Shown: positions 1 to 36,994 of the stretch, in pieces | How the letters are laid out: every line of letters starts with the position of its first letter | How positions within the stretch are numbered: the stretch's first letter is position 1 | Assembly: GCA_015057715.1 (NCBI GenBank) | Contig: SVDS01000039.1 | Location: forward strand, 1 to 36,994 | Reading direction: 5' to 3' | Origin: Paenibacillaceae bacterium | GTDB taxonomy: Bacteria; Bacillota; Clostridia; Lachnospirales; Lachnospiraceae | DNA length: 36,994 nucleotides | Made by a program: the position numbers and the translations under genes | The notes under the pieces: generated by a model | Seen by the model: the letters and a program-made list of their open reading frames with translations, nothing else | The model's database searches: none | Told to the model about the DNA's origin: nothing

Positions 1-2
1 TG

Positions 3-575
3 TGGCGGATTACCGATGACTTTTGGGACGACTGGACTTTGTTAAAGCAGATGTTTGAACGGTGTGAGCATTGGCAGTACCATGTGGGGCAGGGGAAGTA
101 TCCAGATTGTGATATGCTTCCTGTGGGTATGCTGGGGAAAGGCTTTGGAGAGGAACGTCTGACCCGGTTTACTAAAGATGAACAGATTACAATGATGTCA
201 CTCTGGTGCATATTCCGGTCTCCTTTGATGATTGGGGCGGAGCTTACCCGGTTGGATGAATGGACAAAAACTCTGCTTACAAACCCGGATGTATTAGCTC
301 TTCTTAGTGATGACTGCAAAACAATTCAGCTTGCCCGGGATGGGAAGCATTGTATCTGGCACAGCAGTAACCAAAAGAGCGGTTCTCATTATCTGGCTGT
401 CTTCAATTTATTAGAAGAAGAAAGAGAAGTTGTTATTTCAGCCGGTTTGCTGGAAAAAGAAGATTGGAACGGTATTTGTTTCACAGAACTCTGGACAGGT
501 GAATCGTTTACCAATGCATCAAAAGATCTGGTATTAAAGGTACCTGGACATGGGGCAAGGATCTGCCGTTATTAG
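3..575 (+). CDS. alpha-galactosidase, GH27 family, C-terminal part
   Basis: The reading frame is open from the left edge, so the gene starts outside the window. The first visible residues, WRITDDFWDDW, match the GH27 segment that carries the catalytic acid/base Asp (WRxT.D). The central part reads 'MMSLWCIFRSPLMIGAEL', the end of the (beta/alpha)8 barrel in this family. The rest is the usual beta-sandwich domain ending in GARICRY. The role would be hydrolysis of terminal alpha-galactosides such as melibiose and raffinose. There is no signal to judge localisation because the N-terminus is missing. A hairpin terminator follows directly, so this is the last gene of its transcript. The family call is fairly sure; substrate is inferred. 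Confidence 0.85.
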   Translation, partial: WRITDDFWDDWTLLKQMFERCEHWQYHVGQGKYPDCDMLPVGMLGKGFGEERLTRFTKDEQITMMSLWCIFRSPLMIGAELTRLDEWTKTLLTNPDVLALLSDDCKTIQLARDGKHCIWHSSNQKSGSHYLAVFNLLEEEREVVISAGLLEKEDWNGICFTELWTGESFTNASKDLVLKVPGHGARICRY

Positions 576-588
576 GAAACCTGATTTT

Positions 589-625
589 AAAAGACATGGG
601 AGTGTGAATAATCCCATGTCTTTTT
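589..625 (+). terminator. Rho-independent terminator after the alpha-galactosidase gene
   Basis: A 13-bp perfect stem AAAAGACATGGGA (589-601) pairs with 612-624 across a 10-nt loop and runs into T residues. It separates the galactosidase from the hydrogenase cluster. Confidence 0.85.
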
Positions 626-655
626 CATATATTTAAAAAAATAGGACAGGGAGGG

Positions 656-1121
656 ATGAGGAACGAAACTGATTGCTGTTGGCAGCCGGCTGATGAAGGA
701 TGACGGGATTGGACTTTTAGTCGCAGAAGAACTTGAAAAACGGTTCCTTCGCAGTGAACTTGAAATAATCTATGGTGAAACGGATAGTGAGGCGTGCTTT
801 TATTCTCTGAATCCCCATGATTTTATACTGATCTTAGATGCCATGTCATCTGGGGACCAGCCGGGTTCTGTTAAAATTTTTTCCATAGAGGAGATTATGG
901 AGCAGGTATCCAATCCCACTATGCAGCATGATATGAGTATTCTTGACATGATAAGACTGTACCGTTTTCCTGTAAGAGGATACTTAATTGGAATTGAGGC
1001 TGCCATAATTACACCAGGCTGTGAGCTAAGTACTGTGTTAAAAAGGCAGTTTCCCCATATTTGCAGAAAGACAGAAGATATTATAAGAGAAATTTTGTCA
1101 AAAGAAGGAAAAAAAAGATAA
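656..1121 (+). CDS. hydrogenase maturation protease (HyaD/HybD-like), apparent N-terminal frameshift
   Basis: This family removes the C-terminal tail of the [NiFe] large subunit after nickel insertion. The readable frame gives 'KLIAVGSRLMKDDGIGLL', then ILDAM (metal-binding Asp region), MQHDMS (metal-binding His region) and 'GYLIGIEAAIITPGCELS', in family order and at about normal length. No ATG, GTG or TTG opens this frame before 693, yet the conserved glycine loop lies upstream of 693. An ATG at 656 follows AGGACAGGGAGGG but is in another frame. Leaving out the C at 664 would give ATG AGG AAG AAA CTG, i.e. MRKKLIAVG. So this looks like a 1-nt insertion (mutation or sequence error), or else a non-AUG start or a shortened start at 693. 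The 14-residue tail on the large subunit downstream is the expected substrate. Confidence 0.8.
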
Positions 1122-1241
1122 TTATATCGGGCTACTTTTATAAATGCCCTGGAAAATGGGCTTAAAAACCAGGCTTGCACATATATTCTAACAGATTAGC
1201 CGGTAAAAAGGTTATTTAGAAATGGATAAGGAGGTTACATT

Positions 1242-1934
1242 ATGGATTTGGATTTACTCATGACGTATCTTGGCAGCAGTTTAAAGAGATTAAATGCTGA
1301 TGTGGAAAAGCTGCGCTCCAATCTATACAACAGCAATGATGTTCTGGATCATTTAAGCAGTGAATTAATTATGCTTCAGAATCATGTTTACTATTTCGGA
1401 CAATTAAGCCAGATGCAGGAGAATGGGCATGGGCTGGCTGCCAGTCAGATGAATGATCAGACAGGCGGCAGAGCGGGAGACCCCACCGGAGGAATTACTG
1501 GCCCTACCGGAGGAATCACTGGCCCCACCGGAGGAGTCACTGGCCCCACCGGAGGCATAACTGGCCCTACCGGAGGCATAACCGGCCCTACCGGAGGCGT
1601 AACTGGCCCTACCGGGGGTGTAAGCGGTCCAACCGGAGGCGCAACGGGCGGTCCCACAGGAGGAGCAACGGGCAGTCCAACCGGTACGCCACAGCCTCTG
1701 ACTTATTTTACACTGGAACAACTGGCACAATATGATGGGAAAAATGGTGCCCCGGCTTATGTCGCAGTGAATGGGGTGGTTTATAATGTTAGCAATAACC
1801 GGTTATGGGCAGGAGGCAATCATTTCTGGGGGCTTTCAGCAGGCAGAGATTTAAGTGCAGAGTTTGCTTCCTGTCACCCTGGCGCAATGGTACTGAGTGT
1901 ATTGCCTGTTGTAGGATATCTGGTTCAGGAATAG
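1242..1934 (+). CDS. cytochrome b5-like heme-binding protein with N-terminal helix and Gly-Pro-Thr heptad repeat
   Basis: The product is 230 residues in three parts. Residues 1-60 are helical, coiled-coil-like and without a signal peptide. Residues 81-149 are a glycine-rich repeat built on G-P-T-G-G-[IVA]-T. Residues 154-230 form a cytochrome b5-like domain of the small clostridial type: [24 protein letters not shown], then GGNHFWGL and SCHPGA, with His194 and His212 as likely axial heme ligands. AAGGAGG stands ahead of the ATG. The gene sits between the maturation protease and the small subunit, 16 nt before the latter, so it is probably co-transcribed. The likely role is electron transfer with the hydrogenase; this is inference from context. 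Domain family is fairly sure, electron partner unproven. Confidence 0.8.
1482..1688 (+). repeat. 21-nt tandem repeat encoding a GPTGGIT heptad
   Basis: About nine units of GGCCC[CT]ACCGGAGG..TNACT with third-position drift encode G-P-T-G-G-[IV]-T; the last units degrade to GGATGGPT and GGATGSPT. The period is seven residues, so it is not a regular collagen Gly-X-Y triplet. Copy number could vary by slippage. Confidence 0.9.
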
Positions 1935-1950
1935 GGGGGAGCAATTACCT

Positions 1951-2847
1951 ATGGAGAAAAAGCATGCATTTTGTCCTTTTCAAGAAATGAAATGGAAGGA
2001 AACCAGACAGCTGGTAACCAGAGCAATGGAAGAAATCGAAAATGAGAAACGTCCAAAACCCAACCTGGTCTGGCTGGAATTAAACGGGTGTACAGGAAAT
2101 ACCATTTCCATGCTGGATGGTCAGGATCCGGATTTCCAGTACCTTATGACGCAGATGACCAACTTTATCTACAGCAACAGCCTGATCGCATCCGAAGGGG
2201 ATCAGGCGATGGATCAGCTGTTTGATATCATTGGGGAGGAATACATATTAGCAGTAGAAGGTGCTGTTTCCAGAAAGGACAACGGACTCTATCACATCAT
2301 CGGACGCCATGAGGGAAGAGAAATAACAGGCCTTGAAGCAGCAATGCGGCTGGGAGAACGTGCTGCCCACATTATATCAGTTGGAGACTGCGCATCTTAC
2401 GGCGGAGTATCAGCAGCAAGACCTAATCCGACAGACTGTACCGGAATTTCAGATGTTGTTAATCGGGACGTAATTAAGCTTACCGGATGCCCCTGTCATC
2501 CAGACTGGCTGATGGGAACTGTGGCTTATTTAATTCTGTATGGAGAACCTCCCCTGGATGAAGTGGACCGGCCACTGATGTTTTATGGAATAACAATTCA
2601 TGACCGTTGTCCTAGAAGATCCTATTACGATTCAGGTATTTTTGCAACGAAGCTGGGTGAAGAAACTTGTATGTATATGCTGGGATGCCGGGGACCTGTA
2701 ACACAGACAGACTGTCCTATTCGTAAATGGAATGGGCATGTAAACTGGCCGGTGGGAGATGATACGCCCTGTATTGGCTGCGCTCAGTTTGGATTTCCAG
2801 ATGCCATGGAACCATTCATCACTTATGATACTATGAGGAAGGAGTAA
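1951..2847 (+). CDS. [NiFe] hydrogenase small subunit, cytoplasmic type
   Basis: This is the electron-transfer subunit (298 aa) holding three FeS clusters. Distal ligands are His217, Cys220, Cys240 and Cys246. Medial ligands are Cys255, Cys274 and Cys277 (PCIGC). Spacing matches classical group 1/2 small subunits. The proximal site shows Cys47, Cys147 (GDCASYGG) and Cys180 (TGCPCHPDW), but the usual CxxC reads CTGN, so the fourth ligand position is Asn50. There is no twin-arginine signal at the N-terminus and no C-terminal membrane anchor, so the enzyme should stay in the cytoplasm. GGGGGAG precedes the ATG. The next gene starts 2 nt after the stop, so the two are translated together. Family certain; subgroup not resolved. 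Confidence 0.93.
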   Translation: MEKKHAFCPFQEMKWKETRQLVTRAMEEIENEKRPKPNLVWLELNGCTGNTISMLDGQDPDFQYLMTQMTNFIYSNSLIASEGDQAMDQLFDIIGEEYILAVEGAVSRKDNGLYHIIGRHEGREITGLEAAMRLGERAAHIISVGDCASYGGVSAARPNPTDCTGISDVVNRDVIKLTGCPCHPDWLMGTVAYLILYGEPPLDEVDRPLMFYGITIHDRCPRRSYYDSGIFATKLGEETCMYMLGCRGPVTQTDCPIRKWNGHVNWPVGDDTPCIGCAQFGFPDAMEPFITYDTMRKE

Positions 2848-2848
2848 T

Positions 2849-4225
2849 ATGGCGGACACAATTATCATCAATCCAGTTACAAGAATCAACGGATTTATGG
2901 AAATAGCAGCTGAAGTAGGAAATCATGCCGTTACCAATGCACGTACGAAAGGCCTCATGTTCCGGGGCTTTGAAAAAATGCTGACAGGCAGAGCACCTTT
3001 GGATGCAATATATTTTACACAGCGGATCTGCGGAATCTGTTCAACTGCCCATTCCATGGCCTCCGCCCTTGCCCTTGAAGATGCTCTTAAGATTGTACCC
3101 TCAGAACAGGGAAGATATTTAAGGGATCTGCTTCATGCATGTGAATTTCTTCAGAATCATTTAAGGCATCTCTATCAGTATACGCTTCCAGATTATGTGA
3201 AGCTGCCGGAGGGCTACCCTCTTTTTAAGACAGATCACAACGATTATCGATTGCCTGACAAGGTAAATGAACGCATGGTAAATGATTATTTTGAATCATT
3301 GGAATATAGCAGGAATGCACATAAAATGCTGGCGATTTTGGGAGGGAAGGCGCCTCACAATCACGGAGTATTTGTAGGAGGAATCACTTCCCCTGTAACG
3401 GCTGATATGATAATAGCCATTAAATCCATACTATTTGGGATCGAAAAATTTATTACAGAAAAAATGCTGCCGGATGTATATGAAATAGCGGCTTATTATT
3501 CGGAGTATTATCATTTTGGCGGAGGTTATGGTAATCTTTTAACCTATGGCTGTTTTCAACATTATAAGGAGCTGGGGACTTTATATGTAGATCCATATAT
3601 TTATACAAATGAGCAGTATTCCCATTTTGATCCCGACCGCATTACCCAGTCAGATGAATATGCCTGGTTTAATATCAACAATGAGCCAGACAGGGAGAAA
3701 CCAGATGCCTATTCCTTTATCAGGGCTCCCAGATACAACGGTGTTCCTTTTGAGGTAGGTCCGCTGGCACGGCAATGGTTGTCAGGAGAGTACAGACATG
3801 GAATATCTGTTATGGACAGAACCATTGCACGGGTACTGGAAGCGAAAAAAATCACCCAGATCATGAATACTCTTTTGGAGAATCTGATTCCAGGTGTGCC
3901 CATGCAGCAGGAATATGAGATACCGGCGCAGGCTTATGGAAAGGGGCTCGTCGATACAACCAGAGGAGCACTCGGACACTGGCTGACAATTGAGGATCAG
4001 AAAATCCTGCTCTACCAGGTTATTACTCCATCTGCATGGAACTTATCTCCTCAGACTGGAGATAAAAAAGGGACCGGAGAACAGGCGCTTATGGGTGCGC
4101 CGGTGAAAGATGTAAATATGCCGGTAGAAATAGGAAGAATTATCAGATCCTTTGACCCTTGCGTTTCCTGTGCGACTCATATAATCACTCCCGGAAAAAC
4201 CACTAAAATTATACCGGTTGTCTGA
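2849..4225 (+). CDS. [NiFe] hydrogenase large (catalytic) subunit
   Basis: This 458-aa subunit holds the Ni-Fe(CN)2CO site. The N-terminal L1 motif is RICGICSTAH (Cys61, Cys64, His68). The C-terminal L2 motif is DPCVSCATH (Cys438, Cys441, His444). After His444 come 14 residues beginning IITPGK, the tail that a HyaD-type protease removes, which fits the protease gene upstream. The usual N-terminal TRIEGH is TRINGF here, so the glutamate implicated in proton transfer in well-studied enzymes is Asn14. AGGAAGGAG precedes the start, inside the end of the small-subunit gene. It is the last gene of the cluster; no hyp genes and no obvious membrane cytochrome follow. Function: H2 oxidation or evolution; the electron partner is unknown. 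Confidence 0.93.
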   Translation: MADTIIINPVTRINGFMEIAAEVGNHAVTNARTKGLMFRGFEKMLTGRAPLDAIYFTQRICGICSTAHSMASALALEDALKIVPSEQGRYLRDLLHACEFLQNHLRHLYQYTLPDYVKLPEGYPLFKTDHNDYRLPDKVNERMVNDYFESLEYSRNAHKMLAILGGKAPHNHGVFVGGITSPVTADMIIAIKSILFGIEKFITEKMLPDVYEIAAYYSEYYHFGGGYGNLLTYGCFQHYKELGTLYVDPYIYTNEQYSHFDPDRITQSDEYAWFNINNEPDREKPDAYSFIRAPRYNGVPFEVGPLARQWLSGEYRHGISVMDRTIARVLEAKKITQIMNTLLENLIPGVPMQQEYEIPAQAYGKGLVDTTRGALGHWLTIEDQKILLYQVITPSAWNLSPQTGDKKGTGEQALMGAPVKDVNMPVEIGRIIRSFDPCVSCATHIITPGKTTKIIPVV

Positions 4226-4229
4226 CAGC

Positions 4230-4397
4230 CTAAGTGCTTTCTGTTTTTATTGCGTCTAAAAGCGCTTTCTTTTGGTCATTTGAACAGTGAAGCAGGCGTA
4301 CTGACTGAATAAGCACCTGATTGTGAATGACAGCCGCCCTTCTGCCCAGTTCTTTTTTATCTTCTTCCGTTTGAGGATTATATACGATCATGTTCAT
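4230..4397 (-). CDS. small conserved-looking protein of 55 aa, unknown function
   Basis: On the minus strand an open frame begins MNMIVYNPQTEEDKKEL and ends DAIKTEST. It is charged, likely all-helical, without a membrane segment or signal. AAGG lies about 8 nt before the ATG at 4397-4395. It is convergent with the hydrogenase large subunit (4 nt between the stops) and divergent from the serine recombinase at 4499. I have an impression of similar short proteins near clostridial recombinases but cannot name a family. Given its place beside a skin-type recombinase it could be an accessory or directionality factor; that is speculation. The codon pattern and fit into an otherwise empty gap favour a real gene. 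Confidence 0.55.
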   Translation of the reverse strand: MNMIVYNPQTEEDKKELGRRAAVIHNQVLIQSVRLLHCSNDQKKALLDAIKTEST

Positions 4398-6172
4398 AGA
4401 GAATGCCTTGAAATTTAGGGTTACTATATTTGTATGTTATTCTGCGTGTCCCGTATGTTTGAGGATACACTTTCCATGATAAATCAAGGAGGATTTGTGT
4501 GATGGAAGACAGAAATCAGCCGTTTGCCATATATTCAAGAAAATCTAAATTTACTGGGAAAGGGGAAAGCATCGGCAATCAGATTGAGCTTTGCAGACAA
4601 TATATCTTAACCCATTACGGAGAATCCTTTGCCGACAGTGCCCTGATTTTTGAAGATGAGGGTTTTTCCGGAGGAAATTTAGAGCGCCCCCAGTTTCAGC
4701 AGATGATGAAAGAAGCAAAGAAAAAGAAGATTTCAGCAATTGTATGCTACCGCCTTGACCGGATCAGCCGTAATATCGGAGATTTTGCCAATCTGATCGG
4801 AGAATTGAACCGTCTGGAAATTTCATTTATTTCAATTAAAGAGCAGTTTGATACATCCTCTCCCATGGGAAGGGCCATGATGTATATTGCTTCTGTATTT
4901 TCCCAACTGGAAAGAGAAACCATTGCAGAACGGATCCGGGATAATATGCATGAACTTTCCAAAAGCGGAAGATGGCTTGGCGGAAATACCCCAACCGGGT
5001 ATCAGTCTGAACGGGTAACTTCCATAACCATTGACGGGAAGCAGAAAAAGGCATATAAACTGAAACGGATTCCCCAGGAGGCAAAGCTGGTAAAGCGGAT
5101 TTATGAAAAATTTCTGGAAACCGGTTCCCTGACACAGACAGAGACTTATCTCATACAGAATGGATACAAAACAAAGCAGGGACGTCTATTCAGCCGATTT
5201 GCAATTAAGGCTATACTTTCAAACCCGGTGTATATGATTGCAGATCAGGAAGCCTATGAGTATCTGAAAGAAAAAAAAGTAGAACTTTTTGCTGACCCCG
5301 CTGATTTTAAGGGGACCCATGGTATTATTGCATATAACCGGACTTTACAAAAGCAGGGAAAGGCCCATGAGATGAAAGACATGGAAGAATGGATTGTGGC
5401 AATTGGCAGACATGAGGGGTTGATTCCCGGAGCGGAGTGGGTCAGTGTCCAGCGTCAGCTGGAACGGAATAAATCAAAAAATTACCGCAGACCCAGAAGT
5501 AATGTGGCACTTCTTTCCGGCATTCTTGTATGCGGGAATTGCAATCACTATATGCGGCCCAAACTTTCCGGCAGATATAATGACCGGGGAGAACAGATCT
5601 ATTCCTACCTCTGTTCCATGAAAGAAAAAAGCCGCATGAAGTGCTGTGCAATAAAAAATGCCGATGGAAATCTGTTAGACAGACTGGTGATTGAGGAGCT
5701 TAAAAAAATTTCTGAAGACAAAAGAGAATTCACCAGGCAGTTGGAGGAAGGCAGGAAGCAGCTTATAGAAGAAAAGCAGGATTATGAACAGGATGTCAGC
5801 CGCCTTTTAGAGGAATTGTCTCAAACTGAAAAAGATATTGATGGTCTTGTGACGTCAATCAAGGTTGCCGGAGGAACGGCGGCATATGACTATATCGTCA
5901 GACAGATTGATGAACTGCATAAAAAGAAAGAACAGATCCTGTCCCAGATTGAAGTCTGTAAGGAAACTGCAATGGGAAAGGAATTGACTGCTCTGGAATT
6001 TGATCTGTTGAAAGAGACCCTGTCCAATTTTGAAAAGACTGTGGATTTTATGGATGTGGAACAGAAACGGGCTGCAATCCGGATTCTGGTAAAACGTGTT
6101 GTCTGGGATGGGGATACTGTCCATCTCTATCTGTATGGCTCTAAGGAGCCGCTTTGTGACTCTAGCAAATGA
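4398..6172. mobile_element. right end of a skin-like element interrupting sigK (left end outside window)
   Basis: The serine recombinase gene ends with the codons AAA TGA, and this TGA lies within AATGA at 6168-6172, exactly where sigK homology begins (Asn-Glu codons AAT GAG). The B. subtilis skin element recombines within a 5-bp repeat that I recall as AATGA in the same part of sigK. The matching N-terminal half of sigK is not found in the 6.1 kb to the left, so the element is either longer than that or has been rearranged. Only the part from the recombinase promoter region to the junction is marked here. Confidence 0.6.
4499..6172 (+). CDS. large serine recombinase, skin-element (SpoIVCA-like) type
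   Basis: The product is 557 aa. An N-terminal resolvase domain shows IYSRKS with catalytic Ser16, 'YRLDRISRNIGDF' and 'QLERETIAERI'. A recombinase domain (about 170-320) follows, then a zinc ribbon (CGNC, later CSM and CCA cysteines at about 345-385) and a long coiled coil (about 400-500). This is the complete layout of large serine integrases. AAGGAGG (4486-4492) supports the GTG at 4499 or the ATG three bases on. The stop codon lies inside the AATGA junction with sigK, so the gene sits at the very end of its element. Its expected task is excision in the mother cell to join sigK halves, as SpoIVCA does in B. subtilis; the assignment rests on domain and position. Confidence 0.9.
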   Translation: MMEDRNQPFAIYSRKSKFTGKGESIGNQIELCRQYILTHYGESFADSALIFEDEGFSGGNLERPQFQQMMKEAKKKKISAIVCYRLDRISRNIGDFANLIGELNRLEISFISIKEQFDTSSPMGRAMMYIASVFSQLERETIAERIRDNMHELSKSGRWLGGNTPTGYQSERVTSITIDGKQKKAYKLKRIPQEAKLVKRIYEKFLETGSLTQTETYLIQNGYKTKQGRLFSRFAIKAILSNPVYMIADQEAYEYLKEKKVELFADPADFKGTHGIIAYNRTLQKQGKAHEMKDMEEWIVAIGRHEGLIPGAEWVSVQRQLERNKSKNYRRPRSNVALLSGILVCGNCNHYMRPKLSGRYNDRGEQIYSYLCSMKEKSRMKCCAIKNADGNLLDRLVIEELKKISEDKREFTRQLEEGRKQLIEEKQDYEQDVSRLLEELSQTEKDIDGLVTSIKVAGGTAAYDYIVRQIDELHKKKEQILSQIEVCKETAMGKELTALEFDLLKETLSNFEKTVDFMDVEQKRAAIRILVKRVVWDGDTVHLYLYGSKEPLCDSSK

Positions 6173-6527
6173 GATCCTAATGCTCCTTCGTGCTAATAAA
6201 AAATATTCAAAAGAGGTGTCTTTATATGAACCCATCGGTGTAGACAAGGATGGAGAAACAGTAAGCCTTCTGGATGTGATCGAAATGGAGAATAAAGAGA
6301 CGTTAGAGACCATCATACTTAAACAGGACATTAAGGAACTTTATGAAGTTTTTGATTCCTGTCTGAAAGACAATGAAAAAACAATTATAGGAATGCGCTA
6401 TGGACTTCATGGCGGCAGGGAGTACACTCAGAGGGAGATCGCAGATCTCATGGGAATTTCCAGATCCTACTCTGCTGTCATAATAGGGATAAAAATGCCA
6501 GGTAAGGATTTGTCGAATAATAGATAA
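6168..6527 (+). CDS. sigK: RNA polymerase sigma-K factor, middle segment of a split gene
   Basis: From 6168 the frame reads NEILMLLRANKK, then EPIGVDKDGETVSLLDV, a region-3/4 linker, MRYGLHGG, 'TQREIADLMGISRSY'. These are the sigma-K regions 2.4 end to 4.2, with the family's strong conservation. The homology stops at codon TAC (6468-6470), in the middle of the helix-turn-helix; the next 18 residues to the stop at 6525-6527 (SAVIIGIKM...) are unrelated. No start codon or ribosome site belongs to it; ATG 6180 is internal. The missing end, YVSRLEKKALERLRTEL, is found in frame at 13474. The missing N-terminal half lies outside the window. As it stands the segment cannot make a working factor; it needs two DNA joins. 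Segments further upstream in the same frame are the recombinase read out of frame. Confidence 0.85.
   Translation, partial: NEILMLLRANKKYSKEVSLYEPIGVDKDGETVSLLDVIEMENKETLETIILKQDIKELYEVFDSCLKDNEKTIIGMRYGLHGGREYTQREIADLMGISRSYSAVIIGIKMPGKDLSNNR
6453..6484 (+). other. left attachment junction (attL) of the 7 kb element in sigK
   Basis: The core is TA at 6468-6469. The left side is sigK (GGAATTTCCAGATCC); the right side is element (CTCTGCTGTCATAAT). The element side is an imperfect inverted copy of the element side at the right junction (ATTCAGACAGCCGAA), 11 of 15 positions, with GCTGTC/GACAGC fully conserved. Confidence 0.8.
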
Positions 6528-6592
6528 TTCTTTGTAAATAATTGTAAAATTACGGATAATAAATAATATTGTCAATTAATTATAGAAATAAC

Positions 6593-6621
6593 TTGCATAT
6601 TAACTTTGTACATGGTACGAT
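6593..6621 (+). promoter_or_regulatory. candidate sigma-A-type promoter of the CE4 gene
   Basis: TTGCAT (6593-6598), 17-nt spacer, TACGAT (6616-6621), in an AT-rich stretch 54 nt before the start codon. Confidence 0.45.
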
Positions 6622-6674
6622 TACCCTGTAAATATTAACCAATTTAGCATTATCTAGTATAAGGGGGATTTTGT

Positions 6675-7346
6675 ATGAAGCGAAAAGCAAGATTTTTACT
6701 TACTTCCGTGATGATCCTGACAATTGGAGCACTAAAAATTACAAATGTATACGCCCAGGATCAAGCAGCAGATCTGACGGGTGTGAAAGCGGCTGCCTAT
6801 GCCGGAGATGTTTATCTTACCTTTGATGACGGTCCTAATAATGCAACGTCACAAACGCTGATCAACAATCTTAAGAATGCAGGATGTTACCGTGCAACCT
6901 TATTTGTATGGGGCAATCGGATTGCAGGGAACCAGTCAGCATGGAATGCCTATAAAAATTCAGGCTTCAGTCTCCAGAATCATAGCTGGACCCATTCCTA
7001 TATGAGTAACTGGAGCTACCAGCAGGTTTATAACGATTTCCAGCAATGTAACACGGCGATTCAAAATGCCGGCAAGCCAAGACCCACCAAGGTGAGACTG
7101 CCTTATCTCTACAGCAATAATACAATTACCCAGGCATGTTCTGCATTAAATCTTGCCATTGTTACCCCCACAGTTTACACCAGTGACTGGGAAGGTGCCA
7201 GTACAGAAACGATTATCAATTTCTGTAATAACTTAAGGGCGGGAGGAAATCCTCTCATGCATGACTCTTACCAGAATACTCTTAATGCCTTACCAACCAT
7301 AGTTAATAATTTAAAGAACCGTGGTTTTGGTTTTGCGCAGTATTAA
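6675..7346 (+). CDS. secreted polysaccharide deacetylase, carbohydrate esterase family 4 (NodB domain)
   Basis: The product has 223 aa. Residues 1-27 are a signal peptide (basic start, hydrophobic core, VYAQ cleavage site). The NodB domain shows all CE4 motifs: TFDDGPN (catalytic base and metal Asp), NHSWTH (two metal His), RLPY, SDWEG and LMHD. The enzyme would remove acetyl groups from N-acetylglucosamine polymers (chitin, peptidoglycan) or from xylan. The short single-domain form and the RLPY/SDWEG wording recall secreted clostridial xylan/chitin esterases. AAGGGGG precedes the ATG. It lies 205 nt inside the left end of the 7 kb sigK element and has its own terminator, so it is cargo. Substrate cannot be decided from sequence; a role in spore wall or cortex is only a thought. 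Confidence 0.88.
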   Translation: MKRKARFLLTSVMILTIGALKITNVYAQDQAADLTGVKAAAYAGDVYLTFDDGPNNATSQTLINNLKNAGCYRATLFVWGNRIAGNQSAWNAYKNSGFSLQNHSWTHSYMSNWSYQQVYNDFQQCNTAIQNAGKPRPTKVRLPYLYSNNTITQACSALNLAIVTPTVYTSDWEGASTETIINFCNNLRAGGNPLMHDSYQNTLNALPTIVNNLKNRGFGFAQY

Positions 7347-7370
7347 AACGGATTATTACATATTTATATG

Positions 7371-7397
7371 CGCTGCCCTGTTTTGGGCAGCGTTTTT
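7371..7397 (+). terminator. Rho-independent terminator after the CE4 gene
   Basis: CGCTGCCC (7371-7378) pairs with GGGCAGCG (7385-7392) over a 6-nt loop, followed by TTTTT. Its position rules out the ATG at 7368 as start of the next gene. Confidence 0.85.
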
Positions 7398-7424
7398 ACT
7401 CACAAAATGAAAAAGGGGAGAAAT

Positions 7425-9212
7425 ATGATAAAAAAGCTTTGGTTGCCGTTCCTGTTTGTATTGTCTCTTATTATTGCGGCTTTTTTGTTTTTCAGGGAAG
7501 AAAGTCCCAAATCCTGGGAACAGGCTAACGGACCTTATGGGGGATATATTCATTGTCTGGCAGTGGAAGATCAGAAGATTTTTGCAGGATCCCAGGGAAA
7601 TGGCGTGTTTTTTTCTTCCGATCAGGGGAAGAGCTGGAAGGCGGTTAATTCCGGTTTAACTAACAGTTATATTCATTCTCTGGTAATCAGTGGACCCAAT
7701 CTGTTTGCTGGGACAAGCAGTGGCATCTTTGTATCTCCTGCAGAAAAAATGGACTGGAGATCCATAGATCCCAAATGGGAGGATCTTATGGTATATTGCC
7801 TTGTTGCAGATGAGAGGTATCTCTATGCAGGAACCAGCAGCGGCATGCTCTACTCAGAAGATAATGGCCTAAAATGGAACAAAGCCAGCCAGGGACTGGC
7901 TTCAGGGGATGTAAAAGCAATTATGGTATATGGTGGGGAAATATTTGCAGGAACAGAGGAGAGAGGGATCTATCGCTCCCCGGATCATGGAGTCAGCTGG
8001 TTTGAGGTTAATACCGGCCTTACAACATTGCAGGTCAATGCACTTGCAGGAAGTGAATCTGCCATTTATGCAGGCACAGCCGGCGGCGGTGTATTTGTAT
8101 CCACAGACAGGGGGGATAGCTGGAAGCCTTTAAACAGCGGTCTTGGCAGTAAAAATGTCAATACCATTACGGTGAGTAAAGACAGTGTCCTTGCCGGTAC
8201 GGAAGTTGGAATATTTCTCTTAGAAGAAACAGGCTGGAAAGCTGTGAACAACGGGCTGTCCAATCCTTATGTATATTATCTGACTGCAGATGATTCCTGT
8301 TTTTACGCAGGGACTGACGGAGGCGGTGTGTTTGTTTCCGCTGATCATGGCAGGAGCTGGAATAAAATAAACCAGGGATTAATCAATACCCATATTAGTT
8401 CGTTTGCAGTGAAAGGAAGGGATGTTTTTGCCGGAACCAGTGGAGCCGGGATATTTATTTCCAGAGACGGCGGATTAAACTGGAGGGAGGCCGGTGCAGG
8501 ATTAACAAATCCCTTTGTATTTGCCCTGACCGTAAATGAATCTGGTATTTATGCGGGAACCAATGGCGGAGGGATTTATAAATCTGGGGATGATGGCAGT
8601 ACCTGGCAGGCAGTTAATTCGGGGCTGACCAATCCGTTTGTCTATTGTCTTGCAGTAAGTGGAAATACTCTGTATGCCGGAACCTTCGGAGGGGGGATAT
8701 TTTGTTCTGCTGACAACGGTTACAGTTGGAAAAGCATCAATAAGGATTTGAAAAATCACTACATCAGTTCCATCACTGTAAGTGGCGCAGATATATTTGC
8801 GGGAACATTTGGAGGAGGTGTGTTCCGGTCATCAAATCAGGGGGAAAACTGGGATGCAGTAAACAGTGGCTTAACCAACGGGCAGATATTTTCATTAACT
8901 GGCACTAATTCTTATCTGCTGGCATCCACACCTGGGGATGGAGTTTTTATGTCCACGGACAGAGGAGACAGCTGGAGCCCAGTCAATACCGGTTTGACCA
9001 GTGGAATGGTTAATTCCCTTGCTGTAAGAAAATCGGCAGTATTGGCCGGTACATATGGAGGCGGCATCTTTCAATCTTCCAATCAGGCACAGAGCTGGAA
9101 TGAATTTAATTCAGGACTGGAAACCATGGATGTTTATTCAATCTTAATCGGTGATCGGGAAGTTTTGGCGGGAACAAGCGGAAGAGGAGTCTGGAAGAAT
9201 CGTAGTAAATAA
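7425..9212 (+). CDS. membrane-anchored or secreted BNR-type beta-propeller protein (14 repeats)
   Basis: The product is 595 aa from the ATG preceded by AAGGGGAG. Residues 1-24 are a hydrophobic anchor or uncleaved signal (KKLWLPFLFVLSLIIAAF). The rest is 14 consecutive repeats of about 40 residues built on '..V.SLAV....LFAGT.GGGVF.S.D.G.SW..VN.GLTN'. The S.D.G.SW part is the Asp-box seen in sialidases, sortilin and Ycf48-like proteins. Fourteen blades would fit two seven-bladed propellers. No catalytic residues of sialidases were noticed, so a binding or scaffold role outside the membrane is more likely. It is flanked by two terminators and is monocistronic cargo of the 7 kb element. Function unknown. 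Confidence 0.85.
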   Translation: MIKKLWLPFLFVLSLIIAAFLFFREESPKSWEQANGPYGGYIHCLAVEDQKIFAGSQGNGVFFSSDQGKSWKAVNSGLTNSYIHSLVISGPNLFAGTSSGIFVSPAEKMDWRSIDPKWEDLMVYCLVADERYLYAGTSSGMLYSEDNGLKWNKASQGLASGDVKAIMVYGGEIFAGTEERGIYRSPDHGVSWFEVNTGLTTLQVNALAGSESAIYAGTAGGGVFVSTDRGDSWKPLNSGLGSKNVNTITVSKDSVLAGTEVGIFLLEETGWKAVNNGLSNPYVYYLTADDSCFYAGTDGGGVFVSADHGRSWNKINQGLINTHISSFAVKGRDVFAGTSGAGIFISRDGGLNWREAGAGLTNPFVFALTVNESGIYAGTNGGGIYKSGDDGSTWQAVNSGLTNPFVYCLAVSGNTLYAGTFGGGIFCSADNGYSWKSINKDLKNHYISSITVSGADIFAGTFGGGVFRSSNQGENWDAVNSGLTNGQIFSLTGTNSYLLASTPGDGVFMSTDRGDSWSPVNTGLTSGMVNSLAVRKSAVLAGTYGGGIFQSSNQAQSWNEFNSGLETMDVYSILIGDREVLAGTSGRGVWKNRSK

Positions 9213-9216
9213 GATT

Positions 9217-9262
9217 GAAAGCGGTTAAAGTGTCAGTAATTACTTTAACCGCTTTCTTATTT
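9217..9262 (+). terminator. Rho-independent terminator after the beta-propeller gene
   Basis: GAAAGCGGTTAAAGT (9217-9231) pairs perfectly with 9242-9256, 10-nt loop, then a T-rich tail. It also isolates the recombinase operon from upstream reading. Confidence 0.88.
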
Positions 9263-9300
9263 AAATCATAGTCAGCAGTTTTCAATCATTCCTTTTGGTA

Positions 9301-9329
9301 ATAGGACAATCAGCGATTTTCATAAAGTT
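9301..9329 (+). promoter_or_regulatory. possible mother-cell (sigma-E-like) promoter of the recombinase operon
   Basis: ATA at 9301-9303 and CATAAAGTT at 9321-9329 with a 17-nt spacer resemble the sigma-E pattern (ATA, CATACAnT) with two mismatches in the -10 element. No sigma-A box pair was found in this interval. Weak evidence. Confidence 0.3.
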
Positions 9330-9357
9330 ATGGAAAGAGCTGCAAAGAGGTGAGCGA

Positions 9358-9609
9358 ATGTTGACTGCAGATGAATTACGACAATTACAAAAAATAGATC
9401 CTGTTGGTACGGATCCGGACACATTAGTGGACATTTGTTCCGTAAAAATAAACACAGCACTGCCAAAAGAAGATCGGATCGATGACTTTATCAGACAGAT
9501 TAAAAACCCATATCTGTTTAAATGCGGGGACCTGGTGATCCAATCTGTATTTCCAGATACGGACGTTACTTTAAATGACCGACTGAAGCAATACTTAAAA
9601 AATGTATAA
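9358..9609 (+). CDS. small protein of 83 aa, co-transcribed with recombinases (DUF6870-like)
   Basis: AAGAGGTGA precedes the ATG at 9358; an earlier TTG at 9295 in the same frame lacks a ribosome site. The sequence begins MLTADELRQLQKIDP, contains 'DTLVDICSVKIN' and ends 'DTDVTLNDRLKQYLKNV'. It resembles a family of short proteins common in Lachnospiraceae mobile elements near serine recombinases (DUF6870 as I recall). The recombinase start overlaps its stop (ATAATG), so the two are translationally coupled. There is no enzyme motif, no membrane segment and no clear helix-turn-helix. A recombination directionality or accessory factor would fit the position, but that is inference. Confidence 0.65.
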   Translation: MLTADELRQLQKIDPVGTDPDTLVDICSVKINTALPKEDRIDDFIRQIKNPYLFKCGDLVIQSVFPDTDVTLNDRLKQYLKNV

Positions 9610-11216
9610 TGCGAAATGAGGTCCTTATGGGTTTATCAGATGACATTAAAAAATATAAAGCTGCGATTTATATCCGGGTATCAAAGGATGACGGAGATAA
9701 GATGGAGAGCAACAGTATTTCCAACCAAAGAACTTTAATCCGGTCTTACTTAGAGAATAAACCTGATATTGAGATTTGCTCCGAACGTGTCGATGATGGA
9801 TACAGCGGAGTATCCTTTGACAGACCAGCTGTCAAAGCAATGCTGAGTGATATAAGGGATGGATCTGTCAATTGTGTTATTGTTAAGGATTTGTCTCGTT
9901 TTGGTAGAAATTATATAGAAACAGGACGCTATATTGAGCAGCTTTTTCCATTTATGGGAGTGCGGTTTATCGCAATCAACGATGGGTTTGACAGCGCCTG
10001 CAAACAAAGTCAGGCGGATGATATGATTATTCCCTTTAAGAATCTGATCAATGATGCGTATAGCAGGGATATTTCTGTAAAGGTACGAAGCGGACAGAAT
10101 ATACGCCGCATACGGGGGGATTATATCGGCGCATTTCCGCTGTATGGCTATTTCCGGTCAGAGGAAAACAAATATAAGCTGGAGATTGATCAATATGCAG
10201 CAATGACAATCAGGGACATCTTTCGGTGGAAAATCCAGGGGATGAGCAATCAGGGAATTGCAAAACGTCTCAATACAATGGGAATTCTATCCCCATTGGA
10301 ATACAAACGGATGCTGGGCTGGGCTTACAGCACCTCTTTCCAGCTTCAGCCAGTAGCCAAATGGTCAGCTGCTTCTGTTATGCGTATTTTAAAGAATGAA
10401 ATTTATACAGGCACTATGATACAGGGGAAGGAAAGCAGCCCTAATTATAAAGTGAAAAAACGATTTAAGAAACCCCAGACAGAGTGGATTAAAGTGGCAG
10501 ATACCCACGAGGCAATTATTTCAAAAGACGATTTTTTCCTGGTAAAACGGCTGCTGGCCGCAGATACCAGAACTTCACCGGACAACGATGATCTCCATCT
10601 GTTTTCCGGACTGTTAAAGTGTGCAGGCTGCAATCATGGAATGGTAAGAAGACCTGTTAAATCAGGGGGAAAGACCTATGTTTATTACATGTGCAGAACA
10701 CAAAAAGAGGATAAAAACAAGTGCAGCGGGAAATGCAGGATTGATGAAATCCGACTGACCGCTTGTGTCCTTAAGATTCTGCAAAAGCAGATAGAAACTT
10801 CCTGTGACATGATTGAGATCATGGATTATATCAATTCATTACCTTTCAAACAGGTGGATGTGAAAAAGGCAGATTTACGGATTGAAAAAAAACAGGAGGA
10901 GTATTCCTGCTGTCAGAAACTTATGATTGAACTTTATGAGGATTATAAAAAGGGAATTGTAAACAGGGAAAATTACGTTGCATGGAAATTAAATTATGAA
11001 GAAAACTGCCATCAGATAGAAGAAGCTGTTCAGATATTAAAACAGGAAAGATGGAATCTGATAAATAATTATGAACTGCAAAACAGGTGGATTGAAGAAT
11101 TCAAAAGAAATAAAAATATCTCGGAGCTTTCAAGGCCGTTGTTAGCATCATTGATAGAGAGAATTGATGTGATTGATAAAAATAACATAAAAGTTTATTT
11201 TACGTTCAGGAGGTGA
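9609..11216 (+). CDS. large serine recombinase 1 of triplet (complete domain set)
   Basis: 535 aa. The resolvase domain shows AIYIRVSKDD with catalytic Ser25, 'VKDLSRFGRNYIETG' and 'PFMGVRFIAIND'. The recombinase domain covers about 165-325. A zinc ribbon follows at about 335-385 (CAGC, then C.T and KCSGKC cysteines). The C-terminal coiled coil and a final strand region ending VYFTFRR complete the usual TnpX/TndX-like layout. The ATG at 9609 overlaps the stop of the 83-aa gene; ATG 9627 is an alternative with GAGG ahead of it. The stop overlaps the next gene by 4 nt. This is the only member of the triplet with both zinc ribbon and coiled coil, so it is the best candidate for the main excision enzyme of the 7 kb sigK element. 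Confidence 0.9.
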   Translation: MRNEVLMGLSDDIKKYKAAIYIRVSKDDGDKMESNSISNQRTLIRSYLENKPDIEICSERVDDGYSGVSFDRPAVKAMLSDIRDGSVNCVIVKDLSRFGRNYIETGRYIEQLFPFMGVRFIAINDGFDSACKQSQADDMIIPFKNLINDAYSRDISVKVRSGQNIRRIRGDYIGAFPLYGYFRSEENKYKLEIDQYAAMTIRDIFRWKIQGMSNQGIAKRLNTMGILSPLEYKRMLGWAYSTSFQLQPVAKWSAASVMRILKNEIYTGTMIQGKESSPNYKVKKRFKKPQTEWIKVADTHEAIISKDDFFLVKRLLAADTRTSPDNDDLHLFSGLLKCAGCNHGMVRRPVKSGGKTYVYYMCRTQKEDKNKCSGKCRIDEIRLTACVLKILQKQIETSCDMIEIMDYINSLPFKQVDVKKADLRIEKKQEEYSCCQKLMIELYEDYKKGIVNRENYVAWKLNYEENCHQIEEAVQILKQERWNLINNYELQNRWIEEFKRNKNISELSRPLLASLIERIDVIDKNNIKVYFTFRR

Positions 11217-12193
11217 TTTCACTGGCAAGACCAAATAGAAACAATCGTGATTTAATGGATTCTCAATCTTTACGTACAACCGTTCTGTCAACGTATCAGA
11301 CCGCCATTTATGCCAGGCTTTCCATTGAAGACAATGGCTGCGGCAGTGATTCTATTGAAAGCCAGATTGAATTGTTGAAAAAGTACATAGAAGAGAAACA
11401 GGATCTGACCCTGAAGCTTGTCTTTTATGATAATGGCATGACAGGTACTAATTTTGACAGACCAGGTTTTATGGCCATGGTTGAAGAGATGAAGAAGGGG
11501 AATATTAATTGCATTGCAGTCAAAGACCTTTCCCGTTTTGGAAGAAACTACGTGGAAGCGGGCTATTATTTAGAAAGAATATTTCCATACCTGGGCGTAC
11601 GGTTTATCTCAGTCAATGATAATTATGACAGTATCTCTGTTACATCCAATGAAGAACTGGCATTTTCCCTGAAAAATGTATGTCACCATATTTATGCAAA
11701 GGATATTTCCCGTAAAATATGTACTGTATTTGAAGCAAAAAAGAAACAGGGATTATTTCTGGGCAGATTTGCGCCTTATGGATACAAAAAATGTGAGAAC
11801 AACAAATACAAACTGGAGATTGAAGAAGAGACAGCCAAAGTTGTACAAAATATTTTCAAACTGCGTCTTAATGGGATGAGTGCTTCTGGGATCGCCCGAT
11901 TCTTAAATAGCCAGGGGATTCCTTCCCAGAGTAAACGGTTGTTTGAAAACGGTATGATTAAGGGCACAAAGGGAGAAGCCACATCAAGCTGGTCCAGCGG
12001 TTCCGTGCTTGGTATTTTGAAAAATCCTGTTTACTGCGGTTGTGTCGTGGAGCGAAAAAGCGATTCTGCTTATTATAAAGGAGGACATAAGGCTGAAATT
12101 CCAAGGTCAGAATGGAGGTACATTGAACACACACACGAAGCAATTATAGATAAGGAAACCTTTGAACAGGTAAACAAGGAGTTTATACAGTGA
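11213..12193 (+). CDS. serine recombinase 2 of triplet (no zinc ribbon or coiled coil)
   Basis: 326 aa. The resolvase domain shows AIYARLSIED with catalytic Ser37, 'VKDLSRFGRNYVEAG' and 'PYLGVRFISVND'. The recombinase domain runs to the end (PRSEWRYIEHTHEAII..). The protein stops where the zinc ribbon begins in its neighbour, so the DNA-binding tail is absent, although all catalytic residues are present. The frame opens at GTG 11213, but that codon lies inside a perfect ribosome site AGGAGGTGAT (11208-11217). The true start may be CTG at 11222 (8 nt behind AGGAGG) or ATG at 11255. It overlaps both neighbours by 4 nt. It may act as a hetero-oligomer partner; this is inferred from the conserved active site. 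Confidence 0.85.
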   Translation: MISLARPNRNNRDLMDSQSLRTTVLSTYQTAIYARLSIEDNGCGSDSIESQIELLKKYIEEKQDLTLKLVFYDNGMTGTNFDRPGFMAMVEEMKKGNINCIAVKDLSRFGRNYVEAGYYLERIFPYLGVRFISVNDNYDSISVTSNEELAFSLKNVCHHIYAKDISRKICTVFEAKKKQGLFLGRFAPYGYKKCENNKYKLEIEEETAKVVQNIFKLRLNGMSASGIARFLNSQGIPSQSKRLFENGMIKGTKGEATSSWSSGSVLGILKNPVYCGCVVERKSDSAYYKGGHKAEIPRSEWRYIEHTHEAIIDKETFEQVNKEFIQ

Positions 12194-13449
12194 GCGGGCA
12201 ATACAGAATAGCTCTATATCTGCGCGTATCAGATGAGGATGAAAATCCGGATCATGAGTTGGAGAGTGAAAGCATTTCAAGCCAGCGTCTTCTGCTTAAT
12301 GATTTTGTTAACGGACATCGGGAGCTTTCCTGTGGCAAAACCATAGAATTTACGGATGATGGTTTCAGCGGTACGAATTTTGAACGGCCGGGAGTGAAAA
12401 AATTACTGGATATGGCAAAGGCACACCAGATCGATTGTATTGTGGTTAAGGATTTTTCCAGATTCGGACGGAATTATCTTGAAGTAGGAAATTACCTAGA
12501 ACAGATCTTTCCTTTTCTTGGCATCCGTTTTTTATCAGTTAATGATCATTTTGACAGCTTTGAGAATATTGGAGCAGCTGGTGCCATCGAGGTAGGCTTT
12601 AAGAATATCATTCACGAGGCATATAGTAAGGATCTTTCGGAAAAGATAAAAAGTGTTCGCCGGATGAAAGCAGAACAGGGGAAGTTTGTAACAGCTTTTG
12701 CTCCCTATGGATATAAAAAGGCAGAAACCAGCAAAAACCAGCTGATTATTGATGAAGAATGTGCCGTTATTGTCAGACGTATTTTTAGTTTATTCTTAGG
12801 CGGAACAGGAAAGACTGCCATTGCCTGTTTATTAAACAAGGAAGGAATCCCATCTCCGTATATGGTGCGCAGACAGAGAAATGAAAAATTTCATTCCATT
12901 GTGGGTAAGAAAAAAACTTACTGGACTGCAGGAACGGTTTCCAGAATATTATCTGACCAGAGATATACTGGCGATGCAATCTACGGAAAGGTCAGGCCGG
13001 TAACCATTGGAAGCAAAAAAGACATTTCAGTTCCGGAAGAAGACTGGATCGTTGTACCAGATGCACATCCGTTGATTGTTAGACGGGAGATATTTGAAGC
13101 TGTAAGGTCAGGTAAAAAGAAGTACATCTCCCATCAAATCAAAAATAAAACCAGTTATATTTCAGAAAAGGGTATTCTAACCTGCTTAAAATTCCTGGCA
13201 TCATTGGTGGATAATGTTTCAGATACAAAAGAGAATGATAAATTTAAATTATATAGACGGTTTAAAGCGGGAATTATAACAGAAGATGTTTTTGTAAGAA
13301 AAATTGCAGATCTGGACACAGAGAATTCCGGCTTGCAATTTATAGCTTTGTCTCAGGAAATGACAGAAGAATTTATAAACTCTTTCCATGGAACAGCAGA
13401 TGGGAGAGTTGTCGTAACATGGAACTTTAGAGATCCTTATGGGTTGTAA
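12190..13449 (+). CDS. serine recombinase 3 of triplet (zinc ribbon missing)
   Basis: 419 aa from GTG, with AAGGAG 8 nt upstream. The resolvase domain shows ALYLRVSDED with catalytic Ser14, 'VKDFSRFGRNYLEVG' and 'PFLGIRFLSVND'. The recombinase domain is at about 160-310. After 'SGKKKYISHQIKNK' there is no CxxC pair; the sequence passes to a short helical part (LYRRFKAGIITEDVFVRKI) and a terminal strand (VVVTWNFRDPYGL) like that at the end of full-length relatives. So the zinc ribbon and most of the coiled coil have been lost. The gene ends 24 nt before the right junction with sigK. Triplets of adjacent serine integrases are, as I recall, known from some streptococcal integrative elements. Confidence 0.87.
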   Translation: MSGQYRIALYLRVSDEDENPDHELESESISSQRLLLNDFVNGHRELSCGKTIEFTDDGFSGTNFERPGVKKLLDMAKAHQIDCIVVKDFSRFGRNYLEVGNYLEQIFPFLGIRFLSVNDHFDSFENIGAAGAIEVGFKNIIHEAYSKDLSEKIKSVRRMKAEQGKFVTAFAPYGYKKAETSKNQLIIDEECAVIVRRIFSLFLGGTGKTAIACLLNKEGIPSPYMVRRQRNEKFHSIVGKKKTYWTAGTVSRILSDQRYTGDAIYGKVRPVTIGSKKDISVPEEDWIVVPDAHPLIVRREIFEAVRSGKKKYISHQIKNKTSYISEKGILTCLKFLASLVDNVSDTKENDKFKLYRRFKAGIITEDVFVRKIADLDTENSGLQFIALSQEMTEEFINSFHGTADGRVVVTWNFRDPYGL

Positions 13450-13458
13450 TTTGCCCCT

Positions 13459-13490
13459 ATTCAGACAGCCGAATATGTATCAAGGCTGGA
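13459..13490 (+). other. right attachment junction (attR) of the 7 kb element in sigK
   Basis: The core is TA at 13474-13475. The left side is element (ATTCAGACAGCCGAA); the right side is sigK (TGTATCAAGGCTGG). TA is the only sequence shared by both junctions at this point, and it keeps sigK in frame. Confidence 0.8.
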
Positions 13491-13542
13491 AAAAAAGGCT
13501 CTGGAAAGGCTGAGGACAGAATTAAAAAGAAATGGGATATAA
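13474..13542 (+). CDS. sigK: sigma-K factor, C-terminal segment of a split gene
   Basis: From the TAT codon at 13474 the frame reads YVSRLEKKALERLRTEL and five more residues to TAA (13540-13542). This is the recognition-helix end of sigma region 4.2 (SYVSRIEKKAL in sigma-K relatives). It has no start codon or ribosome site and begins right at the end of the 7 kb element. It continues the middle segment that breaks off at 6469. The gene tail is intact, without stops or frameshifts, which argues for a gene that is still rejoined and under selection. The lepB promoter begins 3 nt after the stop. Confidence 0.82.
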   Translation, partial: YVSRLEKKALERLRTELKRNGI

Positions 13543-13545
13543 ACG

Positions 13546-13574
13546 TTGCTTCTGCCCTGTCCATTTGATACAAT
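13546..13574 (+). promoter_or_regulatory. sigma-A-type promoter of lepB
   Basis: TTGCTT (13546-13551), 17-nt spacer, TACAAT (13569-13574), 27 nt before the lepB start. Confidence 0.65.
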
Positions 13575-13600
13575 AATAAAAAACAGTCAAAGGAAAAAAT

Positions 13601-14167
13601 ATGAGCGTAAAAAAGGACAGTAAAGTGGAAGAGCCTCTTAACTGGAAGAGGGAGCTGTTTGAATGGCTGAAGATCATTGTCATTGCAGCAGCGATTGCAT
13701 TTTTTATTAATACGTTTCTTATCGCCAACAGCAAGGTACCAAGCGGATCCATGGAGACCACAATTATGACCGGTGACCGGTTAATTGGATCAAGGCTGGC
13801 TTACCGGTTTGGCGGAGAACCCCAAAGGGGTGATATCATTATATTTGATCACATGACCGGGCCTGGAAATGAGGAAATTCATCTGGTTAAGCGGATTATC
13901 GGGCTGCCGGGAGAGACTGTAGACATTAAGAATAACCATGTTTATATTAATCAGTCCCAGACCCCTCTTGAAGAACCATACTTAAGGGAACCCATGGAGT
14001 CAGAGGATTATCACTTCACCGTGCCTGCAGGATGTTATCTGATGCTTGGTGATAACCGGAATAATTCTGCGGATGCCAGATACTGGAGTGATCCCTATGT
14101 ACCGGAAGATAAGATACTTGCAAAAGTTTTGTTCCGCTATTATCCGGGAATAAAAAAAATCAGTTAG
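13601..14167 (+). CDS. lepB: signal peptidase I
   Basis: This 188-aa type-1 membrane protein cleaves signal peptides of exported proteins on the outer face of the membrane. One transmembrane segment (about 23-42) is followed by PSGSM with nucleophile Ser50, then the general base Lys97 in 'VKRIIGLPGE' and box E 'GDNRNNSADAR'. The length is typical of Gram-positive SipS-like enzymes. AAAGGAAA precedes the ATG. It has its own promoter directly behind the sigK tail and is followed 66 nt later by ytaF. Family certain; there may be further paralogues elsewhere. Confidence 0.95.
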   Translation: MSVKKDSKVEEPLNWKRELFEWLKIIVIAAAIAFFINTFLIANSKVPSGSMETTIMTGDRLIGSRLAYRFGGEPQRGDIIIFDHMTGPGNEEIHLVKRIIGLPGETVDIKNNHVYINQSQTPLEEPYLREPMESEDYHFTVPAGCYLMLGDNRNNSADARYWSDPYVPEDKILAKVLFRYYPGIKKIS

Positions 14168-14233
14168 TAATTATAAGGTGCCAAACCAAAAGCCTTTGAA
14201 TATATTAAAATAAAAAGGGTAGTTCGATAAAAT

Positions 14234-14854
14234 ATGCGTAATATTTTCATTTTGGTTCTGGCGCTGAGTACAGATACATTTGTTGCCAGCATTGCCTATG
14301 GAGCAAACAGGGTAGGCATTTCATGGATAAAGGTAATTGCGGCTAATGTAATCTGCAGCGGCTGTCTGGGTGCAGCTTTGTTATTCGGCAACGTGATTGA
14401 TAATTTTGTGCCGGAAGTATTCGCAAAAGGAGTAGGGTTTACCTGTTTATTCTTTTTGGGAGTGATGAAGCTGCTGGACTATACCATAAAAAAATACATT
14501 AACAATCATGTTCATGTTCACAAAGACCTGACTTTTTCTATTTCGGGACTTAGCATTATTATTAACATATACGGCAATCCTATGGCAGCTGACTGGGATG
14601 ATTCAAAGACGCTGTCATGGAAAGAAATGATTATGTTCGCATTTGCCATGTCCATTGACAGTCTGGTGGCTGGCGCCCTGTCCGGTTTTCTTATGATTAA
14701 TCCGGAGTATGCAACTCTGGCAGCGCTTTTAGTGGGGATTGCCGTGATGTATGCCGGACTTTTCCTGGGAAAACGGCTTGCTGCATTAAAAGGCTGGGAT
14801 TTGTCCTGGCTCAGCGGCGTTCTGTTTTTATTTCTTGCATTTAGTAAGCTTTAA
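14234..14854 (+). CDS. ytaF: sporulation membrane protein YtaF
   Basis: The product has 206 aa and about six membrane segments arranged as two similar halves. Each half carries an acidic motif: 'ALSTDTFVASIAYG' near residue 10 and 'FAMSIDSLVAGALSG' near 140. This is the MntP/YtaF-like fold with a hydrophilic linker rich in His, Asp and Lys (IKKYINNHVHVHKD) between the halves. YtaF is the sporulation-linked branch of the family in B. subtilis; a metal-ion transport role is inferred from MntP. It follows lepB in the same direction with no terminator seen between. A strong promoter for the next operon starts immediately after its stop. Confidence 0.85.
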   Translation: MRNIFILVLALSTDTFVASIAYGANRVGISWIKVIAANVICSGCLGAALLFGNVIDNFVPEVFAKGVGFTCLFFLGVMKLLDYTIKKYINNHVHVHKDLTFSISGLSIIINIYGNPMAADWDDSKTLSWKEMIMFAFAMSIDSLVAGALSGFLMINPEYATLAALLVGIAVMYAGLFLGKRLAALKGWDLSWLSGVLFLFLAFSKL

Positions 14855-14859
14855 ACATA

Positions 14860-14888
14860 TTGACAACTTGAAAAAAATTTGCTATAGT
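14860..14888 (+). promoter_or_regulatory. strong sigma-A-type promoter of the PTS operon
   Basis: TTGACA (14860-14865), 17-nt spacer, TATAGT (14883-14888). Transcription would begin near 14895, just ahead of the antiterminator target. Confidence 0.85.
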
Positions 14889-14910
14889 TAGATAAATGAA
14901 TAGTAATTGC

Positions 14911-14938
14911 GGATTGTTACTGGAAAGCAGGCAAAACC
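14911..14938 (+). promoter_or_regulatory. ribonucleic antiterminator (RAT) target
   Basis: GGATTGTTACTGG, four-base loop region, GCAGGCAAAACC: the RNA hairpin bound by BglG/LicT/SacT proteins. Its 3' end overlaps the left arm of the following terminator, so binding prevents termination. Confidence 0.88.
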
Positions 14939-14991
14939 AATTTTGATTAAGAAAATAACATGTTATTTTCATAGTCAGAGTTGGTTTTTTT
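14933..14991 (+). terminator. conditional leader terminator of the PTS operon
   Basis: AAAACCAATTTTGA (14933-14946) pairs, with G-U pairs, with TCAGAGTTGGTTTT (14975-14988) and runs into T residues. Inside lies a perfect 20-nt palindrome (14951-14970, GAAAATAACA and its complement). It is mutually exclusive with the RAT hairpin. Confidence 0.82.
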
Positions 14992-15009
14992 ATTGATAAG
15001 AGGTAATTT

Positions 15010-15837
15010 ATGAATATTGATAAAATAATTAATAACAATATTGTAACTGCAATTGAGCCAGATGGTAAGGAAGTCGTCATCATGGGCAGAGGAATTGGTT
15101 TTGGCACAAGGACGGGACGCCCGATTGCAGAGAACAAAATTGAGAAAACCTTCCGGTTAGACAGCCAGAACAGTCTGGATCAGTTTAAAGAACTGCTTGT
15201 GAAGCTTCCTCTTGAACACTTAAAGGCATCGGCAGAAATCATTGCCTATGCGAAAAGTGTACTTAACAGGACTTTGAATCAGAATATCTATATCACACTG
15301 ACGGATCATATTAATTTTGCTATCCATCGCTTTAAAGAGAATATGGTTTTTTCAAATCCCATTCTTAGTGAGATTAAGACATTTTATAAAGAAGAGTACT
15401 TGGTTGGCGAATATGCGGTTGCGCTGATTGAGAGAAGTGTGGGAGTACGGCTTCCCGTAGATGAGGCCGGATTTATAGCAATGCATATTGTAAATGCAGA
15501 ACTTAACACGGCTATGAATAAAACCATGGATATGACAAAGCTGATTCAGAATGGGGTCAAAATAGTAAAAGAATTTTTTTCTATGGAACCGGACGAGGGA
15601 TCTTTAAGTTATCAGAGGTTTATCACCCACCTGCGATTTCTTGCCCAGCGCATTTTAACTGGAGAGTTGTTAAATACCGGAAATACAGAATTCAGCAATA
15701 TCATAGCAGGGATGTATCCGGAAGAGTATGAGTGCAGTTTAAAAATTAAGGAATTTATTTTAGAATCCTATCATCATGATGTAACAGAAGAGGAGACTGC
15801 ATATCTGGCAGTCCATATCAAAAGAATGAGGCTTTAG
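15010..15837 (+). CDS. BglG/LicT-family transcription antiterminator
   Basis: This 275-aa protein has an RNA-binding CAT domain at residues 1-55 (MNIDKIINNNIVTA..MGRGIGF) and two PTS regulation domains. PRD1 is at about 70-170, with conserved His in TDHINFAIHRF and 'MHIVNAEL'. PRD2 is at about 175-275, with THLRFLAQRI and AVHIKRMRL. Phosphorylation of these histidines by HPr or the enzyme II sets its activity. It should bind the RAT hairpin in its own leader, giving autoregulated, sugar-dependent read-through of the whole operon. The cognate sugar is that of the EIICB gene downstream. It ends 21 nt before the EIIA gene. Confidence 0.93.
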   Translation: MNIDKIINNNIVTAIEPDGKEVVIMGRGIGFGTRTGRPIAENKIEKTFRLDSQNSLDQFKELLVKLPLEHLKASAEIIAYAKSVLNRTLNQNIYITLTDHINFAIHRFKENMVFSNPILSEIKTFYKEEYLVGEYAVALIERSVGVRLPVDEAGFIAMHIVNAELNTAMNKTMDMTKLIQNGVKIVKEFFSMEPDEGSLSYQRFITHLRFLAQRILTGELLNTGNTEFSNIIAGMYPEEYECSLKIKEFILESYHHDVTEEETAYLAVHIKRMRL

Positions 15838-15858
15838 AAGAAAGGGGTACCAGTCGGC

Positions 15859-16350
15859 ATGTTTGAAGCGTGGAAGAAGCATTTAAAAAGAGGGGGCGGT
15901 AAAAAGGAAGAAATTCTGGCGCCTGTGGAAGGATTGGCAGTTCCGTTAAGTGAAGTAAAAGATCCTGCGTTTAGTCAGGAGATCCTGGGAAAAGGAATGG
16001 CAATCATTCCTTCAAAAGGCAGAATTGTGGCACCGGTAAGCGGAGTGCTGTCAGTAATGTTTGAGACAATGCATGCAGTCAGTATTACAGCAGATAACGG
16101 AGCGGAAGTAATGATCCATGTAGGCCTTGATACGGTTAATTTAAAAGGAGAAGGGTTTCTATCCTTTAAAAAACAGGGAGAACGGGTAAAAGAAGGAGAA
16201 CTTCTGCTGGAATTTGATTTGGAAGGGATTAAGGCAAAGGGATATGACCTGATTACTCCGGTCATTCTTTTAAATACGATGGAGTATCCCAATATGAAAT
16301 GTCATGTTGGAAAGCAGATTAAGGAGCTGGAACCAATCATTGAATTGTAG
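15859..16350 (+). CDS. PTS EIIA component, glucose family (Crr-like)
   Basis: 163 aa. It carries both conserved histidines of the glucose-type EIIA: MHAVSI near residue 72 and 'VMIHVGLDTV', the latter being the phosphorylated one. It accepts phosphate from HPr and hands it to the EIIB domain of the same operon. A separate EIIA gene fits with the EIICB two-domain protein at 16686. AAAGGGG stands about 11 nt before the ATG. Confidence 0.92.
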   Translation: MFEAWKKHLKRGGGKKEEILAPVEGLAVPLSEVKDPAFSQEILGKGMAIIPSKGRIVAPVSGVLSVMFETMHAVSITADNGAEVMIHVGLDTVNLKGEGFLSFKKQGERVKEGELLLEFDLEGIKAKGYDLITPVILLNTMEYPNMKCHVGKQIKELEPIIEL

Positions 16351-16358
16351 GTGGCTGA

Positions 16359-16613
16359 ATGAAAGAGTATCAATATGTAGTGGAAGATCCAATGGGACTT
16401 CACGCCAGACCCGCTTCCATGATTTTTATAGAAGCAGGGAAATACATGTGTTCCATAGAAGCTTATTGGAATTTACAAAAAGCCGATTGTAAAAGTCTTC
16501 TTGCCATCATGGGACTTGGAGCAAAAAAAGGGGATGAAGTCATCTTCCGCTTTGAGGGAGAGGATGAAGATGCTGCATACTACGCAATACGGTCTGTTTT
16601 AGATAAAAAGTGA
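16359..16613 (+). CDS. HPr-family phosphocarrier protein
   Basis: 84 aa. PMGLHARPAS carries the active-site His (His15 type). 'CKSLLAIMGLGAKKGD' keeps the Ser46 position used by HPr kinase in Firmicutes. The core 'CSIEAYWNLQKADC' differs from standard housekeeping HPr, so this may be an operon-dedicated copy instead of the general ptsH. It sits 8 nt after the EIIA gene, inside the PTS operon. Confidence 0.88.
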   Translation: MKEYQYVVEDPMGLHARPASMIFIEAGKYMCSIEAYWNLQKADCKSLLAIMGLGAKKGDEVIFRFEGEDEDAAYYAIRSVLDKK

Positions 16614-16685
16614 TCGTAACCTGCTTACTTGCAGGTGAGGATAAAAAATGTCCGGCAGGACAAAAAAAGAAAGGGGTTTCTTTTT

Positions 16686-18122
16686 ATGATGAAGTATTTG
16701 CAAAAACTAGGTAAGTCGTTAATGCTTCCGGTAGCGTGTCTGCCGGCAGCAGGTATCCTGATGGGAATTGGTTACTGGATTGACCCAACAGGATGGGGGG
16801 CAAACAGTGCCATTGCTGCCTTTCTGATCAAGGCAGGAGGAGCCATAATTGATAATATGGCTATTCTATTTGCCATCGGTGTTGGCGTAGGAATGTCAGA
16901 CGATCATGAAGGTACTTCCGCTCTGGCAGCCCTGGTATCATGGCTGATGATTCAGACAATTCTTTCACCAGCAGTAGTTGCAATGTTAAAAGGTATTGAT
17001 GTCAGTGCTGTGAATCCGGCATTTGGAAAAATCAATAACCAGTTTATTGGTATTGTTTCTGGTTTAATTGGCTCCAGCTGCTATAACCGGTTTAAGAGCA
17101 CAATGCTTCCTGATGCACTGGCTTTTTTCAGCGGGAAACGTTCTGTTGCTATCGTTACGGCACTGTTTTCACTTGTTGCCTGCCTGGTACTGTTTTTCGT
17201 ATGGCCGGTAATTTATACCGCACTGGTAATATTTGGTAAGGGAATTCTGGGTCTTGGTGCAGTAGGAGCAGGTATCTACGGCTTCTTTAACCGTCTTCTT
17301 ATACCATTTGGTCTTCACCATGCTTTAAACTCTGTTTTCTGGTTTGACGTTGCCTCAGTAAATGACCTTGGAAACTTCTGGACCGGAAAAGGCGTGCTGG
17401 GTCAGACTGGTCAGTATATGACAGGCTTCTTCCCAGTTATGATGTTTGGTCTTCCGGCTGCAGCCCTTGCCATGTATCATACGGCGAAACCGGGAAGAAA
17501 AAAACAGGCTTATGGTCTTTTACTGGCAGCAGCAGTCTGTTCATTTTTTACAGGAGTTACAGAACCGCTTGAATTTGCATTCATGTTTCTTGCACCAGGA
17601 TTATATTTAATCCATGCCTTACTGACAGGAATCTCCTTAACCATCTGTGCAATGCTTCCGGTACGTGCCGGATTCAATTTCAGTGCCGGATTTGTTGACT
17701 GGTTCCTTAGCTTTAAAGCACCTATGGCTGTTAATCCTCTGTATATTATTCCGATTGGTCTTATCTATGGTGGGATCTATTATGCAGTGTTCCGCTTTGC
17801 TATTGTAAAATTCAACTTTAAAACACCGGGACGGGAAGATGATGATCTGGATGAGTCTGCTGCTGTATTAAAGAACAACGACTTTACATACGTTGCTTCT
17901 GTTATTTTGGAAGGAATTGGCGGTAAAGAAAACGTTGTAAGCATTGATAACTGTATTACCAGACTCAGACTGGAAGTAAAGGATTATACCCTGGTAAATG
18001 AAAAGAAGATAAAGTCAGCAGGTGTAGCCGGAGTAATCAGACCTGGAAAAACCAGTGTGCAGGTTGTGGTTGGAACTCAGGTACAGTTTGTTGCCGAAGA
18101 ATTTGAGAAACTTTGTAAATAA
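16686..18122 (+). CDS. PTS EIICB transporter, N-acetylglucosamine/glucose family
   Basis: The product is 478 aa from the ATG behind AAGGGG; an upstream TTG at 16629 is in frame but less likely. Residues 1-380 are the EIIC channel with about ten membrane segments, including LMLPVACLPAAGILMG, 'FGLHHALNSVFWFDVAS', 'NDLGNFW' and 'GVTEPLEFAFMFLAPGLY'. The HALNSVFWFD/NDLGNFW wording is typical of NagE/NagP (GlcNAc) relatives. A linker leads to the EIIB domain with phosphocysteine in DNCITRLRLEV. No EIIA domain is fused; it is encoded separately. The family is sure. GlcNAc as substrate is likely; glucose is possible. Confidence 0.92.
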   Translation: MMKYLQKLGKSLMLPVACLPAAGILMGIGYWIDPTGWGANSAIAAFLIKAGGAIIDNMAILFAIGVGVGMSDDHEGTSALAALVSWLMIQTILSPAVVAMLKGIDVSAVNPAFGKINNQFIGIVSGLIGSSCYNRFKSTMLPDALAFFSGKRSVAIVTALFSLVACLVLFFVWPVIYTALVIFGKGILGLGAVGAGIYGFFNRLLIPFGLHHALNSVFWFDVASVNDLGNFWTGKGVLGQTGQYMTGFFPVMMFGLPAAALAMYHTAKPGRKKQAYGLLLAAAVCSFFTGVTEPLEFAFMFLAPGLYLIHALLTGISLTICAMLPVRAGFNFSAGFVDWFLSFKAPMAVNPLYIIPIGLIYGGIYYAVFRFAIVKFNFKTPGREDDDLDESAAVLKNNDFTYVASVILEGIGGKENVVSIDNCITRLRLEVKDYTLVNEKKIKSAGVAGVIRPGKTSVQVVVGTQVQFVAEEFEKLCK

Positions 18123-18126
18123 ACAT

Positions 18127-18159
18127 AAAAAACGGGGATGCACTGCATTCCCGTTTTTT
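18127..18159. terminator. bidirectional terminator between PTS operon and nitroreductase gene
   Basis: AAAAAACGGGGATGCA pairs with TGCATTCCCGTTTTTT (one mismatch-like G-T position), with A and T tracts on both sides, so it can serve both converging genes. Confidence 0.88.
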
Positions 18160-18181
18160 ATATGTAACCGTCATATGGCAA

Positions 18182-18727
18182 TTATTGCTTCGTATCTTCT
18201 TCTGTATCAGGGAAAGAACCATAAAAAACGGTTTGTGTAAGATCCAGACGTTCATAATGTAATTTGTTGGGATCTGCATCATCTGCCGGATGGCCCATCA
18301 GCAGGATTGAAACAGGGACTATGTGTTCTGGTATATGATATGTTTTTTTTACTTTTTCCGGATCAAAATGTCCAACCCATGTAGAACCAATTCCCAATTC
18401 AGATGCCTGCAGCATCATATGGGTTGTAACAATGGCGGCATCGATTTCCCCCTCATCTTTCCCATCAAATTTTCTTTTCCAGCTTATGTTTTTATCGTAA
18501 CAGGTGAGAAGTGCCAACTGATGGTTAAATTTAAAAGGCATACAAAGACTGAGCCCGGCCAAATCAGTTTCATTATCAAGCACAAGAATTCTCTGTGGCT
18601 GGTAATTGCAGGCGGTAGGTGCCGTACGACCTGCCTCCAGGATGAGATCCAGCAACTCTTTTTCTACTTTCTTATCGCTGAACTTTCTGACAGAGTAGCG
18701 ATCCTTTGCCAATTCTAAGAATTTCAT
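18182..18727 (-). CDS. nitroreductase-family FMN oxidoreductase
   Basis: 181 aa. 'KDRYSVRKFSDKKVEKELL' is the FMN-binding start of the family, followed by 'ILEAGRTAPTACNYQPQRILV', 'DAAIVTTHMMLQASELGIGSTWVGHFD' and a tail 'LLMGHPADDADPN'. The start chosen at 18727 has ACGGAGG in front; a longer start at 18757 has none. The protein should be a cytosolic NAD(P)H-dependent flavoenzyme; the substrate is unknown. It is divergent from an HxlR regulator and the two promoters share one dyad, so it is probably the regulated target. Confidence 0.9.
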   Translation of the reverse strand: MKFLELAKDRYSVRKFSDKKVEKELLDLILEAGRTAPTACNYQPQRILVLDNETDLAGLSLCMPFKFNHQLALLTCYDKNISWKRKFDGKDEGEIDAAIVTTHMMLQASELGIGSTWVGHFDPEKVKKTYHIPEHIVPVSILLMGHPADDADPNKLHYERLDLTQTVFYGSFPDTEEDTKQ

Positions 18728-18767
18728 TTTAAACCTCCGTTGACTGATATTTGACATTTACAAGGAA

Positions 18768-18820
18768 AGTATATATGATAATATTACATACTTCAAGTAT
18801 GAACATTTATGTTATATACT
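18768..18820. promoter_or_regulatory. symmetric divergent promoters with shared operator dyad
   Basis: Plus strand: TTCAAG (18792-18797), 17-nt spacer, TATACT (18815-18820) for hxlR. Minus strand: TTGAAG (18796-18791), 17-nt spacer, TATACT (18773-18768) for the nitroreductase. Both -35 boxes lie in the dyad CATACTT-C-AAGTATG (18787-18801), a likely HxlR binding site. Confidence 0.75.
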
Positions 18821-18849
18821 AAACTATTGGTTAGTATTGAGGAGAAGAC

Positions 18850-19191
18850 ATGGATTTTAATAATAAATTTGGTAATTGTCCAATATATTATACAATTTCA
18901 AAAATTGAAGGAAAATGGAAGTGGGTTATTCTATATAAACTTTGCAAATCTAACGTATTAAGATACAACCGGTTATGGGAAGAATTACAACCCATCGCCC
19001 ACAGAACCTTAAGCAAACAGCTTAAGGAGTTAGAAGCGGATGGATTAGTCCATCGGGAGCAATACAATGAAGTTCCGCCCAGAGTGGAATATTCCCTTAC
19101 CAAAGATGGGGAAACCCTTGCCCCCATTTTAAATCTGATGTCAGAATGGGGAGCTCAGCGCATCAATCAGGAAATTCTGGGATTGGAGTAG
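18850..19191 (+). CDS. HxlR-family winged-helix transcriptional regulator
   Basis: 113 aa. It has the family's early cysteine (FGNCPIYYTI), then 'IEGKWKWVILYKL', 'RYNRLWEELQPIAHRTLSKQLKELEADGLVHR' (helix-turn-helix) and 'VEYSLTKDGETL' (wing). Members often sense reactive electrophiles or redox state through this cysteine and control an adjacent flavoenzyme, which fits the divergent nitroreductase. GAGGAG precedes the ATG. It would bind the dyad overlapping both -35 boxes. The next gene follows after 3 nt, so the two are co-transcribed. Confidence 0.92.
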   Translation: MDFNNKFGNCPIYYTISKIEGKWKWVILYKLCKSNVLRYNRLWEELQPIAHRTLSKQLKELEADGLVHREQYNEVPPRVEYSLTKDGETLAPILNLMSEWGAQRINQEILGLE

Positions 19192-19194
19192 ATT

Positions 19195-20355
19195 ATGCAG
19201 TTTACAATACCTCACTATTATAACAGTTTCCAGTGTATCGCAGCCGGGTGCAGTGACACCTGCTGTGCAGGCTGGGCAATTATGATAGATGATCAATCGA
19301 TGAAAAAATACAGGGCTCAAACTGATACCCTGGGCGAAAAGCTTTTAAATGGGGTGGATTGGAAGAAGGGCTGTTTTAAACAGAAATCTGGCAGATGTGC
19401 TTTTTTAAACGAGGCAAATCTTTGTGATATTTACACCGATGCAGGACCTTCCATGCTTTGCAAGACCTGCAGGGAGTACCCCAGGCATACGGAAGAATAC
19501 GAAGGTGTACGGGAACTTTCCCTGTCAATGTCCTGTGAAGTAGCGGCCAGGCTGATTCTGGGACTGAAAGAACCAGTTCGTTTTCTTACAAAGGAAGATG
19601 ACCGGGAAGAGTCTTATCCTGAGTTTGATTTCTTTCTTTTTTCAAAGCTTATGGATGTAAGAGAGGAGGTTATTTCTCTTTTACAGAACCGAAACAGGGA
19701 CATCCCGTTAAGGGCGTCTATGGTTTTGGGTCTGGTCCATGATTTACAAAGAAGGATCAGGGAAGGGAAGCTGTATCAGACGGAGGAACTGATTGCCAGA
19801 TACAGGAATGCTCCGTGTGAAGAATTTTTCCGTATGAAAAAGCGGGAATATAGGGTTTCTGACAGGGAACGCTATGATATAATGAAAAACTGGTTTTCTC
19901 TATTAGACAAGCTGGAAGTTTTAAACCAGGAATGGCCGGTTTATATTGGGGAATTAAAAGCCCTGCTTTTTAATAAGGGGCCAGAGTATTATGAAAAAAC
20001 AAGAGAGAATTTTTATGAATATCTGGATTCTGAGCCAGAAAGAAAGAGGGAGTGGAATCAGTGGCTGGAGCAGCTTTTGGTTTACTTCATTTATACGTAT
20101 TTTTGCGGAGCTGTTTACGACGAGCAGCCTTATGTAAAAGCGAAGATGGCTGTTATCTGTACCATATTCATAGCAGAACTGGCTCAGGCAGTTTATATTC
20201 AAAACGGAGGCAGTCTTACTTTTGACGAGTTTGTACGGCTGGTTCATCGGTTTTCCAGGGAAACGGAGCATTCGGATCAAAATCTTAATGCACTGGAGAA
20301 CGCCTTTCGAACAGAAAAAACCTTTGGGCTGAAAGAAATACTCAGGGTATTATAA
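19195..20355 (+). CDS. fliB: FliB-family protein (flagellin lysine N-methylase)
   Basis: 386 aa. The N-terminal third has the family's cysteine pattern: 'CIAAGCSDTCCAGWAI', then a Cys near 60, C.FLNE..LCDIY, and CKTCREYPR, consistent with an iron-sulfur cluster. The rest is helical and poorly conserved ('LYQTEELIARYRN', 'LLVYFIYTYFCGAVYD'). In Salmonella FliB methylates lysines on flagellin; in clostridia such genes are often found away from flagellar loci, as here, and the substrate may differ. It starts 3 nt after the hxlR stop and would share its promoter. A hairpin terminator follows. Confidence 0.85.
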   Translation: MQFTIPHYYNSFQCIAAGCSDTCCAGWAIMIDDQSMKKYRAQTDTLGEKLLNGVDWKKGCFKQKSGRCAFLNEANLCDIYTDAGPSMLCKTCREYPRHTEEYEGVRELSLSMSCEVAARLILGLKEPVRFLTKEDDREESYPEFDFFLFSKLMDVREEVISLLQNRNRDIPLRASMVLGLVHDLQRRIREGKLYQTEELIARYRNAPCEEFFRMKKREYRVSDRERYDIMKNWFSLLDKLEVLNQEWPVYIGELKALLFNKGPEYYEKTRENFYEYLDSEPERKREWNQWLEQLLVYFIYTYFCGAVYDEQPYVKAKMAVICTIFIAELAQAVYIQNGGSLTFDEFVRLVHRFSRETEHSDQNLNALENAFRTEKTFGLKEILRVL

Positions 20356-20376
20356 GAATTATATAAGATAAACTTT

Positions 20377-20435
20377 AAATTCGCCCAGTCTGCGAAAAGT
20401 AAGGAGAATGGATCTTCTTGCAGCGGGCGATTTTA
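20377..20435. terminator. long hairpin between fliB and lrgB, likely bidirectional terminator
   Basis: AAATTCGCCC (20377-20386) pairs with GGGCGATTT (20425-20433) and encloses an inner CTGC/GCAG stem, with T tracts on either strand. It serves the converging fliB and lrgB. Confidence 0.65.
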
Positions 20436-20449
20436 CTGGAATTGCATAG

Positions 20450-21142
20450 TTAGATAAAATTTGCAAATATAGAAGCGAATACAACTGTACAAAGCCCGGA
20501 AGTGGCGATGGCAAGACTGCTCATGGCACCTTCAATTTCACCAATTTCCATTGCTTTTGTAGTGCCTACCGCATGTGATGCAGATCCGATGGCAATACCT
20601 ACAGCAACCGGATCTGTAATTTTAAACATCCGGCATACTGATTCTGCGATAATGCTGCCTAAAATACCGGTTACAATAATACTGGCAACCGTGATTGTTA
20701 CAAACCCTTTCATCTCCTCTGAGATTCCCATTGCAATGGCAGTCGTTATGGATTTTGGTAAGAAGGTTACATATTCCTGATGGTTTAAGCCAAACACTAA
20801 TGCAAGAAGCAATACGGAGCACATAGTGGTGAGTACGCCTGTCAGCGTTCCTGCAATAATTGCTTTGGAATGTTTTTTTAACAGATTTAACTGACGGTAT
20901 AATGGCACTGCCAGGCACACGGTTGCAGGAGTTAAGAGATAGCTGATGTATTTTGCACTCTCATTATAGACCGTATAATTAATCTTAAAGACGGACAGGA
21001 ATGCCATTACAATTAGAATTGAGATTAACAGGGGATTAAAGATGGCCAGTTTAAAACGTTTCTTAAGCTGAACCCCCATTTCATAACTGACAAGGCTTAA
21101 AACCGAGCCGAAAAATAAAAAATCACCGATTGTCTGATTCAT
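20450..21142 (-). CDS. lrgB: LrgB/CidB-family membrane protein
   Basis: 230 aa, about six to seven membrane segments. Family signatures seen: 'LLTPATVCLAVPLYRQ', 'LPKSITTAIAMGISE', 'GSASHAVGTTKAMEIGEIEGAMSSLAI'. The start at 21142 has AAGGAAC ahead of it. It overlaps lrgA by 20 nt, so the pair is coupled. LrgAB/CidAB were described as holin-like modulators of autolysis, and in some bacteria act in pyruvate or glycolate transport. No LytSR-type regulator is next to it. Confidence 0.93.
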   Translation of the reverse strand: MNQTIGDFLFFGSVLSLVSYEMGVQLKKRFKLAIFNPLLISILIVMAFLSVFKINYTVYNESAKYISYLLTPATVCLAVPLYRQLNLLKKHSKAIIAGTLTGVLTTMCSVLLLALVFGLNHQEYVTFLPKSITTAIAMGISEEMKGFVTITVASIIVTGILGSIIAESVCRMFKITDPVAVGIAIGSASHAVGTTKAMEIGEIEGAMSSLAIATSGLCTVVFASIFANFI

Positions 21143-21506
21143 GATCCGTTCCTTTCTTCTTTTTATCGGTTTCAATAAAAAACTGAGTTACTTTTCCTGT
21201 CATTATCATAACAATAACCGTGGAGAAAAGTGTTATAACCAGAAAAGGTATGAGAATTGGTCGTAGGGAGCCCCACGAATCCAAAAGTCCGACTGCCGCA
21301 GGTATAAATAGCATGGGCATAATTTCCAGTAAAAAATCACTGACATCCTCAACTGCTTCAAGGGGAATCAGCCCGGTTTTTAAGCCTAAAAGCATAAGAA
21401 TAAGACCATAGATACTGGCAGGTACGGGAAGTGGTACAAACAGATGGATCACTTCTCCTGCAAGTGAGATAAATAAAATAATGCCGAATTGTCTTATGTG
21501 TTTCAT
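21123..21506 (-). CDS. lrgA: LrgA/CidA-family holin-like membrane protein
   Basis: 127 aa with four membrane segments: RQFGIILFISLAGEVIH, 'PLPVPASIYGLILMLLGL', 'MPMLFIPAAVGLLD', 'PFLVITLFSTVIVMIMTG'. The charged tail KKKKGTDHESD is typical. The start at 21506 follows AGGAGG; the longer frame to 21563 has no ribosome site. First gene of the lrgAB pair. Confidence 0.92.
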   Translation of the reverse strand: MKHIRQFGIILFISLAGEVIHLFVPLPVPASIYGLILMLLGLKTGLIPLEAVEDVSDFLLEIMPMLFIPAAVGLLDSWGSLRPILIPFLVITLFSTVIVMIMTGKVTQFFIETDKKKKGTDHESDNR

Positions 21507-21550
21507 GACAAAGCCTCCTGTATTTCCTGTCGAAAATTCAACTATGCTTA

Positions 21551-21579
21551 ATCCTATACGCAAATCTTTCGGTTGTCAA
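21551..21579 (-). promoter_or_regulatory. promoter of lrgAB
   Basis: On the minus strand TTGACA (21579-21574), 17-nt spacer, TAGGAT (21556-21551), about 45 nt before the lrgA start. Confidence 0.65.
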
Positions 21580-21644
21580 ATATTTTAATAAAAATTAAGA
21601 TATAAATAAACTTGGTATTTTCCATAACAAAGGAGTATGAAACG

Positions 21645-22178
21645 ATGTTATATCAAATAGAATTTGCTGTTTTATATGCACTGCAGTCTCTGCATAATCC
21701 ATGGCTTGATCTGCTTATGGTCCGCATTACAAGTCTGGGAGACCATGGATTTATCTGGATTTTAATTGGTGTGGTGCTGTTTTGTATTCCCAAAACCAGA
21801 AAAATGGGGATCGGGGTATTGCTAAGCCTGGGGGTAGGACTTCTTCTTGGAAATATGATACTGAAAAACCTTGTAGAAAGGCCCAGACCCTGCTGGATTG
21901 ATACCTCGATTCCTCTTTTAATTCAGAATCCCAGAGACTTTTCCTTTCCTTCCGGTCATACGCTGGCTTCCTTTGAAGGAGCGATCAGCATCTGGCTCTA
22001 TAATAAAAAGCTTGGAGTTCCCTTTCTGATCCTGGCTGTACTCATTGCATTTTCCAGAATGTATTTATTTGTTCACTTTCCAACCGATGTGCTTGGAGGT
22101 GCTATTCTTGGGATTTGTATTGCCTTATTGGTACACCACTTAATAGAAAGAAACACTTGTGTTGAAAAAAACACTTGA
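21645..22178 (+). CDS. PAP2-family phosphatase (undecaprenyl-diphosphatase-like)
   Basis: 177 aa, five to six membrane segments. The three acid-phosphatase motifs are complete: 'KNLVERPRP' (KX6RP), FPSGHT (PSGH) and 'SRMYLFVHFPTD' (SRX5HX3D), with the catalytic His in PSGH and the last motif. Such enzymes recycle undecaprenyl pyrophosphate on the outer membrane face (BcrC-like) or act on phosphatidyl phosphates. The start at 21645 has AAAGGAG; 21612 has none. The stop codon overlaps the -35 box of the folT promoter. Confidence 0.9.
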   Translation: MLYQIEFAVLYALQSLHNPWLDLLMVRITSLGDHGFIWILIGVVLFCIPKTRKMGIGVLLSLGVGLLLGNMILKNLVERPRPCWIDTSIPLLIQNPRDFSFPSGHTLASFEGAISIWLYNKKLGVPFLILAVLIAFSRMYLFVHFPTDVLGGAILGICIALLVHHLIERNTCVEKNT

Positions 22179-22202
22179 TTTCTTAAGAATGTATGTTATA
22201 CT
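22175..22202 (+). promoter_or_regulatory. promoter of the folT riboswitch transcript
   Basis: TTGATT (22175-22180), 16-nt spacer, TATACT (22197-22202). The predicted start near 22209 leaves the full riboswitch in the leader. Confidence 0.7.
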
Positions 22203-22228
22203 GATGGCGATACAAAACTAAATAAAAG

Positions 22229-22328
22229 TCGCAGAGTAGACTAGTGTGCGTTAAGTGCCAGCTGAACAGGGAGTTGTCAGCAGGACGAAAAGATTTTCTT
22301 GCGGTACACGAGTCGCATCCCGCTGCAC
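22229..22328 (+). promoter_or_regulatory. tetrahydrofolate (THF) riboswitch
   Basis: Conserved THF-I pieces occur in order: GCAGAGTAGA (closing helix), GTGCGTTAAGTG, GAACAGGGAGTTG, GGACGAA, GCGGTACAC, GCATCCCGCTGC, with P1 formed by GCAG/CTGC. The pseudoknot-bearing middle is about the usual size. A further stem region (22329-22375) and the AAAGGAGG of folT follow, so control is probably of translation initiation. The folate transporter downstream confirms the ligand class. Confidence 0.9.
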
Positions 22329-22388
22329 CAGAAGATAGGTGTCTTATCTCCGGTCGTAGTCTGAGGTCTGCAAAGGAGGTATTTTTTT

Positions 22389-22961
22389 ATGAAAAAATTC
22401 GTCACTTTGTTCACCCATTCTTACAGAGAGCTGAAATCTGTAAGGACAATCACTGCCGCAGCCATGTTTGCCGCAGTTGCCATTATTTTGGATATGTTCT
22501 CCATTCAGCTGGGAAGCTACATTAAGATTACGTTTTCATCTATTCCCAATGGAATCATTTCCTACTTATTCGGTCCGGTAGTAGGCGGACTGTTCTCCGG
22601 AAGCCTTGATGTGCTGAAGTATTTATTAAAGCCCACCGGCGCCTTTTTTCCTGGACTTACCCTGGTTACGGCCCTGGCAGGTGTCCTGTACGGCATTCTG
22701 TATTATAAGAAGCCGATTACCTTAAGAAGAGTTCTCATATCCAAACTGGTGGTCATGCTGATCTGCAACGTGATATTAAACACCCTTTGCCTCTCTTTGC
22801 TGTACGGAAAAGGTTTTATGGTGTTGCTGCCGGCAAGAGCGCTTAAGAATCTGGTTATGTGGCCCATCGATTCCATGATTTTTTATACCTTACTGAAAAC
22901 CATGGATTCCATCGGTATTTTCCGAACCATTCGGAGTGTACATCTGCTTCATACAAAATAA
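22389..22961 (+). CDS. folT: folate ECF transporter S component
   Basis: 190 aa with five to six membrane segments. 'MFAAVAIILDMFSIQLGSYIKITFSSIPNGI' is the S-component signature, with 'GPVVGGLFSGSLDVLKYLLKPTGAFFPG' as the substrate-side loop and 'ARALKNLVMWPIDSM' for contact with the ECF energising module. That module (two ATPases and the T protein) is not in the window and is presumably shared. AAAGGAGG precedes the ATG. Folate binding is supported by the THF riboswitch. A strong terminator follows. Confidence 0.92.
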   Translation: MKKFVTLFTHSYRELKSVRTITAAAMFAAVAIILDMFSIQLGSYIKITFSSIPNGIISYLFGPVVGGLFSGSLDVLKYLLKPTGAFFPGLTLVTALAGVLYGILYYKKPITLRRVLISKLVVMLICNVILNTLCLSLLYGKGFMVLLPARALKNLVMWPIDSMIFYTLLKTMDSIGIFRTIRSVHLLHTK

Positions 22962-22963
22962 CG

Positions 22964-23004
22964 AAAAAACCCCGGAGTGTCAATATGATGCTACGGGGTT
23001 TTTT
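22964..23004 (+). terminator. Rho-independent terminator after folT
   Basis: AAAAAACCCCG (22964-22974) pairs with CGGGGTTTTTT (22994-23004). Confidence 0.88.
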
Positions 23005-23072
23005 GCAGTTAAAAAAATGTCATATTTTGTAACCTGAATCATGCACATGGACAGAAGCATTCGTAAAATACA

Positions 23073-23101
23073 TAGACATAAGACCAATTTCGTAATATAA
23101 T
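23073..23101 (+). promoter_or_regulatory. sigma-A-type promoter of the Mrp gene
   Basis: TAGACA (23073-23078), 17-nt spacer, TATAAT (23096-23101), 48 nt before the ATG. Confidence 0.7.
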
Positions 23102-23148
23102 CTTAGGTATATGTCTGTAAATAACAGTTTTAACAGGAGGAATGAATC

Positions 23149-23985
23149 ATGAGTGAGAGTTGTACTCATAATTGCAATACTTGCGGTGAAAGCTGCGGGA
23201 GCAGGGAAGAGGCCCAGACTAGTTTCTTAGAGCCGCTTAATCCTTCCAGCATAGTAAAAAAGGTAATTGGAGTTGTAAGCGGAAAGGGCGGCGTGGGAAA
23301 ATCGCTGGTAACTTCCATGATGGCGGTAAGCATGAGTGGAAAGGGATATAAAACGGCGATCCTGGATGCGGATATTACAGGACCTTCCATACCGAAGGCA
23401 TTCGGTTTATCAGATAACGGTGTTGGAATGACACCAAACGGACTGATGATCCCTGCTGTCAGCGCAACAGGAATCGAAGTCATGTCAGCGAATTTAATTC
23501 TGGACCAGGAGACGGATCCGGTCATCTGGAGAGGACCGGTCATAGCAGGTGCAGTAAAACAGTTCTGGCAGGAAACTCTTTGGGAAAATGTGGATTATAT
23601 GTTTGTGGATATGCCTCCGGGAACCGGCGATGTACCACTGACCGTCTTCCAGTCACTGCCTCTCGATGGAATTATTATTGTAACCTCTCCCCAGGAACTG
23701 GTTTCCATGATTGTTGGAAAAGCAGTGAATATGGCGAAGAAGATGAATATTCCCATTCTTGGGCTTGTGGAAAATATGAGTTACTTAAGCTGTCCTGACT
23801 GCGGAAAGCAGATTGCTGTATTTGGTGAAAGCCATATCGATGAGGTGGCTGAAAATTACGGTGTCAAAGTACTTGCCAGAATCCCAATTGATCCTAAGAT
23901 TGCTGCTTCAGTGGATGCAGGAACCGTAGAGTATTTAGAGGCGCCATGGCTGAAAGAAGCGGTTGACGCAGCAGAGGCGGTTTAA
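23149..23985 (+). CDS. Mrp/NBP35 (ApbC)-family FeS carrier ATPase
   Basis: 278 aa. An N-terminal cysteine cluster (CTHNCNTCGESC) is followed by a deviant Walker A 'VVSGKGGVGKS', 'LDADITGPSIP', 'VDMPPGTGDVPLTV' and 'ENMSYLSCPDCGKQ', whose CxxC holds the bridging [4Fe-4S] cluster at the dimer interface. These are the marks of the scaffold/carrier P-loop NTPases that load FeS clusters onto target proteins in the cytosol. The N-terminal cysteine patch resembles NBP35. AGGAGG precedes the ATG. It lies 26 nt before the alarmone synthetase gene and is likely co-transcribed. Confidence 0.93.
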   Translation: MSESCTHNCNTCGESCGSREEAQTSFLEPLNPSSIVKKVIGVVSGKGGVGKSLVTSMMAVSMSGKGYKTAILDADITGPSIPKAFGLSDNGVGMTPNGLMIPAVSATGIEVMSANLILDQETDPVIWRGPVIAGAVKQFWQETLWENVDYMFVDMPPGTGDVPLTVFQSLPLDGIIIVTSPQELVSMIVGKAVNMAKKMNIPILGLVENMSYLSCPDCGKQIAVFGESHIDEVAENYGVKVLARIPIDPKIAASVDAGTVEYLEAPWLKEAVDAAEAV

Positions 23986-24011
23986 CCGGAACTGCTTTTT
24001 GAGGTATAAGA

Positions 24012-24722
24012 ATGAATATTAATATGAACCCTAACAGTGAGCTGAATCAGTCGATTGTAAAAGTTCCCAATCTGGTTTCAGTTCCAGACCCCCTGATGAA
24101 GCAGGCGTATCAGTTCCAGGAAGCAATGATGATGTATACCTGTGCCATTCGTGAGGTTAAGACAAAGCTGGAAGTACTAAACGATGAACTGTCGGTTCGT
24201 AACTCCAGAAATCCCATTGAACTGGTAAAATCCAGAGTAAAAAAGCCGGTTAGTATTGTTGAAAAGTTAAAGCGCAGAGACCTTCCTGTCTCTTTGGAAT
24301 CCATGATGGAAAACTTAGATGATGTGGCTGGTATCCGAGTCATCTGTTCCTTTTTAGACGATATTTATGCAGTGGCCGATATGCTTGCAAGACAGGATGA
24401 TGTCCATATCATTGCGATAAAAGATTATATCAGTCAGCCTAAAGTCAATGGATACCGCAGTTACCATATGATCATTGAAATTCCTGTATTTTTTTCAGAT
24501 CAGAAAAAATGGATGCGGGTAGAAGTTCAGATTCGTACCATGGCGATGGATTTTTGGGCCAGTCTGGATCATCAGCTGAAATACAAAAAGGAAATGCAGG
24601 AATATTCCCAGGAGATCAGTGATGAGCTGCGGGAATGTGCAGATGTAATCGCCCAGACCGATGAGAAGATGCTTAATATCAGAAAGCGGATTGAGGAACA
24701 GGGAATTGCTGTTACGAAATAA
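24012..24722 (+). CDS. GTP pyrophosphokinase family, small alarmone synthetase
   Basis: 236 aa. It contains only the RelA/SpoT synthetase fold, without hydrolase or regulatory domains. Seen are 'PVSIVEKLKRRDLP', 'DDVAGIRVICSFLDDIYAVA', 'KDYISQPKVNGYRSYHMII' (GTP-binding loop) and 'VEVQIRTMAMDFWASLDHQLKYK', with Glu and Gln of the EVQIRT motif as catalytic and metal residues. It would make (p)ppGpp in response to stress, like YjbM/YwaC. The N-terminal 45 residues are predicted helical. It shares the Mrp transcript and ends at a very stable terminator. Confidence 0.92.
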   Translation: MNINMNPNSELNQSIVKVPNLVSVPDPLMKQAYQFQEAMMMYTCAIREVKTKLEVLNDELSVRNSRNPIELVKSRVKKPVSIVEKLKRRDLPVSLESMMENLDDVAGIRVICSFLDDIYAVADMLARQDDVHIIAIKDYISQPKVNGYRSYHMIIEIPVFFSDQKKWMRVEVQIRTMAMDFWASLDHQLKYKKEMQEYSQEISDELRECADVIAQTDEKMLNIRKRIEEQGIAVTK

Positions 24723-24734
24723 TTGGTTTAAAGA

Positions 24735-24793
24735 AAATAAGGGTCAGGCTGTTACGATTAATCTTCTTCGTAACAGCCTGACCCTTATTTTTA
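24735..24793. terminator. 23-bp perfect-stem bidirectional terminator
   Basis: Arms at 24735-24757 and 24768-24790 are exact complements (AAATAAGGGTCAGG... and its reverse), 10-nt loop, with A and T tracts at the ends. It ends both the alarmone synthetase transcript and the converging histidine kinase transcript, whose stop codon lies within it. Confidence 0.9.
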
Positions 24794-26047
24794 TTGAATA
24801 TGAGAGATGACTGGTAATGTAACGGTAAATCTTGTTCCGGTGTCTGCACTGCTGGCAACACTTATTTTCCCTTTGTGCCGGTCCACAATTGTTTTTGCAA
24901 TAGAAAGTCCCAGACCATAGCCCCCTTCTGTGTGGACTCTGGATTTATCAGTTCTGTAAAACCGTTCAAATATGTGTGCTTGTTCGGTTGGTGATATGAC
25001 TTCTCCCGTATTGATAATTGTGAGGACTCCGTGACCGGCCTGTTTTTTAAGAAAAACGGATACAGATCCATTGGTTCCGGCATACTTGCAGGCATTATCC
25101 AGAAGAATGGTAATTAACTGTTTTAACTGGGTTTCCATTCCTTCTATAAAAATATCAGTCTGTATGTCATTATCCAGATTAACCTTGCTTTCAAAAGCAA
25201 CCGATTCAAAGAGTAACACACCATTTAAAACCAGTTCACTGAAATCAAGAGGTAGCTTTGAGATCCGGACTGCCTCTACGGATTCCGTATCCGAGCGGGC
25301 AAGGAAAAGAAGTTCTTCCACCAGCTGTTTCATCCGGTCCGCTTCCTCCTTTGTATTCATCAGCCATTTTTCCTGCTCTTTGATGGTGCGTTCTTTATGG
25401 GTAGAGAGTATCTGTAAATTTGCCAGTATCACAGTAAGAGGAGTTTTTAGTTCGTGAGATGCATCGGCTATAAACTGATTTTGCTGATCCCAGGCTTTTT
25501 TTACAGGCTTTAAAGCCAGATGAGAAAGAAACAGGCTTAAAATGAAAAATAATATGATAGTTGTAAGGAAGACCAGAATGCAGTTAACCAGTAAAACCTC
25601 CAAGGCGTCCCGTTCATAGCTCTGATCTGCAAATCCGATTTCCGTTCCGTTCCTTCCAGGCATTTTCATATATCGGAGGGAGTAATCTTTTAAAACCCCT
25701 TCCGTACTGTCTGTTTCATTGACCAGCTTTATTAAGGATGAACCTAATTCATCAGATACTGTAATATTATTTTCCACAATTTTTTCAATGGTATTATCGG
25801 ATTTCAGTGTGATTACAAATGTGGGAATGAGAGGAACCGGATTTTTTCTGGGCCTCCGGCCAAATTCCACCTTGTCTGGCGGGGGTTTAAATCGTTCATG
25901 ACTCAGGGACTGGATGAGAGCCATGGAGGTATCTCTCATGATCCGTTTCCGGTTTGAGACGTAAAATGTACCCATCACTACGGCAAGTATACTGATAACA
26001 AAGCACATATTAGTGAGTATAAACTTGATTCTTAACTTCTTAATCAT
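24791..26047 (-). CDS. membrane sensor histidine kinase
   Basis: 418 aa. Two membrane segments (about 8-28 and 150-175) flank a small extracellular sensor of about 120 residues with a proline-rich start (FKPPPDKVEFGRRP). The phosphoacceptor H-box is 'FIADASHELKTPLTVILANL', the N-box is 'LITILLDNACKYAG' and the G-box is 'GYGLGLSIAKTIVDRHKG'. The start overlaps the response regulator stop by 4 nt. It lies divergent to an SLH/MacAB-like export operon, so it most likely detects a cell-envelope signal or toxic peptide and controls that operon. Confidence 0.93.
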   Translation of the reverse strand: MIKKLRIKFILTNMCFVISILAVVMGTFYVSNRKRIMRDTSMALIQSLSHERFKPPPDKVEFGRRPRKNPVPLIPTFVITLKSDNTIEKIVENNITVSDELGSSLIKLVNETDSTEGVLKDYSLRYMKMPGRNGTEIGFADQSYERDALEVLLVNCILVFLTTIILFFILSLFLSHLALKPVKKAWDQQNQFIADASHELKTPLTVILANLQILSTHKERTIKEQEKWLMNTKEEADRMKQLVEELLFLARSDTESVEAVRISKLPLDFSELVLNGVLLFESVAFESKVNLDNDIQTDIFIEGMETQLKQLITILLDNACKYAGTNGSVSVFLKKQAGHGVLTIINTGEVISPTEQAHIFERFYRTDKSRVHTEGGYGLGLSIAKTIVDRHKGKISVASSADTGTRFTVTLPVISHIQ

Positions 26048-26718
26048 TTGGATTCCTCCAGGCGGTATCCTACTTTTCGTACAGTGGTAATCTCTGCTTT
26101 AGAACCAAGAAAATGGAACTTTTTACGTAGAAATGAGATATAAGCTTCTACGTTATTATCCTCCGCATCAGAGTCAGATCCCCATACCCGGTTGATTAAA
26201 GTATCCTTTGATATAATTTTTCCGATATTGCTCATAAGGATTCTTAACACTTCGAATTCTTTATAGCCCAGATGAATGGATTTTGTTTTACACCACAAAT
26301 CATTGGTTGACAGATTTAATCTTAGATCTCCAAACACCATTTCTTCTACAATTACCTCTCCCTGTCTGCGGGAAAGCGCCCGGATACGTGCCAGAAGTTC
26401 TTCTGGAACAAATGGTTTTGTCATATAATCATCGGCACCTTTATCCAGTCCGGTTACTTTATCACTTACGTTGTCACGGGCTGTAAGCATTAGGATGGGA
26501 GTCTGTATTTTGGCTTCCCGTAGTTTCTCAACAATCTGAAAACCATTCTCACCAGGGAGCATCACATCCAGAATAATCACATCATATTCTCCTGACAGAC
26601 CGCAGTATAAACCATCTTTACCGTTAAAAACCAGATCAGTCTGATAATGCTGTTCCTTCATAATCTGTCCTATGGCTTCGGCCAGTCTGACTTCATCTTC
26701 CACAATTAACAGCTTCAT
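26044..26718 (-). CDS. OmpR-family response regulator
   Basis: 224 aa. The receiver domain has acidic pocket EDE near residue 7, phosphoacceptor Asp in 'VIILDVMLPGENG', Thr in LMLTARD and Lys in MTKPF. The C-terminal winged helix ends 'AEDNNVEAYISFLRKKFHF..TTVRKVGYRLEE'. AAGGAG precedes the ATG. It has its own promoter facing away from the efflux operon. The direct repeats at 26846-26885 are its likely binding site. Confidence 0.94.
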   Translation of the reverse strand: MKLLIVEDEVRLAEAIGQIMKEQHYQTDLVFNGKDGLYCGLSGEYDVIILDVMLPGENGFQIVEKLREAKIQTPILMLTARDNVSDKVTGLDKGADDYMTKPFVPEELLARIRALSRRQGEVIVEEMVFGDLRLNLSTNDLWCKTKSIHLGYKEFEVLRILMSNIGKIISKDTLINRVWGSDSDAEDNNVEAYISFLRKKFHFLGSKAEITTVRKVGYRLEESK

Positions 26719-26743
26719 TGTTAAGTTCTCCTTTGCTTTATTT

Positions 26744-26772
26744 ATTATAGCCTTAAAAATTCATTTAAGCAA
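26744..26772 (-). promoter_or_regulatory. promoter of the response regulator/kinase operon
   Basis: On the minus strand TTGCTT (26772-26767), 17-nt spacer, TATAAT (26749-26744), about 25 nt before the regulator start. Confidence 0.75.
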
Positions 26773-26845
26773 TCAAATGCCTGTTTTTCATTATAAGGGT
26801 ACTGCCTTAAAATAAGCTGAAATGCTAAAAACAGACAGTTCCTAA

Positions 26846-26885
26846 TTTCAGGTTAATTTCAGTTTACCATCACAAAGCCATCACA
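26846..26885 (+). repeat. four half-sites at 11-nt phase: likely response-regulator operator
   Basis: TTTCAG at 26846 and 26857, then CATCACA at 26868 and 26879, all spaced exactly 11 nt. Such direct repeats at helical pitch are typical for OmpR/PhoB-type dimers. They end about 10 nt before TAAGAT (26895-26900), a candidate -10 box of the SLH/efflux operon. Confidence 0.7.
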
Positions 26886-26935
26886 TCGATTTGTTAAGAT
26901 ATTAAGAAATCTTATTGAGGAGAGGAGAAACTTAA

Positions 26936-28027
26936 ATGAATGCACGAAGAGCGGCGGCTTCACTTGCAGTAGTTTTAGCTGCAACGGCGGTTACACCGAT
27001 GAGAGCAGAGGCATCAGCCAATTTTGATTTAAGAAAAAAAGTCATCGGTATATCAGGTATTATGAATACAACTAATACCGCTATGTCTGTCACACGCGGA
27101 GAATATGCCGCCATGCTGGTAAATGCTTCTTCTTACCGAAGCACAGTAAGCAGTATAAGCAATACTTCTGTATTTGCGGATGTGCCAAGAGACAATGAAT
27201 ATTCGGCTCAGATCAGGATTGCGGCAGAGCAGGGGTGGATGAGTGGTTATCTGGGAGGCGTTTTTAAACCAGATGATTACATAACACTTCAGGATGCAGT
27301 AAAAGGGGTTCTGGCATTATTGGGATATAAGAATTCTGATTTCACAGGTGACCAGACAGGATCCAGACTTTCCAAATACCATTTCCTTGAACTGGATGAA
27401 AATATTAACAAGGAAGCCCTGGAAGTAATGAATAAGGATGACTGCATCAATCTGTTTTATAATCTGCTGAAAACAAATAATACTTCCGGCAGCATGTATG
27501 GAAAGATTTTAGATTGTGAACTGACCGAGGATGGTGAGATCAATCCGTTTACTATGGTGGATAACAGCCTGAAGGGACCGAAAGTCGTTAGAAGCAAGAG
27601 CAGTCTGAACAATTATCTGCCCTTTAAACTCAAAGATGCCAATGTGTATCTGGATGGGGAGGCAGTGTCCAACTCCAGTGATGCGATTACTGTGGCACTG
27701 GAAAGCTCTGATGGAGTACTGGTTTATTATCATTCACTGTCCAAAACAGCATGGCTTTATACGGTTGGAACGGAAAATGAAAGCGGGCGGTCCGCGGCAT
27801 TTGGTGAAATTACAAACATAATTTATAATTCCACGGATTTAATGAATCCAAGTGCCATCATTCTGGATGATGGAAATACCTATACTCTTACCAGCACCGA
27901 GATGCAGTTTGCATTTTCTTCTTATGGGGATTTGAGAGTCGGAGATACCGTAAATCTTGTTTATACACTTTCCACCAATAGCAACGGAGATGAAACAAGG
28001 ACTGTCATTGATTATATAGAAGATTAG
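26936..28027 (+). CDS. secreted S-layer-homology (SLH) domain protein
   Basis: 363 aa. It has a signal peptide of about 26 residues (RRAAASLAVVLAATAVTPMRAEA). A single clear SLH unit follows at about 75-130 (FADVPRDNEYSAQIRIAAEQGWMSGY...FKPDDYITLQDAVKGVLALLGY), with a weaker one before it (SVTRGEYAAMLVNAS). The rest is beta-rich without a known family (LKDANVYLDGEAVSNSSD, 'IILDDGNTYTLTSTEMQF'). It should sit on the outer cell wall. GAGGAG precedes the ATG. It is the first gene of the export operon, 14 nt before the HlyD-like gene, so it may be an envelope partner of the exporter. Function unknown. Confidence 0.82.
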   Translation: MNARRAAASLAVVLAATAVTPMRAEASANFDLRKKVIGISGIMNTTNTAMSVTRGEYAAMLVNASSYRSTVSSISNTSVFADVPRDNEYSAQIRIAAEQGWMSGYLGGVFKPDDYITLQDAVKGVLALLGYKNSDFTGDQTGSRLSKYHFLELDENINKEALEVMNKDDCINLFYNLLKTNNTSGSMYGKILDCELTEDGEINPFTMVDNSLKGPKVVRSKSSLNNYLPFKLKDANVYLDGEAVSNSSDAITVALESSDGVLVYYHSLSKTAWLYTVGTENESGRSAAFGEITNIIYNSTDLMNPSAIILDDGNTYTLTSTEMQFAFSSYGDLRVGDTVNLVYTLSTNSNGDETRTVIDYIED

Positions 28028-28041
28028 CGGGAGAGGCCGGA

Positions 28042-29823
28042 ATGAAAAAAATCATCCAGAAAATTTTAAAAAGTGATCAGAAAAAAAGTAATGGAAAGCG
28101 GAAAAAGGTTTTCATCCTTGTGCTCCTGATCCTTATTGCATTTGCAGGGATTTTTTTTGCTTTTTCATATAAAAAGAGTAAGGAAGCAAATACCCAGGCA
28201 AAAAAAATCAAAACTGCTGTTGTAACAAAAAGAGACATCTCATCAAAATTATCTTCTTCCGGAACTATTTCTCCCAAGAATACCTATGATATCACTTCAC
28301 TGGCGGAAGGAGAGGTGACGGAAGCCAACTTTGAAGAGGGTGATGAAGTGGAAAAGGGTCAGGTACTATACCGGATTGACAGCTCTTCTGCGGAAACCCA
28401 GCTGACCTCAGCCAACAATTCTCTTGAACGGGCACAGGAAAGTTATCAGGTGGCATTGGATAATTATAATGATGCTTTAAAGGATTACAGCCAAAATACA
28501 TATAAATCTACGGAAACTGGTTATATCAGCTCTTTATCCATAAAAGAAGGAGATAAAATCAGTGATAAAACGGAAATAGCCTCTATTGTTGATGACAGCA
28601 TAATGAAAATCAAGCTTCCCTTTCTCTCTGGTGAGGCGGCCCAGATACCGGCTGGAACCCCAGCTGTTTTAACTCTTTCGGATACAGGCGAGCAGGTAAA
28701 TGGAACGGTTGTTTCTGTGGGAAATATGGATGTAACGCTGACTGGAGGCAGGATTGTCCGCTATGTCACCATGGAAGTACAAAATCCCGGAGGTCTGACA
28801 AAGGATATATCTGCTACGGCAACAGCGGGAGGTTTTGTATGCACCATGGAGGGGACATTTGAAGCAAAACTTGAGACCACTATGAAAGCGGATCTTCCGT
28901 CAGGAGTTGAGGTCAGTGCATTGCTTGTGCATGAGGGTGACTACGTGACCAAAGGAACTCCTGTTTTTACCATAGAAAGCAAAAGTGCTGCAGCCCTCCT
29001 TCGTACCTATAAGGATGCCCTGGATAAAGCACAATCATCTCTGGAGTCTTCAAAAAATTCTCTGGACAACACCCAGGAAACCTACGACAATTATACGATT
29101 ACTGCGCCCATATCAGGTAAAGTAATCACAAAAAGCATTAAAGTTGGAGATAAGATTACAAAAAGTACCAGCGGCAGCACCACACTTGCAACAATCTATG
29201 ACATGTCCAACTTTACCTTTGAAATGAGCGTGGATGAGCTGGATGTCAAATCAGTGGCAGTTGGGCAGAAAGTGGATATTACTGCTGACGCTGTAAGCGG
29301 AAAGACATTTTCCGGTACAGTGACCAATGTAAGCCTGAAAAGCACCACGACCGATGGAGTAACCAATTATCCGGTTACCATTACGCTAAATGATGGAATG
29401 GATGACCTGCTTCCCGGCATGAATGTGGATGGAGTCATTGTATTAAATGAGGCTTCTGACGTGCTTACCATTCCGGCCGATGCACTGATACGGGGAAATC
29501 ATGTTTATATAAAGGATGATACGGTAAAAGAGGCGAAAGGAGCTGTCCCGGCAGGATTTAAAGAGGTTGAAGTAAAAACAGGATTAATCAATGATGATTA
29601 TGTGGAAATAACTTCGGGCCTTGAAGAAAATCAGGAGGTTTATGTTGCTCAGACAACGGTAAGCAATACCAGCAAAACTACCGGCATACCAGGACAGATG
29701 GGAGGTCCTCCAGGAGGAATGGGCGGTTCCGTAGAACGAACAGGCCGAAGCGGAAATAATAATAACAGAGGTAACGGCGGTAACGGCGGTAACAGTGGAG
29801 GCGGCCAGTCCCGTTCAAAATAA
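28042..29823 (+). CDS. HlyD/MacA-type periplasmic-adaptor-like subunit of an ABC exporter
   Basis: 593 aa. It has an N-terminal membrane anchor (VFILVLLILIAFAGIFFAF), a lipoyl/barrel-sandwich half (SLAEGEVTEANFEEGDEVEKGQVLY), a coiled-coil hairpin (about 115-150), and a second lipoyl-coil stretch (YKDALDKAQSSLESSK, then 'APISGKVITKSIKVGDKI'). Beta-barrel and membrane-proximal domains follow to about 545. The C-terminus is low complexity in Gly, Asn, Arg. The lipoyl/coil module appears partly doubled ('ETGYISSLSIKEGDKI' and the later 'SGKVITKSIKVGDKI'), making it longer than typical YknX/MacA (about 380). With the next two genes it forms a MacAB/YknXYZ-like exporter in a Gram-positive envelope. 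Confidence 0.9.
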   Translation: MKKIIQKILKSDQKKSNGKRKKVFILVLLILIAFAGIFFAFSYKKSKEANTQAKKIKTAVVTKRDISSKLSSSGTISPKNTYDITSLAEGEVTEANFEEGDEVEKGQVLYRIDSSSAETQLTSANNSLERAQESYQVALDNYNDALKDYSQNTYKSTETGYISSLSIKEGDKISDKTEIASIVDDSIMKIKLPFLSGEAAQIPAGTPAVLTLSDTGEQVNGTVVSVGNMDVTLTGGRIVRYVTMEVQNPGGLTKDISATATAGGFVCTMEGTFEAKLETTMKADLPSGVEVSALLVHEGDYVTKGTPVFTIESKSAAALLRTYKDALDKAQSSLESSKNSLDNTQETYDNYTITAPISGKVITKSIKVGDKITKSTSGSTTLATIYDMSNFTFEMSVDELDVKSVAVGQKVDITADAVSGKTFSGTVTNVSLKSTTTDGVTNYPVTITLNDGMDDLLPGMNVDGVIVLNEASDVLTIPADALIRGNHVYIKDDTVKEAKGAVPAGFKEVEVKTGLINDDYVEITSGLEENQEVYVAQTTVSNTSKTTGIPGQMGGPPGGMGGSVERTGRSGNNNNRGNGGNGGNSGGGQSRSK

Positions 29824-29839
29824 TGAGGAGGAATGGAAT

Positions 29840-30547
29840 GTGGCAGAACCCTTGATTGAATTAAAGGAGATCTACAAGGTATATCAGATGGGAGAGGAAG
29901 AGGTACGCGCCAACGACGGAGTGACCATGACCATATATCGAGGAGAATTTGTCGCCATTGTGGGAAAGTCAGGAAGCGGGAAATCCACTCTTATGAATAT
30001 TATAGGCGCCCTGGATGTTCCAAGCGATGGTACATATCTCCTGGGCGGAGAAGATGTGGGAAGTATGACTGACAATCAGCTGGCACAGATACGGAATAAA
30101 ATGATCGGATTTATTTTTCAGCAGTACAATCTGCTTCCCAAATTAAACCTTCTGGAAAATGTGGAGCTGCCGCTACTCTATGCCGGGGCTGGAAATGAGG
30201 AACGTAAAGAGCGTGCCATGGCGTCTTTGGAACGGGTAGGACTGGCAGACAAGTGGAAAAATCTCCCAAACCAGCTATCAGGCGGGCAGCAGCAAAGAGT
30301 GTCCATAGCCAGAGCACTGGCTGGAAATCCCTCTCTGATTCTGGCAGATGAACCGACGGGTGCCCTGGATTCCAAAACCAGCCGGGATGTACTGGATTTC
30401 TTAAAGGAACTAAATGATGAGGGCAATACCATTGTAATAATTACTCATGACAGCAGCATTGCTTTAGAAGCACGGCGGGTGATAAGGGTACACGATGGTA
30501 AGATTAATTTCGATGGAGACGTAAATGAATATTCTGCAATCCTTTAA
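29840..30547 (+). CDS. MacB/YknY-type ABC transporter ATPase
   Basis: 235 aa from GTG 29840, which has AGGAGG 9 nt upstream; the frame opens further up (29795) but inside the previous gene without a site. Walker A is '[12 protein letters not shown]', Q-loop '[12 protein letters not shown]', signature '[15 protein letters not shown]', Walker B '[12 protein letters not shown]' and H-loop 'IVIITHD'. It belongs to the LolD/MacB/FtsE class that drives mechanotransmission instead of direct transport. It overlaps the permease gene by 23 nt. Confidence 0.95.
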
Positions 30548-31709
30548 AATGGCTCTGAAAAGTATCTGGGGGAATAAGATGCGTTCTTTTCTCACCATGC
30601 TGGGTATTATTATAGGTGTGGCATCGGTGATTATTCTGGTCAGTATTGTAAACGGTCAGATGTCTTATATGAAGGACAGCTTTACCAGTATGGGTACCAA
30701 CCAGATGACGGTCCGCTTAACCAACTTAACAACCAGATATGCAGATGTAGATCAAATGTACCAGTTTTATAACGACAACAGGGATTTATTTTCCCATATG
30801 ACACCAAGCGTATCGGTAAGTGCCAAGTTGAAATATGGAACAGAATCTCTGGAAGATACCACAGTAACAGGAGTCAGTGAAGAGTATTTAGGCATGAAGG
30901 ATCAGACTCTTGATGCAGGACGTTTTATTTCCTATTCTGATATTGCCTCCAGACAGAAGGTGTGTGTGGCAGGATATTACGTTGCCTGGAAATTATATGG
31001 AAGCGTGGATAATGCCATTGATAAAACAATTAAAATGAATGGCAGCGCTTACCGGATTGTGGGAGTTATATCCAGACAGGATGACGATGAGCTGGAAGCG
31101 GGCGGAACGGATGATATTTTGTATCTTCCATACAGCAGCGCTGCAAAAATGAACAATACGGCAAAAATCAGCAACTACGTGTTTGCAACATCAGATACAG
31201 ACTACACGGCAAAAGCCAAAGAGTCTCTGGAAACATTTTTAATGGGAATATATAAAGATGACACTCTGTTCCGCGTTACTGCCATGAGTGAGATGCTGGA
31301 ATCTTTAGATTCCATGATTGCCATGATGTCCATGGTCCTTGGCGGCATTGCCGGAATTTCCCTTCTGGTGGCAGGTGTGGGAGTCATGAATATTATGCTG
31401 GTGTCAGTATCGGAACGAACCAGGGAAATCGGAATCAGGAAGGCTCTGGGAGCAAAAAAGAAACACATCATGCAGCAGTTTGTAATTGAAGCGGCTGTCA
31501 CCAGTTCTCTTGGAGGCGTGGTTGGGATTGTAGTAGGCTCGGCAGCAACCACCCTGGTTGGAGCTGTCATTGGAATCAATGCAACACCTACACCCAGCGC
31601 AGTAATTGTGTCCTTTAGCGTATCGGTGGGAATCGGTCTTTTGTTTGGATACATGCCGGCCAGCCGTGCTGCCAACTTAAGCCCCATTGATGCACTTCGA
31701 AGTGAATAA
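30525..31709 (+). CDS. MacB/FtsX-type ABC transporter permease
   Basis: 394 aa. The first membrane segment is at about 20-42 (SFLTMLGIIIGVASVIILVSI). A large extracytoplasmic MacB_PCD domain covers about 45-255, then there are three more segments: 'MMSMVLGGIAGISLLVAGVGVMNIM', 'SSLGGVVGIVVGSAATTLVG' and 'AVIVSFSVSVGIGLLFGYMP'. 'SERTREIGIRKALGAKKKHI' and 'PASRAANLSPIDALR' are the family's coupling motifs. The start lies within the ATPase gene end, so the two are coupled. Substrate unknown; control by the divergent two-component system is inferred. Confidence 0.94.
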   Translation: MNILQSFKMALKSIWGNKMRSFLTMLGIIIGVASVIILVSIVNGQMSYMKDSFTSMGTNQMTVRLTNLTTRYADVDQMYQFYNDNRDLFSHMTPSVSVSAKLKYGTESLEDTTVTGVSEEYLGMKDQTLDAGRFISYSDIASRQKVCVAGYYVAWKLYGSVDNAIDKTIKMNGSAYRIVGVISRQDDDELEAGGTDDILYLPYSSAAKMNNTAKISNYVFATSDTDYTAKAKESLETFLMGIYKDDTLFRVTAMSEMLESLDSMIAMMSMVLGGIAGISLLVAGVGVMNIMLVSVSERTREIGIRKALGAKKKHIMQQFVIEAAVTSSLGGVVGIVVGSAATTLVGAVIGINATPTPSAVIVSFSVSVGIGLLFGYMPASRAANLSPIDALRSE

Positions 31710-31724
31710 CAAAGGAATAATTTC

Positions 31725-31753
31725 TTGCAAATGTGTCATAGGAGTGATACTAT
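31725..31753 (+). promoter_or_regulatory. candidate promoter upstream of a terminator
   Basis: TTGCAA (31725-31730), 17-nt spacer, TACTAT (31748-31753). A transcript from it would meet the hairpin at 31767-31798 at once. Confidence 0.45.
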
Positions 31754-31766
31754 TTGCATAGGTACC

Positions 31767-31798
31767 AAAGGAGTAGCTCTTTTACGGCTACTCCTTTT
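31767..31798 (+). terminator. terminator of the SLH/efflux operon, or attenuator before the dipeptidase
   Basis: GGAGTAGC (31770-31777) pairs with GCTACTCC (31787-31794), 9-nt loop, AAA before and TTTT after. Confidence 0.8.
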
Positions 31799-31839
31799 CG
31801 GGCGTAAGAGAATCTTTGTGATAGGAAAGGATATAGAAA

Positions 31840-32832
31840 ATGAATGTTGCAGATATGCATTGTGATACCATAGCGGAGCTTTATTACAGAAGGCAGGCGG
31901 GAAAAGAAGGTTCTATATTAAAAAATGATTGCCATATTGATTTGGAGAGAATGAAAAAAGGGAATTACTGTCTGCAGAATTTTGCACTGTTTACAGAACT
32001 GACAAAGCACGAACGGCCGTTTGAATACTGCATGAAGCTGCTGGACTTATTTTATACCGAACTGGAACTGTATGGGGATTTAATTGGAATTGTCAGGACT
32101 TATGAAGATATTGAGAAAAACCGGAAGGAAGGGCGGATGTCTGCCATGCTTACCATTGAGGAGGGCGGTGTCTGTCAGGGGGAAACGGCATTTTTACGTA
32201 ATTTTTACCGCCTGGGAGTCCGTATGATGACGCTTACCTGGAATCACATCAATGAACTGGCTTATCCAAACCGGATCCGCATTGAGAAAGAGGAAGCATT
32301 TTTTGAACCGGAAACCGAACACGGACTTACTGAAACGGGTATTGTTTTTGTGGAGGAGATGGAGCGTCTGGGCATGATCATTGATGTTTCCCATTTATCC
32401 GATGCAGGTATTTATGATGTGTTCCGTCATACGAAAAAACCGTTTGTGGCAAGCCACTCCAATGCTAGAACCATCGCATCCAATCCGAGAAATTTAACCG
32501 ATGAGATGATAAAAATGCTTGCAGAGCGGGGCGGAGTTACAGGAATTAATTTTTGCGGTGATTTTCTTCATGACTGGAAGAAAGGGGAGAAGTCACTCAG
32601 CCGCATTCAGGATATGGTCTCACACATAAAGCATTTAAAGAAGATCGGAGGAATTGGCTGCATTGGTCTGGGATCGGATTTTGATGGCATCGGAGGAGAA
32701 CTGGAGATGAAATCTCCGGAAGATCTGCCGCTTTTAGAAGCATGCATGAAAAAAGAAGGCTTCTCCGATTCTGAAATTGAGGCTGTTTTTTACGGCAATG
32801 TACTTCGTGTGTATAAGGAAATTTTACAGTAA
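31840..32832 (+). CDS. membrane dipeptidase family (peptidase M19)
   Basis: 330 aa, without signal peptide or membrane segment. Zinc ligands and family motifs: 'ADMHCDTIAELY' (HxD), TIEEGG (bridging Glu), 'MIIDVSHLSDAGIYD' (His), 'FVASHSNART' (His) and 'IGLGSDFDGIGG' (Asp). The enzyme hydrolyses dipeptides, including those with D-residues, and would act in the cytosol here. AAAGGA is about 11 nt before the ATG. It is monocistronic by context, followed by the Pho-box region. Confidence 0.93.
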   Translation: MNVADMHCDTIAELYYRRQAGKEGSILKNDCHIDLERMKKGNYCLQNFALFTELTKHERPFEYCMKLLDLFYTELELYGDLIGIVRTYEDIEKNRKEGRMSAMLTIEEGGVCQGETAFLRNFYRLGVRMMTLTWNHINELAYPNRIRIEKEEAFFEPETEHGLTETGIVFVEEMERLGMIIDVSHLSDAGIYDVFRHTKKPFVASHSNARTIASNPRNLTDEMIKMLAERGGVTGINFCGDFLHDWKKGEKSLSRIQDMVSHIKHLKKIGGIGCIGLGSDFDGIGGELEMKSPEDLPLLEACMKKEGFSDSEIEAVFYGNVLRVYKEILQ

Positions 32833-32840
32833 GACAAAAT

Positions 32841-32901
32841 TTTACATAAATTTTACAATTGCATGCATAATACTTTACATAGATTTGATATGATACTTAC
32901 A
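32841..32901 (+). promoter_or_regulatory. Pho-box-like repeats and -10 box of the Na/Pi cotransporter operon
   Basis: TTTACA at 32841, 32852 and 32874 and CTTACA at 32896 all lie on the same 11-nt phase. TATGAT (32889-32894) is a -10 candidate with no good -35, as in PhoB/PhoP-activated promoters. The downstream genes (phosphate transporter, PhoB/PhoR-like) fit. Confidence 0.65.
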
Positions 32902-32935
32902 TAACATGACTTGTCATGAAATACAGGAGGATGAT

Positions 32936-34591
32936 ATGTCAATTACAGATGTACAAATGCTGTTTCAGTTTATCGGGGGGCTGGGAATGTTCCTTTACGG
33001 AATGGATGCCATGGCTGATGGACTACAGAAATCTGCAGGACATAAGATGCAGCAATTGCTTGGAGCATTAACAAGCAACCGGCTGATGGGTGTTTTGCTT
33101 GGAACGGGAATTACCGCTATCATTCAGAGCAGTTCTGCCACTACAGTAATGGTGGTTGGATTTGTCAACGCGGGTATCATTAATCTTCAGCAGGCAGTGG
33201 GCATCATTATGGGTGCAAACATTGGAACAACTGTTACCAGCTGGATCGTCTCCATGAGTGAATGGGGAGAAATGTTAAAGCCGGAATTTTTTGCCCCTGC
33301 ATTGGTGGGCGTTGGCGCTCTTTTTAATTTATTTGCAAAGAGTGAAAAGAAAAAACAAATCGGTCAGATTTTAGTTGGTTTTGGTGTTTTGTTTATTGGT
33401 CTTACTTTTATGTCTGTATCCATAACTCCTTACAAAGATGCTCCCATATTTGGACAGGCATTTTCAGTACTTGGCAGAAATCCCATCCTTGGAATTCTGG
33501 CCGGACTTGTGGTAACCGGCATTATACAAAGTTCTTCTGCTTCTGTGGGTATTTTACAGACACTTGCACTCAATGGAATTGTTAACTGGCAATCCGCCAT
33601 TTTTATTACATTGGGGCAGAATATCGGTACCTGTGTAACTGCATTGCTTTCCAGTCTGGGAGCAAATCGGACTGCCAAACGTGCCGCTGTAATGCATCTT
33701 CTTTTTAATGTGACAGGTGCCTTTATTTTTGGAATTATCATGTTTGTTTTATTTAAACTGAATCCGATACTAGCATCTTCTTCCATTACCAGCGTAGAGA
33801 TATCCATATTTCATACCATATTTAACGTAACCAATACCATTATATTATTTCCATTTGCCGGGCTACTGGTAAAAGCTTCCGGAATTTTTGTGCGGAGTAA
33901 GGAAACAGAAGAAGAGCCTGATCCGGAAAGCGAAATGAAACGTCATTTAGATGAGAGAATTCTGGAAACACCATCTTTTGCCATTGAAAATGTAAATCAG
34001 CAGGTGGTGAATATGGGATATGCTGCACTTGAAAACTTTGATGTGGCAGCAGATGCACTGCTGAGCAGTGACGTAACCGAAATAAAGCAGGTGGAGAAGC
34101 TGGAACAAAAAATTGATCATTATGAGAAATTACTGACAGATTATTTAATAAAAATCAATAATCAATCCTTAAATGAAGAACAGCATATGCTGGTTAAAAA
34201 CCTCTTCTATACAGTCAGTGATTTTGAACGTGTCAGCGATCACTGTGAAAACTTATCAGAGCTTGCAACGGAAAAAGCGAACCGTAAGATTATCTTTTCC
34301 CAGGAAGCAGAAAGCGAAATGAGAGAAATGCTGAACGCTGTCCGCTCTTCTCTGGAACATGCTGTGAAAGCAAGAGAAACTTCTGATATGTCAGAAGTAC
34401 GCGCCGTGGTTCAGAGTGAGGAAAATGTAGACAGCCTGGAGGAAGAATTAAGAGAGCGTCATATTGAACGTTTATCTGCCCAGACTTGCAAACCGGAAAA
34501 CGGAATTATCTTTTTGGATGCATTAAGTAACCTGGAGAGGATCTCTGACCATGCACATAACATTGCAGGTTACGTAAAGGAAGAAATATAA
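32936..34591 (+). CDS. Na/Pi cotransporter family protein with PhoU-like C-terminal domain
   Basis: 551 aa from the ATG behind AGGAGG; the frame opens at 32906 without a site. The membrane part (1-310) carries two inverted repeats with the QSSSA signature of NaPi-II transporters: 'TGITAIIQSSSATTVMVVGFV' shortened as IIQSSSATT, and IIQSSSASVGIL, each followed by GANIGTT or GQNIGTC. The C-terminal part (about 350-551) is helical with two PhoU-like repeats ('FYTVSDFERVSDHCENL' and 'LDALSNLERISDHAHNI'), which bind metal and sense phosphate status. It imports phosphate with sodium. The PhoB/PhoR-like genes follow after 39 nt. Confidence 0.94.
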   Translation: MSITDVQMLFQFIGGLGMFLYGMDAMADGLQKSAGHKMQQLLGALTSNRLMGVLLGTGITAIIQSSSATTVMVVGFVNAGIINLQQAVGIIMGANIGTTVTSWIVSMSEWGEMLKPEFFAPALVGVGALFNLFAKSEKKKQIGQILVGFGVLFIGLTFMSVSITPYKDAPIFGQAFSVLGRNPILGILAGLVVTGIIQSSSASVGILQTLALNGIVNWQSAIFITLGQNIGTCVTALLSSLGANRTAKRAAVMHLLFNVTGAFIFGIIMFVLFKLNPILASSSITSVEISIFHTIFNVTNTIILFPFAGLLVKASGIFVRSKETEEEPDPESEMKRHLDERILETPSFAIENVNQQVVNMGYAALENFDVAADALLSSDVTEIKQVEKLEQKIDHYEKLLTDYLIKINNQSLNEEQHMLVKNLFYTVSDFERVSDHCENLSELATEKANRKIIFSQEAESEMREMLNAVRSSLEHAVKARETSDMSEVRAVVQSEENVDSLEEELRERHIERLSAQTCKPENGIIFLDALSNLERISDHAHNIAGYVKEEI

Positions 34592-34630
34592 GAAACATAC
34601 TTAAACTTTTTTAGACAGAAAGGAGAATGT

Positions 34631-35320
34631 ATGGAACGAATCTATGTAGTTGAGGATGATGACAATATCAGGGACTTAATAAAAATTGCCTTGGAAGGCT
34701 TTGGCTATGAGGTGTCTGCACATGAACTGGCAGAGGAAGCCTTAAAGTGTATGGAAACGGACAAACCCGCACTGGCTGTCTTTGATCTTATGCTTCCTGG
34801 TATGGACGGATTGTCGGCGATACGCAAAATCCGGAAAAATGATTCATTAAAAGACATTCCCATTCTTGTCCTCACTGCGAAAGACCGGGAGTTTGACAAA
34901 GTGGCTGGTCTGGATGGCGGCGCAGATGACTATATGACAAAGCCTTTTGGTGTCATGGAGCTTGCGGCGCGCATCCGCAGTCTTTTGCGCCGGAGTACGA
35001 AAAATCAGGGATCTGAGGATGAACTGGATCAGTATTGTCTGAACTTAAACAAAAAGACCAGAGAAGTTTATTGTGACGGAGTAAAGGTTGAACTTACATT
35101 AAAAGAGTTTGAATTGCTGCAATATCTTATGGAAAATCACAATAAAGTAGTGACCAGAGACGAACTGCTTAATCACATCTGGGGATATGATTACGATGGA
35201 GAAACCCGGACTCTTGACATGCACATCCGTACGTTGCGGCAGAAGCTGGGAGAAAACGGCGGTTCCTGCATTAAGACGGTTCGGGGAGTGGGCTACCGCT
35301 TTATTAAAACCGAAGAATGA
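34631..35320 (+). CDS. PhoB-like OmpR-family response regulator
   Basis: 229 aa. The receiver has acidic pocket EDDD, phosphoacceptor Asp in 'LAVFDLMLPGMDG', Thr in LVLTAKD and Lys in MTKPFG. The winged-helix domain ends 'TRTLDMHIRTLRQKLGENGG' and 'TVRGVGYRF'. AAAGGAG precedes the ATG. Its position after a phosphate transporter with a Pho-box-like leader suggests that it is the phosphate regulator; sequence alone shows only the OmpR family. It overlaps the kinase gene by 4 nt. Confidence 0.93.
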   Translation: MERIYVVEDDDNIRDLIKIALEGFGYEVSAHELAEEALKCMETDKPALAVFDLMLPGMDGLSAIRKIRKNDSLKDIPILVLTAKDREFDKVAGLDGGADDYMTKPFGVMELAARIRSLLRRSTKNQGSEDELDQYCLNLNKKTREVYCDGVKVELTLKEFELLQYLMENHNKVVTRDELLNHIWGYDYDGETRTLDMHIRTLRQKLGENGGSCIKTVRGVGYRFIKTEE

Positions 35321-36765
35321 TGGAAAAGAACAGGCGGTATAAAATGACAGAGGGAGGCACTATGAAACAGGCGATCTTTTTAAAATTTATTCAGATTATT
35401 CTTGTAGTACTGGTGTTAAGCAGTTCTATCTTTTATATTGCCTCCAGCAGTGCCCTGCTTAAAAATTCCAGAAAAGACATGAAATATACATTAAAGGCTA
35501 TGGATGAGGTTCTTGATTACAACGGAGATTTAGAAAAGGAAATCGGAGACCTAAAGCCAACATTAAGTGAAAACCGTAGCCGTTTCACCGTCATTAGCCT
35601 TGATGGAACCGTAGCGGCCGATACTGGAGAAGTACCGGTCGCTTCTTTGGATAATCACGGAGACAGGGAAGAGGTGAAGGAAGCACTGGCGGGTGGGACA
35701 GGAACTGCCAGACGTTATTCAAAGACCCTTAAGGAGAGTATGCTTTATGTTGCCATACGCTCTTCCAAATCCGATTATATTCTGCGAATGGCAATTCCCT
35801 ATACCGGTATGAAAGAAAATTTAATACTTCTGCTCCCGGCGGTATGGCTTAGCTTTCTGGCTGCAATCATGTATTCCGCTTTTTCAGCAGACAGTTTCGC
35901 TGAGTCAATCACCCGGCCTCTTAAAGAAATTTCCCAGGAAATGTTAAAGGTAAACGGCGATTATACAGATCTTTCTTTTGAACGATATCAGTATCCGGAA
36001 ATTAATATCATTGCAGAAACCACCACCAGGATGTCAAAGAATGTAAAAGATTATCTGAATCAGATTGAACGGGAAAAGCAGATCCGCCAGGAATTTTTCA
36101 GCAATGCTTCTCATGAATTAAAAACTCCCATTACATCAGTACAGGGCTATGCAGAACTTTTGGAAAGCGGGATTATACAGGATGAAGCCCAAAAGTCAGA
36201 TTTTATAAAGCGCATTAAAAAAGAAGCGGGAAATATGAATAACCTGATTAATGATATTCTTATGATATCCCGTCTGGAGACAAAAGAGGCAGAGGTTTTA
36301 AAAAGCGATGTACGCCTTTCCATACTGGTGGAGGATATCATCGAATCCTTAGAACCCCTTGCAGCTTCCCACGAAGTTCTTCTTCATATGGACTGTAAGC
36401 CGGTCTGTATCCATGCCAACGGCCAGCAGATGAAGGAATTAATTGGCAATCTGGTCAGCAATGCGGTAAAATATAATAAACCAGGCGGAGAGGTATGGAT
36501 CACAGTTCGGGAGGAAGACCGCAATGTGATAATCCGGGTAAAAGATAATGGGATGGGGATTCCAAAAGAATCGTTAGGGCGTATATTTGAACGGTTCTAC
36601 CGGGTTGATAAGGGGAGAAGTAAAAAACAGGGCGGAACCGGTCTTGGCCTTTCCATTGTAAAGCATATTGTAAACTTTTATCATGGCACCATTACGGTGG
36701 AATCAACGATTGATGTTGGAACGGAATTTCTGGTTAAAATTCCGGTCCAGGGAAAAACACTATAA
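35317..36765 (+). CDS. PhoR-like membrane sensor histidine kinase
   Basis: 482 aa with an ATGA overlap start; ATG 35362, behind AGGGAGG, is a serious alternative (467 aa) that begins just before the first membrane segment (IILVVLVLSSSIFYIASS). The extracellular sensor covers about 50-165. The second membrane segment is 'LLLPAVWLSFLAAIMYSAF'. A HAMP-like linker follows (SITRPLKEISQEML). The H-box is 'FFSNASHELKTPITSVQGYA', the N-box 'LIGNLVSNAVKYNKPGG' and the G-boxes 'DNGMGIPKE' and 'GGTGLGLSIVKHIV'. The PhoR label comes from gene order and general architecture. No PAS domain was obvious, so the signal could differ. Confidence 0.92.
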   Translation: MMEKNRRYKMTEGGTMKQAIFLKFIQIILVVLVLSSSIFYIASSSALLKNSRKDMKYTLKAMDEVLDYNGDLEKEIGDLKPTLSENRSRFTVISLDGTVAADTGEVPVASLDNHGDREEVKEALAGGTGTARRYSKTLKESMLYVAIRSSKSDYILRMAIPYTGMKENLILLLPAVWLSFLAAIMYSAFSADSFAESITRPLKEISQEMLKVNGDYTDLSFERYQYPEINIIAETTTRMSKNVKDYLNQIEREKQIRQEFFSNASHELKTPITSVQGYAELLESGIIQDEAQKSDFIKRIKKEAGNMNNLINDILMISRLETKEAEVLKSDVRLSILVEDIIESLEPLAASHEVLLHMDCKPVCIHANGQQMKELIGNLVSNAVKYNKPGGEVWITVREEDRNVIIRVKDNGMGIPKESLGRIFERFYRVDKGRSKKQGGTGLGLSIVKHIVNFYHGTITVESTIDVGTEFLVKIPVQGKTL

Positions 36766-36797
36766 AAAAAGCCGTTTCAGGCAGGAGGTGTACGGGT

Positions 36798-36994
36798 ATG
36801 GGAAATTTTGTTTTAACCTGTTGTTCCACAGCAGACATGAAAAAGGAATTTTTTGAAAGCCGCAATATTCCATATGTCTGTTTTCATTACACAATAGATG
36901 GGGTAACTTATCCGGATGATTTGGGGGAGAGTATCCCGTTTGAAAAATTTTATGAGCGGATTGCCAAAGGGGCAGCACCTTATACCTCTCAGGT
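36798..36994 (+). CDS. DegV-family fatty-acid-binding protein, N-terminal part
   Basis: The gene runs off the right edge after about 65 codons. AGGAGG (36783-36788) stands 9 nt before the ATG. The visible part has the DegV pattern: CCSTADMKKEFF (usually DSTAD), 'NIPYVCFHYTIDGVTYPDD', 'FEKFYERIAKGAAPYTSQ'; the TSQ motif lines the fatty-acid head-group pocket. The family binds fatty acids, and in Gram-positives (FakB) feeds them to FakA kinase. It follows the kinase gene by 32 nt without a clear terminator, so it could be part of the same transcript. Confidence 0.85.
   Translation, partial: MGNFVLTCCSTADMKKEFFESRNIPYVCFHYTIDGVTYPDDLGESIPFEKFYERIAKGAAPYTSQ

Follow-up and report, generated by a model that had tools for sequence, protein, structure and literature searches.

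A sigma-K gene divided into three pieces by two recombinase-bearing elements in a genome of the Lacrimispora group

Activation of sigma-K is the classic developmental switch made by DNA excision. In Bacillus subtilis the letters of the recombination core are AATGA, and Lacrimispora species form spores. The sigK element of B. subtilis has a five-nucleotide core (PMC13141910), that of Clostridioides difficile is called skinCd (PMC5025042), and excisable insertions at positions 195 and 423, one per gene, have been reported in sigK of the B. cereus group (PMC10745906). The gin element resides in gerE of B. cereus and is excised in sporulation by one recombinase together with a small factor (PMC5595907). 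Genes bearing several elements are on record among the heterocyst interruption elements, in which 10 of 87 interrupted genes contain multiple elements and nifD of Rivularia contains four (PMC4874684). In the literature searched, where subscription journals were thinly covered, no description of a sporulation gene cut by two elements was found; single insertions of the skin or gin type and multi-element cyanobacterial genes are known, and two elements in one endospore gene are, within these bounds, new.

The window analysed here is a whole contig (C13) of 36,994 bp from a 5.4-Mb draft genome in 283 contigs, labelled G000 and belonging to the Lacrimispora group. In this genome sigK consists of three pieces. 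The first lies at C267:45371-45639 and has its 3' limit at AATGA, the second occupies positions 6168 to 6469 of the window (+ strand), from AATGA to a TA, with GISRSY as its last residues, and the third, at 13474 to 13542 (+), reads YVSRLEKKALERLRTELKRNGI and then a stop. The middle piece opens with AATGA, overlapping the stop of a recombinase gene at 4499-6172. The dinucleotide TA is common to both joints (6468-6469 and 13474-13475), which are 7,006 bp apart. The original prediction, made from the window alone, had given these coordinates and this spacing, had set the start of the middle piece at the recombinase gene and had supposed that the N-terminal half lay elsewhere, and this half is the piece on C267. 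When both contigs are aligned to the relative G014, their ends have 77 bp in common, which makes them neighbours, and C267 stops within an alpha-galactosidase gene, the rest of which opens the window.

The joined protein scores 294.2 bits against the PRK05803 SigK profile (cut-off 252) and 292.4 bits against TIGR02846, slightly below the cut-off of 298.65. The match begins at profile position 24, indicating that the protein is without a pro-sequence, as described for C. difficile (PMC5025042). Against the chance that an intact sigK exists elsewhere, which the prediction had allowed for, the TIGR02846 profile search found no second copy in the 283-contig draft, an absence that is not absolute for an unfinished genome. 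Contig C136 was considered as a carrier of intact sigK and rejected, its gene being SigE (391.6 bits for a cut-off of 339, the best full-length match). The sigK gene of the source genome is confirmed as a doubly interrupted, three-piece gene. The split at TA is not due to chance, since the alignment with G014 has a 2-bp overlap exactly at TA and since 18 of the 25 genomes sampled in the genus match the profile to its end with no interruption.

Element 1 splits sigK at AATGA, after about residue 89, and measures about 7.85 kb in the source genome, with its left 1.76 kb on contig C267. Its right part covers positions 1 to 6172 of the window, as delimited from ORFs, Pfam matches and the 77-bp contig overlap. 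Pfam and ORF data place there part of a GH27 alpha-galactosidase (39-575), HycI (693-1121), a collagen-like/cytochrome b5 gene (1242-1934) and the small (1951-2847) and large (2849-4225) NiFe hydrogenase genes. They are followed by a divergent 55-aa ORF (4230-4397, - strand) with an upstream promoter-like ATA-N17-CATA containing GGACA in its spacer (4433-4456, -) and by a large serine recombinase (4499-6172, +; PF00239, PF07508, PF13408; PHROG 95 integrase) whose stop codon sits within the AATGA core. The small divergent ORF has no match in NCBIfam or PHROGs and is present in all 20 genus loci examined, with 53-62 aa from a conserved start; it is a candidate recombination directionality factor for element 1. 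Across nine loci listed, the length of the element ranges from 2.66 to 11.5 kb. The minimal forms, in G012 and G011 (2.66-2.68 kb), both retain the small ORF (56-60 aa) and the recombinase, along with a gene similar at its start to the collagen-like/cytochrome b5 gene. The sigK frame is split by element 1 and restored by its removal at a short core, with a large serine recombinase adjoining the gene. In its position in sigK, its recombinase beside the gene, its short core and its small candidate directionality factor with a sigma-E-like promoter, it resembles the skin elements (PMC5025042).

Element 2, of 7,006 bp, interrupts sigK at a TA in the stretch that encodes the recognition helix of region 4.2. 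All its features lie on the + strand: the attL core TA (6468-6469), the left arm of the attachment site, CTCTGCTGTCATAATAGGGATAAA (6470-6493), a polysaccharide deacetylase (6675-7346; PF01522) and a BNR/sortilin-type beta-propeller (7368-9212) as cargo, a promoter-like ATAGGACAATCAGCGATTTTCATA (9301-9324), an 83-aa DUF6870 protein (9358-9609; PF21757, matched on a longer 104-aa frame) that overlaps the next gene and is a candidate accessory factor, three serine recombinases R1 (9609-11216, full length), R2 (11213-12193, with an in-frame truncation) and R3 (12190-13449, shortened), the right arm (13450-13473) and the attR core TA (13474-13475). The order deacetylase, propeller, DUF6870, R1, R2, R3 is common to the four complete copies compared, and relatives of DUF6870 occur in 150 of 160 loci with R1 relatives (77/80 in genomes, 73/80 in viruses). 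The ends of the element form a dyad about the TA with 18 of 24 complementary positions, a value reached by none of 5,000 shuffles. Five alleles, which include the nearly alike G001 and G022, have 16-18 of 24 such pairs, and for each 0 of 5,000 one-arm shuffles did as well. In the source genome R2 has 326 aa against 533-557 aa in G001, G002, G022 and G023, and R3 has 419 aa against 511-526 aa in the same four; both in-frame shortenings recur in G015. With R2 and R3 truncated, the copy of element 2 in the source genome may not excise.

Element 2 also splits the sigK frame and has a precise empty site. No phage structural genes were recognised among its six products in PHROGs or Pfam, and their PHROGs matches are confined to integrase, invertase, transposase and unknown-function families. 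The locus differs from the skin elements of B. subtilis and C. difficile in having two elements per sigK, the second in region 4.2, and, for element 2, in its lack of recognised phage structural genes and its three recombinases. The insertions reported for the B. cereus group, one per gene, differ likewise from the two seen here (PMC10745906). Three serine recombinases, the absence of phage genes and a place inside a mother-cell regulator gene liken element 2 to gin, but gin splits gerE, has girC distant from girAB and encodes a GirX of 42 aa (PMC5595907); element 2 is located in sigK, with R1-R2-R3 as one tandem set behind DUF6870. Heterocyst elements, which excise in a specialised cell type, share the trait of several elements per gene, though they lie in cyanobacterial genes, mostly of heterocyst function, and not in an endospore sigma factor (PMC4874684).

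The genus sample of 25 genomes includes one that is 67% complete and gave no sigK match. The first piece of sigK ends at the element 1 site in 24 of the 25, and the joint was read in all 24 (21 genomes together with G007, G015 and G016). The fifth base of AATGA on the left side is G or C in 9 of 21 loci, so that the shared core of element 1 is AATG, plus A in the remaining loci. Site 2 is uncut in 18 of the 25 genomes, 16 of which were read base by base and give SRSYVSR. The possibility, raised by the prediction, that sigK naturally ends at SRSY is rejected by these 18 genomes, which continue past the site, and the comparison with relatives lacking the 7-kb insert was decided by G014, whose empty site 2 is precise to the base, at the 2-bp TA overlap. 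Both cuts are assembled in four genomes: over two contigs in G000, and in one contig each (0.23, 3.5 and 4.5 Mb) in G002 (Lacrimispora algidixylanolytica SPL73), G022 (Clostridium sp. 12(A)) and G023. Two more, G001 (L. aerotolerans, [Clostridium] aerotolerans DSM 5434) and G015 (MAG SIG287), probably have both cuts, as judged from partial contigs; the middle sigK piece is missing from their assemblies, in which element 2, or most of it, and the right joint are present. A pattern search for the left sigK joint of element 2 located it in four of these six genomes, not in G001 or G015.

Outside the genus, sigK of locus L101 is whole at site 1, whereas a 7.5-kb element cuts it at site 2; this element carries a chemoreceptor gene and three recombinase genes of full length. 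The genome of L174 is likewise cut at site 2 without element 1, with about 22.6 kb between the sigK pieces. These two cases mark site 2 as a recurrent target in its own right. A family-wide search took 397 genomes from a larger group, 254 of them with a match, and kept the best rows; among the matches listed, the end point was query position 102 in G000 and G022 alone, and 105 in G087. The frame was readable in 17 of 30 family-wide loci, 15 of which gave SRSYVSR and two, again G000 and G022, did not. The best 80 of 180 IMG/VR loci with R1 relatives contained no sigK match at E 0.01. The central claim of the original prediction, that two recombinase-borne elements cut sigK, is upheld on three counts: the sequence itself, the empty sites of relatives and the reappearance of the cuts in further genomes.

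Several assemblies are broken exactly at attachment cores. In L. aerotolerans, element 2 forms a contig from TA to TA and the right-flank contig begins at a point 95 bp within it. In G007, one contig extends from AATGA to AATGA and corresponds to element 1, the contig before it stopping and the one after it beginning at this core; G016 has one break at the element 1 core, with a 99-bp overlap. A graph assembler breaks in this way when chromosomal and circle joints are both among the reads, and such att-precise breaks are as expected if circles coexist with the integrated DNA. A second assembled copy as the source of the L. aerotolerans contig ends was rejected, the right end of element 2 occurring in that assembly only in C31 and C5 and the left end only in C31. 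Neither the attB joint nor the left joint is present there, and, as the middle sigK piece is missing too, the break could also reflect a tandem copy.

Both elements carry promoter-like motifs. ATA-N17-CATA with a GGACA spacer lies upstream of the small element 1 ORF in 20 of 20 genomes, the loose ATA-CATA pattern occurring in 6.7% of 8,800 control windows; a stricter -10 form was found in 13 of the 20, not in the source genome. The combination ATA-GGACA-CATA precedes DUF6870-R1 in all seven sigK-borne elements examined (G000 and six loci), in 15 of 71 other genome loci and in 4 of 73 viral loci, for a background of 0.57% in 20,000 random stretches of the window. Eight of those 15 loci adjoin a truncated cwlD, a sporulation gene, and for one of these eight (L161) the other part of the gene turned up as well. 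Among the 77 genome loci with DUF6870, the motif is present in 14 of 14 at sigK or cwlD. A count that includes L145 has it in 14 of 15 sporulation-gene targets versus 7 of 62 others (Fisher 1.9e-9), on loci that are not independent, as two clades hold the 14, and after dropping the 3 of 80 loci without DUF6870. The amidase match at L145 is of 31% and lies apart from the element end, and the gene is probably not cwlD. Upstream of sigK itself the ATA-CATA pattern has no match in 21 of 21 loci. We take GGACA to be the SpoIIID core. One sigma-E promoter of C. difficile is reported as ATA-N16-CATATATA (PMC3789822). The motifs on both elements suggest, by resemblance only, mother-cell control by sigma-E and SpoIIID.

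Selection was assessed from coding changes. Between G002 and G022, both doubly split, sigK differs by 46 synonymous and 7 nonsynonymous changes (dN/dS 0.033); the value is 0.019 for G009-G017, a pair uncut at site 2. Between these doubly split species, purifying selection on the gene is strong. From G000, sigK differs by 9 changes in G014 (8 synonymous, 1 nonsynonymous) and by 14, all synonymous, in G013, numbers too small for a test of selection on the source strain alone. Element genes have dN/dS of 0.03-0.28 in pairs with unsaturated dS, and between G000 and G015 the values are 0.16 for R2 and 0.24 for R3, despite the in-frame shortening. For G001-G022, host dS is 0.14-0.21 and element dS 0.12-0.32; for G002-G022, host dS is 1.8-2.8, that of sigK 0.43 and that of deacetylase and propeller 1.2-1.3. 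Divergence of element and host is of the same order in the clade of G001, G002, G022 and G023, which fits long residence. The near relatives of G000 and G015 are without element 2. Because dS of R1 has reached saturation between the two clades of the element, a horizontal gain by the G000 lineage fits these data as well as vertical inheritance followed by losses; for G015, too, gain and repeated loss look the same.

We read sigK, with a probability of roughly 0.8, as a three-piece gene from which each element would be excised by its own system in the mother cell, with restoration of the frame; two independent site-specific excisions are the simplest mechanism. In the mother cell, sigma-E and SpoIIID would turn on the putative small directionality factor of element 1 and, in element 2, the operon DUF6870-R1-R2-R3. 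Recombination by each system of its own attL with its own attR would give two circles and one open sigK frame, and the spore chromosome would retain both elements. The need for two excisions, as the prediction had it, follows from the reading frame. Its further suggestion that they might be ordered finds no support, since the promoter-like architecture common to the two elements rather suggests simultaneous action.

An assembly artefact or chimera might be suspected in a 283-contig draft with the first sigK piece on a separate contig, but the double split within single contigs of G002, G022 and G023 refutes it for the relatives and leaves it a negligible chance. It is also improbable that element 2 simply landed in sigK as a mobile element, ended sporulation in these lineages and left the sigK pieces as relics. 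The truncated R2 and R3 of G000 and G015 would suit such an ending, and the few sigK changes relative to G014 and G013 (9 and 14) are too few to speak on it; yet the cut is common to G002 and G022, whose divergence took place under the sigK constraint given above, the element genes with unsaturated dS are constrained as well, and the att-precise contig ends of L. aerotolerans argue in the same direction. Slightly less credible still is a working product made when element 1 has left and element 2 has stayed, a truncated sigma-K ending SRSYSAVIIGIK... In L068, L071, L101 and L296 the frame does continue into the end of the element, where it adds a tail SAVIIGIK or PSVIIGIK, but this tail overlies an attachment-site arm, where the DNA is constrained anyway, and most of the helix for -35 recognition would be missing from the protein.

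A far more serious contender, to which we give somewhat less than an even chance, is that sigK serves as a safe harbour and that sporulation-timed excision of both elements only spares the host, conferring neither a benefit nor a checkpoint. The cargo varies between elements, site 2 is uncut in most of the genus, relatives of element 2 reside at cwlD, and a harmless element leaving in time would look the same as a checkpoint. Against this, 24 of 25 genomes keep element 1 at one and the same site, an unusual pattern were the guest neutral; for element 2, the present data fit guest and checkpoint alike. Beyond excision as such, we consider it possible, though rather doubtful, that elements with DUF6870, three serine recombinases and the mother-cell promoter code (ATAGGACAA...CATA) specialise in sporulation genes, namely sigK (region 4.2) and cwlD. 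Where one of them came to lie in the same gene as an old skin element, it would make of sigma-K an AND gate at the DNA level, whose half-open state would be a truncated sigma-K, able perhaps to bind core polymerase but not to read the -35 box.

A gene that needs two unrelated excisions puts to the test whether elements of this kind act as regulators or as well-behaved guests, because the two locks can be removed singly. Relatives with and without element 2 provide a natural comparison, and the promoter motif offers a way to seek further split sporulation genes.

The cargo of element 1, the skin-type element in sigK with one large serine recombinase, varies from species to species; in the window (1242-4225) it includes a NiFe hydrogenase and the protease that matures it, along with a collagen-like cytochrome b5 protein. 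In G024 (L065), a related genome assembled as a single contig, the element 1 recombinase frame is just 469 aa long and stops early, reflecting either an error or decay.

Element 2, the 7,006-bp element in sigK region 4.2, carries three tandem serine recombinases, R1 to R3. In the window (11213-13449) and in G015, R2 and R3 have undergone in-frame losses of parts of the protein downstream of the recombinase domain, in the zinc-ribbon and coiled-coil region, and the shortened proteins are still under constraint.

In eight relatives of element 2 (L150, L153, L154, L156, L157, L160, L161 and L164), a cwlD gene, identified as TIGR02883 on L161, adjoins the element downstream of R3. It is truncated at an identical point and lies in opposite orientation in all eight, and its remaining part was found only in L161, on the far side of the element (5975-6079). 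The promoter-like motif ATAGGACAA...CATA, read as sigma-E/SpoIIID by resemblance, is present in 8/8 of these loci. A related recombinase locus in an Epulopiscium MAG (L121) bears the same promoter-like motif as the element 2 relatives; in Epulopiscium, offspring formation employs sporulation regulators.
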